Shown here piece by piece: positions 1 to 59,125 of a stretch of DNA of 59,125 nt; the stretch's first letter is position 1; every line of letters begins with the position of its first letter. The translations under genes were made by a program, and so were the position numbers. The notes below the pieces were generated by a model that was not told where the DNA came from, made no database searches, and saw nothing but the letters and a program-made list of their open reading frames with translations. Source of the stretch: Phlegmacium glaucopus (Eukaryota > Basidiomycota > Agaricomycetes > Agaricales > Cortinariaceae); assembly GCA_015039465.1 (NCBI GenBank), contig MU130553.1, forward strand, positions 90,882-150,006. Direction: 5' to 3'.

Positions 1-95
1 GAAAGAACTGTCAAGCAAGTGGCTAGCGATTTTGAGGAAGTGTTCGAGACACTTGTACCGGCCGGTTGGGGGCGGTTGATCGACCAGGTGATAAA
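1..95 (+). pseudogene. Inverted SMC3 fragment at window edge
   Basis: Read on the plus strand, these bases encode a piece of the SMC3 C-terminal coiled-coil exit, with the sequence around QVASDFEEVFE and LVPAGWGRLIDQ. This matches the region encoded at about 21.3-21.4 kb on the minus strand of the intact SMC3. The neighbouring SMC3 remnant from about 96 onward is on the minus strand, so the orientation flips at about position 90-100. The join lies in a short match (cagGTGA in the exon end, caggYga in an SMC3 intron). The fragment is probably longer outside the window. Confidence 0.75.
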
Positions 96-1560
96 ATAAA
101 GAGCCTACCCTTTCGAGCTTTTCACTAACGTACTTTTCGAAAGCCTCTTCCGGAAGGACACCGAGGTCACGGATGTCCCTGTTAGTTAACATTTGGCGCC
201 CAGCCAGATATCTCTCGGTAATCTTTTGCTGCTTAGAAATTGAGCGGCTGTCTTCAGTCTGCTGACTATGAATCTTTTCCAGTGCTAGTCGGAGCTCCTG
301 AACTTGTGCGGTGAGTTCATCACCTTCCTTCTACTTCACCTTCCTCTCCGTGACTGTCAAAAGAGGAGAGATATTTAAATCTGCAAAAACGCACAAGGCC
401 ATGAATGGGCTCACTTTGTAACTTCTTGCCTATTGAGTCAATCGAGCTATTCAGAACCTTAAGCTCTCTCATCCCTCGCCTCTAAATCGTTCCCTGACGA
501 GGGATCATCCTCTGGTTCCTCTAAAGCCTCTAGCTTTAATCGGAGTCCTTCCTTGCGACGCTGCAAACGCTCCTTGAGCTCAATCTCAACGCCATTTTTG
601 CGGCCTTCCAACTATATCAACGGAAAAAAAGAGAGGCTTTAGACAGGGTGACAGATCACTTTGATGGTCAAATGTACCTCATGCTTGCGTTTATTTTATC
701 TCTTTGCGCCTCCTCTCAACCTCTTTCCCAAGGTTAACATTCATCTGCTCCTCTTCACGCGTAACCCCATTTCTCAACGGACTAGAAAGCTCATCCGTTC
801 CTTCAACTTCTCCTTCGAATTCGACAGCGTAGTGCCTTCATCAAGCAATCTTTCCCGCGAATATCGAATCTGGTTCTATTGACCTACGAGAACTGCCATT
901 CGACCACTGACTTGTTTAATCTCCTGTTCGAGCTTGGTGGTAGAGGTTTTCGCCTCTTGCGATTTAGTGTTCTCAGTCTCGTACTTCATTCGCCATGTGT
1001 TTGATAGCCTCAATCCGAGATCGACGGACATCATGATATCCTCCAGTAAGCGGCCCCCTTTCGGTCAACTTTGTCACCATCCAAAGTGATAGTGTTAATG
1101 CCATGACTTTTGACATAGGCAGCAGCAATGGTGAGGTCTCGACACACGCACGTCTTGCCGAAGACTTGCTGGAAGGCTTTCTCGTATTTGCGATCAAAAC
1201 GTAGCTTTTCAATGAGAAGCTCAACATCCAGTGAATTAGGAGACTATTAGAAGCTGGGAGGATTTTCGGCTTAAGTCGGTTCAGAGGCATAAAAGTCACT
1301 CGGCCCATTTTCTCCTTGAGCACTTCAAGAACTTTGGAGGTGGTTTCATCTGTGTCTAGAAATATTGTCAGATAAATGATGTGGATGTCATAAAATAGAT
1401 TTTTACCTATTCCCTGCCGTAAGCTCTGTAGCAATATTGAATCTGGGATCTGTGACTTCGAAAAGACAATATAAAGACCAGGAAGATTGCATCTTTCAGC
1501 AGTTTTGTCAATGGCCCGAAAAGTCAAGACCTTGGCCAGTATCCTAACATAAATTATTAG
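96..1560 (-). pseudogene. SMC3 remnant A (hinge and second coiled coil)
   Basis: Decayed minus-strand copy of the middle and C-terminal part of SMC3. Recognisable pieces include the hinge-proximal stretches VTFMPLNRLKPK and LTGGYHDVRRSRIEAIK, and the exon ending in [16 protein letters not shown]. Compared with the intact gene at 20.5-25.0 kb it has small deletions, frameshifts (for example around 780-800 and 1010-1060) and lacks both ATPase lobes and Walker motifs. It cannot make a cohesin subunit. It is the left end of the first repeated module, followed by a non-coding spacer and a DUF6533 gene on the opposite strand. Confidence 0.85.
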
Positions 1561-3001
1561 TTGACTCTATTATAAAACAAAATGTGCAGGTTACTCTATC
1601 CATCATACCTGCCAAAACTCGTCGCTACAATCAGTCCTTATCTTATCAGGGTCATCCACCTAGCCACAAATATTTTTATCTCAAGCGATTGTCCTATGAT
1701 CTAGCCAGACAACAAAGCCCTCTCTGTCATATATGATTCTAACCGCCCCCGCTAGGCTTCGACCAGCCAAACAAAAAAATCATATCTTGTGACGCTCAAA
1801 TTCGAGTCAGCTCTATCAGCCGCATTTACTAAGTATCAATCAACTCGCATACCCATCATGAATCATGATCATGCAACTCTTATCTGACCGACAACGATGA
1901 AACATCAGATCTCGAGCCAAGCGCTCAAAGCTCCAACTCTCTGTCAGCTAGCGCCACAGCTGGAGACTACGGTCCAGTGGTGAATGAACTAAGCTCGAAC
2001 CCCTCAAAATAACAAAAACCAGTCTCCAAGGCCTAAATTTATGTACATATGTAAACACAGCGATCCGCTATTTTGGCACCAAAACATCCCCCTTACGTCA
2101 AACGTGGCTTTGGTCGTCGAGCACTGGTTTCTTGTCGTAAATATTCAGGCTGTTGCGTTCAAGCAGCCCTCGACAATCACAGACAATTCTAGTGATTTGA
2201 TTGGTGGGTCAATGTTAGTAACTCAAAGATGTCATAGAGCCGTCAGCATTTATTACATAATAAGGAAAATAGTCTGCATGGGTTGAGCAACGAAGGAAAC
2301 CAGTTACGGCTAGTTTGGAAAACCTATTTGGGTCAAGTTTTGTTTCGTTGACGATGCACAGACCAGCACAGACATTAGGCTCAATCAAATCCCCTCTCAA
2401 TCGCGTGGCACGAGGTACTCAGTGTTGTTTCGAATTCAATACAGCCTCCTCAATCTGTGAATCCCTCGCCGTCTCTAAGTGACCTCGAAGTTGAGGCATG
2501 CCACATTACTCTGCGCTCCAAATCATTCTTCCTCAGCTAGTAATTACGTCTTTTCATCAATATAATATATCAACAAAAAAACTTGACCTGACAAGGTTTT
2601 CCGAACTAGCTGTCAAACCTAGAAACTGAAAAACTTGAAAACCTATGTCCGATTTTCTAAAAACCTGATTGGGGAGCAAGGTACACCGAGAAACCTACAA
2701 AATTATGTCTAAATAGTATCATGAACAAACTCTACTTGTTTGAAACTGTTTGAAACGTTCACGAGTGGAAACCAATGCCGGAATCTATTTTGCCAAAGCG
2801 CTGATGGCTTAACCTTCTTCGAAGTATACCCAGATATCAATCTTGTTTGTTGAACATTACGATTCTGCAATTTCCAGTCCTGGTTTACCCCTCTCCATTA
2901 TCATATGTGAGGACTCCTTCCTAAACCTCATTCTTCAATTCCCCGGCCTGCTTTCGTTCGCTTCTCTTTCCCTGAGTCCCCACATCCTAGCGGATGACCA
3001 G
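1561..3001. other. Spacer/promoter block upstream of DUF6533 gene A
   Basis: No convincing coding sequence. The block is AT-rich and recurs with indels upstream of the other three DUF6533 genes (about 6.96-8.03, 11.93-13.92 and 16.54-18.21 kb). It contains shared stretches such as AACAAAAACCAGTCTCCAAG and TTTATGTACATATGTAAACA. It must hold the promoter of gene A, but I recognise no specific regulatory motif. Confidence 0.6.
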
Positions 3002-5032
3002 ATGCCTCAAACGGTTCCTTCTGCCCAGTCTGATATATCTGATAAGTAAGTCTTCAGATCCAATGCACATATTGAATGCCAGCGTACTCATATTTAATCT
3101 TGTTCTCAACAGCATGCGAACAAATGTAAGGAAATCCTCCATACAACCTTCCATCTTCTCCACGTGTATGCTAAGAGTTATTATTCTTGAAGTACGTTGG
3201 ATTAGCGAGCTTCGTTATCCTGCTATGGGACCATGTCGATACTTTTGCGGACGAGGTGAGATTCTCAAAACCTATGGCCATGGCACGCTCTTATTTACAT
3301 GAGCCTTCATAGGTAGAGTACATTTGGAAAGCCAAACGGAAAGGCATCTGCAAGTGTAGTCCCCCATCGCATTATTGTCAGACGTCTGATGTATCTGATT
3401 TGCAGTCATTTACCTTTTTCTCTTTGTGCGTTCATGCAAAAATTTCCAACCTCCGAGTCTACGTTCATACCACTCTCTCATCCTCCCGCAGAATCGTTAT
3501 TTCACGCCTTTGGGATTCCTTATCAACCTCCACGGTATGCAGCGGGCTAATCATAAGCCCATTTCTTCAAAGGAAGAGTTATCATCTGATTCTCCAAACG
3601 CAACCAGCATATTTCTCTCCAGGATGGACACCCGACGTAAGTTTACTAGTATCTTCTAGACCTCACTTCGTCATTTTCTAACGTAGAAAAAAAAACAGAG
3701 GTCCGGAAAAAACACAGTTATAGATAGCACCGCAAGCTGATCATGACATCTCACAGATGTACCCACTTTATCCGCTACGAGGGATGCACTTGCGCAATTT
3801 CCATCGAAGTTGTTGGACTAATGATGCTTTTACGCATCAATGCTCTCTATCCGCAACAGAAATGGATAAGCAGAGGCCTGGGATTGATTCTTATCATCGA
3901 GACCGCGGTGAACGCGTGGTCAATCAGTCGAGGCGAACGTAAGTAATTACTATATGTCTGCTTGCACGTCAATCAGAAGACATGGATTAACCCCATTACA
4001 CTGGATTTTTTTGGATGTCCAGCGGTCCTACACAATCCAACGTCAGGCGTCCATGGCAAGCTTAAAAACTACCATAAAGCTAAAGCTGCTAACACTAACC
4101 TTTCCCCAAGCCTGTACCATGATTTACGATCCTGCAATGTACGCTTGCTTCAACACATTGACATCGTTGAAACATATTCTAATTTGCTCTCCTCTAGAAG
4201 TGACTGGGCTTCGGCGTCCGCATGGATACCTCTTCTCTACGATACCATAATATTCGGATTGACGCTCTATCGAACAGTACCTCCTATTTGCCGTGAGGAG
4301 GCCAATTATATCGTTAAAAGGCTTCTTGAAGATGGCCTTCTGTACTATAGGTACCAATTCACCCTTCAATTCATACAAACTGATCTTTGGAGCTTCTCCT
4401 TTTCATCGATCCAGTGTGATATTTTCTGTCACTTTCGTGTTGACATTCATGATTGTCACTGCCCCTCCGGGTACCAAAAATATTGCTTCCCAGTAAATGT
4501 CCTGCCTACAAGTATGTTGTTGTTAGTTTACTGACCACATCTTTTTTTCTTTTCATAGGATGGAACAATTGTAAGCTAACTTCGTCTATCCATGAAATGA
4601 TTCGATCTGAAACCGTGTTATCCAACCTCTTTCTGATAGAGTAACTGTTCGTGTTCTTTCTCACTTGTATAAAGATAGCGAGAAAAAAAACTTAACTGCA
4701 CGCCTTTATTTAACAAGGTTGCAATGATGTCGAGGATAACAATCAACTTGAAGAGAGCAGGCAACCGTTTGCACGACGACGCCACCCTTTCATCACCGAA
4801 AACCCTGCTTTTTGACCGTGGACGACATCGCCAGTCCTCTTCCACACAAGGATGGGATCATCCATCCAACGCACTCGAGCCTCTACGATTTTCAGCTGTA
4901 CCTCCGAGTCTGATCACTATTGATGATATGGCTGGGCGCACTTCGTTCTCGAGAGCGGGTCGCCACGATCTCATCCATAGGCCACCACCTCTGGTCGTAC
5001 ATAGCACGGCCAAAGCTTCCCTATGTAACTAG
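3002..5032 (+). CDS. DUF6533-family membrane protein, paralogue A
   Basis: Multi-exon gene; its function is unknown, as for the family. My splicing gives about 14 exons. Exon 1 (MPQTVPSAQSDISD) is followed by a 13-nt exon, then an exon ending in the DUF6533 core (ILLWDHVDTFADE, EVEYIWKAKRK), a 20-nt exon and NRYFTPLGFLINLH. A GC-AG intron (donor GCAAGT) follows GI in the WKAKRKGI exon, and another GC donor (GCAAGC) follows the exon ending SGVH. The large central exon carries CTHFIRYEGCTC and VVGLMMLLRINALYP; the C-terminal exon carries MMSRITINLKRAG and a basic, Ser-rich tail. About seven hydrophobic segments suggest an integral membrane protein. No internal stop was found on the spliced path. 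It is the first of four tandem paralogues and converges on SMC3 remnant B. Confidence 0.8.
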
Positions 5033-5217
5033 CACCTCATCGGAAATACAAGGTTCCATCTAACTCTGGACATAAGTTACACATAATGCATCAGTAGGGA
5101 TTCGGTTAGGTTATAAATGGCAGCAAGGCATCTGGAAAATACACAAATAATCTAAGGAGTTAAAAATAAAGACAAGAGAAAATACATTAGAAGGATTGGT
5201 ATACAAAGCACAACAAT

Positions 5218-6960
5218 TTGCAACTAAACAGAAAAGGAGTGAGATCTCTCAAAATCGCTAGCCACTTACTTGAAAGTTCTCTCAATGGCTTCCTTCTAGC
5301 GCTGACCAAGGTCTTCTACGAGCTCCTCAATCGAATTGGCCGATTTGTCGAGCTCTTCGGAGTTGATCATGCTGTTTTGCGAAATTCGTGTACTGTCCAA
5401 ACGCCTCCTTGTTCACATATGCAAATGTCTTCAATCCCTCATTCACAACATGAAGTTTTTTGACGAGATTTGAGCGAAGAAGGATGAGATCAGGGGGTGC
5501 AGGTGACACAAAATGAAGAGCCTACCCTTTCGAGCTTTTCATGGACTTTTCGAAAGCCTCTTCTAGAAGGACACCGAGGTCAGAGATGTCCCTGTTAACA
5601 TTTGGCGCCGAGCCAGATATCTCTCGGTAGTCTTTTGTTGCTTAGAAATTGAGCGGCTGTCTTCATTCTATGAATCTTTTCCAGTGCCAATAGGTGCTCC
5701 TCAACTTGTTCATCACCTTCCTTCTACTTCACCTTCCTTCTCCGTTACTATCAAAAGAGGAGGGATATTTAAATCCGCAAAAGCGCACAAGGTCATGAAT
5801 GGGCTCACTTTGTAACTTCTTGCCTATTGAATCAATCGAGCTATTCAGAACCTTAAGCTTTCTCATCCGGCGCCTCTAAATCGTTCTCTGACCATCCAGC
5901 TTTAATCGGAGTCCTTCCTTGCGACGCTGCAAACGCTCCTTGAGCTCAATCTCAACGCCATTTTTGCGGCCTTCCAACTATATCAACCGAAAAAAGAGAA
6001 GGTTAGCGGGTGACAGACCACTTTAATGGTCCGATGTACCTCATGCTTGCGTTTACTCAACTCAATCATCTCTTTGCGCCTCCTCTCAACCTCTTTCCCA
6101 AGGTTAACAATCATCTGCTCCTCTTCACGCGTAATCCCATTTGTCAACGGACTAGAAAGCTCATCGGTATATCCAGCGACCTTGACTTCAAGCCCATTCA
6201 TCTCTGTCTCTAATTCATCCGCATCTTGCTCCAACTTCCCAATCCGTTCCTTCAACTTCTCCTTCGAATTCGACAGCGCAGTGCCTTCATCAAGCAATCT
6301 TTCACGCGAATATCGAATCTGGTTCTGTTGACCTACGAGAACTGCCATTCGATCACTGACTTGTGTAATCTCCTGTTCGAGCTTGGTGGTAGAGGTTTTC
6401 GCCTCTTGCGATTTAGTGTTCTCTGTCTCGTACTTCATTCGCCATGTCTGCACATTCTTGATGGCCTCAATGCGAGATCGACGGACATCATGATATCCTC
6501 CAGTAAGGGCTCCCTTTCGGTCAACTTTGTCACCATTCAAAGTGATAGTGTTAATGCCATGACTTTTGACGTAGGCAGCAGCAATGGTGGGGTCTCGGCA
6601 CACGCACGTCTTGCCGGAGACTTGCTGGAAGACGCTTTCTCGTATTTGGGATCAAACTTAGCTTTTCAATGAGAGGCTCAGCATCCGGTGAATTTGGAGC
6701 TTGAGGGTTTTCTGCTTGAGTCGGTTCAGAGGCATGAAGGTCACTCGGCTCGTTCTCTCCTTGGGCATAACGTCAAGAACTTTGGAGGCGGTTTCATCTG
6801 TGTCAACGATGACATGGAACAAGCTAGAAATACTGTCAGGTAAATGACGTGGATGTTATAAAACAGATGTTTACCTATTTCCTGCCGTAAGAATCTGGGG
6901 ACTGTGACTTCGAAAAGACGATATAAACACCTTCATACCATCATGATCAACGTACACTGC
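5218..6960 (-). pseudogene. SMC3 remnant B
   Basis: Minus-strand copy of SMC3 from the C-terminal coiled coil back to the hinge. The best-preserved part (about 5983-6603) reads through VDRKGALTGGYHDVRRSRIE, ITREEEQMIVNLGKEVERRR and ELSKRKHEV without a stop. The rest is broken: the segment at 5260-5400 contains stops and frameshifts where the intact gene reads [13 protein letters not shown], and several short blocks are missing. Both ATP-binding lobes are absent. It lies between DUF6533 genes A and B, tail-to-tail with gene A. Confidence 0.85.
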
Positions 6961-8034
6961 CACGATCATGCAACTCTTATCTGATCGACAACGATGAAAC
7001 ATTAGATCTCGAGTTCAAGCGTTCAAGGCCCGTCAGCTAGCGCCACAGCCAGAGACTACAGCGGTGAACTAAGGCTCGAACCCCTCAAAATAACAAAAAC
7101 CAGTCTCCAATGCCTAAATTTATGTACATATGTAAACACAGCGATCTGCTATTTTGGCATTAGTAAAACATCCCTTGTGTCAAACCTGGCTTTGATCGTC
7201 GAGCACTGGTTTCTTTTCATGGGTATTCAGGCTGTTGCGTTCAAGCGGCCCTCGCCAGTCATAGACAATTTGATTGGTGTGGGTCAAGAGTGGGTCAATG
7301 CATCAGCATTTGAGGAAAATAGTGTTTCTCAACGTGAGCAACCAAGGGAACCAAGCAAGAACCAGTTACAGCTAGTTGTTGGGTCAAGTTTTGTTTCGTT
7401 GACGATGCAGTCTGTGCTGCTCTGTCAATCAATCGCGTGACACGACTCGGTTACAGTCTCAGTGTTGTTTTGAATTTAATTACAGCCTCTGGATCCACCC
7501 CTCGCCAGGCATGCCACTGTGCCCTCCAAATCGAGACGCCTAGCAACCATTCTTTCATCAATATAATATATCAACGAAAACAACTTGACTCGACAAGGTT
7601 TTCCGAACTAGCTGTAAAACCTGGAAACTGGAAAACTTGAAAACCTATGTCCGATTTTCTAAAAACGTGCTTGGGGAGCAAGGTACAGAAACCCGAGAAA
7701 CCTACAAAACTTTGTCTAAATAGTATGAACAAACTCTATCATGATCTATGTATAGTACTGACGTTACTGTGTTTGAAACTGTTTGAAACCAGTGAAAACC
7801 AATGCAGGAATCTATTTTGTGATGGCCTTGGTTGTCGGCGGCCCTAACCGAAGTTCTTTTAAGTATACCCAGATATCAATCTTGTTTGTCGAACATACAA
7901 TCCAAGCGATTCTGCAATTTCCGGTCCTGGTTTACCCTCTCCGCTATTATATCTAAGGACTCCTTCCAATTAAACTCATTCTTCAATTCCCCTGCCTTCG
8001 TTCGCTTCTCTTTCCCTGAATCCCCACATCTAAG
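6961..8034. other. Spacer/promoter block upstream of DUF6533 gene B
   Basis: A shorter version of the repeated spacer seen at 1.56-3.0 kb, with the same order of landmarks. These include GTTTTCCGAACTAGCTGT and the GAAAACCTATGTCCGATTTT stretch. No gene is recognised. Confidence 0.6.
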
Positions 8035-10096
8035 ATGCCTCAAACGGTTCCTGATGTCCAGTCTGATATATCTGATAAGTAAGTCTTCAAATCCAATGCA
8101 CGTCTTGAATGCCAGTGCACCCATATTCAATCTTGTTCCCAACAGCATTCGAACAAATGTAAGGAAATCCTCCACACAACCGTCCATCTTCTCCACGTGT
8201 ATGCTAAGAGTATATTCGTCAAGTACGTTGGATTAGCAAGCTTCGTTATCCTGCTATGGGACCATGTCGATACTTTTGCGGACGAGGTGAGATTCTCAGC
8301 ACCTATGTCCATGGCACACTCTTATTCACATGAGCTTTCATAGGTAGAGTACATTTGGAAAGCCAAACGGAAAGGCATCTGCAAGTGTAGCCCTCCATCG
8401 CATTATTGTCAGGCGTCTGATGTATCTGATTTGCAGTCATTTACCTGTTTTTCTTTGTGCGTTCATGCAAAAATTCCAACCTCCGAGTCTACGTTCATAT
8501 CATTCCCTCCTTTCCCCAGAATCGTTATTTCACGCCTTTGGCATTCATTGTTAACCTCTCCGGTATGCAGTGGGCTTTTTCTTAAAGGAAGAGTTATCGT
8601 CTGATTCTCCAAACGCAACCAGCATATTTCTCTCTATTTTGGACACCCGACGTAAGTTTACTGGTATCTTCTCGACATCCCTTTGTCCGTTTTCTAACGT
8701 AGAAAAAACAGAGGTCCGGAAAAAACACAGCTATAGATAGCGCCGCAAGCTGATCATGACGTCTCACAGATGTACCCACTTTGTCCGCTACGAGGGATGC
8801 ACTAGCGCAATTGCCATCGAAGTTGTTGGACTAATGATGCTTTTACGCATCAACGCTCTCTATCCGCAACAGAAATGGATAAGCAGAGGCCTGGGATTGA
8901 TTCTTATCATCGAGACCGCGGTGAACGCGTGGTTAATCAGTCGAGGCGAATGTAAGTCATTAGTACATGCCTGCTTGCACGTCAGTCAGAAGACATGGAT
9001 TAACCCGTTATACTGGATTTTTTTTGGATGTCCAGCGGTCCTACACAATCCAACGTCAGGCGTCCATGGTAAGCTTAAAAATAACTACCATCAAACTAAA
9101 GCTGCTAACATTAACCTTCCCCCAAGCCTGTACCATGATTTACGATCCTGCAATGTACGCTTGCTTCAACACATTGACACCGTCGAAACCGATTCTAATT
9201 TGCTCTCCCATAGAAGTGACTGGGCTTCGGCGTCCGCATGGATACCGCTTCTCTACGATACCATAATCTTCGGATTGACGCTCTATCGAACAGTGCCTTC
9301 CATTTGCCGTGAGGAGGCCAATTATATCATCAAAAGGCTTCTTGAAGATGGCCTACTGTACTATAGGTACCAACCAATTCACCCTTCAATTCATACAAAC
9401 TGATCTTTTGAGCTTCTCTTTTTCATCGATCCAGTGTGATATTTTCTGTCACTTTCGTGTTGACATTCATGATTGTCACTGCCCCTCCTGGTACCAAAAA
9501 TATTGCTGCCCAGTAAACGTCCTGCCTACATGTTGCTGTCAATTCCCTGACCAGTTTTTTTTCTTTTATAGGCTGGAACAATTGTAAGCTAACTTCGTCC
9601 ATCTATAACGAATGATTCGATCTGAAACGGCATTGTCCAACCTCTTTCTGCTAGAATAACTGTTCGTGTTCTTTCTTATATAAAGATAGCGCAAAAAAAA
9701 ACTTAACTGCATGCCTTTTATTTTAACAAGGTTGCAATGATGTCGAGGATAACAATCCACTTGAGGAGAGCAGGTGATCGTTTGCACGATAACCTCAGCC
9801 TTTCTTCATCAAAAACCCTCGTTTTTGACCACAGACGACGTCGCCGGCCCTCTTCCACACAATGGGACCATCCATTCAACACACCCGAGCCTCTACGACT
9901 TTCAGCTGATCAAATGCCACTACCTCCAAGTCTGATCACCATCAGCAATACGGCTGGGCGTGCCTCGTTCTCGAAAACGGGTCACCCTGATCTCATCCAC
10001 AAGCCACCACCTCTGGTCATACATAGCACGGCCAAAGCTTCCCTATATAACTACCAATCATCTAGCACCTCATCAGAAATACAAGGTTCCATCTAA
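8035..10096 (+). CDS. DUF6533-family membrane protein, paralogue B
   Basis: Second tandem DUF6533 gene with the same exon plan as A, including the 13-nt second exon and the GC-AG intron after KRKGI. The third-exon acceptor differs slightly (…GCTAAG, giving SIFVKYVGLASFVILLWDH), but the frame is kept. Landmarks are CTHFVRYEGCTSAIAIEVV, LMMLLRINALYP, WASASAWIPLLYDTIIFGL and a long C-terminal cytoplasmic-looking tail beginning MMSRITIHLRRAGDRLHD and ending at 10096. No disabling change was found by eye. About 90% alike to A in the central exon. It ends about 230 bp before the decayed 3' end of SMC3 remnant C, in the same convergent layout as the intact SMC3 with paralogue D. Confidence 0.8.
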
Positions 10097-10326
10097 CTCT
10101 GGACATAAGTTACACATAATGCATAAGTAGCGATTCGTTCTGGTTATATATCGCAGCAAGGCATCCCGAAAATACACAAATAATTTAAGTAGTTAACTAA
10201 TGATAATTGTATAGAGCCGAACGTAAACTGAACGAGCGGAAAAGGGAAAATACAATACAGGGGGGTTGGTATACAAAGCACAGCAAATTGTAACTGAACA
10301 GGAAAGAAAGGAGTGAGATCTCATGA

Positions 10327-11930
<1,604 letters not shown>

Positions 11931-13919
11931 GATTCGCAGACTACGCCGCCTGTCTTGCGCTCTTCTCCACACGTGGAACATCGAAATGTCGATTCTTGTC
12001 TGTCAGTGGGAAATAAATTTATTGCCAGAAACCGGCATGAGTTAAGCAAATGTCACATCTTGTCACATACGTAGAAGTACTCAGTCGGATACAATTACAA
12101 GCATATGCTCGTCCTTGTCTTCATCAGGTTTTGATTTTCTCATCCATAAAACGTCATCCACCTGTCTAATGACTCCACAAGATTATCATATTCACTTGGT
12201 TTTCTATTTTGATTTGAACAGTGAAAACCCTTCATGCTGCGCATCCGAGTCACATCATTGTAATATTTTTATCTTAAGCGATTGTCCATCTAGCCAGACA
12301 ACAAAGCCCTATCTATCATGATTCTAACCGCCCGCTAGGCTTCGACCAGCCACACAAAAAATCATATCTTGTCACGCTAAAATCTCACCCCGCTCTCTCA
12401 GCTGCATTTACGAGGTAATCAACCCGCATACCCATCAACCGACACTGTCATTGACACTGTGTCATGATCATGCAACTCTTATCTGGCCGATAACAATGAA
12501 ACATCAGATCTCGAGCTCAAGCGCTCAAGGCTCCAACTCTATGTCAACTCCCGCCACAACCGGAAACTACGGTCCAGCGGAGAACTAAGAACCCCTCAAA
12601 AATAACAAAAACCAGTCAAATGACGTCTCCAAGGCCTAAATTTATGCGTGTAAACACGGCGATCCGCTATTTTGGCACCAAAATATCATAGAAGATCCCC
12701 CATAAAGCGTGGCTTTGATCGTCGAGCGCTGGTAAATATTCAGGCTGTTGCGTTCAAGCGGCCCTCGCCATCAGTATTTAAGGAAAATAGTTTGCACGGG
12801 TTACAAACCTTGTCGGGTCAAGTTTTGTTTCTTTGATATATTATATTGACGCACAGACCTTAGGCTCAATCAAATCCCCTCTTTCACTCGCGATCTTGGC
12901 ACGAGGTCTGTGTTAGTTTCGGATTCAATGCTCGCCGTCTTTAAGTGACCTCGAAGTCGAGGCGTGGCCACAGCCCACATGACTCTGCACTCCAGATCGA
13001 GACGAGCAACCATTCTTCCCAGTTAGGTCTTTTCATCAATATAATATATCAATGACAAGGTTTTCCAAAACCTGGAAACCGGAAAACTTGGAAACTATGT
13101 CCGATCGACCCACAAGATTATTGAAGAAACTCTACTATGATCTATGTATAAGGGGTTTCTGGGTTCCTGAAACCAGTGAAGCCGCTTACCCAACGAAAAA
13201 AATTGAAACGAGAAGGATCAGTTCATGAAGGGCGTGGTTACCATCATGATGCCACACCGAATTAACCTAGAAGTTTTGTAACAAATTCTCTACTTACTGA
13301 CAATGTTGGACATCCATAGGAAATATCAGTGATAATAAGTGTTTGTGTCAAGTTTACCATTATCCCTCACCCTTTTCTTATCTTGATTTTCAGATACGCT
13401 CATTAGTCGAATTTTATCGGTACGATTTATAACTTATAATTTTTGATATTAGAAACAAGGCATACAGTTGTCGAAAGTATGTAGTCCTCAACTGTCCCTA
13501 TGGGCCATTGGGCCATCACTGATAGCGGCCTAACGTTAATTAATTTGTGATGTTCCAGGTTCGAAAACAAAAAAGTACGATCATGACGGAATCAACGTCT
13601 TCAAGTGAAACGCCATCTGACTGGGCATTTGTTGCTTTTTCTGACCCATATAAAGGCGAGAAGTAAACACACTAGGCAAACCTCCACACCTAAAAATACC
13701 TTCCGATCAAAGCATCTTGTTGTCATAATCACTCCCGTGACGATTCTCCAATTTCCAGTCCTGGTTTACCGTACCCTGGACTGCAATTATATATAAGGAC
13801 CGCTTCCTTTACTATGATGCTACTCTCCTTCCTCTTAAACCTTATTCTTCAATTCCCCTGCGTTCCTTCGCTTCCCCCCCGAATTCCATCTCTCCCAACA
13901 CAGCTGGTGGAATGACCAG
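11931..13919. other. Spacer/promoter block upstream of DUF6533 gene C
   Basis: Longest version of the repeated spacer. About 13.15-13.72 kb has no counterpart in the other units that I can see and may be a separate insertion. No coding region is supported. Confidence 0.5.
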
Positions 13920-16056
13920 ATGCCTCAAACGGTTCCTGATGTCCGGCCTGATATATCTGATAAGTAAGTCTTCAAATATAATGCACGTCTTGAATGCCAG
14001 TGCACTCATCATTAAATAATCTGTTCTCAACAGCATTCGAACAAATGTAAGGAAATCCTCCACACAACCTTCCATCTTCTCCACGTGTATGCTAAGAGTT
14101 ATTCGTCAAGTACGTTGGATTAGCGAGCTTCGTTGTCCTGCTATGGGACCATGTCGATTCTTTTGCGGACGAGGTGAGAATCTCAAAAGCTGTATCCACG
14201 GCACGCTCTTATTTCCATGAGCTTTCATAGGTAGAGTACATTTGGAAAGCCAAACGGAAAGGCATCTGCAAGTATAGTCCTTCATCGCATCATTGTCAGG
14301 GGTCTGATGTATCTGATTTGCAGTCATTTACCTTTTTCTCTTTGTGCGTTCATGCAAAAATTCCAACCTCCGAGTCTACCGTTCATACCATTCCCTTATT
14401 CCCCCAGAATCGTTATTTCACGCCTTTGGCATTCATTATTAACCTCTACGGTATGCAGTGGCTAGTCATAAGCCCATTTCTTCAAAGGAAGAGTTATCAT
14501 CTGATTCTCCAAACGCAACCAGCATATTTATCTCCAAGTTGGACACCTGAAGTAAGTTTACTAGTATCTTGTCGACCTCTTCGTCCGTTTTCCAACGTAG
14601 AAAAAAAAAACAGAGGTTCCGGAAAAAAGACAGTTATAGATAGCACCGCAAGCTGATCATGACATCTCATAGATGTTCCCACTTTGTCCGCTACGAGGGA
14701 TGCACGTTCGCAATTGCCGTCGAAGTCGTTGGACTAATGATGCTTTTACGCATCAGCGCTATCTATCCGAAACAGAAATGGATAAGCAGAGGCCTGGCAT
14801 TGATTCTTATCATCGAGACCGCGGTGAACGCGTGGTTAATCAGTCGAGGCGAAGGTAAGCAATTACTATATGCCTGTTTGCACCTCAGTCGGAAGACATG
14901 GATTAACCCCTTATACTGGATATCCAGCGGTCCTACACAATCCAAATTCGGCCGTCCATGGTAAGCTTAAAAATAACTACCATCAAACTAAAGCTGCTAG
15001 CATTAACCTTTCTCCAAGCCTGTACCATGATTTATGAGGCAAGGTACGCTTGCTTCAACACATCGGCACCGCCGAAACCTATTCTAATTTGCTTTCCCAT
15101 AGAAGTGGTTGGGCTTCTGCGTCTGCATGGATACCTCTTTTCTACGATACCATAATCTTCGGATTGACACTCTATCGAACAGTGCCTCCTATTCGCCGTG
15201 AGGAAGCTGGTTATATCGTCAAAAGGCTCCTTGAAGATGGCCTTCTGTACTATAGGTACCAATTCACCCTTCAATTTATACAAACCGATCTTTTGAGCTT
15301 TTCCTTTTCATCGATCCAGTGTGATATTTTCTGTCACTTTCGTGTTGACATTCATGATTGTCACTGCCCCTCCGGGTACCAAAAATATTGCTGCCCAGTA
15401 AACGTCTTGCCTACAAGTATTATGTTGTTAATTTACTGACCATATTTTCTTTTCTTTTCATAGGATGGAACAATTGTAAGCTAACTTCGTCCATCTATGA
15501 CGAATGATTGGGCCTGAAACAGCGTTATCCAATCTCTTTCTGGTAGAATAACTGTTCGTGTTCTTTCTCACTTATCTAAAGATCGCGAGAAAAAAACTTA
15601 AATGCACGCCTTTTATTTAACAAGGTTGCAATGATGTCGAGGATAACAATCAACTTGAAGAGAGCAGGCGATATTTTTCGCAACAACACCGCACGTTCTT
15701 CACCAAAAACCCCCCTTTTTGACCACAGACGACGGCGCCGGCCCTCTTCCACACAATGGGACCATCCATTCAACACACCCGACGTTCCACGACTTTCAAC
15801 TGATAAAATGCCACTACCTCCGAGTCCGAGCCTGATCGACGATATGGCTGGGCGTTCCTCGTTCTCGAAAGCGAGTCACCCTGATCTCATCCATAAGCCA
15901 CCACCTCTGGTCGTAGCTAGTGATGTGACGGCTCGGCTCGGCTCTAGTGCCGCTGGCTTAGGCTCGGCTTTTGCAGGCTCAGGCTTGCTAAATCTCAGGC
16001 CGCACAAGCCATCATCATCACAGCTTTCGTATGGCTTAAGCTCTGCCTGGGCCTAG
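13920..16056 (+). CDS. DUF6533-family membrane protein, paralogue C, altered C-terminus
   Basis: Third DUF6533 gene. The start MPQTVPDVRPDISD, the 13-nt exon, the LWDHVDSFADE core, the GC-AG intron after KRKGI, NRYFTPLAFIINLY and AYLSPSWTPE are followed by CSHFVRYEGCTFAIAVEVV and LMMLLRISAIYP. The last exon begins VAMMSRITINLKRAGD as in the paralogues. From about 15921 it runs into unrelated DNA rich in GGCTCGGCTC, so the protein ends in about 45 foreign residues rich in Ala, Gly, Ser and Leu instead of the usual tail. The frame stays open to the stop at 16056. Whether this tail is tolerated is unknown. Confidence 0.72.
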
Positions 16057-16230
16057 GCCATGGCTTATGTACAAGTTGCCTGCTGTCGCTGTGCAATCCT
16101 CAAATCCACTACCAAAGAAACAGTTTTACGAATGTACATATATTTGAAGCTACAACCTATCTATGTTATTACTAGTTATCAGAATCATTGTTCATGGCCT
16201 GAAGCACAGCACTGGTGAGCCCCACAGCAA
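15921..16230. mobile_element. Probable insertion at the 3' end of DUF6533 gene C
   Basis: This stretch interrupts the similarity between module C and its neighbours. Paralogue C stops matching at GTCGTAGCTAG, and SMC3-like sequence resumes at about 16230 (GACTGAATCTGGGG). It begins with tandem GGCTCGGCTC motifs. I cannot define terminal repeats or a target duplication, so the element type is open. Confidence 0.4.
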
Positions 16231-16540
16231 GACTGAATCTGGGGTCTATGACTTCGAAAAGACGATACAAAGACCGGAAAGATTGCACCTTTCAGCAATT
16301 TTGTCAACGGCCCAAAGAGTCAAGACCTTGGCCAGTATCCTAACATCAACCTAACATAACTTATTACCTGACTCTATAAAACCAAATGTGCAGGTTACTT
16401 TATCCATCATACCTGAAAAAAGCCCTCTCAGTCGTCCTCAACTCGTCGCTACATAGCACGACTCTGAATCACTAGACTATCCACCTTCGAGTCCTCCCTC
16501 CACAAGTCCTTCCTCCTCTCCGTCAGTCAGCTCGTGCGAA
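16231..16540 (-). pseudogene. SMC3 remnant D (short hinge-side fragment)
   Basis: The shortest SMC3 remnant: two exon pieces flanking the intron before DTGQGL. They include the minus-strand equivalent of TDPRFN and the MMDK/SRASDELRTAE side of the first coiled coil. Small deletions and sequence drift leave no usable frame. It lies between DUF6533 genes C and D. Confidence 0.7.
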
Positions 16541-18214
16541 ATACCTTGATTGCCGGAAGCCGGCATGAGTCACGTTGCCAGCAGCACTGCCAACTGAGTC
16601 AACCGTACAACCATCAAACGTCATCTGCCTAATGACCCCACCAGATCACTTGATTTTCTGTTTCGATTTCAACCCGCTGCGCGTCCGAGTCACATCGTTG
16701 TAATATTGTAAGAGATTATCCATATAATATGATTCTAACCGCCCCCGCTAGGCTTCGACCAGCCACGACAAAAATTCATATCTTGTTGCGCTAAAATCTC
16801 ACCCGTTCGAGTCAGCTCTCAGCCACATTTACTAAGTATGAATCAACCCGCATACCCATCAACCGACACTGCCATAATCATCCAGCTCTTATCTGACCGA
16901 TAACGATGAAACTCGAGCCAAAGCGCTCAAGCGCTCAAGGCTCCAAATCTCTGTCAACTAGCACCACAACCGGAAACTGCGGTCCAGCGGAAAACTAAGC
17001 TCGAACTCCTCAAAATAACAAAAAACAGTCATATGACCCATTCGTCGTCTCCAAGGCCTAAATTTATGCAAACACATCGGTCCGCTATTTTGGCCCCAAA
17101 ACATCATAGAAGATCCCCCTTAAAACGTGGCTTTGATCGTCGAGCGCTGGTTTCTTGTAAATATTCCTGTTGCGTTCAAGTGGCCCTCGCCAGTCACAGA
17201 CAATTCTAGTGATTTGACTGGTTTGGGTCAAGAGTGGGTCAATGTTAGTAGCTCAAAGATGTCATAGTGCAGTGCCATCAGTATTTAAGGAAAATAGTTT
17301 CCGTGGGTTTCTCAATGTGAGCAACCTAGTTACAGCTAGTTTGGAAAACCTTGTGGGGTCAAGTTTTGTTTCGTTGACATATTATATTGATGCACAGACC
17401 TTAGGCTCAATCAAATCCCCTCTCAATCGCGATAATTGACACGAGATCTCAGTGTTAATTTCGAATTCAATACTCTCCGCCTTTTTTAAGTGGCCTCGAA
17501 AGGCACGACCATTCTTCGTAATTCGGCTTTTCATCAATCAACGAAAGGAAGTGACCCGACAAAGTTTTCTGAACTAGCTGTAAAACCCGGAAAACTTGAA
17601 AACCTACGTCCGATTTTCCGAAAACCTGCCTGGGGAGCAAGTACCGAAACCCGAGAAACTTACAAAACTTAAGGACGCATGCATGTTTTACAAACGTCAC
17701 GTGAAAATAAAATAGAAACAGCGCTTTCTACAGGGCAAAAATCAAAATTTCAGCAGCACCAAGTTTTAAAGAATTTCTTTGTCTATCGACTGAAATTTTG
17801 GAGGCGCTATTAAGATTTTTTTTTATGGCAGTTAATCAGGTGATGTTAGTAGAATGTGCATGCCATAGCTCCTAATGTGCATTAGCCCCTGAACCCCGGA
17901 AAACCAATGGAAACCGGGAATCTATTTTGCCAAAATGCTGATGGCCTTGATTGTCGGCAGCTTTCTTCTAAGTATACCCAGGTATCAATCTTGTTTGTTG
18001 AATAAACGATCCAAGAATAATACTCTTGTCAAAGTCACTCTCATGACGATTCTCCAATTTCCAGTCCTGGTTTACCCTGGACCTCCATTATTATATGTAA
18101 GGACCCCTTGCTTTACTATGATGCTACCCTCCTTCCAATTAAACTTCATTCTTCAATTCCCCTACCTTCATTCGCTTCTCTTTCCCTGAATCTCCACAGC
18201 TAGCGATTGACCAG
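16541..18214. other. Spacer/promoter block upstream of DUF6533 gene D
   Basis: Fourth copy of the repeated spacer. A segment at about 17.69-17.88 kb (AAACAGCGCTTTCTACAGGG) is not seen in the others. No gene is recognised. Confidence 0.55.
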
Positions 18215-20249
18215 ATGCCTCAAACGGTTCCTTCTCCCCAGTCTGATATATCTGATACGTAAGTCTTCAAATACAATGCACGTCTTGAATGCCAGTGCAC
18301 TCATTTAAATAATCTGTTCTCAACAGCATTCGAACAAATGTAAGGAAATCCTCCATACAACCTTCCATTTTCTCCACGCGCATGCTAAGAGTTATTCGTC
18401 AAGTACGTTGGATTAGCGAGCTTCGTTATTCTGCTATGGGACCATGTCGATTCTTTTGCGGACGAGGTGAGAATCTCAAAACCTATGTCCATGGCAGGCT
18501 CTTATTCGTATGAGCTTTCATAGGTAGAGTATATTTGGAAAGGCAAACGGAAAGGCATCTGCAAGTGTAGTCTCTCATTGCATTATTGTCAGGCGTCTGA
18601 TGTATCTGATTTGCAGTCATTTACCTTTTTCTCTTTGTGCGTTCATGCAAAAATTCCAACCTCCGAGTCTACCGTTCATATCATTCTCTCATTCCCCCAG
18701 AATCGTTATTTCACGCCTTTGGCATTCATTATTAACCTCTACGGTATGCAGTGGCTAGTCATAAGCCCATTTTTTCAAAGGAAGAGTTATCGTCTGATTC
18801 TCCAAACGCAACCAGCATATTTATCTCCAGTTTGGACACCCGAGGTAAGTTTACTAGTATCCTTCTCGACTTCTCTTTGTCACTTTTCTAACGTAGAAAG
18901 ACAAACAGAGGTCCGGAAAAAACACAACTATAGATAGCACCGCAAGCTGATCTTGACGTCTCACAGATGCACCCACTTTGTGCGCTACGAGGGATGCACG
19001 TTCGCAATTGCCGTCGAAGTTGTTGGACTAATGATGCTTTTACGCATCAACGCTCTCTATCCGCACCACAAATGGATAACCAGAGGCCTGGCATTGATTC
19101 TTGTTATCGAGACCGCGATGAACGTGTGGTTAATCAGTCGAGGCGAAGGTAAGTAATTACTATATGCCTGCTTGCACCTTTCAGAAGACATGGATTAACG
19201 CGTTATACTGGATTTTTTTGGATGTCCAGCGGTCCTACACAATCCAAATTCAGGCATCCATGGTAAGCTCAAAAATAACTACCATAGAACTAAAGCTGCT
19301 AGCATTATTAACCTTTCGCCAAGCCTGTACCATGATTTACGATGGAACGTACGCTTGCTTCAACACATCGACGTTGTCAAAACCTATTCTAATTTGCTCT
19401 CCCATAGAAGTGGCTGGGCTTCGACGTCCGCATGGATACCTCTTCTCTACGATACCATAATCTTCGGATTGACGCTCTATCGAACAGTGCCTCCTATTCG
19501 CCGTGAGGAAGCTGGTTATATCATCAAAAGGCTCCTTGAAGATGGCCTTCTGTACTATAGGTACCAATTCACCCTTCAATTTATACAAACCGATCTTTTG
19601 AGCCTTTCCTTTTCATCGATCCAGTGTGATATTTTCTGTCACTTTCGTGTTGACATTCATGATTGTCACTGCCCCTCCGGGTACCAAAAATATTGCTGCC
19701 CAGTAAATGTCTTGCCTACAAGTATTGCGTTGTTAATTTACTGACCATATCTTCTTTTCTTTTCATAGGATGGAACAATTGTAAGCTAACTTCGTCCATC
19801 TATGACGAATGATTCGATCTGAAACAGCGTTATCCAATCTCTTTCTGGTAGAATAACTGTTCGTGTTCTTTCTCACTTATCTAAAGATCGCGAGAGAAAA
19901 AAACTTAAATGCACGCCTTTTATTTAACAAGGTTGCAATGATGTCGAGGATAACAATCAACTTAAGGAGAGCAGGCAATCGTTTGCACGACGACGCCACC
20001 CTTTCATCACAGAAAACCTTCCTTTTCGACCGCGGACGACATCGCCGGTCCTCTTCCAGACAAGTATGGGACCATCCATCCATCACACTCGAGCCTCTAC
20101 AATTTTCAGCTGTACCTCCGAGTCTGATCGCTATTGACGATATAGCTGGGCGTGCCTCGTTCTTGAAGGAGGGTCACCCTGATCTCATCCATACGCCACT
20201 ACCTCTGGTCGTAGCACGGCCAAAGACTCCCCATATACCAATTGTCTAG
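18215..20249 (+). CDS. DUF6533-family membrane protein, paralogue D
   Basis: Fourth DUF6533 gene, nearest to the intact SMC3 and tail-to-tail with it (268 bp between the two stop codons). Spliced landmarks in order: MPQTVPSPQSDISD, the 13-nt exon (IRTN), LFVKYVGLASFVILLWDHVD, SFADE, VEYIWKGKRKG, the 20-nt exon, NRYFTPLAFIINLY, AYLSPVWTPE, CTHFVRYEGCTFAIAVEVVG, MMLLRINALYP, WASTSAWIPLLYDTII, SVIFSVTFVLTFMIV, a 12-nt exon (DGTI) and MMSRITINLRRAG. The tail is a little shorter than in A and B. No stop or frameshift was found. It is the likeliest ancestral partner of SMC3 in the duplicated module. Confidence 0.8.
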
Positions 20250-20517
20250 TACCTCATCAGATATACAAGGTTCCATCTAACGCTGGACATAAGTTACACA
20301 TAATGCATAAGTAGCGATTCGTTCTGGTGATAGGTCATATATCGCAGCAAGGCATCTCGAAAATACACAAATAATCTAAGCAGTTAACTAATAATAATCG
20401 TATAGAGGCGGGCGTAAACTGAACGAGCGGACAAGGGAAAATACAATACAGAAAGATTGGTATACAAAACACAGCAACTTGCAACTGAACAGAAAAGAAA
20501 AGGGTGAGATCTCATGA

Positions 20518-25032
<4,515 letters not shown>

Positions 25033-25148
25033 ATCAATAAAGGAAGCTGGTGTACGACGATACGCGGACCAGCCTGGCCACCGAAGCCTGATGGTACAAA
25101 GGTAGAAATGGTTCAATGTCTTTGAGAATGTGACAGCACGCGCTCGTG

Positions 25149-25170
25149 ACGCGTTGTTTGACCAACGCGT
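25149..25170. promoter_or_regulatory. Two MluI cell-cycle boxes upstream of SMC3
   Basis: Two perfect ACGCGT palindromes (25149-25154 and 25165-25170) lie about 117-138 bp upstream of the SMC3 start at 25032. ACGCGT is the binding core of the fungal MBF (Swi6/Mbp1-type) factor that drives G1/S genes, and cohesin genes are known targets in yeasts. The role here is inference from position and motif. Confidence 0.55.
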
Positions 25171-25561
25171 GGGCCGGATGTATTAGGGTGACTACAATTT
25201 ATGCTTAGAGAATATGAAACATATAATTCACCGCCAGCTGCTCTATAGTCTACTTTATTACAGGTAAATGCAGCTACGCGGCGTCGTATTTCAACATGTG
25301 CAAAAAAAATCTAAAAAGAAATAGACGCGGCTAAGGCACGACGTCCGAAGTAGGAGCCAAGTCAAAACGCTTGGCATATTCAGCCTCCCTGGCCTCGGCT
25401 GCTTCGCGCCATTGACCACCCTTCAACCAAACAAGCCCAGTGACCGATCCGCTCAGCAACATGATGCCTGCCCAAATCGTGTAAAGCCAACCTACAAAGA
25501 AAAATCAGCAAAATTGAAAACACCTTCGTTTAATTCGTTGTAAAATACATACCATCGCCTA

Positions 25562-25872
25562 TGGAAGGCTTGCGTGTTTAGCTAGCCTCACTGGTCGAAC
25601 AACAGACAGGACAAATGTATCTTCGTTGCACAGAGTAAGGTTATGGGTGGGCGTAGGTAACAATCATTAAGTAAACTCACCTTCGTTGCACAGAGTAAGG
25701 TTATGGGTGGGCGCAACGAAGGTGGGTGGTGAAAACTATATAGTCGAGTCCGCGTCATCTGAGTGTAATAGATGTCAACCTGAGAGCAACATCCGCTCGA
25801 AGTGCGACTCAGTGACGTCCTATCTACACGAGGTCCTCGGTTAGTGGTAAGGGGCCGAGGGGCATCCTTACA
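25562..25872 (-). repeat. 3' LTR of chromovirus 1
   Basis: 311-bp LTR; in element orientation it starts TGTAAGGATGCC and ends GCCTTCCA. It contains a TATA-like CTATATAG (about 25736-25743) and two copies of a stretch starting CTTCGTTGCACAGAGTAAGG about 60 bp apart. Confidence 0.95.
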
Positions 25873-25886
25873 CCCCTCCCCACTCG
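25873..25886 (-). other. Polypurine tract of chromovirus 1
   Basis: Purine run GAGTGGGGAGGGG in element orientation, immediately upstream of the 3' LTR (TGTAAGG). This is the expected place of the plus-strand primer. Confidence 0.8.
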
Positions 25887-25903
25887 AAAAAATTTGTACG
25901 TCG

Positions 25904-28900
25904 TTAAACGTCCGTGCCGTTCTCTGCTTCCCAAACGTCCAAGGCTTCGGTGTCCTCAAGCATTCTACCTGACAACCATTCGTCGTGGTCGCGGTCATAA
26001 CCCACCCATCTCACCAAGTATTGTTTCCCCCGTCCGCGACGTCGAGCATCAACAATCTTGTCGATCATGTTTTCCTCTGTACCGTCTTCGGTGACAACAG
26101 CACCTGGTCGAGTGAATTCGCGGTCTGGGAAGAGGGAGGGGTCATTCGGGACGAAGGGTTTCAGGAGGCTGGAGTGGAAACCTGGGAAGGTCTGTGGGTT
26201 GTTTGGGAGGCGCAGCGTATATTCGGATTTCTCAGGGAAGGTCTGGATGATTGTGTAGGGCCCATCATTCCGGGGCATGAACTTCGCAACGCGTCTTTTG
26301 TCCTTGCGTTTGTAGTTCCGGCGCCGGTTCTCTGTAGACAACATGACTAAATCACCTTCCTTGTACACAATCTCGGGTGCCCGGTGTTCATTCGCATGGT
26401 ACGCCTGTCGAATTTTTGCTGCAAGTAAGTTATCCTGGGCCTCAAGTTTGACATCAAGCTCCAAACGTTCGATGATTTGCCGTGCATCAACCTCAGCAGT
26501 CGTTAAATTGGCAGAGGCAGGGATCAGAGGGGGAATGAGACGGGGTGACCTGCCAGTCTTCAATTGGAAAGGCGAGAATCCGGTCGATGCGTTGACTGTG
26601 TTCATGATCGCGAAACGGATTCGGGGGAGCCTGGAGAGCCAACCCTTTTGGTTGTTGTCGACATGGTAGCGAATGGCTTGGTTGAGTGTCTTGTTTGTCC
26701 GCTCACTTGCACCATCTGTCTGAGGGTGGTATGCGGTCGACATCTTCAACTTGACACCCGTAAGCTTGTGTAGTGCTGACCAGAGCTCGGATGTAAAGAG
26801 GGGGTCACGGTCGGTGATAATCTGTCGCATGAGGCCATTTTCGCAGTACCATTCGTCAAAGAGGACAACAGCAATTTCAGCAGCAGTAGCGGTGGAGTGC
26901 ACTGGTGCGAGCCGCACTTCAGCCCCAAGAAGGTCTGTCATGGTGAGGATGGTGTCTTTTCCACCTTCTTCGGGCAGGGGGCCAACAAAGTCTAGTGCCA
27001 CAGCCTCGAAGCGGGCATCGGGTACTGGTAGAGGGTGTAGTGGGCCAGTGGGTTTGCTCGTGCGGCTCTTGTTGCGTTGACATGGGGAGCATGATGGGAT
27101 GTAGGCCTGTTCCAGGTCTCGTCGCATGTTTGGCCAGTAATATGAGTCACGTAGTGCCTCATAACTCTTGTCGAAACCAAAATGGCCCAGCGTGTCGTGG
27201 GCGAGGTTGTAGAAGAGTTCACGAACACAGGGTATGTTTGGAATGAGCAACCGACGACCAATGTATAGGAGGTTGTTCTCTTTTCGTGCGCCCTCGATAC
27301 TACCAGCCTTGATGTCTTTTGTCAGCTGTTTAGCGAAATCATCGTCCTGGTAACCAGCAATAATGTCCCTGAGCAGGGATTCATCAGCCGTGATGTCCAA
27401 GGTTGCGAGGGCAGCTGTTTGTAGCTGTGGAGATGGAGATCTTGTGTGGGCGAGGGCACATGCGGCAAACATCGGGCTTGGAGTAGCATCAGGCATGCGA
27501 GAGAGGGCGTCTGCGGCGGTATTGTCCTCCCCCCGGATGTATGTGATGTCATAATCAAAATCGGCTAAATACATAGACCAGCGCATCTGTCGACGAGACA
27601 TGTCTTTCTGAGATTGGAAATACTCGAGGGTACGATGGTCAGTGTATATCTTGAAATGTGTTCCAAGAAGACTTGTACGCCACTTCTTGAGGGCCTTGAC
27701 AATGGCTAGGAGTTCCTTCTCGTGGACAGGATAATTCTTCTCAGCATCGTTTAGTTGATATGAGTCGTAGGCCACTGGTCGTGCAGTGTCCCAAGTTTCT
27801 CCAAAGCTCAGCACTGCTCCCGTTCGGCGGTCACTGGCATCTGTTGTCACGAATATTTTCTTCGTCTGATCCTCGTAATCAATCACGGTCAGGCATTCTG
27901 TGCTGGTGACCAAGGCTTTGATCGCTTCGAAAGCTCTCTGGTGTTCGGGTGTCCATGCAGGGAAATCTCGATCACAGTCTTTGGTGGTAAGTGGTGTTAG
28001 GACACTGGTATGTTCAGCAAGCGCAGGGAGGAAGGCAGCAATGTAACGTGTGAGTCCTAAGAAACCTCGTACATTGGTTGCGGTGGTGGGCTGTGGCCAG
28101 TCAAGGATACGGTCAATCTTTCGAGGGTCTGCTTGTATCCCCGCTGCCGATATTTTGTGTCCGAGGAACGAGATGTCGGTGGAAAAGAGAGTTGTTTTAG
28201 CACCATTACAAAACAAATTGGCTCTACAGAGTGCTTCCAGTACTTTTGCAACATTAACTTCATGTTCTTCCACCGTTTGTGACCAGATTATAATATCATC
28301 AAGGTAGACATGACAGATTTTCCCAATGAGTTCCCGAAGTGCATCAGTCATGCGGCGCTGATGAGTCGATGGCGCGTTACATCCACCCATCGGCATAACA
28401 GTCCATTCATATAGTCCCCATGGGGTTCGAACAGCAGTAAGATGGATGTCATCAGGGTGGACGCGTGTTTGGAAGAACGAATTAGTCATGTCCATTTTTC
28501 CAAAGATCTTTCCTCGTGCACAATCAGCTAAGATGTCGTCTACCCGCAGTAAGGGAAAATTGTCCCTTATGGTGTTGGCATTTAATTCCCGGTAATCATT
28601 TACCCAACGGGGCGGTACAGTCAGGTCAGGGGCCCCATCACGGTATTTTGGGACACAGAAGGCAGGGGAGGCATGTTCAGATGACGAAGCGCGTATGCGG
28701 CCTGCATGTATGTGTTCGTCAAGGAGTTTCTTCCATGAGTCATGATATTTCTTTGGGGCTGAATAGCTGCGGCCTTTGACGGCCTTGTTGGGGTCTTTCA
28801 GACGGATTCGGTGGTAGATGTGGTTCGGAACATCAGTGGTGGTATCCGGTAAGCGCAAGGGGAAACGGTCCTCATATTTGTATCTCATTTCTGCATCTTT

Positions 28901-30760
28901 TCTCGCAAGTGTTTCCTGGAGAGAAATAGTCTCAATACGTTCACGGACTGCTGCCATGATAGGGGCTGGTAGGAGGTAACCTGCAAGCGCTGGCTCTGAT
29001 GTGGTCTCCAGGGTCTTGGCAGGTGATTTACGTGGTTTTGGAGGTGTTGGGGGTGGCGTCACTCGTTCTGGTGCCCATTCTCGTGTGGGAATGACTGGGT
29101 TCAATAGATCGTACCCTGTTCGCTTATCTTTAGCGGTGCGAGCGTTGATGTCAATGACAATATGTTGTGAAGACAAGAATGGCATTCCGAGGATAAGAGG
29201 TACAGGTAGCCCAGTATTAACCTTAGCCCGGAAAACAGTAGATCTCCATCCCCCATTCCCAGACGATAACTCCATCTTCACATATTCTTTGCATGGCAGT
29301 GGTGACTCGGAAAGTGACGAAAGGTTGTCTTCCTCGGGTGGCAAGGGATAGCGACGCAGACCAAGTTTTTCAACGAGGGTAGAGCTAATCACTACAGAGG
29401 GGCAACCAATGTCAAGCATTGCTGGTACAGGGATGGGAAACTCGGAGATATTGGGCCCAAAGGCGTCCAATGTGGCAACGAGGTGGGGAATAGTAAGAGG
29501 TGAGGGGTCCACGTACGAGTCAGTTTCCTCATCGCAAGCCTCCATGCGAGAGGATATTACAGCTGCAGCTGGAAGACGGGAGGATGAGGCGCTTGCTGGT
29601 GGCTTAGAAGCCAAAGCCATTTCGAGGGTGAGTGGAGCATACATCTCTGCATCTGGCCAGGTGTTATTGGCTGTCATGGGGCAGTCTTTGGCCCGATGTC
29701 CTGTATAGAATTTACGACAGCGGGTGCATCCTTCGTGTTCATTGAGGAGTCGTTTTTCTTTGTCATGCAGTTTGGGGAGGTAGCGGCGGGCTGTGTCGCT
29801 GTTAGTTCCCGTGTTCACAGTTTTGGTAGTGCGAGGGTCTGAGAGGCGACTAAGGAGGTCCTTCTTGTCACCTCGTCTAGCAGCACGGGCAGCGTTACTG
29901 GCATCAATGAGGCGCTGGGTACGTGCATTCTCAGCCTTGATCCGTTCATCACGCTCCTTGACTTCCGTAGACCAGGCATCTAGCTGGCTAGAGATAGTTG
30001 GCTCATTGAGGAGGTTGATCTTGAGCTCGTTGTTCAGGTTGGCTTCCAGCTGGACCTTCAAGCCATCGTTGGTGAGCGCATGTGAAGGTGAGGATGTGGT
30101 GAGGATGGCGTTCAGGTTTTCGAGCTCAATCTTCCAATCGATGAAAGCACGTTCTCCCTGTTTCGATGAGATGATTGTGTCCCGAATTTTGTGAGCCCAG
30201 TTTTTCTCAAGTACGAGTTTGGAAAGTTCCTCGAGATACTGGTTGAGCGTGAGTGCATCGATGCGGGCCTGCCCAGCCTGGTACCAAGCGACGAGACGCG
30301 GTTCGAGCATGGCTTCTGCAACGAAGCTGACAATTTCAGTGGGTTTTTTTTCAGCGTGCTTCATGTAACGTTTGCACGCGAGTGACCAAGACTGAAGGAT
30401 AAGGGGTGTGATCCTTCCAGCGGTGAGGACCGGGCAGTCCTTCATTTTGGCGGTGTGGACTTCAGCAAGGGGTTGTTTTTCAGCGTCGTCCATTTTGAGG
30501 TATTTTTTCGTGATACCCGGGTTCAGGAATGTTAGGGTTGGTGATCCGGCAGAAGAGTCTGTTTCCGAGAAATCGGACTCGTTAGGGTATGGGTGTGGTG
30601 ACGATGGGATTTCCGTGATATTCGAGCCCAGGGGTTCTCGACGTGCAGTAGCGGTAGTAGTGCTGATGGGAGGTAATCCAAGTGTGGCTCTCCTCTTCGC
30701 TTCCTGTCTCGTGAGCAAGGGAGTAGGTGTAGACGGCGTGCGAGACAGTTTTGGCTTCAA
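25904..30760 (-). CDS. Chromovirus 1 Gag-Pol polyprotein with chromodomain
   Basis: One uninterrupted 1618-codon reading frame carrying all functions for retrotransposition. In order (approximate residues): Gag with a CCHC-like knuckle CTRCRKFYTGHRAKDC (about 343-358); aspartic protease around AMLDIGCPSVVISS (about 445), where the usual DSG/DTG is DIG; reverse transcriptase with the active site VYLDDIIIW (about 817); RNase H with TTDASDRRTGAVLS (about 967); integrase with the zinc motif HDTLGHFGFDKSYE…CSPCQRNKS (about 1187-1225) and catalytic positions in ALDFVGPL, TDRDPLF and GASERTNKTLNQ; and a C-terminal chromodomain KQYLVRWVGYDRDHDEWL (about 1578-1595). A fused Gag-Pol without a frameshift is common in chromoviruses. 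The DIG protease triad is unusual and may affect processing; otherwise the protein looks functional. Confidence 0.95.
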   Translation of the reverse strand: MKPKLSRTPSTPTPLLTRQEAKRRATLGLPPISTTTATARREPLGSNITEIPSSPHPYPNESDFSETDSSAGSPTLTFLNPGITKKYLKMDDAEKQPLAEVHTAKMKDCPVLTAGRITPLILQSWSLACKRYMKHAEKKPTEIVSFVAEAMLEPRLVAWYQAGQARIDALTLNQYLEELSKLVLEKNWAHKIRDTIISSKQGERAFIDWKIELENLNAILTTSSPSHALTNDGLKVQLEANLNNELKINLLNEPTISSQLDAWSTEVKERDERIKAENARTQRLIDASNAARAARRGDKKDLLSRLSDPRTTKTVNTGTNSDTARRYLPKLHDKEKRLLNEHEGCTRCRKFYTGHRAKDCPMTANNTWPDAEMYAPLTLEMALASKPPASASSSRLPAAAVISSRMEACDEETDSYVDPSPLTIPHLVATLDAFGPNISEFPIPVPAMLDIGCPSVVISSTLVEKLGLRRYPLPPEEDNLSSLSESPLPCKEYVKMELSSGNGGWRSTVFRAKVNTGLPVPLILGMPFLSSQHIVIDINARTAKDKRTGYDLLNPVIPTREWAPERVTPPPTPPKPRKSPAKTLETTSEPALAGYLLPAPIMAAVRERIETISLQETLARKDAEMRYKYEDRFPLRLPDTTTDVPNHIYHRIRLKDPNKAVKGRSYSAPKKYHDSWKKLLDEHIHAGRIRASSSEHASPAFCVPKYRDGAPDLTVPPRWVNDYRELNANTIRDNFPLLRVDDILADCARGKIFGKMDMTNSFFQTRVHPDDIHLTAVRTPWGLYEWTVMPMGGCNAPSTHQRRMTDALRELIGKICHVYLDDIIIWSQTVEEHEVNVAKVLEALCRANLFCNGAKTTLFSTDISFLGHKISAAGIQADPRKIDRILDWPQPTTATNVRGFLGLTRYIAAFLPALAEHTSVLTPLTTKDCDRDFPAWTPEHQRAFEAIKALVTSTECLTVIDYEDQTKKIFVTTDASDRRTGAVLSFGETWDTARPVAYDSYQLNDAEKNYPVHEKELLAIVKALKKWRTSLLGTHFKIYTDHRTLEYFQSQKDMSRRQMRWSMYLADFDYDITYIRGEDNTAADALSRMPDATPSPMFAACALAHTRSPSPQLQTAALATLDITADESLLRDIIAGYQDDDFAKQLTKDIKAGSIEGARKENNLLYIGRRLLIPNIPCVRELFYNLAHDTLGHFGFDKSYEALRDSYYWPNMRRDLEQAYIPSCSPCQRNKSRTSKPTGPLHPLPVPDARFEAVALDFVGPLPEEGGKDTILTMTDLLGAEVRLAPVHSTATAAEIAVVLFDEWYCENGLMRQIITDRDPLFTSELWSALHKLTGVKLKMSTAYHPQTDGASERTNKTLNQAIRYHVDNNQKGWLSRLPRIRFAIMNTVNASTGFSPFQLKTGRSPRLIPPLIPASANLTTAEVDARQIIERLELDVKLEAQDNLLAAKIRQAYHANEHRAPEIVYKEGDLVMLSTENRRRNYKRKDKRRVAKFMPRNDGPYTIIQTFPEKSEYTLRLPNNPQTFPGFHSSLLKPFVPNDPSLFPDREFTRPGAVVTEDGTEENMIDKIVDARRRGRGKQYLVRWVGYDRDHDEWLSGRMLEDTEALDVWEAENGTDV

Positions 30761-30787
30761 GATGCGATGTCGGTGTCAAAAAAAAAG

Positions 30788-31098
30788 TGGAAGGCTTGCG
30801 TGTTTAGCTAGCCTCACTGGTCGAACAACAGACAGGACAAATGTATCTTCGTTGCACAGAGTAAGGTTATGGGTGGGCGTAGGTAACAATCATTAAGTAA
30901 ACTCACCTTCGTTGCACAGAGTAAGGTTATGGGTGGGCGCAACGAAGGTGGGTGGTGAAAACTATATAGTCGAGTCCGCGTCATCTGAGTGTAATAGATG
31001 TCAACCTGAGAGCAACATCCGCTCGAAGTGCGACTCAGTGACGTCCTATCTACACGAGGTCCTCGGTTAGTGGTAAGGGGCCGAGGGGCATCCTTACA
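30788..31098 (-). repeat. 5' LTR of chromovirus 1
   Basis: Same length and, by eye, same sequence as the 3' LTR, including the internal direct repeat. It would carry the promoter for gag-pol transcription toward lower coordinates. Confidence 0.95.
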
Positions 31099-32712
31099 GC
31101 CTACACCATCCTAGAGATCATTTCATTAATGAGGATATTGCATAAACGATAAAGCTGCACACACCTGTAGAGGAACCACTATCTCAATCGCTACAAAAGC
31201 GGAAATTCCACAAACAGCACTATTCGGAGCAACCGCTGTCGATGATCGCCCATTGTTTGCATCAACGAGATACGCCAAGGTGCTCGAATAACTCCAACTA
31301 TTCAAGCCACAATATTTTTAAAATATTGCCTCAGCATAAACAAAGAACTCACACCAAGAAGAACCCAGACAGAAAGAGAAAAACGCAGAGAGCAGAAATA
31401 TGTACATGTTTTGCACATACCCATCCAAAAGCAAGAATGCACGGGGGAAGAAATAAAGCGCCAAGGAAGGTACTCCTCAAGCGCATCTAGAAACCGGCAC
31501 CAATAAAAAATAAGAAAGAAGTGAGCGGCGGTCCTCCTCTTACGACAGAGCGGGTTTACAGGTATGAAATTTTCACCGCCGCCACGCATCGACTCACCTC
31601 TGGATAACTTTTACCGCCATTGGCTTTCAGGCGTGTGAGCTCATAATCAGACCAGCGCCCACCCCACACACTACCAGCGATACCTCCTGAATCCCCAAGG
31701 GCAATAAACGGTATTCAGTCTGCTTGCAAAAGTATTGAAAGGGCAAGAACTTGCCAATTCCAAAAGAAAGTGTAACCAAGCCTATGTTGAGGGGACTATA
31801 ACCATAGAATGTACTAAGCGTTCGAGCAGATGTATATGGTATCACGCAGTTAAATGCAAACTGGAACCCTGCGCACGTAGTTGTGAGCGCACTCACGCCG
31901 AAAATAGAGAAAAAGGTTCGTTACCAGATGAGATAAGGACAATAATATTGTTCTTTCGTCGCAAAACTTGACCAAGAGGCTTCAGAGGATTTACATCAGC
32001 GAGAGACAAATTAGGATCAACTGCATGAGCAGTCTCCTTGTGTAATTCCGTGGCGTCTCTTTCCAAAGTATCCTCCTTAATATCAATTGCAGGTCCTTCA
32101 TTACTAGCAGATTGTTTTTCATTTAAACACGAAAGAGCAGCTGCCCTGCGTCGCTGTTTGATCACGTTTTGGTAATTAAGGCTTCTCTCGCGCCTGAACG
32201 TGTCTCGGAAGAACAAGACGAACGAGAGAAGGCTCAGGCCAGAAACGATAGAAAGGAACCAGAAGACGGCGCGCCAATTGAACGCCGACGTGAGTACACC
32301 TCCAAAGATAGGCCCAAGAGCCTAGGGGGAGATGATTGGGTATTCAGGAGCGTTTCAGACTGAAAAAGGTAAAATTTACCAGTCCAAGCAGTGGTGCAAT
32401 ATAGTAAATCCCCATCTTCAAATACAAAGTCAATCATGGGCCATAATAAGAGGAAATTTAGTGTTGATACCTACTTTCTTGCCGCGTTCTGCAGGGTCAA
32501 AAACATCAGCAAGCGTTGCTGCTCCAATCGCCATCACAGCACTAGACCTATTTGGGAAGCATATTTAGCCTTGCATAATCTCTGTGTACATATTTATTCA
32601 CCCAGCTGCCTGCATACACCGGAATCCAATGACGCTAGGTATATTATAAGTATACGAGAAAACATGGCTGTCGCTCGGCTCACAGTTGAATGCTGCCACT
32701 CAAAGCCACGAC

Positions 32713-33249
32713 TTTGACAGCGCTCTCAGCTTCCGCGTTAAGTGGAAGGTGAATCCTGTGGCAGGATTTATGAGGATGCGAAGCATACTAGTAGCAGAGA
32801 GGAGCATGGTGGGTGAAAGTGCGAAGCACTTCCCCGACACATGCTCTCGGATCCTGACCTAACCAGGGTGTCCAAACAAACACTGCGATGGGTGGGCGGG
32901 TTGAACCACTCCATGCAGTAATAATCGTCGGTAACTATTAAATTAGGTACTTATCTTCTTTACCCTGTGAAGGTCAGAATATGAAAGCATATGCCGAAAT
33001 GGATATTTTGTAGCATGGAGTAGCAAATATTCCAATATTTGTGCAGGTGAAAAGGGTGTGGAGGGTGGGTAAAAACGAAGAGAAGGGTGCGTAGATGCAC
33101 CCGAAAAAGCGACGGCGCATCTTGCCCGAATCGCGATGCGACGGAGAGAAGGACAAAGACCTGTCATCGTTGTCTGGGTCAACAATGATGGTAGGTGGTT
33201 TGTCACGTGCTTTCCGCTTGTTCAAAGTCCTTATTCTAATCTACGCTGC
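32713..33249. mobile_element. 537-bp insertion in an MFS exon
   Basis: The MFS exon encoding TIGTIIYILVVA…LSGSIQLVIGF is split by 537 bp. The 8 bp next to the break are repeated, with one mismatch, on both sides (GCCACGAC at 32705-32712, GCTACGAC at 33250-33257). Removing the insert and one repeat restores the frame exactly. An 8-bp duplication points to an hAT-type or similar DNA transposon, but I see no clear terminal inverted repeat and no coding capacity. Confidence 0.7.
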
Positions 33250-33932
33250 GCTACGACGAGAATGTAAATAATGGTCCCAATGGTGAACAAGAAAAGCGAC
33301 AATAAATAAACGAGCTAAGTCATGAAACATTTAATCTAAATAGACATCCAACGAGTCCAGCATGACTTACTTTTCGTCCTTTAACCTCGCTTATTGCACA
33401 CCAGAACAGCGGCATCATTCCTTGGATGAGTATAAAGAGCGCAATGCTCAAACTGAATTGCGAAGGGGTTGCTGGTAATTGTGCCTCCATCTCTTGGACC
33501 GCAGCTAGGTATAACGGAACGACAGTTAAGCAGTGAACAGCGATATAGACCACAGATACCCACGGTTCTGTATATTGCAAGTTTGCAACTGAGTCCAGCG
33601 ATCATAGAAGCAGAAGCGATCAATGCTAGGGTAGCATTCTAGAAAACAAACACAAAAACAGACGGAAGATTAAATGTGATATTTAAGATGGTGATTTATG
33701 TTGGAAACCTCACCTTGCGCAGTGGTGACCATTTCCTTGGGTCATTTTGAACCGGAACATGTTCGATATCCAAAGTTTCTGTCTCTGGCATCGGTACTAT
33801 CGATGTTGAAGGCTTTACAGAGTGTACCCCAGCAATTTCGGCCTCCCCCAAGTCATAAGCAAGCGTAGGCATTTCTGGCATAGAATATGGGTGTTGGTCA
33901 AGGACCATCTCTATTTTCTGTGTTTCCATCAT

Positions 33933-34336
33933 GGATCGTCAGATGTAGACACCCGGTAAAAACTCGGTAAAAAAGCAATTCACAGGCCTCGACCGATGAA
34001 GCTCCCATGTCTCGATAACAGCCCAATCATTTATATGTATCCCAGTAGACCCTGAAATAGAATTTTCTTTCGTTGCATGATTCAAATTACAGTCGGAGAG
34101 ATCGCCCGACCAAATTGGCACATGCTCTTATCATTATTAGTTATGTAGATCCGTCACATGCCTTGGAATCGCCTCTCCGAAGTTTTTTGGGGGACGCCGG
34201 TTAGCACCTGCCGCCACATTAATATCGCGCGGTTAGTCACAGATTTTGGCAGAGAAGCCTAGAGAAGCGTAAGACGGGTTGAGCATTTTTCAGAGTACAA
34301 ATAATGTACAAACATCGAGCAAATAAATAAACTTGA
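33933..34336. other. Upstream region of the MFS gene
   Basis: Non-coding. It presumably contained the MFS promoter. I see no specific motif. Confidence 0.4.
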
Positions 34337-35111
34337 TAAGGTAGTTGTCATCCACATCCTGCAAAGTCACGTGTGTGAGATGTGACATGATCAAAAAAGG
34401 AAAGTACACACTCATTAAGGCCAAAAGCGTGTCAAAAACAGGTCCCCCAATGGATTTTGAAAGATATGGTCCCTGGGGTTTGTTCGAAATAGACCAATTT
34501 AGCTGAATTCACGTGTAAATTTAAATATATCTGAGAATTGAAGGTGTAGTTTCCAAAATAAGACTTGGTACCTAGAGATTGCATTGATACACATCTGAAA
34601 AGCCTCATCCCCTCCCATATCAGCAATTCCCAGGAAGAGGAAAGCCACTATAGCACGTATACAAAATTTTCAGGCCAGGGAAGAGACTTCTTCATGCAAG
34701 TGACAAAAATCAACTGAACTGGACTTGGATTTATCAGATGAAAATGAGGAAATGACATGGGACGATGATGAGATCATACATCTTAAAGAGAGCCTTCTTT
34801 AGATGACTCTAGATATTTTTTCTGACAGAACAAACAAAAAAGAATCTTTGATGACATGCCATGGGTACCTGCTGCCAATATTTTGACATTCCGAAGGAAA
34901 CTCCTCAAGATAGAATATCCTAATAGCCATGAAAACTCTCAGGGATATTAAAAAGGATATTATGAAGAGTTCTCAGGGACTAGATTTGGGGATCTCGCTC
35001 ATGAACCTAAGATATCAAGTCATCTATGAAAACTTTCCTAATATATTCTTGATCCATGTCACATATGGTCACACCACGTGACTTTGCAGGATGTGGACGA
35101 CAACTACCTTA
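34337..35111. mobile_element. Foldback (MITE-like) element
   Basis: 775-bp element with inverted repeats of about 55 bp. The left arm begins TAAGGTAGTTGTCATCCACA and the right arm ends with its near-perfect reverse complement at 35111. Both arms include a TGCAAAGTCACGTG block followed by a looser match to TGTGACATGATCAA. No reading frame of note lies inside. Confidence 0.7.
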
Positions 35112-36350
35112 TGAGTGTGATGTAAAATGATGTGTAGGAGCTTCTGATTGGCTGAACTATGGTCTGTGGCGTGTAGGGTAATCCCATTCCTTACTTCCGA
35201 CTTATCCATCTGAGCCTTATGCAGGGCACTGGGCTGGGTTGGGCCAAAAAACATTGTGCTTGTTGGACAGACAATAACTAAAATTTAAAACATTCACACG
35301 ACGCTTGCTTTTTACTCACTTTTTGTGGCAAAATAATCCTTAACTGTGCTGAGTGAGAGCCTGGATACTTAAATAAAGACACTTTGCAATGAGGCTGATA
35401 CATATTCACTGGCAATATTTCAAAATATAGAAGCTTGAAACCTTGAATATTGAATACAGTACTTACTTGAAACCGTTTGAAGGTGCTGAATATAGTTGTC
35501 CACCTCGAGCTTGGTCCGGGTGATATCATATGACAGTAGAATCACCGTAGGCTATGCAGGCAAAAGTCACTCAAGATTTTTGAACTAATGTGGGGCTTTG
35601 TGACCGTAGTAATCAAATATGCAGTTATGTAGTCCTTTCACCTGTTGGATGCTAGCATTATTCAATTTGATACACAGTTACCGAAGGTAGATTGAGCCTA
35701 AGCAAGTTGAAGTGGAGTACTGGACATCGCACTATGGCAAGATGCTGTCTTTTGGCAATTGACGACATTCTCTTGAACTTCCACAATTCTAAGCCCAGTT
35801 ATTTTCCATTGATTTTTTGCTACGCAAACTAGCATGGATGTGCTCCATTGTTGAAATTTCAAAACATCAAGGCTTTTTTTGGCATTCAGACATTAGTTTT
35901 GCTTCCTGTGCCTTTGTGGTGGCCTTTCAAATTCCTGTGGGTTTCTTGTATGTTGGTTAGTTTGTCACCCTCTCAAGGAAAACATCAGTTCCAAAACTCC
36001 CAGTAACCGAAATGTTTCAGAGGTGTCACCTTCTTGCACCTTCCAGGATGCTCATTGCTTGTTGCTCTTCATATTACAGCTTTGTAGTTTGCCATATGTC
36101 GAGGGAATATTCTTGGAGGCATTTTTGCTCTGGAATGCCGAAGTTCTCCATTTTGTTTGGCAGTGCAGCCGACTTGTGGCAAGCCGGACTCACTGTAATA
36201 CCGCCAGCTACGCCAATTGGATGCTTTGCTCCCTTGGATTTGCTCCCTTGGATATGCAAGAATGGCTCATGGCTCAAATTCAATCACTGTGCCATCCCAT
36301 AAACCTTCCAGCTCGACTCCAGTAGGTGGTGCGCATAAATTCGTAAAGAC
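35112..36350. other. Non-coding stretch
   Basis: I see no conserved coding region, RNA gene or clear element boundary in these 1.2 kb. The sequence is AT-rich, with only short open frames. Confidence 0.4.
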
Positions 36351-36356
36351 TGGGAT

Positions 36357-36450
36357 GGAGTTTTCCCTTTTATCCAATCCTTCTTCCGTTCCAGACATTG
36401 AACATGTCCCCGTTGAAAATGATCCACGTGCATGGTCGCCATTGTGCAAG
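36357..36450 (+). pseudogene. Orphan first exon of an MFS transporter
   Basis: Plus-strand fragment encoding DIEHVPVENDPRAWSPLCK followed by a splice donor (GTATGT at 36451). It corresponds to exon 1 of the MFS gene at 33.9 kb (DIEHVPVQNDPRKWSPLRK), but in the opposite orientation. No second exon is visible downstream, where repeats begin. It is either a duplicated, inverted fragment or the stub of a second transporter gene. Confidence 0.65.
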
Positions 36451-36713
36451 GTATGTTAATACCTTGGACATCTTGTCCAAAATGTTTAATGTCTTAGCTT
36501 GTTTATATTCTATCGCTTGGGATATTCACCCTTGGTAACATCATTGTGGCACTGAGTTGCAGGGTTGGGCTGTAAGTTGAAAGTACTAGAAACTCGGATG
36601 CATCTTATGTTGGTGATACCCTATAGAGTCATTGGATTCCGCTGTTTGCAAGCAGCAGGGTAGAAATGACTTTTTCAGTTGTTAATTGAAGGCTGACATG
36701 CTGGCTCTAGGTC

Positions 36714-37307
36714 TAGTGTTGCTGAAGTTCGGTTCAGTCCGGTTCTCACCCTCAATTTTGAGAACCGAGAACTGGAACTGATGAGAACTGGCAGAACCGG
36801 TTCTTGCTAGTTTGGTCCGGTTCCAGAACCAGTTCAAACCAAGAACCGCTACAAAAAATAGAAATATGTTAAAATTATGTTTTAGACCTACATAAAATTA
36901 TAAATAATGTTATATTATCAGATTTCATGCACAAATAATGCTGTCTATGCATATTTCTGTAGTATTAGGTGCTCAGAAGTCCAATAAATGGCTGTCCACA
37001 ACTGCTGATTGGCGTGAGATCACTGAGAATTTACCCATTGTATAAAATTAGCAAGCCAGCTTCGTGTTATTTTTTTTCAGTTGAATTGTGGGTCCAACAT
37101 AACTCAAATTATAATTAATATTACATGAATTTGGTGCTGATACCCCGTATTTACTGACAGTTTGGTTCCAGTTTAAACTGGTTCTCAAATGGTTCTCAAA
37201 ATCTTAACATTTTCAGAACCGAGAACTGAACTGTCAGTTCCACGTGGTTCTGTTTGACCAGTTCCAGTTCTCTGAAGCAGTTCTGAACCGAACTTCACAA
37301 AACACTA
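36714..37307. mobile_element. hAT-like non-autonomous element, copy 1
   Basis: 594 bp with terminal inverted repeats (left TAGTGTTGCTGAAGTTCGG, right end complementary, …CCGAACTTCACAAAACACTA). It has an 8-bp target duplication with one mismatch (TCTAGGTC at 36706-36713, TCTAGGTT at 37308-37315). The interior near both ends is packed with GGTTCT/AGAACC. No transposase is encoded. Confidence 0.8.
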
Positions 37308-37620
37308 TCTAGGTTGAGTGCTGTGTTGTCAATTGGTGCAGCAACATTTGCAGATATCTTTGATCCCAAAGAATGTGGTAAAAAGGTGAATTTTAGGATG
37401 GACATCATTTTATCATCTTGATGACACTGATATTATATTCAAAGATGGGAATATACTACATGGCCCTGCTTCTTGGGCTGGTGTGGCAGTGCAATATGGC
37501 ACTGTGAATATATAGAGGTTACATAGATAGATAATTAAATAGATTAGATTAGATAGTAAGGATATCACCTGACTATGGGATATCCTAGCTACTTAGGCCC
37601 CATTTGGGATCCTGGTTATG

Positions 37621-38200
37621 TGTTAAGTTTAAAACAAAGAGTCACGTCGGAGTTACTCTGGAATGGACAGAACGGAACTGGAACAGTAAGCAGAAAGGAT
37701 GTTGGCCTCAGCGTGTATGCTGTGCCGCCCAGCTCTTACAGTGTCCTGATTTTGGAAATGGAAGAGAAATGAATAAGATGGAAGACCTCAGTGACTTAGA
37801 GGACAAACAAGAGGAGGAAACAAAGTTGATATTTGAAATAAGGGAAAACATACAAGTTTTGAGTACTTAAATAAATAAAGGAATAGCAACCGAAATATAA
37901 AAGATAAATATAAGTGCTGCGTTCTGCTCCCGGAAAGGTCCTGCATTCTTGGGTGAATAATCCATGGCAGGTATGCTGACTGATGGTGGGAAGGATGATG
38001 ACAAAGAATAGTGGTAGTGGTGAAGAAGTGGTAATGAGTTTGGAGTGACGTCGGAAGAGTCGGAATGATATGGAAAAGTCTCGGAGTTGGACGTAGGTGG
38101 AGTAGAACTGGAGACAAGGGAGAGTACTGGAAAGGAGTACAGACTACTGGAAACAACTCTGACGGAGTTGGACCAGAGTAACATATAATGGAATGTAACA
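37621..38200 (+). repeat. Solo LTR, family R1, copy 1
   Basis: 580-bp solo LTR starting TGTTAAGTTTAAAAC and ending GGAATGTAACA, with a 5-bp duplication TTATG on both sides (37616-37620, 38201-38205). The same family recurs at 48601-49735 (two copies in opposite orientations) and inside the backwards block after 57005. Confidence 0.85.
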
Positions 38201-38566
38201 TTATGATCTGGTTAGGACTCGGTTTCCCAGCCAAAAATCAGCCAAAAAACTCAGTTTGGTGATGAAACCCAACCAAATTCGTGTTTGGCAACACCTTTGT
38301 AACATATAGTTAGGTTGGGTTAGTGACCAATAGTCTTACATAAACACTTTCCCCAATGACAGCACATTAGTCTGTCCCAAGCAATTGTGCTCAACATTGA
38401 CAATGTTGAGCTCAAGAACTGGCTTGACTAATTGATATTTTTCTAGCAGTCTTTTAGTATATAGTAATGAACCATTAGGAATATATATTGCAATTTTTAT
38501 AGGAACCCAGACTCATGTTTTTACCCTATCCCAGCACTGATGAAGATATTGGTAACCGACGTTGAG

Positions 38567-39755
38567 TAGGGATGCCGAAGTTTGGTTCTGAACCAGTCCA
38601 GAGAACCAGAACCAGCTGAACCGAACCGCAGTTCTGGTTTGGTTCTGGTTCTGGTTCACCCCCAGCCATCTGGTTCTGGTTCTGGTTCTGGATTGGCCAG
38701 AAATCTGAGAACCAGTTCTGAACCAGTTCGAACCGGTTCTGAACCACTTTATCCCAAGGCAAATACTTAAGTAAGATATCTACTTATTTGCATGTTAAAT
38801 GACACATTGTACCTGTATCTATAATAAAAATATTTATCCAACTCACCAACACTATATATTTCCAATCAGAAGTACATCATTCTTTGGTCTGGCATAGTAC
38901 ATAATCAATAACATGTCTCATTTACTTTATAACTTCAGGTTTACTGTTTTATTAATATACTCATATTGCAAGAATCCAATTTATAGTTGTCATCTAGCAG
39001 AGGATCCAAAGAGGAAAGAATAAGGATCCCTGCTAAAGTGAGGGGGGATTTAAGTACTAATATAGAGATAATGGAGTAAATAGTGTCAGTGAAAATAATA
39101 AAATGATAAGTGGTACAATACCAGAATAAATGAAAAATGACAAGTTTGTATTTCATTATTAATATTATTAGTTTTACCTTTCACTGATTTATCTAGAATA
39201 AGAGGTAACCAATTTAGACCTTTTATAAAAAATAATTTAGAGTTTGGGCTGAACTGGTCATGTTCAGGTACTCAGGTGAAAGTTGGGGCCAAATGAAAAT
39301 GAAGAGTAGAAATGAGAGGGGAACTAAGTTTGTTGGTGAGGTGGAATTTACAGTTTTTGAATTAGGTTTGGGTTTGGGTGTGAAGCTCATTGGGTCTGGG
39401 TGTTTTTGTGAAAGACTGAAAGTCAGGAGTTGGACTGATTGGATGGAAAACTGAGTGTTCCCTAACAATAGTATTTTTTCTTTTCATGTTTGCTATTAGT
39501 GATGTCATGGTTATAACATCAATACTACAAACTTTCTGGCCTCAACTTTTTATAAATAAGGTGTAATTTTAGAAAATAAAACTTAAAATGAAAAATTCTT
39601 GTCTAATTGGTGATATCCTAACAAAAGTCTATTTTTAACTGGTTCTTATGGTTCAAACTGGTTCTGGTTCTGGTTCTAGTTTTCCTAAGTGGTTCTGGTT
39701 CTGGTTCTGAGAAAATGGGTCCCGAACCAAACTGAACCAAACTTCGGCATCCCTA
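38567..39755. mobile_element. hAT-like non-autonomous element, copy 2
   Basis: Terminal inverted repeats TAGGGATGCCGAAGTTTGG and complementary right end, with a perfect 8-bp duplication ACGTTGAG (38559-38566 and 39756-39763). It shares the GAAGTT(C/T)GGTTC core and the dense GGTTCT repeats with the element at 36714. It is 1189 bp, of which 480 bp is a nested solo LTR. Confidence 0.85.
38988..39467 (+). repeat. Solo LTR nested in the hAT-like element
   Basis: 480 bp, TGTCATCTAGCAG…CCCTAACA, with a perfect 5-bp duplication ATAGT (38983-38987, 39468-39472). It shares blocks such as GGATCCAAAGAGGAAAG and TTTAAGTACTAATAT with the LTR of chromovirus 2 at 40332, so it belongs to the same family. 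Confidence 0.85.
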
Positions 39756-39961
39756 ACGTTGAGGGACATCAATGATGAGCTTGGTGGGAGCTCGTCGCCA
39801 GGGACATTGCCAAGCCATTTGTCATTGTTGTATGATAATTTTATCTGCCTCACATGACTTGTGACTAACTGACCAAAACCCATCACTTTGGTTTGTGACT
39901 TTTCTAACCTAACCCAACCAACCTTAACTGGATCGTAACCGGGATCCTGAATGGGGCCTTA

Positions 39962-40331
39962 GATACAAGTAATAACAAGCAACTAGCCTGCTATGCTATC
40001 CAGCAGTGCTGCTTGATGCGATTACAAGCCTTAGCTTAGCCTCTAAAGACAATCTGGACTACTCCATGTGGTGACAACAGAGTTATTTGAACCTAGCTAC
40101 ACCAACTTTCACTTTTCTGAGCACCTCCTGAGCTTCATATTGCCAGCAGACACAATATCTCAACCACCAGACCCCCTCTGAAAACCTGATAACCCCGAGA
40201 ATACTACCAGACACCACAGCTACCTGCCAACCAGAATTCACAGAACAACAGATCTACACCAGCAAACCAGTTCTGTCACCCTAAACCTGCCTCATCGGCT
40301 CATCATTTTACTGTTCTCTTGTCACCATGCC
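39962..40331. other. Non-coding stretch between repeats
   Basis: I see nothing functional here; it separates the Harbinger-like nest from the LTR of chromovirus 2. Confidence 0.4.
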
Positions 40332-40745
40332 TGTTAGGGCAACTGCGATGCTGACTTAGTCAAGCTAGCAGGGGATCCACAGTTAATAGTATTTCAGAAG
40401 GGATATCTACAAGTGACTCACCTAGCAGGGGATCCAAAGAGGAAAGGATGGGGATCCCTGCTAGGCTAAGGGGTATTTAAGTACTAATATGGACATAACA
40501 GAGATATAAAATAAATAAAGGAATGATACAATAATAATTAATTAATTAATTATGAAGTGGTGTGATGTGAAAAATAAAAATAAAAGATGGAGTGAACTGG
40601 AGGATTGGAGTTGGTATGGAGTTATGGAGTAATGGAGTAGACCAGTGATGGAAGTGGAGTCAGACATAAGGTCGGAGGTTGTTGGAAAGGCAGGATGTAG
40701 AGTCCTGAGGTTGAGGTTTGGATTGAAATTGGGTGTCCCCTAACA
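40332..40745 (-). repeat. 3' LTR of chromovirus 2
   Basis: LTR of about 414 bp with TG…CA ends (TGTTAGGG…CCCTAACA). It is followed at 40746-40755 by a C-run that is a polypurine tract on the minus strand (GAAGGGGGGA), confirming the minus orientation of the element. The matching 5' LTR is not found as a clean copy. Confidence 0.75.
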
Positions 40746-41169
40746 TCCCCCCCTTCGGTAGGTGACATCCCAGCACAAAAGGAAACTGTTCAAATTTGGC
40801 CATCCTGATGTGCTTAGGAGCTCTGGGGTACTTCTTATGGAATTCCACAATTATTCAGGGGCGTGTATGTTTTTCTGAGGCTCCCAGGTGTTATGTTTGA
40901 TTCCAAAGTCTTGCCATTTCACAAGGTATCGGAACCTCCTGTTTATAATTCTGCTGTCGAGGATTTCCTCAACGACCCATTCCTCTTCCCCATCAATGAT
41001 TTCCAGAAGTGGAGGAGCCAGAATGCGTCTTCCAGGGATCAGGTCTATTGGGGCTGGAGTTAGTTTGACCACATTAAAGGCCAGATGCAGTTGTTTCATG
41101 GACAAGGGAAGTCAGAGTTGGTAAGCATTGTTGCCAACTCATTCTTCAATCAGAAAGGGGCCTAGGGAG
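40746..41169 (-). pseudogene. Chromovirus 2 integrase end and chromodomain
   Basis: Minus-strand fragment reading LGPFLIEE, LHLAFNVVKLTPAPIDLIPG, then a chromodomain EEWVVEEILDSRIINRRFR and LVKWQDFGIKHNTWEP. A frameshift at about 40849 separates the terminal YPRAPKHIRMAKFEQFP stretch. TGA codons stand within VGNNAYQL and next to it. Confidence 0.8.
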
Positions 41170-42105
41170 GTCTTTACACTAAGCCACTAATTCCGATTGG
41201 ACTCAAATTTGGCTGGAGCACCAGCCATTTTCAAGTTTTGAGTCCGAGCCCAGTCTGAGTTCAGTCCAAGTAAATTGCTTGGACTTACTCAGAATCTGAT
41301 TGGACTGTGTTTCATTGGATTCTGATTGGACTTACTCAGACTCAGTCCAAGTAAATTGCTTAGACTACTTGTTTGTACCCATGTTTGTCCTCTTCCCACA
41401 CAGACTATTGGTCACATGATCACAGATAAGCATGATTTCAAGCATATGCTGGGTCAGAGTAGATTACATAAGATTCCAAAAAAGGAAATTTTTTTAAAGA
41501 TGGTAGAAAAATGTTTATAAGACCCTGAATATGTTTAAATTCTATTAATAGCAGCTCTCCTTATTGAGAAAATTACAAAATACTTTCCTGGACATGGTGG
41601 TTAAACATTCTATATAAAAAATTATAAATTCTAAATAAATTCTAAGGGACTCCCAGGGCCTTCTGATGTGATTTAATCCCTACCAAATATGGAAATAACA
41701 ATGGGATGAGGTGTCAAAATCATTTTCCTGATGCAGTCCAAGTTGAGCAGAAAATCTGGGTTTTGGAAATTCCCAGTGAGTCCCGCCCGTCCCGTCCCAT
41801 CCCGAGCTTACATCACACCACAGCTAATTCGAACTCAATTTTGAGCACGACGTGCATCTCCTCTGTCTTTTCTTGCGCAACCTCCACCCACTGCCCGCCC
41901 AACACATAAGTATGTACAACTATATCTACTACTGTGAGTTGCCATTTCTCAACCTTAACTGTGTAAACTAATAAAGGTCACAATCCTCAAACAGCAACAA
42001 TGACAATACTAACCGCCGGTGAGTGCTCTTTCGTGCAGAATCTCCAGATGATAATGATGGCTTACACTATGCACCAGCTATTCTTTCCACAGGTACATTT
42101 TCCTC

Positions 42106-43945
42106 ATGAGTCAGCTACCACTGCCTGTCTTCAGCTGCAGCACCTGTCAGCGGTTGCTCGTTGTGAAGATCTGCAAGAGCGACAAGAATGGCAACGCTGG
42201 CAGGGCCTACACCAACTGCTACAAGAAGCATGCCAGCAGTGCCTGCTGCAATTTTTTTGCATGGGTTGATCCAACACTATCCCCTCCCTCATCGCGATTT
42301 CCTTCGTCTTCCCCAGTGTCCTCGCCCACCCTCTCTGCCCTGCCCCCAGCACAGCCAGCAGCAGGCCCCTCAGCAACCACCCAGAACTTCTGTAACGCCC
42401 CACATACGGCTGAACCAACTTGCTCAAAACCTGGGAAAGTGCATTGTAACACCACATGACTCCACCCTGCATGCGCTCGCAAGATGTGCCGCCGTCATTG
42501 TGTAGAAGCTGGAGGCTGTCAGGGAACGAAAACACATACACCCAAAACCATGGCCACTTCAGCATCAGACAAGGGAAAACACCGGGTAGCAGCATCACCT
42601 TTCATACTCTCATCGCCATCGCCGTCCTCATCGCCACCACCACCAGCTACTGCCACTGCCAACACATCAGCTGCGACAGACATGTTTGCAAATCCACGAT
42701 ATGCATCACAGATGATGGCTGTCTTCACACAACAGTATGCTGATGAGCATGCTCAGGAGGAACGCCAGCGGGCAGTGGATGCAGAGCGCCTGGCAAATAT
42801 TGAGAAGGCAAAGAACCATGTCATAATATATTCATGGCCAAAGGTATCGTCTCTCATTTATGAGCCGACTTCTAGTACTGACCCATTTTCAATAGGAGGA
42901 TGTTGAGGCTACGGTGTTTGAAGTTCAGGGCAGTTTCAAATGGCTGCTGTTCCCACTGACTCCCACCATTCTCTGTGACACAGATCTGATGCTTCCTGGA
43001 GAGCAACAGATGCGGTTCAAGAGGTATAACCCCTCCATACACACCTGGTCTAAGGTCCCGGTGGGCCACATTATCACTCTCAAGGCTGGCAAGCACATCT
43101 TTCTCAAGGGGTACAACATCAATAACTGCCAGGATTTTGATCATCTTCTCTCAGCAAGCCAGCCACGCAAATCCCACTTCTTTAAGAACCTTCCCCATGA
43201 ATGTTCTTATGTTTGACGAGCATTGAAGGAGAAGAAGGTCTGGAAGGCTAACAACGCCTTGAGCTCTGATGATGAGGAGGGGTTGGAGGAGGATAGGTCT
43301 GGGGCTACCTCGAAGATAACTGCTCTGCCACTTACTCTACCTCGATGAATCAAAGTGGAGCCATCTGATTTCTCCCTTGGCCTTGTGGTCTCCGACTACA
43401 ATCATACCTCTCATCGCACAGCTGCTCCGCCACATCATCATCACATCATCAAGGTGGAGCCAACCATTATTGATCTTACAGTGTCTGATGCAGAGGATGA
43501 TGCCACACCCACTCTAATGGATCATGCCATGCCCGCTCTGAATAAAAATAAATGTGCACATTCCTCATCTTCACCATCACCGCTGCCATCTACTCCTCAC
43601 TCATCTCCCAATGACACTGAAGAGAGTGCTGATGATGGCCCACCTGCTTGGCCAGCAGCATTCTACGTGGTGGATATAGTATGTGGTTTTGAGAAGTGTG
43701 ATGAGGCACGTCGCGAACGAAGAAGTATAGAGAAGGCATTCATCAAGTATTTCAAGGTTCCATTCCAGAGCACAACTTTCTACAACCACAGTCGAAACTG
43801 GGATAATGCATCAGCAGCCTCTTGGGATCACGCCTTGCATGCTGGGTGTACCTCCACTGGATTGTGGACTACGTTCCTTGACTGTAGCCGTGCTAAGGCT
43901 GTAGAAAGAGTCGACAAGAAGAGAAAGAAGAGGTTCCTCAACTAG
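42106..43945 (+). pseudogene. GRF zinc-finger protein with SUMO-interaction-like motif, nonsense-mutated
   Basis: The N-terminus has a GRF-type zinc finger: FSCSTCQRLL…GRAYTNCYKK…CCNFFAWVD (Cys-x2-Cys, GRxYxxC, CxFFxW). Low-complexity Ser/Pro/Ala linkers follow, then a helical stretch (about 42690-42840), a splice at about 42846/42895, and a conserved globular part (FKWLLFPLTPTILCDTDLML, FLKGYNINNCQDFDHLL). The C-terminal part has IIDLTVSDAEDD, which resembles a SUMO-interacting motif, and FYVVDIVCGFEKCDEARRER. In-frame TGA codons at 43214-43216 and about 43346-43348 interrupt it. Proteins of this layout occur beside CxC/KDZ genes in mushrooms; their role in transposition is unknown. A leading exon near 42000 (MTILTAG, donor GTGAGT) is possible. 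Confidence 0.65.
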
Positions 43946-44109
43946 TTTATTTTTAATACACTCGTTTTGTTATATTGAACTCGTTTTGTTGTATCATTGA
44001 ATAGTGTATTTTGTAGAATAAGACACTAGATTCATAAAACTACTGTGTGCTATCATGAGGGTAGAGCCAGTTGCAGGGGGATCAACCTTCCTTCACAAGC
44101 TTCTCTCAT

Positions 44110-46120
44110 GTCATACGGTTTCTGCGCAAAATCATTTCATCTAAAAAGAAGGTATACTTATCAACCAACATCTCCCGACAAATTGCATGGTAGCTTCCAA
44201 GCCAAACATTGGTCTGCTCCGCAATAGATGAATTGAAATACCAGCCCTTGTTGTCTTCAGAGACGAGCTCAGGGTATGCAGCAGGGTTGCAGTTCTCCTG
44301 GAAAAATGTGTCGGTCTCTGAGTGTTTTGACTTGAAGTGGAAGACATCGACAGTAAGCCCTCTATGTCGTTAAAGAAGGGATCTTTGCCTCGGACTATGC
44401 TAGCGAGCGTGCAGTTGTTGTCAAAGAAGATATGGTCAGGCTTGATGTCTTCATGAAATGTATGCTTGATCATCTCCTGGTTCAATGTGAGTGAGAAAGT
44501 CCATTATACTAACAATCTTTGCTTACAATAACGCTCCCAACACCCTCTGCCCCATAAAAGGTTTCCTGAGCAATAATCATCCCACAGGGTGCGACAATTA
44601 TTTGCTCGTTATGTGTGCATCTCCGACCTAACTGTGCCTGGATCTGTTGCTCCCTTATACTCCGTTCAGAGCCACTGATCTCAAAATCCTCCACCTCATC
44701 TTCTACATCAGCAAGGTCTGTACCATCTTCAGCAATCACATTATTTGGGTGAGCCACAAGGGCACGCTGAAGGCGTTCCTTGAGCTGAAAGCTAGCCTGC
44801 CCCCTTTCCTGATGAACCCACCCAACCTCTTGATGTGCAGGCTCAGAACACATGCGGCTGTCAGCCACAATTGGAGACTCACAGCCAACCACTGCACAAA
44901 TTGTATTGCGGTGGGCATCTTGGGGGCAGTAATGATGCCGATTGTTCTCGAGTGGGACCTTGCAGTTATGCACTGCACAGCATGGACACCCAACAGTAAC
45001 TCCATCAATAACTACAACCCAGACTTTTTTCCCATCTTGGTAGACACGTAGACACTTGTTACAAAAATGGCGTAGCTCCAGTTGCCCATAGAGACGGAAG
45101 CGGAGATTTCGAGCATGGAGAACATTAGTGAAACGGTCCTTTTGGGCACCTGTATGTGGCACTGCAAGCGTCTTCAACTGACTCTGATGGTCTTCCAAGA
45201 GTGCTAGAATCACAAAAGCATCCCAGACCTGTTCAGTAGTGACTGAAAACCCGAATGCCCAATCGCCAGGTGGAACTGTGTCAGAGAGAGAGAGATTGTA
45301 TAAGTGTGCACAATTGGTGGCTGAGGTCCTGTATCATGAATGAGGATGCAGAAAACAAGATGTGTAGAATAAATACTTACCATGAAACCAACATAAGCAT
45401 AATCCAGAGCTGGACAAGCCGTTTCTCAGCAAACTGGTGCTCGCCCACCTGAATTATTCATAGTAGGTGTGAATGCCGTCTTTGACCTGGAAGTTGTGAT
45501 GGTAGTTGGTCCGGCATTCTAGCGGGAAAGTGTAGGACATGTCTAAATATGTCTGATGTAAAGTACTAGGTGAAAACCTACCGTCACAATAGAGATGAAC
45601 AGATTGGACAGGAAGTGCCCCCTTGTCCATTGTGTATAACACAGCCTGCCGTTGCTCTTCCTTCTTCAGTAACTTCCCAGTTCTGTTGCGTGGACAGCTT
45701 GCATTGGTACAGGTGTGTTGAGGAGGATAGAGCATATAAGCATCTGGAAAATAAATAGTGCAATAAATCAGAGGACCCTAGTAATTGCTAATACTGTGAA
45801 AAATGAACGTACAAAGTCCAAGGGAATGACCATGTGCTGCAAAATGTTGTATGAGACTGTCCTCGAGGCTCTGTGCATCATACCAGATTGTGGTTTTCAG
45901 CATGTCCCAACAGGCCTCAACACAAGCAACAGAGATGCCACAGCTATTTATCAAGAAAGTGGATATTGTTGGTGGGAGTACATCTGGAGGATTAAGTGCT
46001 AGTACAGATGATGGCTGTGCAAGAAGAATGTCGTCCTTCAACCTTGAAGCTAGAGCAATGAACCATTATACTTGACCAAAAGAGAGCTCAGGGTGCTGCT
46101 TAGTGAGGAGAACTGCATCC
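44110..46120 (-). pseudogene. CxC5/CxC6 KDZ-type transposase-like protein, frameshifted
   Basis: Minus-strand multi-exon gene. N-terminal part: IALASRLKDDILLAQPSS and LPPTISTFLINSCGI. CxC5 cluster: HTCTNASCPRN and CRTNYHHNFQVKDGIHTYY (about 45.46-45.71 kb). Middle: LRHFCNKCLRVY. CxC6 cluster: CPCCAVHNCKVPLENNRHHY and CPQDAHRNTICAVVGCESP (about 44.8-45.0 kb). C-terminal KDZ-like part: HIFFDNNCTLA, then VFHFKSKHSETDTFFQENC and GWYFNSSIAEQTNVWLG, in a frame shifted by one base at about 44366. The shift and the unclear start make it non-functional here. Family membership is clear from the cysteine layout; catalytic residues were not verified. Confidence 0.7.
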
Positions 46121-46289
46121 TGCAGCCTTAGAGAGGACATTGCTGAGTAGTATTCAGAGTCTACAGATGGCTACCTCTATCAACGTCCTAATTACACTAA
46201 GAGCCCACAGGACTGATCAGGAGGGACCAGGCGGGTGGGACTGATTGGGAATTTCCAATACTCAGATGCCCTCGAGTTGCGTCCAAGTC

Positions 46290-46490
46290 CAAGTAAAAAA
46301 TTACTTGGACTCAGACTCAACTTGGACTCAACTTGGACTTAGCTCAGACTCAACTCGGACTCAACTTGGACTTAGCTCAGACTCAACTTGGACTCAACTT
46401 GGACTTAGCTCAGACTGAACTTGGACTGAACTTGGACTGACTTGGACTGAACTTGGACTTTTAATGTTTTTACTTGGACTACTTGGATTC
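46290..46490. repeat. Subterminal CTTGGACT repeat array (right end of KDZ-associated element)
   Basis: At least ten imperfect direct copies of ACTTGGACT, alternating with CAGACTCA, in about 200 bp. The left end at about 41190-41370 has a few copies in the inverse sense (AGTCCAAGTAAATTGCTTGG). Such arrays are typical transposase-binding zones; binding is inferred. Confidence 0.6.
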
Positions 46491-46530
46491 CGATCAGATT
46501 CTGATCGGATTCTGATCAGACTGGTGGGGG

Positions 46531-48370
46531 AGTGTAAAGTCTTGCTGGTTTGTATTCAGGTGCCAGAGTCCTTTTTGATTGTAATACCTTGCCATGTTGT
46601 CCTTAGATTTGACCAGTGCTGCTTTTGCTTCGTCTAGGGTATTCCGCATTTGTTCGGTGAATTCATTAATGGACTCCAGTCAGGATTCTGGTTGGTTTGG
46701 TTTGAAACCCATTTGGGGGATTTGTCTGGAGTCTAGAAGGAAAGGCGGGTGCTGGGTGGCAGAGTGGATGTGATTATTGTATTGGAATTCCACAAGGGGG
46801 AGGAGTTTGGCCCAATTGGTTTGTTGTTGGTTTGTAAAGAGTCGGAGATACTGTTCCAATTCCTGATTTACTTGTTCCATTTGGCCATCCCCTTGTGGAT
46901 GGTAGGTGGTAGTGGCTGCTAATTTGATTCCGAGGATCCGGTAGAGCTCACAAGTGAATTCTGCTACGAACTGTGGTCCTCTGTCTGACACCACTCTCCA
47001 GGGTAGTCCATGATGTTTCCAGATATGTTGGATATACAGGTGTGCCGTTCCAGATGTGGAGGTGGTAGTAAGGGTTGGTGCAAAATGAGCTTGTTTGGTG
47101 ACTGAATCGACTACTACCATTACCAAGTCGTATCCTGAAGACTCTGGAAGTTCCACTATGAAGTCCACACTAATTGTGTCCCATGGAGCATTTGGAATCA
47201 GGAGGAGGTGAAGTTCACTGACCGGGTGGTGTCTTTGAGCCTTGGTCCAAAGACACAGGTCACAGGTTGAGGCATATTTTCCGATATACTGGGACATCTG
47301 TGGCCACCAATAGTTTTGGGATATGAGTTTGAGGGTTTTCCATCTTCCTGGATGCCTGGCAATTAGAGTGTCATGGCAGAGGGATACAATCCGTCTTCAC
47401 AAGTCAAACATGTCCAGAATGTAGATTTTTCCTCAGAAGGAGAGGATGTTATTGTCATGAGACCATTCCACCGATCGGACAGACCACGTGTGAGTGGTTT
47501 TCAATTCCTTTACCACTTTAGCTATGGCCTCTTCTTTTACACCTTCACAGGTGCCCTTCCAGATGTCTTTCAAGACGTCTCATTCTTCTCCTGTGACTTC
47601 CAGTCCTTCTAAGGCCCAAATCGTGAAGAAGCCTGGAGTTAGGAGTGTGATGTTGTCATTGTCACTGGTTCCGGTTCCGTGATCTGCTCATCTGGATAAG
47701 GCGTTGGGTTTTCCCATGCTTTTGCCTGGTCTGTGGTGCATAAGGAAATCAAACCAGGCAAGGAACAATGACCAACAGGCTTGTCTCCAATTGAGCTTTT
47801 TGGCTGTCATGAAGTATTCCAAATTCTTGTGATCAGTCCAGATCTCACACTTATGTTCTGCTCCTTCAAAGAAGTGTCTCCACTCTTCTAGGGCTCAGAT
47901 GATCACTAGCATCTCTTTATTGTGGATCTTGTAGTTCCGTTTGACCGGGGATAAGGATTTAGACAGGAACATGACCAGGTGCCATTTCTCATCATTGAGG
48001 GATTGTTGGGAGAGTATGGCTCTGGTTGCAAAATCAGAACTGTCTGCTTCAATGCAGAACGGTGAGGCTAGAATTGGGGTTGAAGTGATCATATTTTTGA
48101 GAGAATCAAACGCCAATTGCTCCTCCATATTCCATCTGCATTTAATGTGATTTTTGGTGAGATCAAACAAGGGATGGGCATGATGAGAAAAGTCTTGGAT
48201 GAACCTTCGGTAAAAGTTGGTGAAGCCTAGAAATGACTGGACTTCCTTTTTGTTTGTTGGAGTTGGCCATTCTGCTACTCCAGCAACTTTTACAGGGTCC
48301 ATCTTGACGGAGTTATGAGATATTATGACTCTGAGGTATTCCACCTTGGTTTGTTTGAATTTGCACTTGT
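46531..48370 (-). pseudogene. Chromovirus 2 integrase, RNase H and end of reverse transcriptase
   Basis: Minus-strand fragments in order. RT end and RNase H start (47895-48344): KCKFKQTKVEYLRVIISHN, QSFLGFTNFYRRFIQDF, EADSSDFATRAILSQQ. The integrase core (46680-47297) has YIGKYASTCDLCLWTK, ISVDFIVELP, VVSDRGPQFVAEF and HPQGDGQMEQVNQELEQYL. The downstream region is ESINEFTEQMRNTLDEAKA. Frames change between blocks and the zinc-finger His residues are degraded. Dead copy. Confidence 0.85.
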
Positions 48371-48374
48371 CCGG

Positions 48375-50623
48375 GGATGAACATGCTGGTTCCCTGCCTT
48401 CGTTTTTCGCATTTTTGGCAGCGACGTCGCTCTATGTTGCCTCTTACACTGACTATTTGCTGTTTTATTGCATAGATAAGTCTCTGGCTATTTGGTCATT
48501 GCCCCTACTGTCCCAGAAGCTTCCTAAGTGCCTTGGCTATATTTTGCTCGTACAATTGCCCCCTTTTCCAGCAGTACCTGGACGACATTATGTGTTCTGC
48601 TGTTACATTCCGTTATACATTACTCCGGTCCGACTCCGTCGGAGTTGTTTCTGGTAGTCCATACTCCTTTGACAGAGTTTGATCGGAATGGAACCACGGA
48701 ACGGGAAAGGACTATAGCCTCAGCGTATATGCTGTGCTACTCTAAACCTTCGTGTCCTAATTTCAGAGTAAGAACGGAACGGAGTGGAACCGGAAGTTGC
48801 AGTAACTTAGAGGAAGACCAGGAGGAGGAAACTATGTTGATATTTGAACTGAGGGAAAACATACAAGTTCGAGTACTTAAATAATAAAAGGAATTGCAAC
48901 CGAAATATAAAGTATAAATATAAAGTGCTGCGTTCTGCTCCCGAAAGGTCCTGCATTCTTGGGGTGAATGATCCATGGCTGGTGTGCTGACTGATAGTGG
49001 GAACATGATGACAAAGAAATAGTGGTAGTGGCAAAGAAGTGGTAATGGGTGCGGAGTATAGATGGAGGAGCCGGAATGACATGGAAAGGTCTCGGAGGTT
49101 GAATGTAGAAGGAGTAGTTCAGGATGTGAGGGAAAGCACTGTATAGAGTACGGACTACCGGAGACAGCTCTGATGGAGCTGGACCGGAGTAATGTATGAT
49201 GGAATGTAACAGTACTCTCCCTTGTCTCCAGTTCTACTCCACCTACGTCCAACTCCGAGACTTTTCCATATCATTCCGACTCTTCCGACGTCACTCCAAA
49301 CTCATTACCACTTCTTCACCACTACCACTATTCTTTGTCATCATCCTTCCCACCATCAGTCAGCATACCTGCCATGGATTATTCACCCAAGAATGCAGGA
49401 CATTTCCGGGAGCAGAACGCAGCACTTATATTTATCTTTTATATTTCGGTTGCTATTCCTTTATTTATTTAAGTACTCAAAACTTGTATGTTTTCCCTCA
49501 GTTCAAATATCAACTTTGTTTCCTCCTCTTGTTTGTCCTCTAAGTCACTGAGGTCTTCCATCTTATTCCTTCTTCTTCCGTTCCAAAATCAGGACATCAT
49601 AGGAGCTAGGCGGCACAGCACACACACTGAGGCCAACGTCCTTTCCGATTACTTGTTCTGTCTGTTCCATCCATTCCATCTGTTCCATCCATTCCAGAGT
49701 AACTCCGACGTGACTTCCTTGTTTTAAACTTAACATCTGCCTCCCTTTTGCTCCCTTTCACCATCGGTCACGTGTATAGTCATGCTTTTTCCATATTTGG
49801 TAATGCTCACTCGTCTAGGAGTTGTAGGTACGTCCACTGCCCAGACCGACGTCCCCTTACACTACACCAAATTGTTCTGTGTCGAATCGTCATTGTTACC
49901 CTACCAGTCACTCCTATCCAGAAACAATCACCGGATCAAGAAGTTACTTAACACCATTGGGTATTTTAGGTCGCTGATCATTTATATTCTTTTATTTCTC
50001 TTTGGTTCCCTCAAACACTCTGTTTCCTTTATTTTTGATACATTTACCATCGCTCCTTGATTGCCCCTCTATACCACATGTCTCCTGCCAGTCCTCTTTC
50101 ATTTATCTCCCACTATCCCTGATGTTTTGTCTCCCCATTTTGCCTAGTCCCTCTTGGACTCCTGTTTCATCATTTTGATTTGTTTTATAGATACCCATGT
50201 GCAACTTAGCCATGTGATCTCCTCTACCTACTATAAAAACCTCCTGTAATTTAGTTACAAAGGACAATAAGAAAGTATTTGCCTCTCTCCCCAGAGTATA
50301 GAATTAAGTCTAGTCATTGTCTCTCTCGTCATTTGCCTTTGTTTCATTGCATTTTTACTGCAAGTCGCCCATACAGCGACTATACTTTGTCACCGCATTG
50401 CCCCTTTGTCACTGCATCTCCCCTTTGTCACTGCATCGCCACTTTGTTACTTCGTCACCCTTTTGTCATTACATTGCTCCTCATTTCACTCGTCTCATAT
50501 CTCGTCGCCCTACCTTAGTTGGAACCTTTCTGCATATACTTGACTCAGTGTTTAGGCCATTGAAGCCCTGAGCTGCATCACACCCTCAGTTGGTACAGCA
50601 CCTAGCGTACTGACAGTGTATCA
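48375..50623. mobile_element. Insertion in the RT domain, unclassified, with nested LTRs
   Basis: 2249 bp between direct repeats CCGG (48371-48374 and 50624-50627) that splits the RT codons …FLKP|DKCKF…. About 1.1 kb is the element itself (a TATAAAAACC box lies at about 50231); the rest is the nested R1 LTR composite. No terminal repeat or coding region was recognised, so the class is open. Confidence 0.55.
48601..49735 (-). repeat. R1 solo LTR interrupted by a second, opposite R1 copy
   Basis: The outer LTR is in reverse orientation (TGTTACATTCC…AACTTAACA) with a 5-bp duplication TCTGC (48596-48600, 49736-49740). At about 48673-49210 a truncated forward R1 LTR is inserted, so about 0.5-kb arms face each other head to head at about 49211. 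Any read-through transcript would fold into a long hairpin. Confidence 0.75.
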
Positions 50624-50627
50624 CCGG

Positions 50628-51709
50628 TTTTAGGAAGAGTTTATGCTTCCATAAAAGTTCCAGTACTCTCCGGGTTATGGACCGGTGTTCTTCCAGTGTC
50701 TCCATGAATATCAGGATATCATCAAGATAGACCACTACAACCCCTTCCATTATGAGTTTGCGGAAGATGTTGTTCATCATTGTTTGGAAAGTAGCTGGAC
50801 TGTTGGTGAGGCCAAAGAACATAACTAGGGGTTCAAATAATCCCGGTTGGTTTGGAAAGCTGCTTTCCATTCATCCCCTTTTTTCATTTGGGGCTTGATA
50901 GTCCTGAACGAGCCGAAGACTTCTGTCTTTCTTTTTGATGAAGAAGACCAGAGATGCCATTGGAGATTTGGAAGGTTGGATGTGTCCAGAGTTTAAATTT
51001 TCCTGGAGGAATGTGTTGAGTTCTTTTGTTCCATCAGAGCTAGCAGATAGACCTTGCAACCTGATGGTTTTTCTCCTGGGATCAGTTCTACTGCATGGTC
51101 CCAAGGTTTTGGGTCAGGTAGGATATCAAAAGATTCTTTGGCAAAGATGCTATTGAATTCTTGGAGATAATCCGGAACTCCTTTTTTTGTTTCAGATTGT
51201 GTGTTCTGCTGGAAAGCTTCTGCAAGACATTGGGAGATGGTGGAGGTGCTCAGATATCTGCCTATGGTGGTAGCAGGCCAGTGGCGAATATTCTGTCACC
51301 ATCCTCAAATTCAGGGTTTGGGCTACTTTCCTCCTTGTCATCCTCATCACAATCCTCTACATGAGCTGGAAGTGGGCTAATTGAACATTTTTCAATTCGG
51401 CGTATTTCTGCTTTTTGAATTTTTTGTTCTTCTCAGATTTCATTCCTGCATTCTGAACAACAAGGGGCTGGACAATGGGACATTTTCACTTCTCCGGTTG
51501 CCCAGTTGATCTCTGGGTTGTGCATCTTAAGCCAGGAATGTCCAAGAATCAAGGTTTGTTTTCCTAGTCCAGTGACTGCAAACAAGGATCTCTTGGAATG
51601 TCCTTTATACCTAAGTATCAGATCAACCACTTCTGTGATTGATCTGGCTTCATTCAGAGTACTGTTGATGTTAAATACCAGAATTGGATTTGACAGGGAG
51701 TTTCACATA
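50628..51709 (-). pseudogene. Chromovirus 2 reverse transcriptase core and protease end
   Basis: Minus-strand fragments: FGLTNSPATFQTMMNNIFRK and the RT active site VVVVYLDDILIF (about 50.7 kb), the RT entry FFIKKKDRSLRLVQDYQAPN (about 50.9 kb), and the protease C-terminal half TLILGHSWLKMHNPEINW (about 51.5 kb). Frameshifts and stops separate them. The mutation RLVQDYQAPN (usually DYRxLN) fits relaxed selection. Confidence 0.85.
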
Positions 51710-51710
51710 T

Positions 51711-52798
51711 GTAAAGTACAATGTAGCGACTAATACTTGCCAGCAAACGACTACACTGTAACAACTAACACGGGTGCACTCCTTGCATGGACTACCCACC
51801 AGGCACCATCCCATCACAGGCTCAGTACCCTTTGTGCCAGCATCACCTTGTCAGTAGTGAATACGGCCTCAAAACCGAGCACCACCAGTGATTCCTCAAA
51901 TCTTGATTTAGTGACGGCCATGTCAGATATTGATCCCAGTATCTTGCATGGTTACTGGGATCATAATCTGACATGGCCGTCATGAAGATGTAGGAGTAAA
52001 TATGTACCATTGCCGGCTGTGTATGATCAGCTCACCAGCCGTGCCTTTTCATGTTCGTCACACTTTATCCTTCTGACAGACAGAGGAATCACCAAGAATC
52101 TTGTGGGGTGCAAGGGAAGTAGTGGGCCGGCAAGAGCAGCAAAAGCGGCACGTGGCTTAGGATGGCAGGTGCCTAGATGGCTGGCCACGCCCATCCACTG
52201 AGTCCGTGGCCAGAAAGACAGAGAGTGATGGAAAATATGTATATTAGCCGGCCGTAGTCCTTCGCTGTACATGTACCAGCACCAGCCGTGCACCTCTATG
52301 GGCTATACCATTTGGGCATATCAATTTCCTCAGTGCCTTCTGCCCCGGCACACTTTGTAGACAGGCCAGCGGACATCCCGCTGAAATTTCAGTATCAATT
52401 TCCCCCAGGAGTCAAATTATAACATAAATTTATGTAAATCCCCTGGGGCTCATGTTGGCCAGAGAACCCCCCAATGTCCTCATCCTCACTTGCTGGTGCA
52501 CCCTATGGCTTGGCTGGACTCAACTACGTCCTGCCAGTGAGGCATGTTTGTTTGCCGGTTTCACACAATCTGCGTACTCATTTCCCCCTGGAAGACATTT
52601 CCAATGAGATTATTGGCCTTAATATCTCTATTAGCCTTGTGGCATCATTGAGTCATGGCTGTGATTGTATGTTTGCTGTCCTATCATCATTATGCCGCAG
52701 CTGAGGCTTTTTGACGTGCCCCAGTGAACCCATGTTAGTCATTACACTGTATGTGTATGTGTTTGCTGGCATGTATTAGTCATTACACTGTACTTTAC
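51711..52798. mobile_element. Inverted-repeat DNA element in the protease region
   Basis: 1088 bp with about 38-bp inverted ends: GTAAAGTACAATGTAGCGAC at the left, and the complement of GTAAAGTACAGTGTAATGAC at the right. Both continue into CTAATAC(T/A)TGCCAGCAAAC. A TA on each side could be the target duplication. No transposase is encoded; non-autonomous, perhaps Tc1/mariner-like. Confidence 0.65.
51912..51982. other. Long perfect hairpin
   Basis: A 71-base hairpin: TGACGGCCATGTCAGAT pairs with its exact complement, then a 3/3 internal loop, then GATCCCAGTA pairs with TACTGGGATC around an 11-nt loop. There are 27 base pairs with no mismatch outside the internal loop. It could be a small nested palindromic element or a foldback RNA; function is unknown. 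Confidence 0.75.
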
Positions 52799-53836
52799 CT
52801 ACCTGGGACTTTGTTGTGAGCCTGTTAGTTTTGACATAGTCTCTGTCAATAAACTTTCTGTCAGCTCCAGAGTCTATTAAGGACAGAAAGGAGTTTACTT
52901 CTCTAGTGTCGGTCATTTCAATGCTGACTTTGAGTTCCAGTGATTTAGAGTTAGCATTGAGGGAGCCAATGGTGAACTTTTTTGGGAGGGTTCTCTCCCA
53001 TTGGGGCCAGAACACTTGGATCTTTTTTGGAATTTCTGATGTTTGTACGACTTGAACATTTTCAACCATCTTGTTTATTTCATCAATGCTATCTACATGT
53101 AAAATAGAGAACCAGTTGTTCATTGACAGTGAGGGCATATGGTTCACTTTCTGTTTTGGCAAAAATCCTTTAAATCATCGGTCTGACTTTTGTGTTCAGT
53201 GTTCTCCAAAGGTTCCGTCAGATCCAGATCAACTACTTTGTCAAGTTGGGTTAGCCAGTGCTCCAAGACTGTCTGGAGTTCATCTGTGGTTATCGCTCGA
53301 ACATCAAAATGTTTCTTGCATTGTCTCCCAATGTGTCCAATGCCTCCGCACTGGAAGCATGACAGTGGTACCGAACCTGCTTTCTGGGCTGCGTCAATGT
53401 CCATAGGTACAGGGTTTCCTGGAGTTGGTACAAGGTGTGCGTTCCTCTGTGGTGGAATTGATGGATTGAATCAGAGTGTGGTGGTACTGGTTGGTTGAGA
53501 AGTGGTTGCTGCTGGACTTTTGTAAGCTGACTGGAAAGCCTTGTTAGTGGCTTGGTTTTCATCTATTGTCCAGGCCATTCTGTACCATCCTGTCAGATCC
53601 GTATCAGACGGTCTTCCAGAAGCCATTCTGGCAATGGAGTTCTGAGTCTGGGCATTCAGGCCTCTTTGGAACTTTACTACAATAGTTTTTGGATCAGTGT
53701 ATCCAGAATCCGTAATTAGGTCTTGGAATTCATCTACATATCTTCCAAGGACCAGTTTTTCTGGAAATATCCAGTTGACTCTAGTCAGTTGATGGCAACT
53801 GAGTCCACATTTGCAATGATAGGACCCAGGAGACGT
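52799..53836 (-). pseudogene. Chromovirus 2 Gag and protease start
   Basis: Minus-strand fragments: Gag core VDEFQDLITDSGYTDPKTIV and KFQRGLNAQTQNSIARMASG, the zinc knuckle CFQCGGIGHIGRQCKK (about 53.33 kb), and the protease active-site region FLSLIDSGADRKFIDRDYV (about 52.85 kb, with the usual DSGA). Frameshifts occur near 53.76 kb and between Gag and the knuckle. Gag is cut at about 53836 by the next insertion. Confidence 0.85.
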
Positions 53837-53874
53837 CTAGGGATGTAAACACACCATTTTTGCCGTTTCACAAC

Positions 53875-54075
53875 CTTCACAGTATACTCGCAGATGCTCA
53901 CAGATGCTCACATATCATTGCAGATACTTGCAGATCATCACAGGTTGTTGCACATCATCACACATCATCACACATCATCACAGATTATTGCAGATCATTG
54001 CAGATCATCACACATACTTGCAGCTCATCGCAGAACACTTTCAGATCATCGCAGATGCTTGCAGTCATCACCAAC
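53875..54075. repeat. Short-period GCAGATCATCACA repeat
   Basis: About 200 bp of imperfect 10-16-bp units built on GCAGATCATCACA / CACATCATCACA. It is not a CRISPR: units abut without unique spacers. Confidence 0.7.
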
Positions 54076-55143
54076 ATTCACATTATCATTTGCAGTTGCC
54101 AGCTGTTCTTGCAATCATTAAACACAACTCAAACAAAGGTCACTCAGGTGACTGTATTACTCATCACCTTGATTTTTATCTTGTCTTCTTTATTTGGCTC
54201 TTATCTCCTATGTTTCATTACCAATTTACCAGATCCATGTGACTCTGCTATTGCGCACCAATACTGATTGGTAGTGTGAGAACAAAGCTTAAAAGTTGCC
54301 ATCATGAAAATAAGCGGACTTTGAATTCACTTACCTATTTTGGAAGCAGCCCTGAATCACGTTCCTGGTCAATAAAATCATTCATTCAACATTATCATCC
54401 TCATCACTCATCATATCCTCAATGTCTTCCACTATGCTCTCAATCATTTACACTATCAACATGCTCCTTAACATCTACCATCCATTTGTCCCTTGGCTAG
54501 TGATGCAACAAAGCAATCAATCTACTATTTGCATTGGTCATTGGCTTGCGTTTGATCGCATCTATGGCCCATCATTTCAAGAACGGCCCATTTATGGACG
54601 CATCAGCTACATCTCCCATTATGTCAAAGGCTTTGTCATTGTTGTTGTGGCTATGGACCCACAAGTCTTCCCCTCAGCTATCTATCTTGCCATACCTCGC
54701 TCCTGGATCTCACTCAGTCCCCTATCCTCAATTATCTACCTCTTATCTTATCATTCACTGCCAAAACCATCATTCACGTGGTACCTAAAGCCTTCCCACC
54801 CTCTTTATGACAATTTAGGAAGTCCAGGAGGATCATGACTAAGCAGGAATTGCAGATGAATCAGCAGCAGAGGATTATTCTCGCAGAGTGTCAAGTGTTA
54901 TCAAGGCTGCGTGACATGGGATCATGGGCAAGTAGTATTTTCTTGGGAACAACGCTGCGCCTTTCAAGTGTTGACTCAGGACCTTTCACATATTTTACAT
55001 GACCACCCACCTATAGAGTTGATATATTTTTTCTATGGGACTGTGTACACTGCCTTCTCTTCTTTTCTCTCGCACTTTGACACTTTACAGATTCTTTTAC
55101 TGTTCCTTTTTCTTTTCCATTGTTCTTTTCTTCTTGCAGCTAT

Positions 55144-55471
55144 TGTCAGGGGACACTCATTGTGTCCGCCTCTATGTTTGCTTAGTATGTCTTACCTTCA
55201 CTTACTCTATGATTGTACCCCGTACCACATCCCTTATCCTGCTCCTTGCATGCTCCCTTCCATTGTTGTAGTAGTTGTCCCTTCACCGATGACATCGCAA
55301 CAGATGTCAGTTTATATTTAGGTTATCTTTACCTTGTCCTACCTTCTATTACGTCCTAGCCGTATATAGTCAAATTGGCTCCCACGCCTGTAGTATATAG
55401 ACAAAAGGTGGTTATCAAAGATAACCACCTTTGTATTCAACTTGATTCCCAGGTTCTAACGTCCCCTAACA
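55144..55471 (+). repeat. Solo LTR in repeat E
   Basis: 328 bp, TGTCAGGGGAC…GTCCCCTAACA, flanked by GCTAT/GCTGT (4 of 5 bases alike). The inverted copy of E at about 56.93 kb lacks it and shows the intact target CGCAGCTGTCC, so the insertion postdates the duplication. A perfect 13-bp hairpin AAAGGTGGTTATC/GATAACCACCTTT lies at 55404-55432. Confidence 0.8.
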
Positions 55472-55649
55472 GCTGTCCTCTCTTCATCATTCTTTCTTTG
55501 ACAGCGCGTACTTCTTTCTTTTTTTATTGTTCTACATAGCCTCATCCTTAGGGTATAAATACTGCTCTTTTGTACCAGGATAGGTAGTTTCTCCCAATTC
55601 ATTCTTACTCCCCACAGTCATCCTCTCAGTGGAATTCCAGTGAATTCCT

Positions 55650-55855
55650 CCCTCAAGTTCGCTTTTTCAGCTTTTTATCTGTTACTGTCCCCCACTGTCA
55701 ATTGCCATAGTCTTTCTGAAGACTCCCTCTTATTATTCCTCATCCTCTTCCTTAACCCTCTAAGTTCGCTTTTTCAGTCCCTTACTGTTAACCCACTGTC
55801 AACTGCTATAGTCTTACTGAAGACTCTTTCTCATTCATCCTCATCCTCCTTATCT
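55650..55855. repeat. Two-copy tandem duplication of about 105 bp
   Basis: Two adjacent units beginning AAGTTCGCTTTTTCAG and ending in a …GAAGACTC…CCTCATCCTC stretch. The same pair occurs inverted at about 56550-56745. Confidence 0.65.
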
Positions 55856-56293
55856 ATATTCTCACCCCCTACCTCTGTGTGTTACAAGTCAAGGTTAAAC
55901 CTTCCCTAAACAAACAACAGGGAGTCTCTTGACCTAAAGACTGGTCCACTGCTCTCTGGTTGGTGTTTAATAACAACCCAAACAACAATTTATACCACTT
56001 TAACCCATATTTTACATTCTTGTTTCACCTTTCCACACTTAGCTATTGCTAGTTACTATATTATTAGCAGTAGCAAGTAAGGTAAAGCAAGACAGGAGAA
56101 TGGACAAAATTACCATAGTTTTGATCCCACCTTTGGAACATTGTACTAAGCTACTCTTGCACTCCTTTAAAATCATCCTGCACACTTCACTTTTTCTGCG
56201 CATTATCTTGCACTTTAAAGCGAACCTTCGCACCTCATAAAACCTCACTTTCACCTATTGAAGAGAACTACATCAACCCCACAAACTACATAA

Positions 56294-56404
56294 CTACTTG
56301 CAGTCTGTCCCCACTGCAGGTAAATCAGCAGGACAGAACTCCTTTTTGAAGTTGTCGCAGAAATCAGACCAATCTAGGAACCAGGTTGACTGAGGATTGT
56401 CCAT
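56294..56404 (-). pseudogene. Gag N-terminal side of chromovirus 2 (fragment)
   Basis: A 36-codon stretch reading STWFLDWSDFCDNFKKEFCP resembles the Gag segment that normally precedes the VDEF block found at 53.7 kb, which resumes with ANVDSVAIN at about 53815. It suggests Gag was split here by repeat E. Short and partly inferred. Confidence 0.45.
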
Positions 56405-56410
56405 TATAAA

Positions 56411-57004
56411 TTGTTGTTGTTGTTGTTATTAAACACCAACCAGAGAGCAATGGACTAGTCTTTAAGTCAAAAGCCTCCCTGTTGTTTGTTTAGGGAAGGT
56501 ATAACCTTAGACTTGTAACACACAGAGGTAGGGGGTGAGAATAGAGATAAGGAGGATGAGGATGAATGAGAAAGAGTCTTCAGTAAGACTATAGCAGTTG
56601 ACAGTGGTTGACAGTAAGGGACTGAAAAAGCGAACTTAGAGGGGTTAAGGAAGAGGATGAGGAAGAATAAGAGGGAGTCTTCAGCAAGACTATAGCAGTA
56701 GACAGTATGGATTGACAGTAAAGGGATAAAAAAAGTGAACTTGAGGGAGGAATTCACTGGAATTCCACTGAGAGGACGACTGTGGGGAGTAAGAATGAAT
56801 TGAGATGAACTACCTATCCTGGTACAAAAGAGCAGTATTTATACCCTAAGGATGAGGCTATGTAGAACAATAAAAAAAGAAAGAAGTATGCGCTGTCAAA
56901 GGAAGAATAATGAAGAGAGGACAGCTGCGAGAAGAACAGAACAATGGAAAAGAAAAAGGAACAATAAAAGAATCTGTAAAGTGTCAAAGTGCGAGAGAAA
57001 AGAA
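56411..57004 (-). repeat. Repeat E, inverted copy (correctly written part)
   Basis: Reverse complement of 55060-55975 without the solo LTR at 55144-55471. Shared features include TATAAATACTGCTC, the about 105-bp tandem pair and GCACTTTGACACTTTACAG. The match stops at 57004 in the middle of …GAGAGAAAAGAA. The expected continuation (GAGAAGGCAGTGTACATAG) is found only at the far end of the window, written backwards. Confidence 0.85.
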
Positions 57005-57380
57005 TTCTTCGATTCAACTATAAGCTCGACTCCTTTTGTATGTTCAAAGTTCACGAATTTATTATTTTCCTTATCGTTGGTTTTATATTTTCTATTTATA
57101 TTTCACGACACAAGACGAGGGTCTTCCAGGACGTAAGAACCCACTTATTAGGTATCGCCCACACTACTGACTATCACCCTTTCACTACTGTTTCTTTATC
57201 AACAATACCACTTCTACACCATTACCCAAACCTTATTGTAGCCTTCTCGACCTTACTATGTCTCTTCAGAGCCTCGACCTGCATCCTCCTCATCTAGGTC
57301 TCTGTTCCCTTTCATGACCTTGCCTCATACCTGATGACCTCTGTTGAGGCTACCTCGACCTGACCTCATTGTATATTGAA
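57005..57380. repeat. R1 LTR fragment, written backwards
   Basis: The complement of this stretch follows the R1 LTR at 37830-38190 (landmarks GGAAAACATACAAG, ATAAATATAAAGTGCTG, GGTGAATAATCCAT, GGAGTAACATATAA). It ends before the terminal GGAATGTAACA and is truncated at the start. Confidence 0.8.
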
Positions 57381-57589
57381 TGCGTTCAGTACTGATCCCG
57401 TTACCACATTAGTCCCTGTTACACAAGCTTCAGAACCACCATCTCTCGACGTTCTGTTAGGAATAGGTATATCTTTTTGAGTACTTAGTGTCGTCCATAA
57501 CGACCTACACGTTATAAAGACGTAAACGGGAAGTTTACATCATTCTTTACATTCTTTCTTTATGACTTTGTTTTCTTTTACGTGTAAAA

Positions 57590-58306
57590 GTAGAAGAGGT
57601 GGGGTTTCTTTCTCTGGAAAGAAATCGCTAAACACTTGGCGAACAACGTGGTTCAACATGAGGAGAACAACTAACGGAGGAAACTTAAACCCACCCGTTT
57701 CATCTAAGTGTATAAAACGATTGTACTACACGGTTTATTGGAAAAAATTAAAGACCGTTTTCCTACTTACGAGTAACTTTTGGATTCGTCCCTTAATCAT
57801 CTACAACTTACTACCCTTACATTGTAAGATGGTCTTACGAGTATAGAGCTAGGCCCCTTATAAGATTTTGTCTACTAGTTATTGACTACCCAATTTTTCT
57901 ACATACTTTGTTGGACCGAGATCTAGTAACGGAAGTTAAGAAACTATAAGTCACTGACATAACAACTCTTACTCTCATCGGAGGAACTCCAGAGACAGAG
58001 AAGCACCCTTCCGTAATTGTTCCCGATGTACGGAAGAGTACAATAAGAAGCGGTAGAGTTCGTATCAGACGGTCGGACCCCCCATCATAAAGTACCAACA
58101 ACCAAACCCAAGACGTAGGGAACCACAGAAACTTATCACTACTCGGGCTACCCATCTACTTAGTAACAGAAGTAAAAGTAGTCGGAGTAGTCAATGTAAC
58201 AGAGGGGACTGTCTGAGTAACTCCAACAGTAGAAGTTCAACTACGGGTATACTAACCGTCCGTCGTCACAAACGGTCCCGGAGTCCCACTCCACCTACAT
58301 GTCCTA
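57590..58306. pseudogene. DUF6532-like gene visible only on backward reading
   Basis: Read from about 58306 down to 57590 without complementing, the bases encode a protein with YYPPGWQTMLEMAKNNMRRH, VALVNAFPRRDRDLKEATLI and NNTVTEYQRIEGNDLEP. A GT…AG intron (57914-57864 in window coordinates) splices to YSPDRDMSILV, and later YNLVQQAVHKSLKKGLFLWG appears. This pattern is typical of the fungal DUF6532 family (unknown function, common near transposons in Agaricomycetes). After the first intron a stop follows in a short distance, so the gene may be degenerate or have further introns. As written in the window it encodes nothing. Confidence 0.7.
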
Positions 58307-59125
58307 CTAACGCGATAACGCGTGGTTATGACTAACCATCGTACTCTTGTTTCGAATTTTCAACGGTAGTACTTTTATTCGCCTGAAACTTAAGTGAATG
58401 GATAAAACCTTCGTCGGGACTTAACACAAGGACCAGTTATTTTAGTAAACAAGTTACAATTGTAGGAGTAGTGAGTAGTATAGGAGTTACAGAGTGTGAT
58501 ACGAGAGTTAGTAAATGTGATAACTGTACGAGGATTTGTAGATGGTAGGCAAACAGGGAACCGATCGCTAAGTTGTTTCGCTAGTTAGATGATAAACGTA
58601 GCCAGTAGCCGAGCGCAAACTAGCATAGAAACCGGGTAGTAAAGTTCTTGCCGGGGAAATACCTACGTAGTTGATGTAGAGGGTAATACATTTTCCGAAA
58701 CAGTAGTAACAACACCGATACCTGGGTGTTCAGAAGGGGAGTCGATAGATAGAACGGTATGGAGCGAGGACCTAGCGTGACTCAGGGGATAGGAGTGAAT
58801 AGATGGAGAATAGAATAGTGAATGACGGTTTTGGTAGTAAGTACACCATGGAATTCGGAAGGGTGGGAGAAATACTGTTAAATCCTTCAGGTCCTCCTAG
58901 TACTGATTCGTCCTTAACGTCTACTTAGTCGTCGTCTCCTAATAAGAGCGTCTCACAGTTCACAATAGTTCCGACGCGCTGTACCCTAGTACCCGTTCAT
59001 CATAAAAGAACCCTTGTTCCGACGCGGAAAGTTCACAACTGAGTCCTGGAAAGTGTAAAAACTGTACTGGTGTGCGGATACCTCAACTATATAAAAACGA
59101 TAACCTGATACATGTGACGGAAGAG

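What the first reader, a model, noticed from the sequence alone, without database searches (positions are those of the whole stretch)
57005..59125. 2.1-kb terminal block is string-reversed (3'->5'), not an inversion
Direct comparison shows same-direction complementarity: 58321 onward is the complement of 54254 onward without reversal, and 57030-57380 is the complement of the R1 LTR without reversal. The upstream inverted copy of repeat E breaks off at 57004, and its next expected bases are the last bases of the window read leftward. Natural inversion reverses and complements, so no known DNA process yields this. The block ends exactly at the window end, which points to a coordinate- or strand-handling error in assembly, scaffolding or window extraction, or to deliberate alteration.
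Basis: seen in the sequence. Interest (0 to 1): 0.95.

Follow-up and report, generated by a model that had tools for sequence, protein, structure and literature searches.

The report
Backwards-written DNA at assembly gap edges
The last 2.1 kb of this window is written back to front (reversed but not complemented) right beside an assembly gap, and dozens of other reversed repeat copies occur in the same genome assembly, so this is most likely a strand-handling error of gap-filling software and not biology.

Summary
57005-59125 matches nothing else in the window as written or as reverse complement, but matches strongly when only reversed or only complemented. A Markov model with the tested chunk held out marks exactly 57005-59125 as the only reversed stretch in the window. 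Flipped in place, the block continues 57004 base-perfectly against three natural copies.

The contig does not end here: a 4,384-base N run follows. The flipped block overlaps the far flank of that gap, from its first base, at 99.4% over 1,603 columns, so about 517 bases would bridge it (inferred).

It is not a window-extraction error and not unique. Two repeats in string-reversed form match at 43 and 42 places, together on 49 of 259 contigs (capped lists). In 5 of 20 other loci a flipped block joins exactly with its outer base beside an N run.

Best explanation: a gap-filling or end-extension step inserted sequence with half a reverse complement applied. It fits a PBJelly-type tool, but tool and raw reads are not identified. 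As biology it is not a real feature. Seven paper searches aimed at the error showed no account of it.

The parts
57005..59125 (.). String-reversed block (neither strand reads in natural order); its high end abuts a 4,384-base N run that lies outside the window
58313..59125 (.). Part of the block that is repeat E in reversed string form (complement without reversal of 54247-55059)
57007..58608 (.). Part of the block whose string reverse equals the right flank of the N gap (window-equivalent 63510-65112) at 99.4%
57007..57377 (.). Part of the block that is the R1 repeat in reversed string form
56405..57004 (-). Left flank: normally written inverted copy of repeat E, cut at the seam 57004/57005; the next expected base is 59125
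54247..55994 (+). Normally written copy of repeat E used as reference
37817..38188 (+). Normally written R1 copy used as reference
48828..49192 (+). Normally written R1 copy
49210..49522 (-). Normally written R1 copy in the opposite orientation

Best explanation
The block at 57005-59125 is genomic repeat-bearing sequence written back to front beside a scaffold gap, most likely by a gap-filling or contig-end-extension program that applied only half of a reverse complement. Shown: flipping the block in place restores base-perfect continuity with the left flank; the flipped block overlaps the far flank of the N run; string-reversed copies of the same two repeats recur on many contigs; and reversed blocks in other fetched loci abut N runs on the left or on the right, or stand where no N is left. 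Inferred: the program held the extension on the opposite strand and complemented it without reversing (or reversed a correctly stranded one; the two give the same string), and this likely hid the overlap with the far flank, so that the N run was shortened instead of closed.
For: Only the reverse-only and complement-only forms match. Seam exact in three natural copies. Overlap with the far flank begins at its first base after the N run, 58608 to 63510, 99.4% over 1,603 columns. Mirror case on the right side of a gap: L027, flipped 6184..4571 equals 1-1612 at 98.8%, N run 1613-4322. In 5 of 20 loci fetched for a reversed R1 hit (L013, L021, L024, L029, L031) a flipped block joins at step 0 or 1 with its outer base exactly beside the N run. 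N runs lie within 17 of these 20 stretches, and L014, one of the other three, ends at its contig end. Reversed forms match at 43 places on 31 contigs and 42 places on 30 contigs, union 49 of 259 contigs. An unselected-for case: the left edge of the gap on the window's other side also scores reversed. PBJelly is described as extending flanks into gaps and leaving fewer N if a gap is only reduced (PMC3504050, section 5).
Against: No raw reads, assembly log or organism name is held, so the step and the tool are not shown. The 20 loci were chosen for a reversed R1 hit, so they give no rate. In 6 of these 20 the HMM calls no reversed segment over the seed repeat (L013, L014, L015, L016, L018, L019), and in L019 it calls the normally written R1 copy instead (score -19). 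9 of the 20 gave no exact-join pair. 7 of 17 chosen gap edges and 8 of 15 other edges do not score reversed (below -5) over up to 1,200 bp. Some reversed stretches do not touch an N run (L028; L017 and L030 have no N in the fetched stretch), which needs closed gaps or more than one round of filling (inferred).
Confidence: 0.9

Rival explanations
1. The sequencing data themselves held reversed strings (for example an instrument or basecaller that emitted 3'-to-5' reads), and the assembler built this stretch from them.
For: It would also give string-reversed stretches in many places.
Against: A reversed read could not align to its flank, yet the flipped block starts at exactly the next base after 57004 in three copies. 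In the window the reversed stretch is confined to the gap edge.
Confidence: 0.03
2. Window extraction error or deliberate alteration of this one window.
For: The block ends exactly at the window end.
Against: The held whole assembly has the same string, and reversed copies stand on 48 further contigs. The window end is the start of an N run.
Confidence: 0.03
3. Another assembly step than gap filling (scaffold building, patching of contig ends, or a later format conversion) reversed pieces next to gaps.
For: The final string does not tell which program wrote it; no metadata are held.
Against: The outer end of the block coincides with the N run and the inner end continues the flank without a lost or added base, as expected for an inserted extension.
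Confidence: 0.04
4. A biological string reversal (parallel-strand copying or the like).
For: None found.
Against: No known process gives it (established knowledge); the overlap with the far flank of an assembly gap has no biological reason.
Confidence: 0.003

Closest known systems
Flank extension and gap reduction by long-read gap fillers (PBJelly, PMC3504050, section 5 read)
   Same: Sequence is added at contig ends facing a gap, on either side; the N run is shortened if the gap is not closed.
   Different: The paper section describes no reversal. Here the added sequence is back to front, and the tool used for this assembly is unknown.
Ordinary mis-oriented contig or false inversion in a scaffold
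   Same: A strand error at assembly joins.
   Different: An ordinary mis-orientation leaves a reverse complement, which a standard search still finds. Here neither strand matches.
Mirror repeat
   Same: Two stretches that are string reverses of each other on one strand.
   Different: The pair here faces an N run, and in the window only this block scores as reversed, so it is a writing error and not a sequence symmetry.

Membership tests
Gap-filling or end-extension artefact | Block abuts an N run or a contig end | tested here: met
   N run starts at 59126, directly after the block. Elsewhere: exact in 5 of 20 loci; not in L028, and no N in L017 and L030 within the fetched stretch
Gap-filling or end-extension artefact | Correctly written, the block continues the flank without lost or added bases | tested here: met
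   Step 1 in three copies, 30 of 30 bases in two of them
Gap-filling or end-extension artefact | Recurs through the assembly | tested here: met
   Reversed forms of two repeats on 49 of 259 contigs, window's own included
Gap-filling or end-extension artefact | Raw reads contradict the written order | not testable with these tools
   No reads held
PBJelly output | Project metadata name the tool | not testable with these tools
   Genome G000 is unnamed. One paper passage says JGI hybrid fungal assemblies used ALLPATHS-LG and PBJelly (PMC7550596), not tied to this genome
Genomic inversion | Block equals the reverse complement of related sequence | tested here: not met
   No hit for the reverse-complement transform
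Window extraction error | The string is absent from the parent assembly or confined to this window | tested here: not met
   100% match over the 1,196 bases tested in the parent contig; recurs elsewhere

The most novel reading that the evidence does not exclude
A general gap-filling pipeline of its period wrote back-to-front extensions into many deposited genomes, so that a share of gap-edge sequence in public assemblies is unreadable to every standard search; a string-reversal scan would reveal and localise it.
Probability: 0.35. Interest if true: 0.6.

Novelty: not a real feature. Interest (0 to 1): 0.33.

Why it matters
String-reversed blocks cannot be seen by ordinary searches of either strand and would look like novel or orphan sequence to repeat and gene annotation (the second part is inferred). 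For the two repeats tested, the first look lists 60 reversed against 1,135 normal candidates and 62 against 749 (candidates, of which 40 were scored in each), so some percent of those copies may be affected in this assembly. The fault can be detected with a simple directional Markov score, and in this window the flipped block implies that a gap shown as 4,384 N is about 517 bases.

Tried and rejected
An HMM trained iteratively on the fetched loci was rejected: the loci were chosen for reversed R1, so training likely absorbed the reversed form, and it called normally written R1 copies in the window (37618-38197, 48594-49734) reversed. One search replaces it, trained only on stretches of C195 taken as normal, with the tested 5-kb chunk held out for the window. 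One search also made calls that I did not explain: L013 35-375 (-21), L015 9269-9728 (-24), L026 9512-9901 (-13), L019 7323-8220 (-19, a normally written R1 copy).

tblastn of the open 1,618-aa polyprotein of 25904-30760 against string-reversed loci gave one hit, in L026 (27.7% over 184, E 1.2e-18). By its coordinates it lies at about L026 5150-5689, inside a stretch whose string reverse matches L032 and L024 at 96%, although the HMM did not call that stretch.

Species identification by an SMC3-like ORF gave proteins without organism names; not resolved. A paper search for '259 scaffolds' did not identify the assembly. Seven paper searches aimed at the error showed nothing relevant in their listings; for, 20 of 157 papers were listed. 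Of a gap-filler review (PMC10815858) I saw passages only, with 0 occurrences of 'reverse' and 'complement'.

An unbiased rate over all gaps was not obtained. One search is the nearest: of 15 gap edges not chosen by a reversed-R1 hit (four of them at the two gaps that bound the window, the edge at 59125 included), 7 score below -5 over up to 1,200 bp, against 0 of 88 held-out normal stretches of the window (2 of 88 negative, minimum -4.6). The other 11 lie in chosen loci, and the edges at 1 and 63510 were part of the training sequence. Of the 17 chosen edges 10 score below -5 and 7 do not (L013, L015, L018, L019, L024, L025, L026).

Full report
What was checked. The block 57005-59125 was compared with 1-57004 in four forms. 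As written and as reverse complement it matches nothing at E<=1e-3. Complemented without reversal it matches repeat E (54247-55059, 813 bp, 94.2%, no gaps) and the R1 repeat (37817-38188, 85.8%; 48828-49192, 82.9%). Reversed without complementing it matches the oppositely oriented R1 copy (49210-49522, 86.3%) and 59 bp at 48612-48670. A directional test that needs no alignment agrees. With an order-5 strand-symmetric Markov model and the tested 5-kb chunk held out, the HMM returns 57005-59125 as the only reversed segment in the window (score -160), and 0 of 220 sliding windows of the same length in 1-57004 are negative.

Where it lies. C195 is 738,212 bases long, so the contig does not end at the window end. 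The window is bounded by N runs on both sides, 3,844 bases on the left and 4,384 on the right. The tool warns that withheld stretches also read N, so that the runs are assembly gaps is inferred, chiefly from the flank overlap described next.

The seam. On the left flank the inverted copy of repeat E stops at 57004. In three natural copies the next base pairs with 59125, the last base before the N run (step 1 in all three). The first 30 flipped bases are identical to two of the copies and differ at 3 positions from the third. On the other side, flipped 58608 to 57007 equals the right flank of the gap from its first base, 63510 to 65112, at 99.4% (8 mismatches, 1 indel in 1,603 columns). The last two bases of the flipped block, 57006 and 57005, fall outside that match. 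The flipped block therefore reaches across the gap, and 517 bases would suffice where 4,384 N are written. That last step is inferred: the overlap could in principle be with another copy of the repeat, but the match starting exactly at the gap edge makes this unlikely.

It is systematic. The string-reversed R1 piece has 43 matches on 31 contigs and the string-reversed piece of repeat E 42 matches on 30 contigs, together 49 of 259 contigs. Both include the window's own copy, and both are lower bounds because 40 candidates are scored. The first look found 60 and 62 candidates, against 1,135 and 749 for the normally written forms. The first eight loci were short; of the seven other than the window's own, five have N within 1.5 kb of the reversed R1 piece. 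I then fetched about 10 kb (one 5.5 kb) around 20 of the R1 matches. N runs lie in 17 of the 20; L014 ends at its contig end. In 14 of 20 the HMM calls a reversed segment over the seed repeat, and in six it does not (L013, L014, L015, L016, L018, L019), though in L016 it calls one about 200 bp away. For L013 the exact join shows the reversal all the same. Joins at step 0 or 1 with the outer base exactly beside the N run were found in 5 of 20 (L013, L021, L024, L029, L031; in L013 and L021 other copies gave steps 2 to 11). Nine of 20 gave no join pair. L028 has an exact join (3949 to 5783) with normally scoring sequence between the block and its N run, and L017 and L030 have reversed segments with no N in the fetched stretch, which looks like fills that closed a gap (inferred). 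L027 is the mirror case on the right side of a gap, with a 98.8% overlap to the far flank. The window's other gap also has a reversed-scoring left edge (segment -6999 to -4043; -16.5 over 1,200 bp), there in a tandem-repeat-like stretch. Of the repeat E matches other than the window's own, two fall inside fetched loci by their coordinates (C145:781058 in L030, C206:330346 in L025), both inside HMM-reversed segments; the other 39 were not read.

Mechanism. For a true extension T, complementing its opposite-strand form without reversing gives T back to front, and so does reversing T alone; the final string cannot tell these apart. Either is half of a reverse complement. A flank-extension gap filler that shortens the N run when it cannot close a gap, as described for PBJelly (section 5 of PMC3504050), would give the observed layout. 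That a given program has such a bug is not shown by any search. Differences in three overlaps are mostly substitutions (8 against 1 indel column, 17 against 2, 9 against 3), so the inserted sequence was likely a consensus or came from accurate reads.

Verdict. Observation confirmed. As biology this is not a real feature. As a data-quality finding it is systematic in this assembly as held. Seven paper searches aimed at the error and one aimed at the assembly showed no account of it in their listings. Of papers I saw: passages of PMC7550596 and PMC10815858, and outline with abstract and section 5 of PMC3504050; of the rest, listings only.

Noticed in passing
L025 around 5418-5895 and L026 around 5120-5720: Reversed stretches that join normal sequence without reaching the N run, as if two fills had been laid one after the other; a polyprotein hit in L026 reads only in the string-reversed form.
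   Followed up: partly
left of the window, window-equivalent -6999 to -3844 (L011): Tandem-repeat-like stretch beside the other N run that also scores as string-reversed.
   Followed up: partly
25904-30760 (-): Open 1,618-aa ORF with reverse transcriptase, RNase H, integrase zinc-binding and chromo domains, a gypsy-type retroelement by recall.
   Followed up: no
5983-6603 (-), 22176-22997 (-), 24353-24889 (-): Several SMC3-like ORF pieces in one window: 22176-22997 has SMC3-named relatives, 24353-24889 a sub-cutoff SMC_N match, and 5983-6603 resembles the former by eye; possibly repeated gene fragments.
   Followed up: no
44509-45213 (-): ORF with a CxC6 domain associated with KDZ transposases; by recall this points to a basidiomycete fungus.
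   Followed up: no
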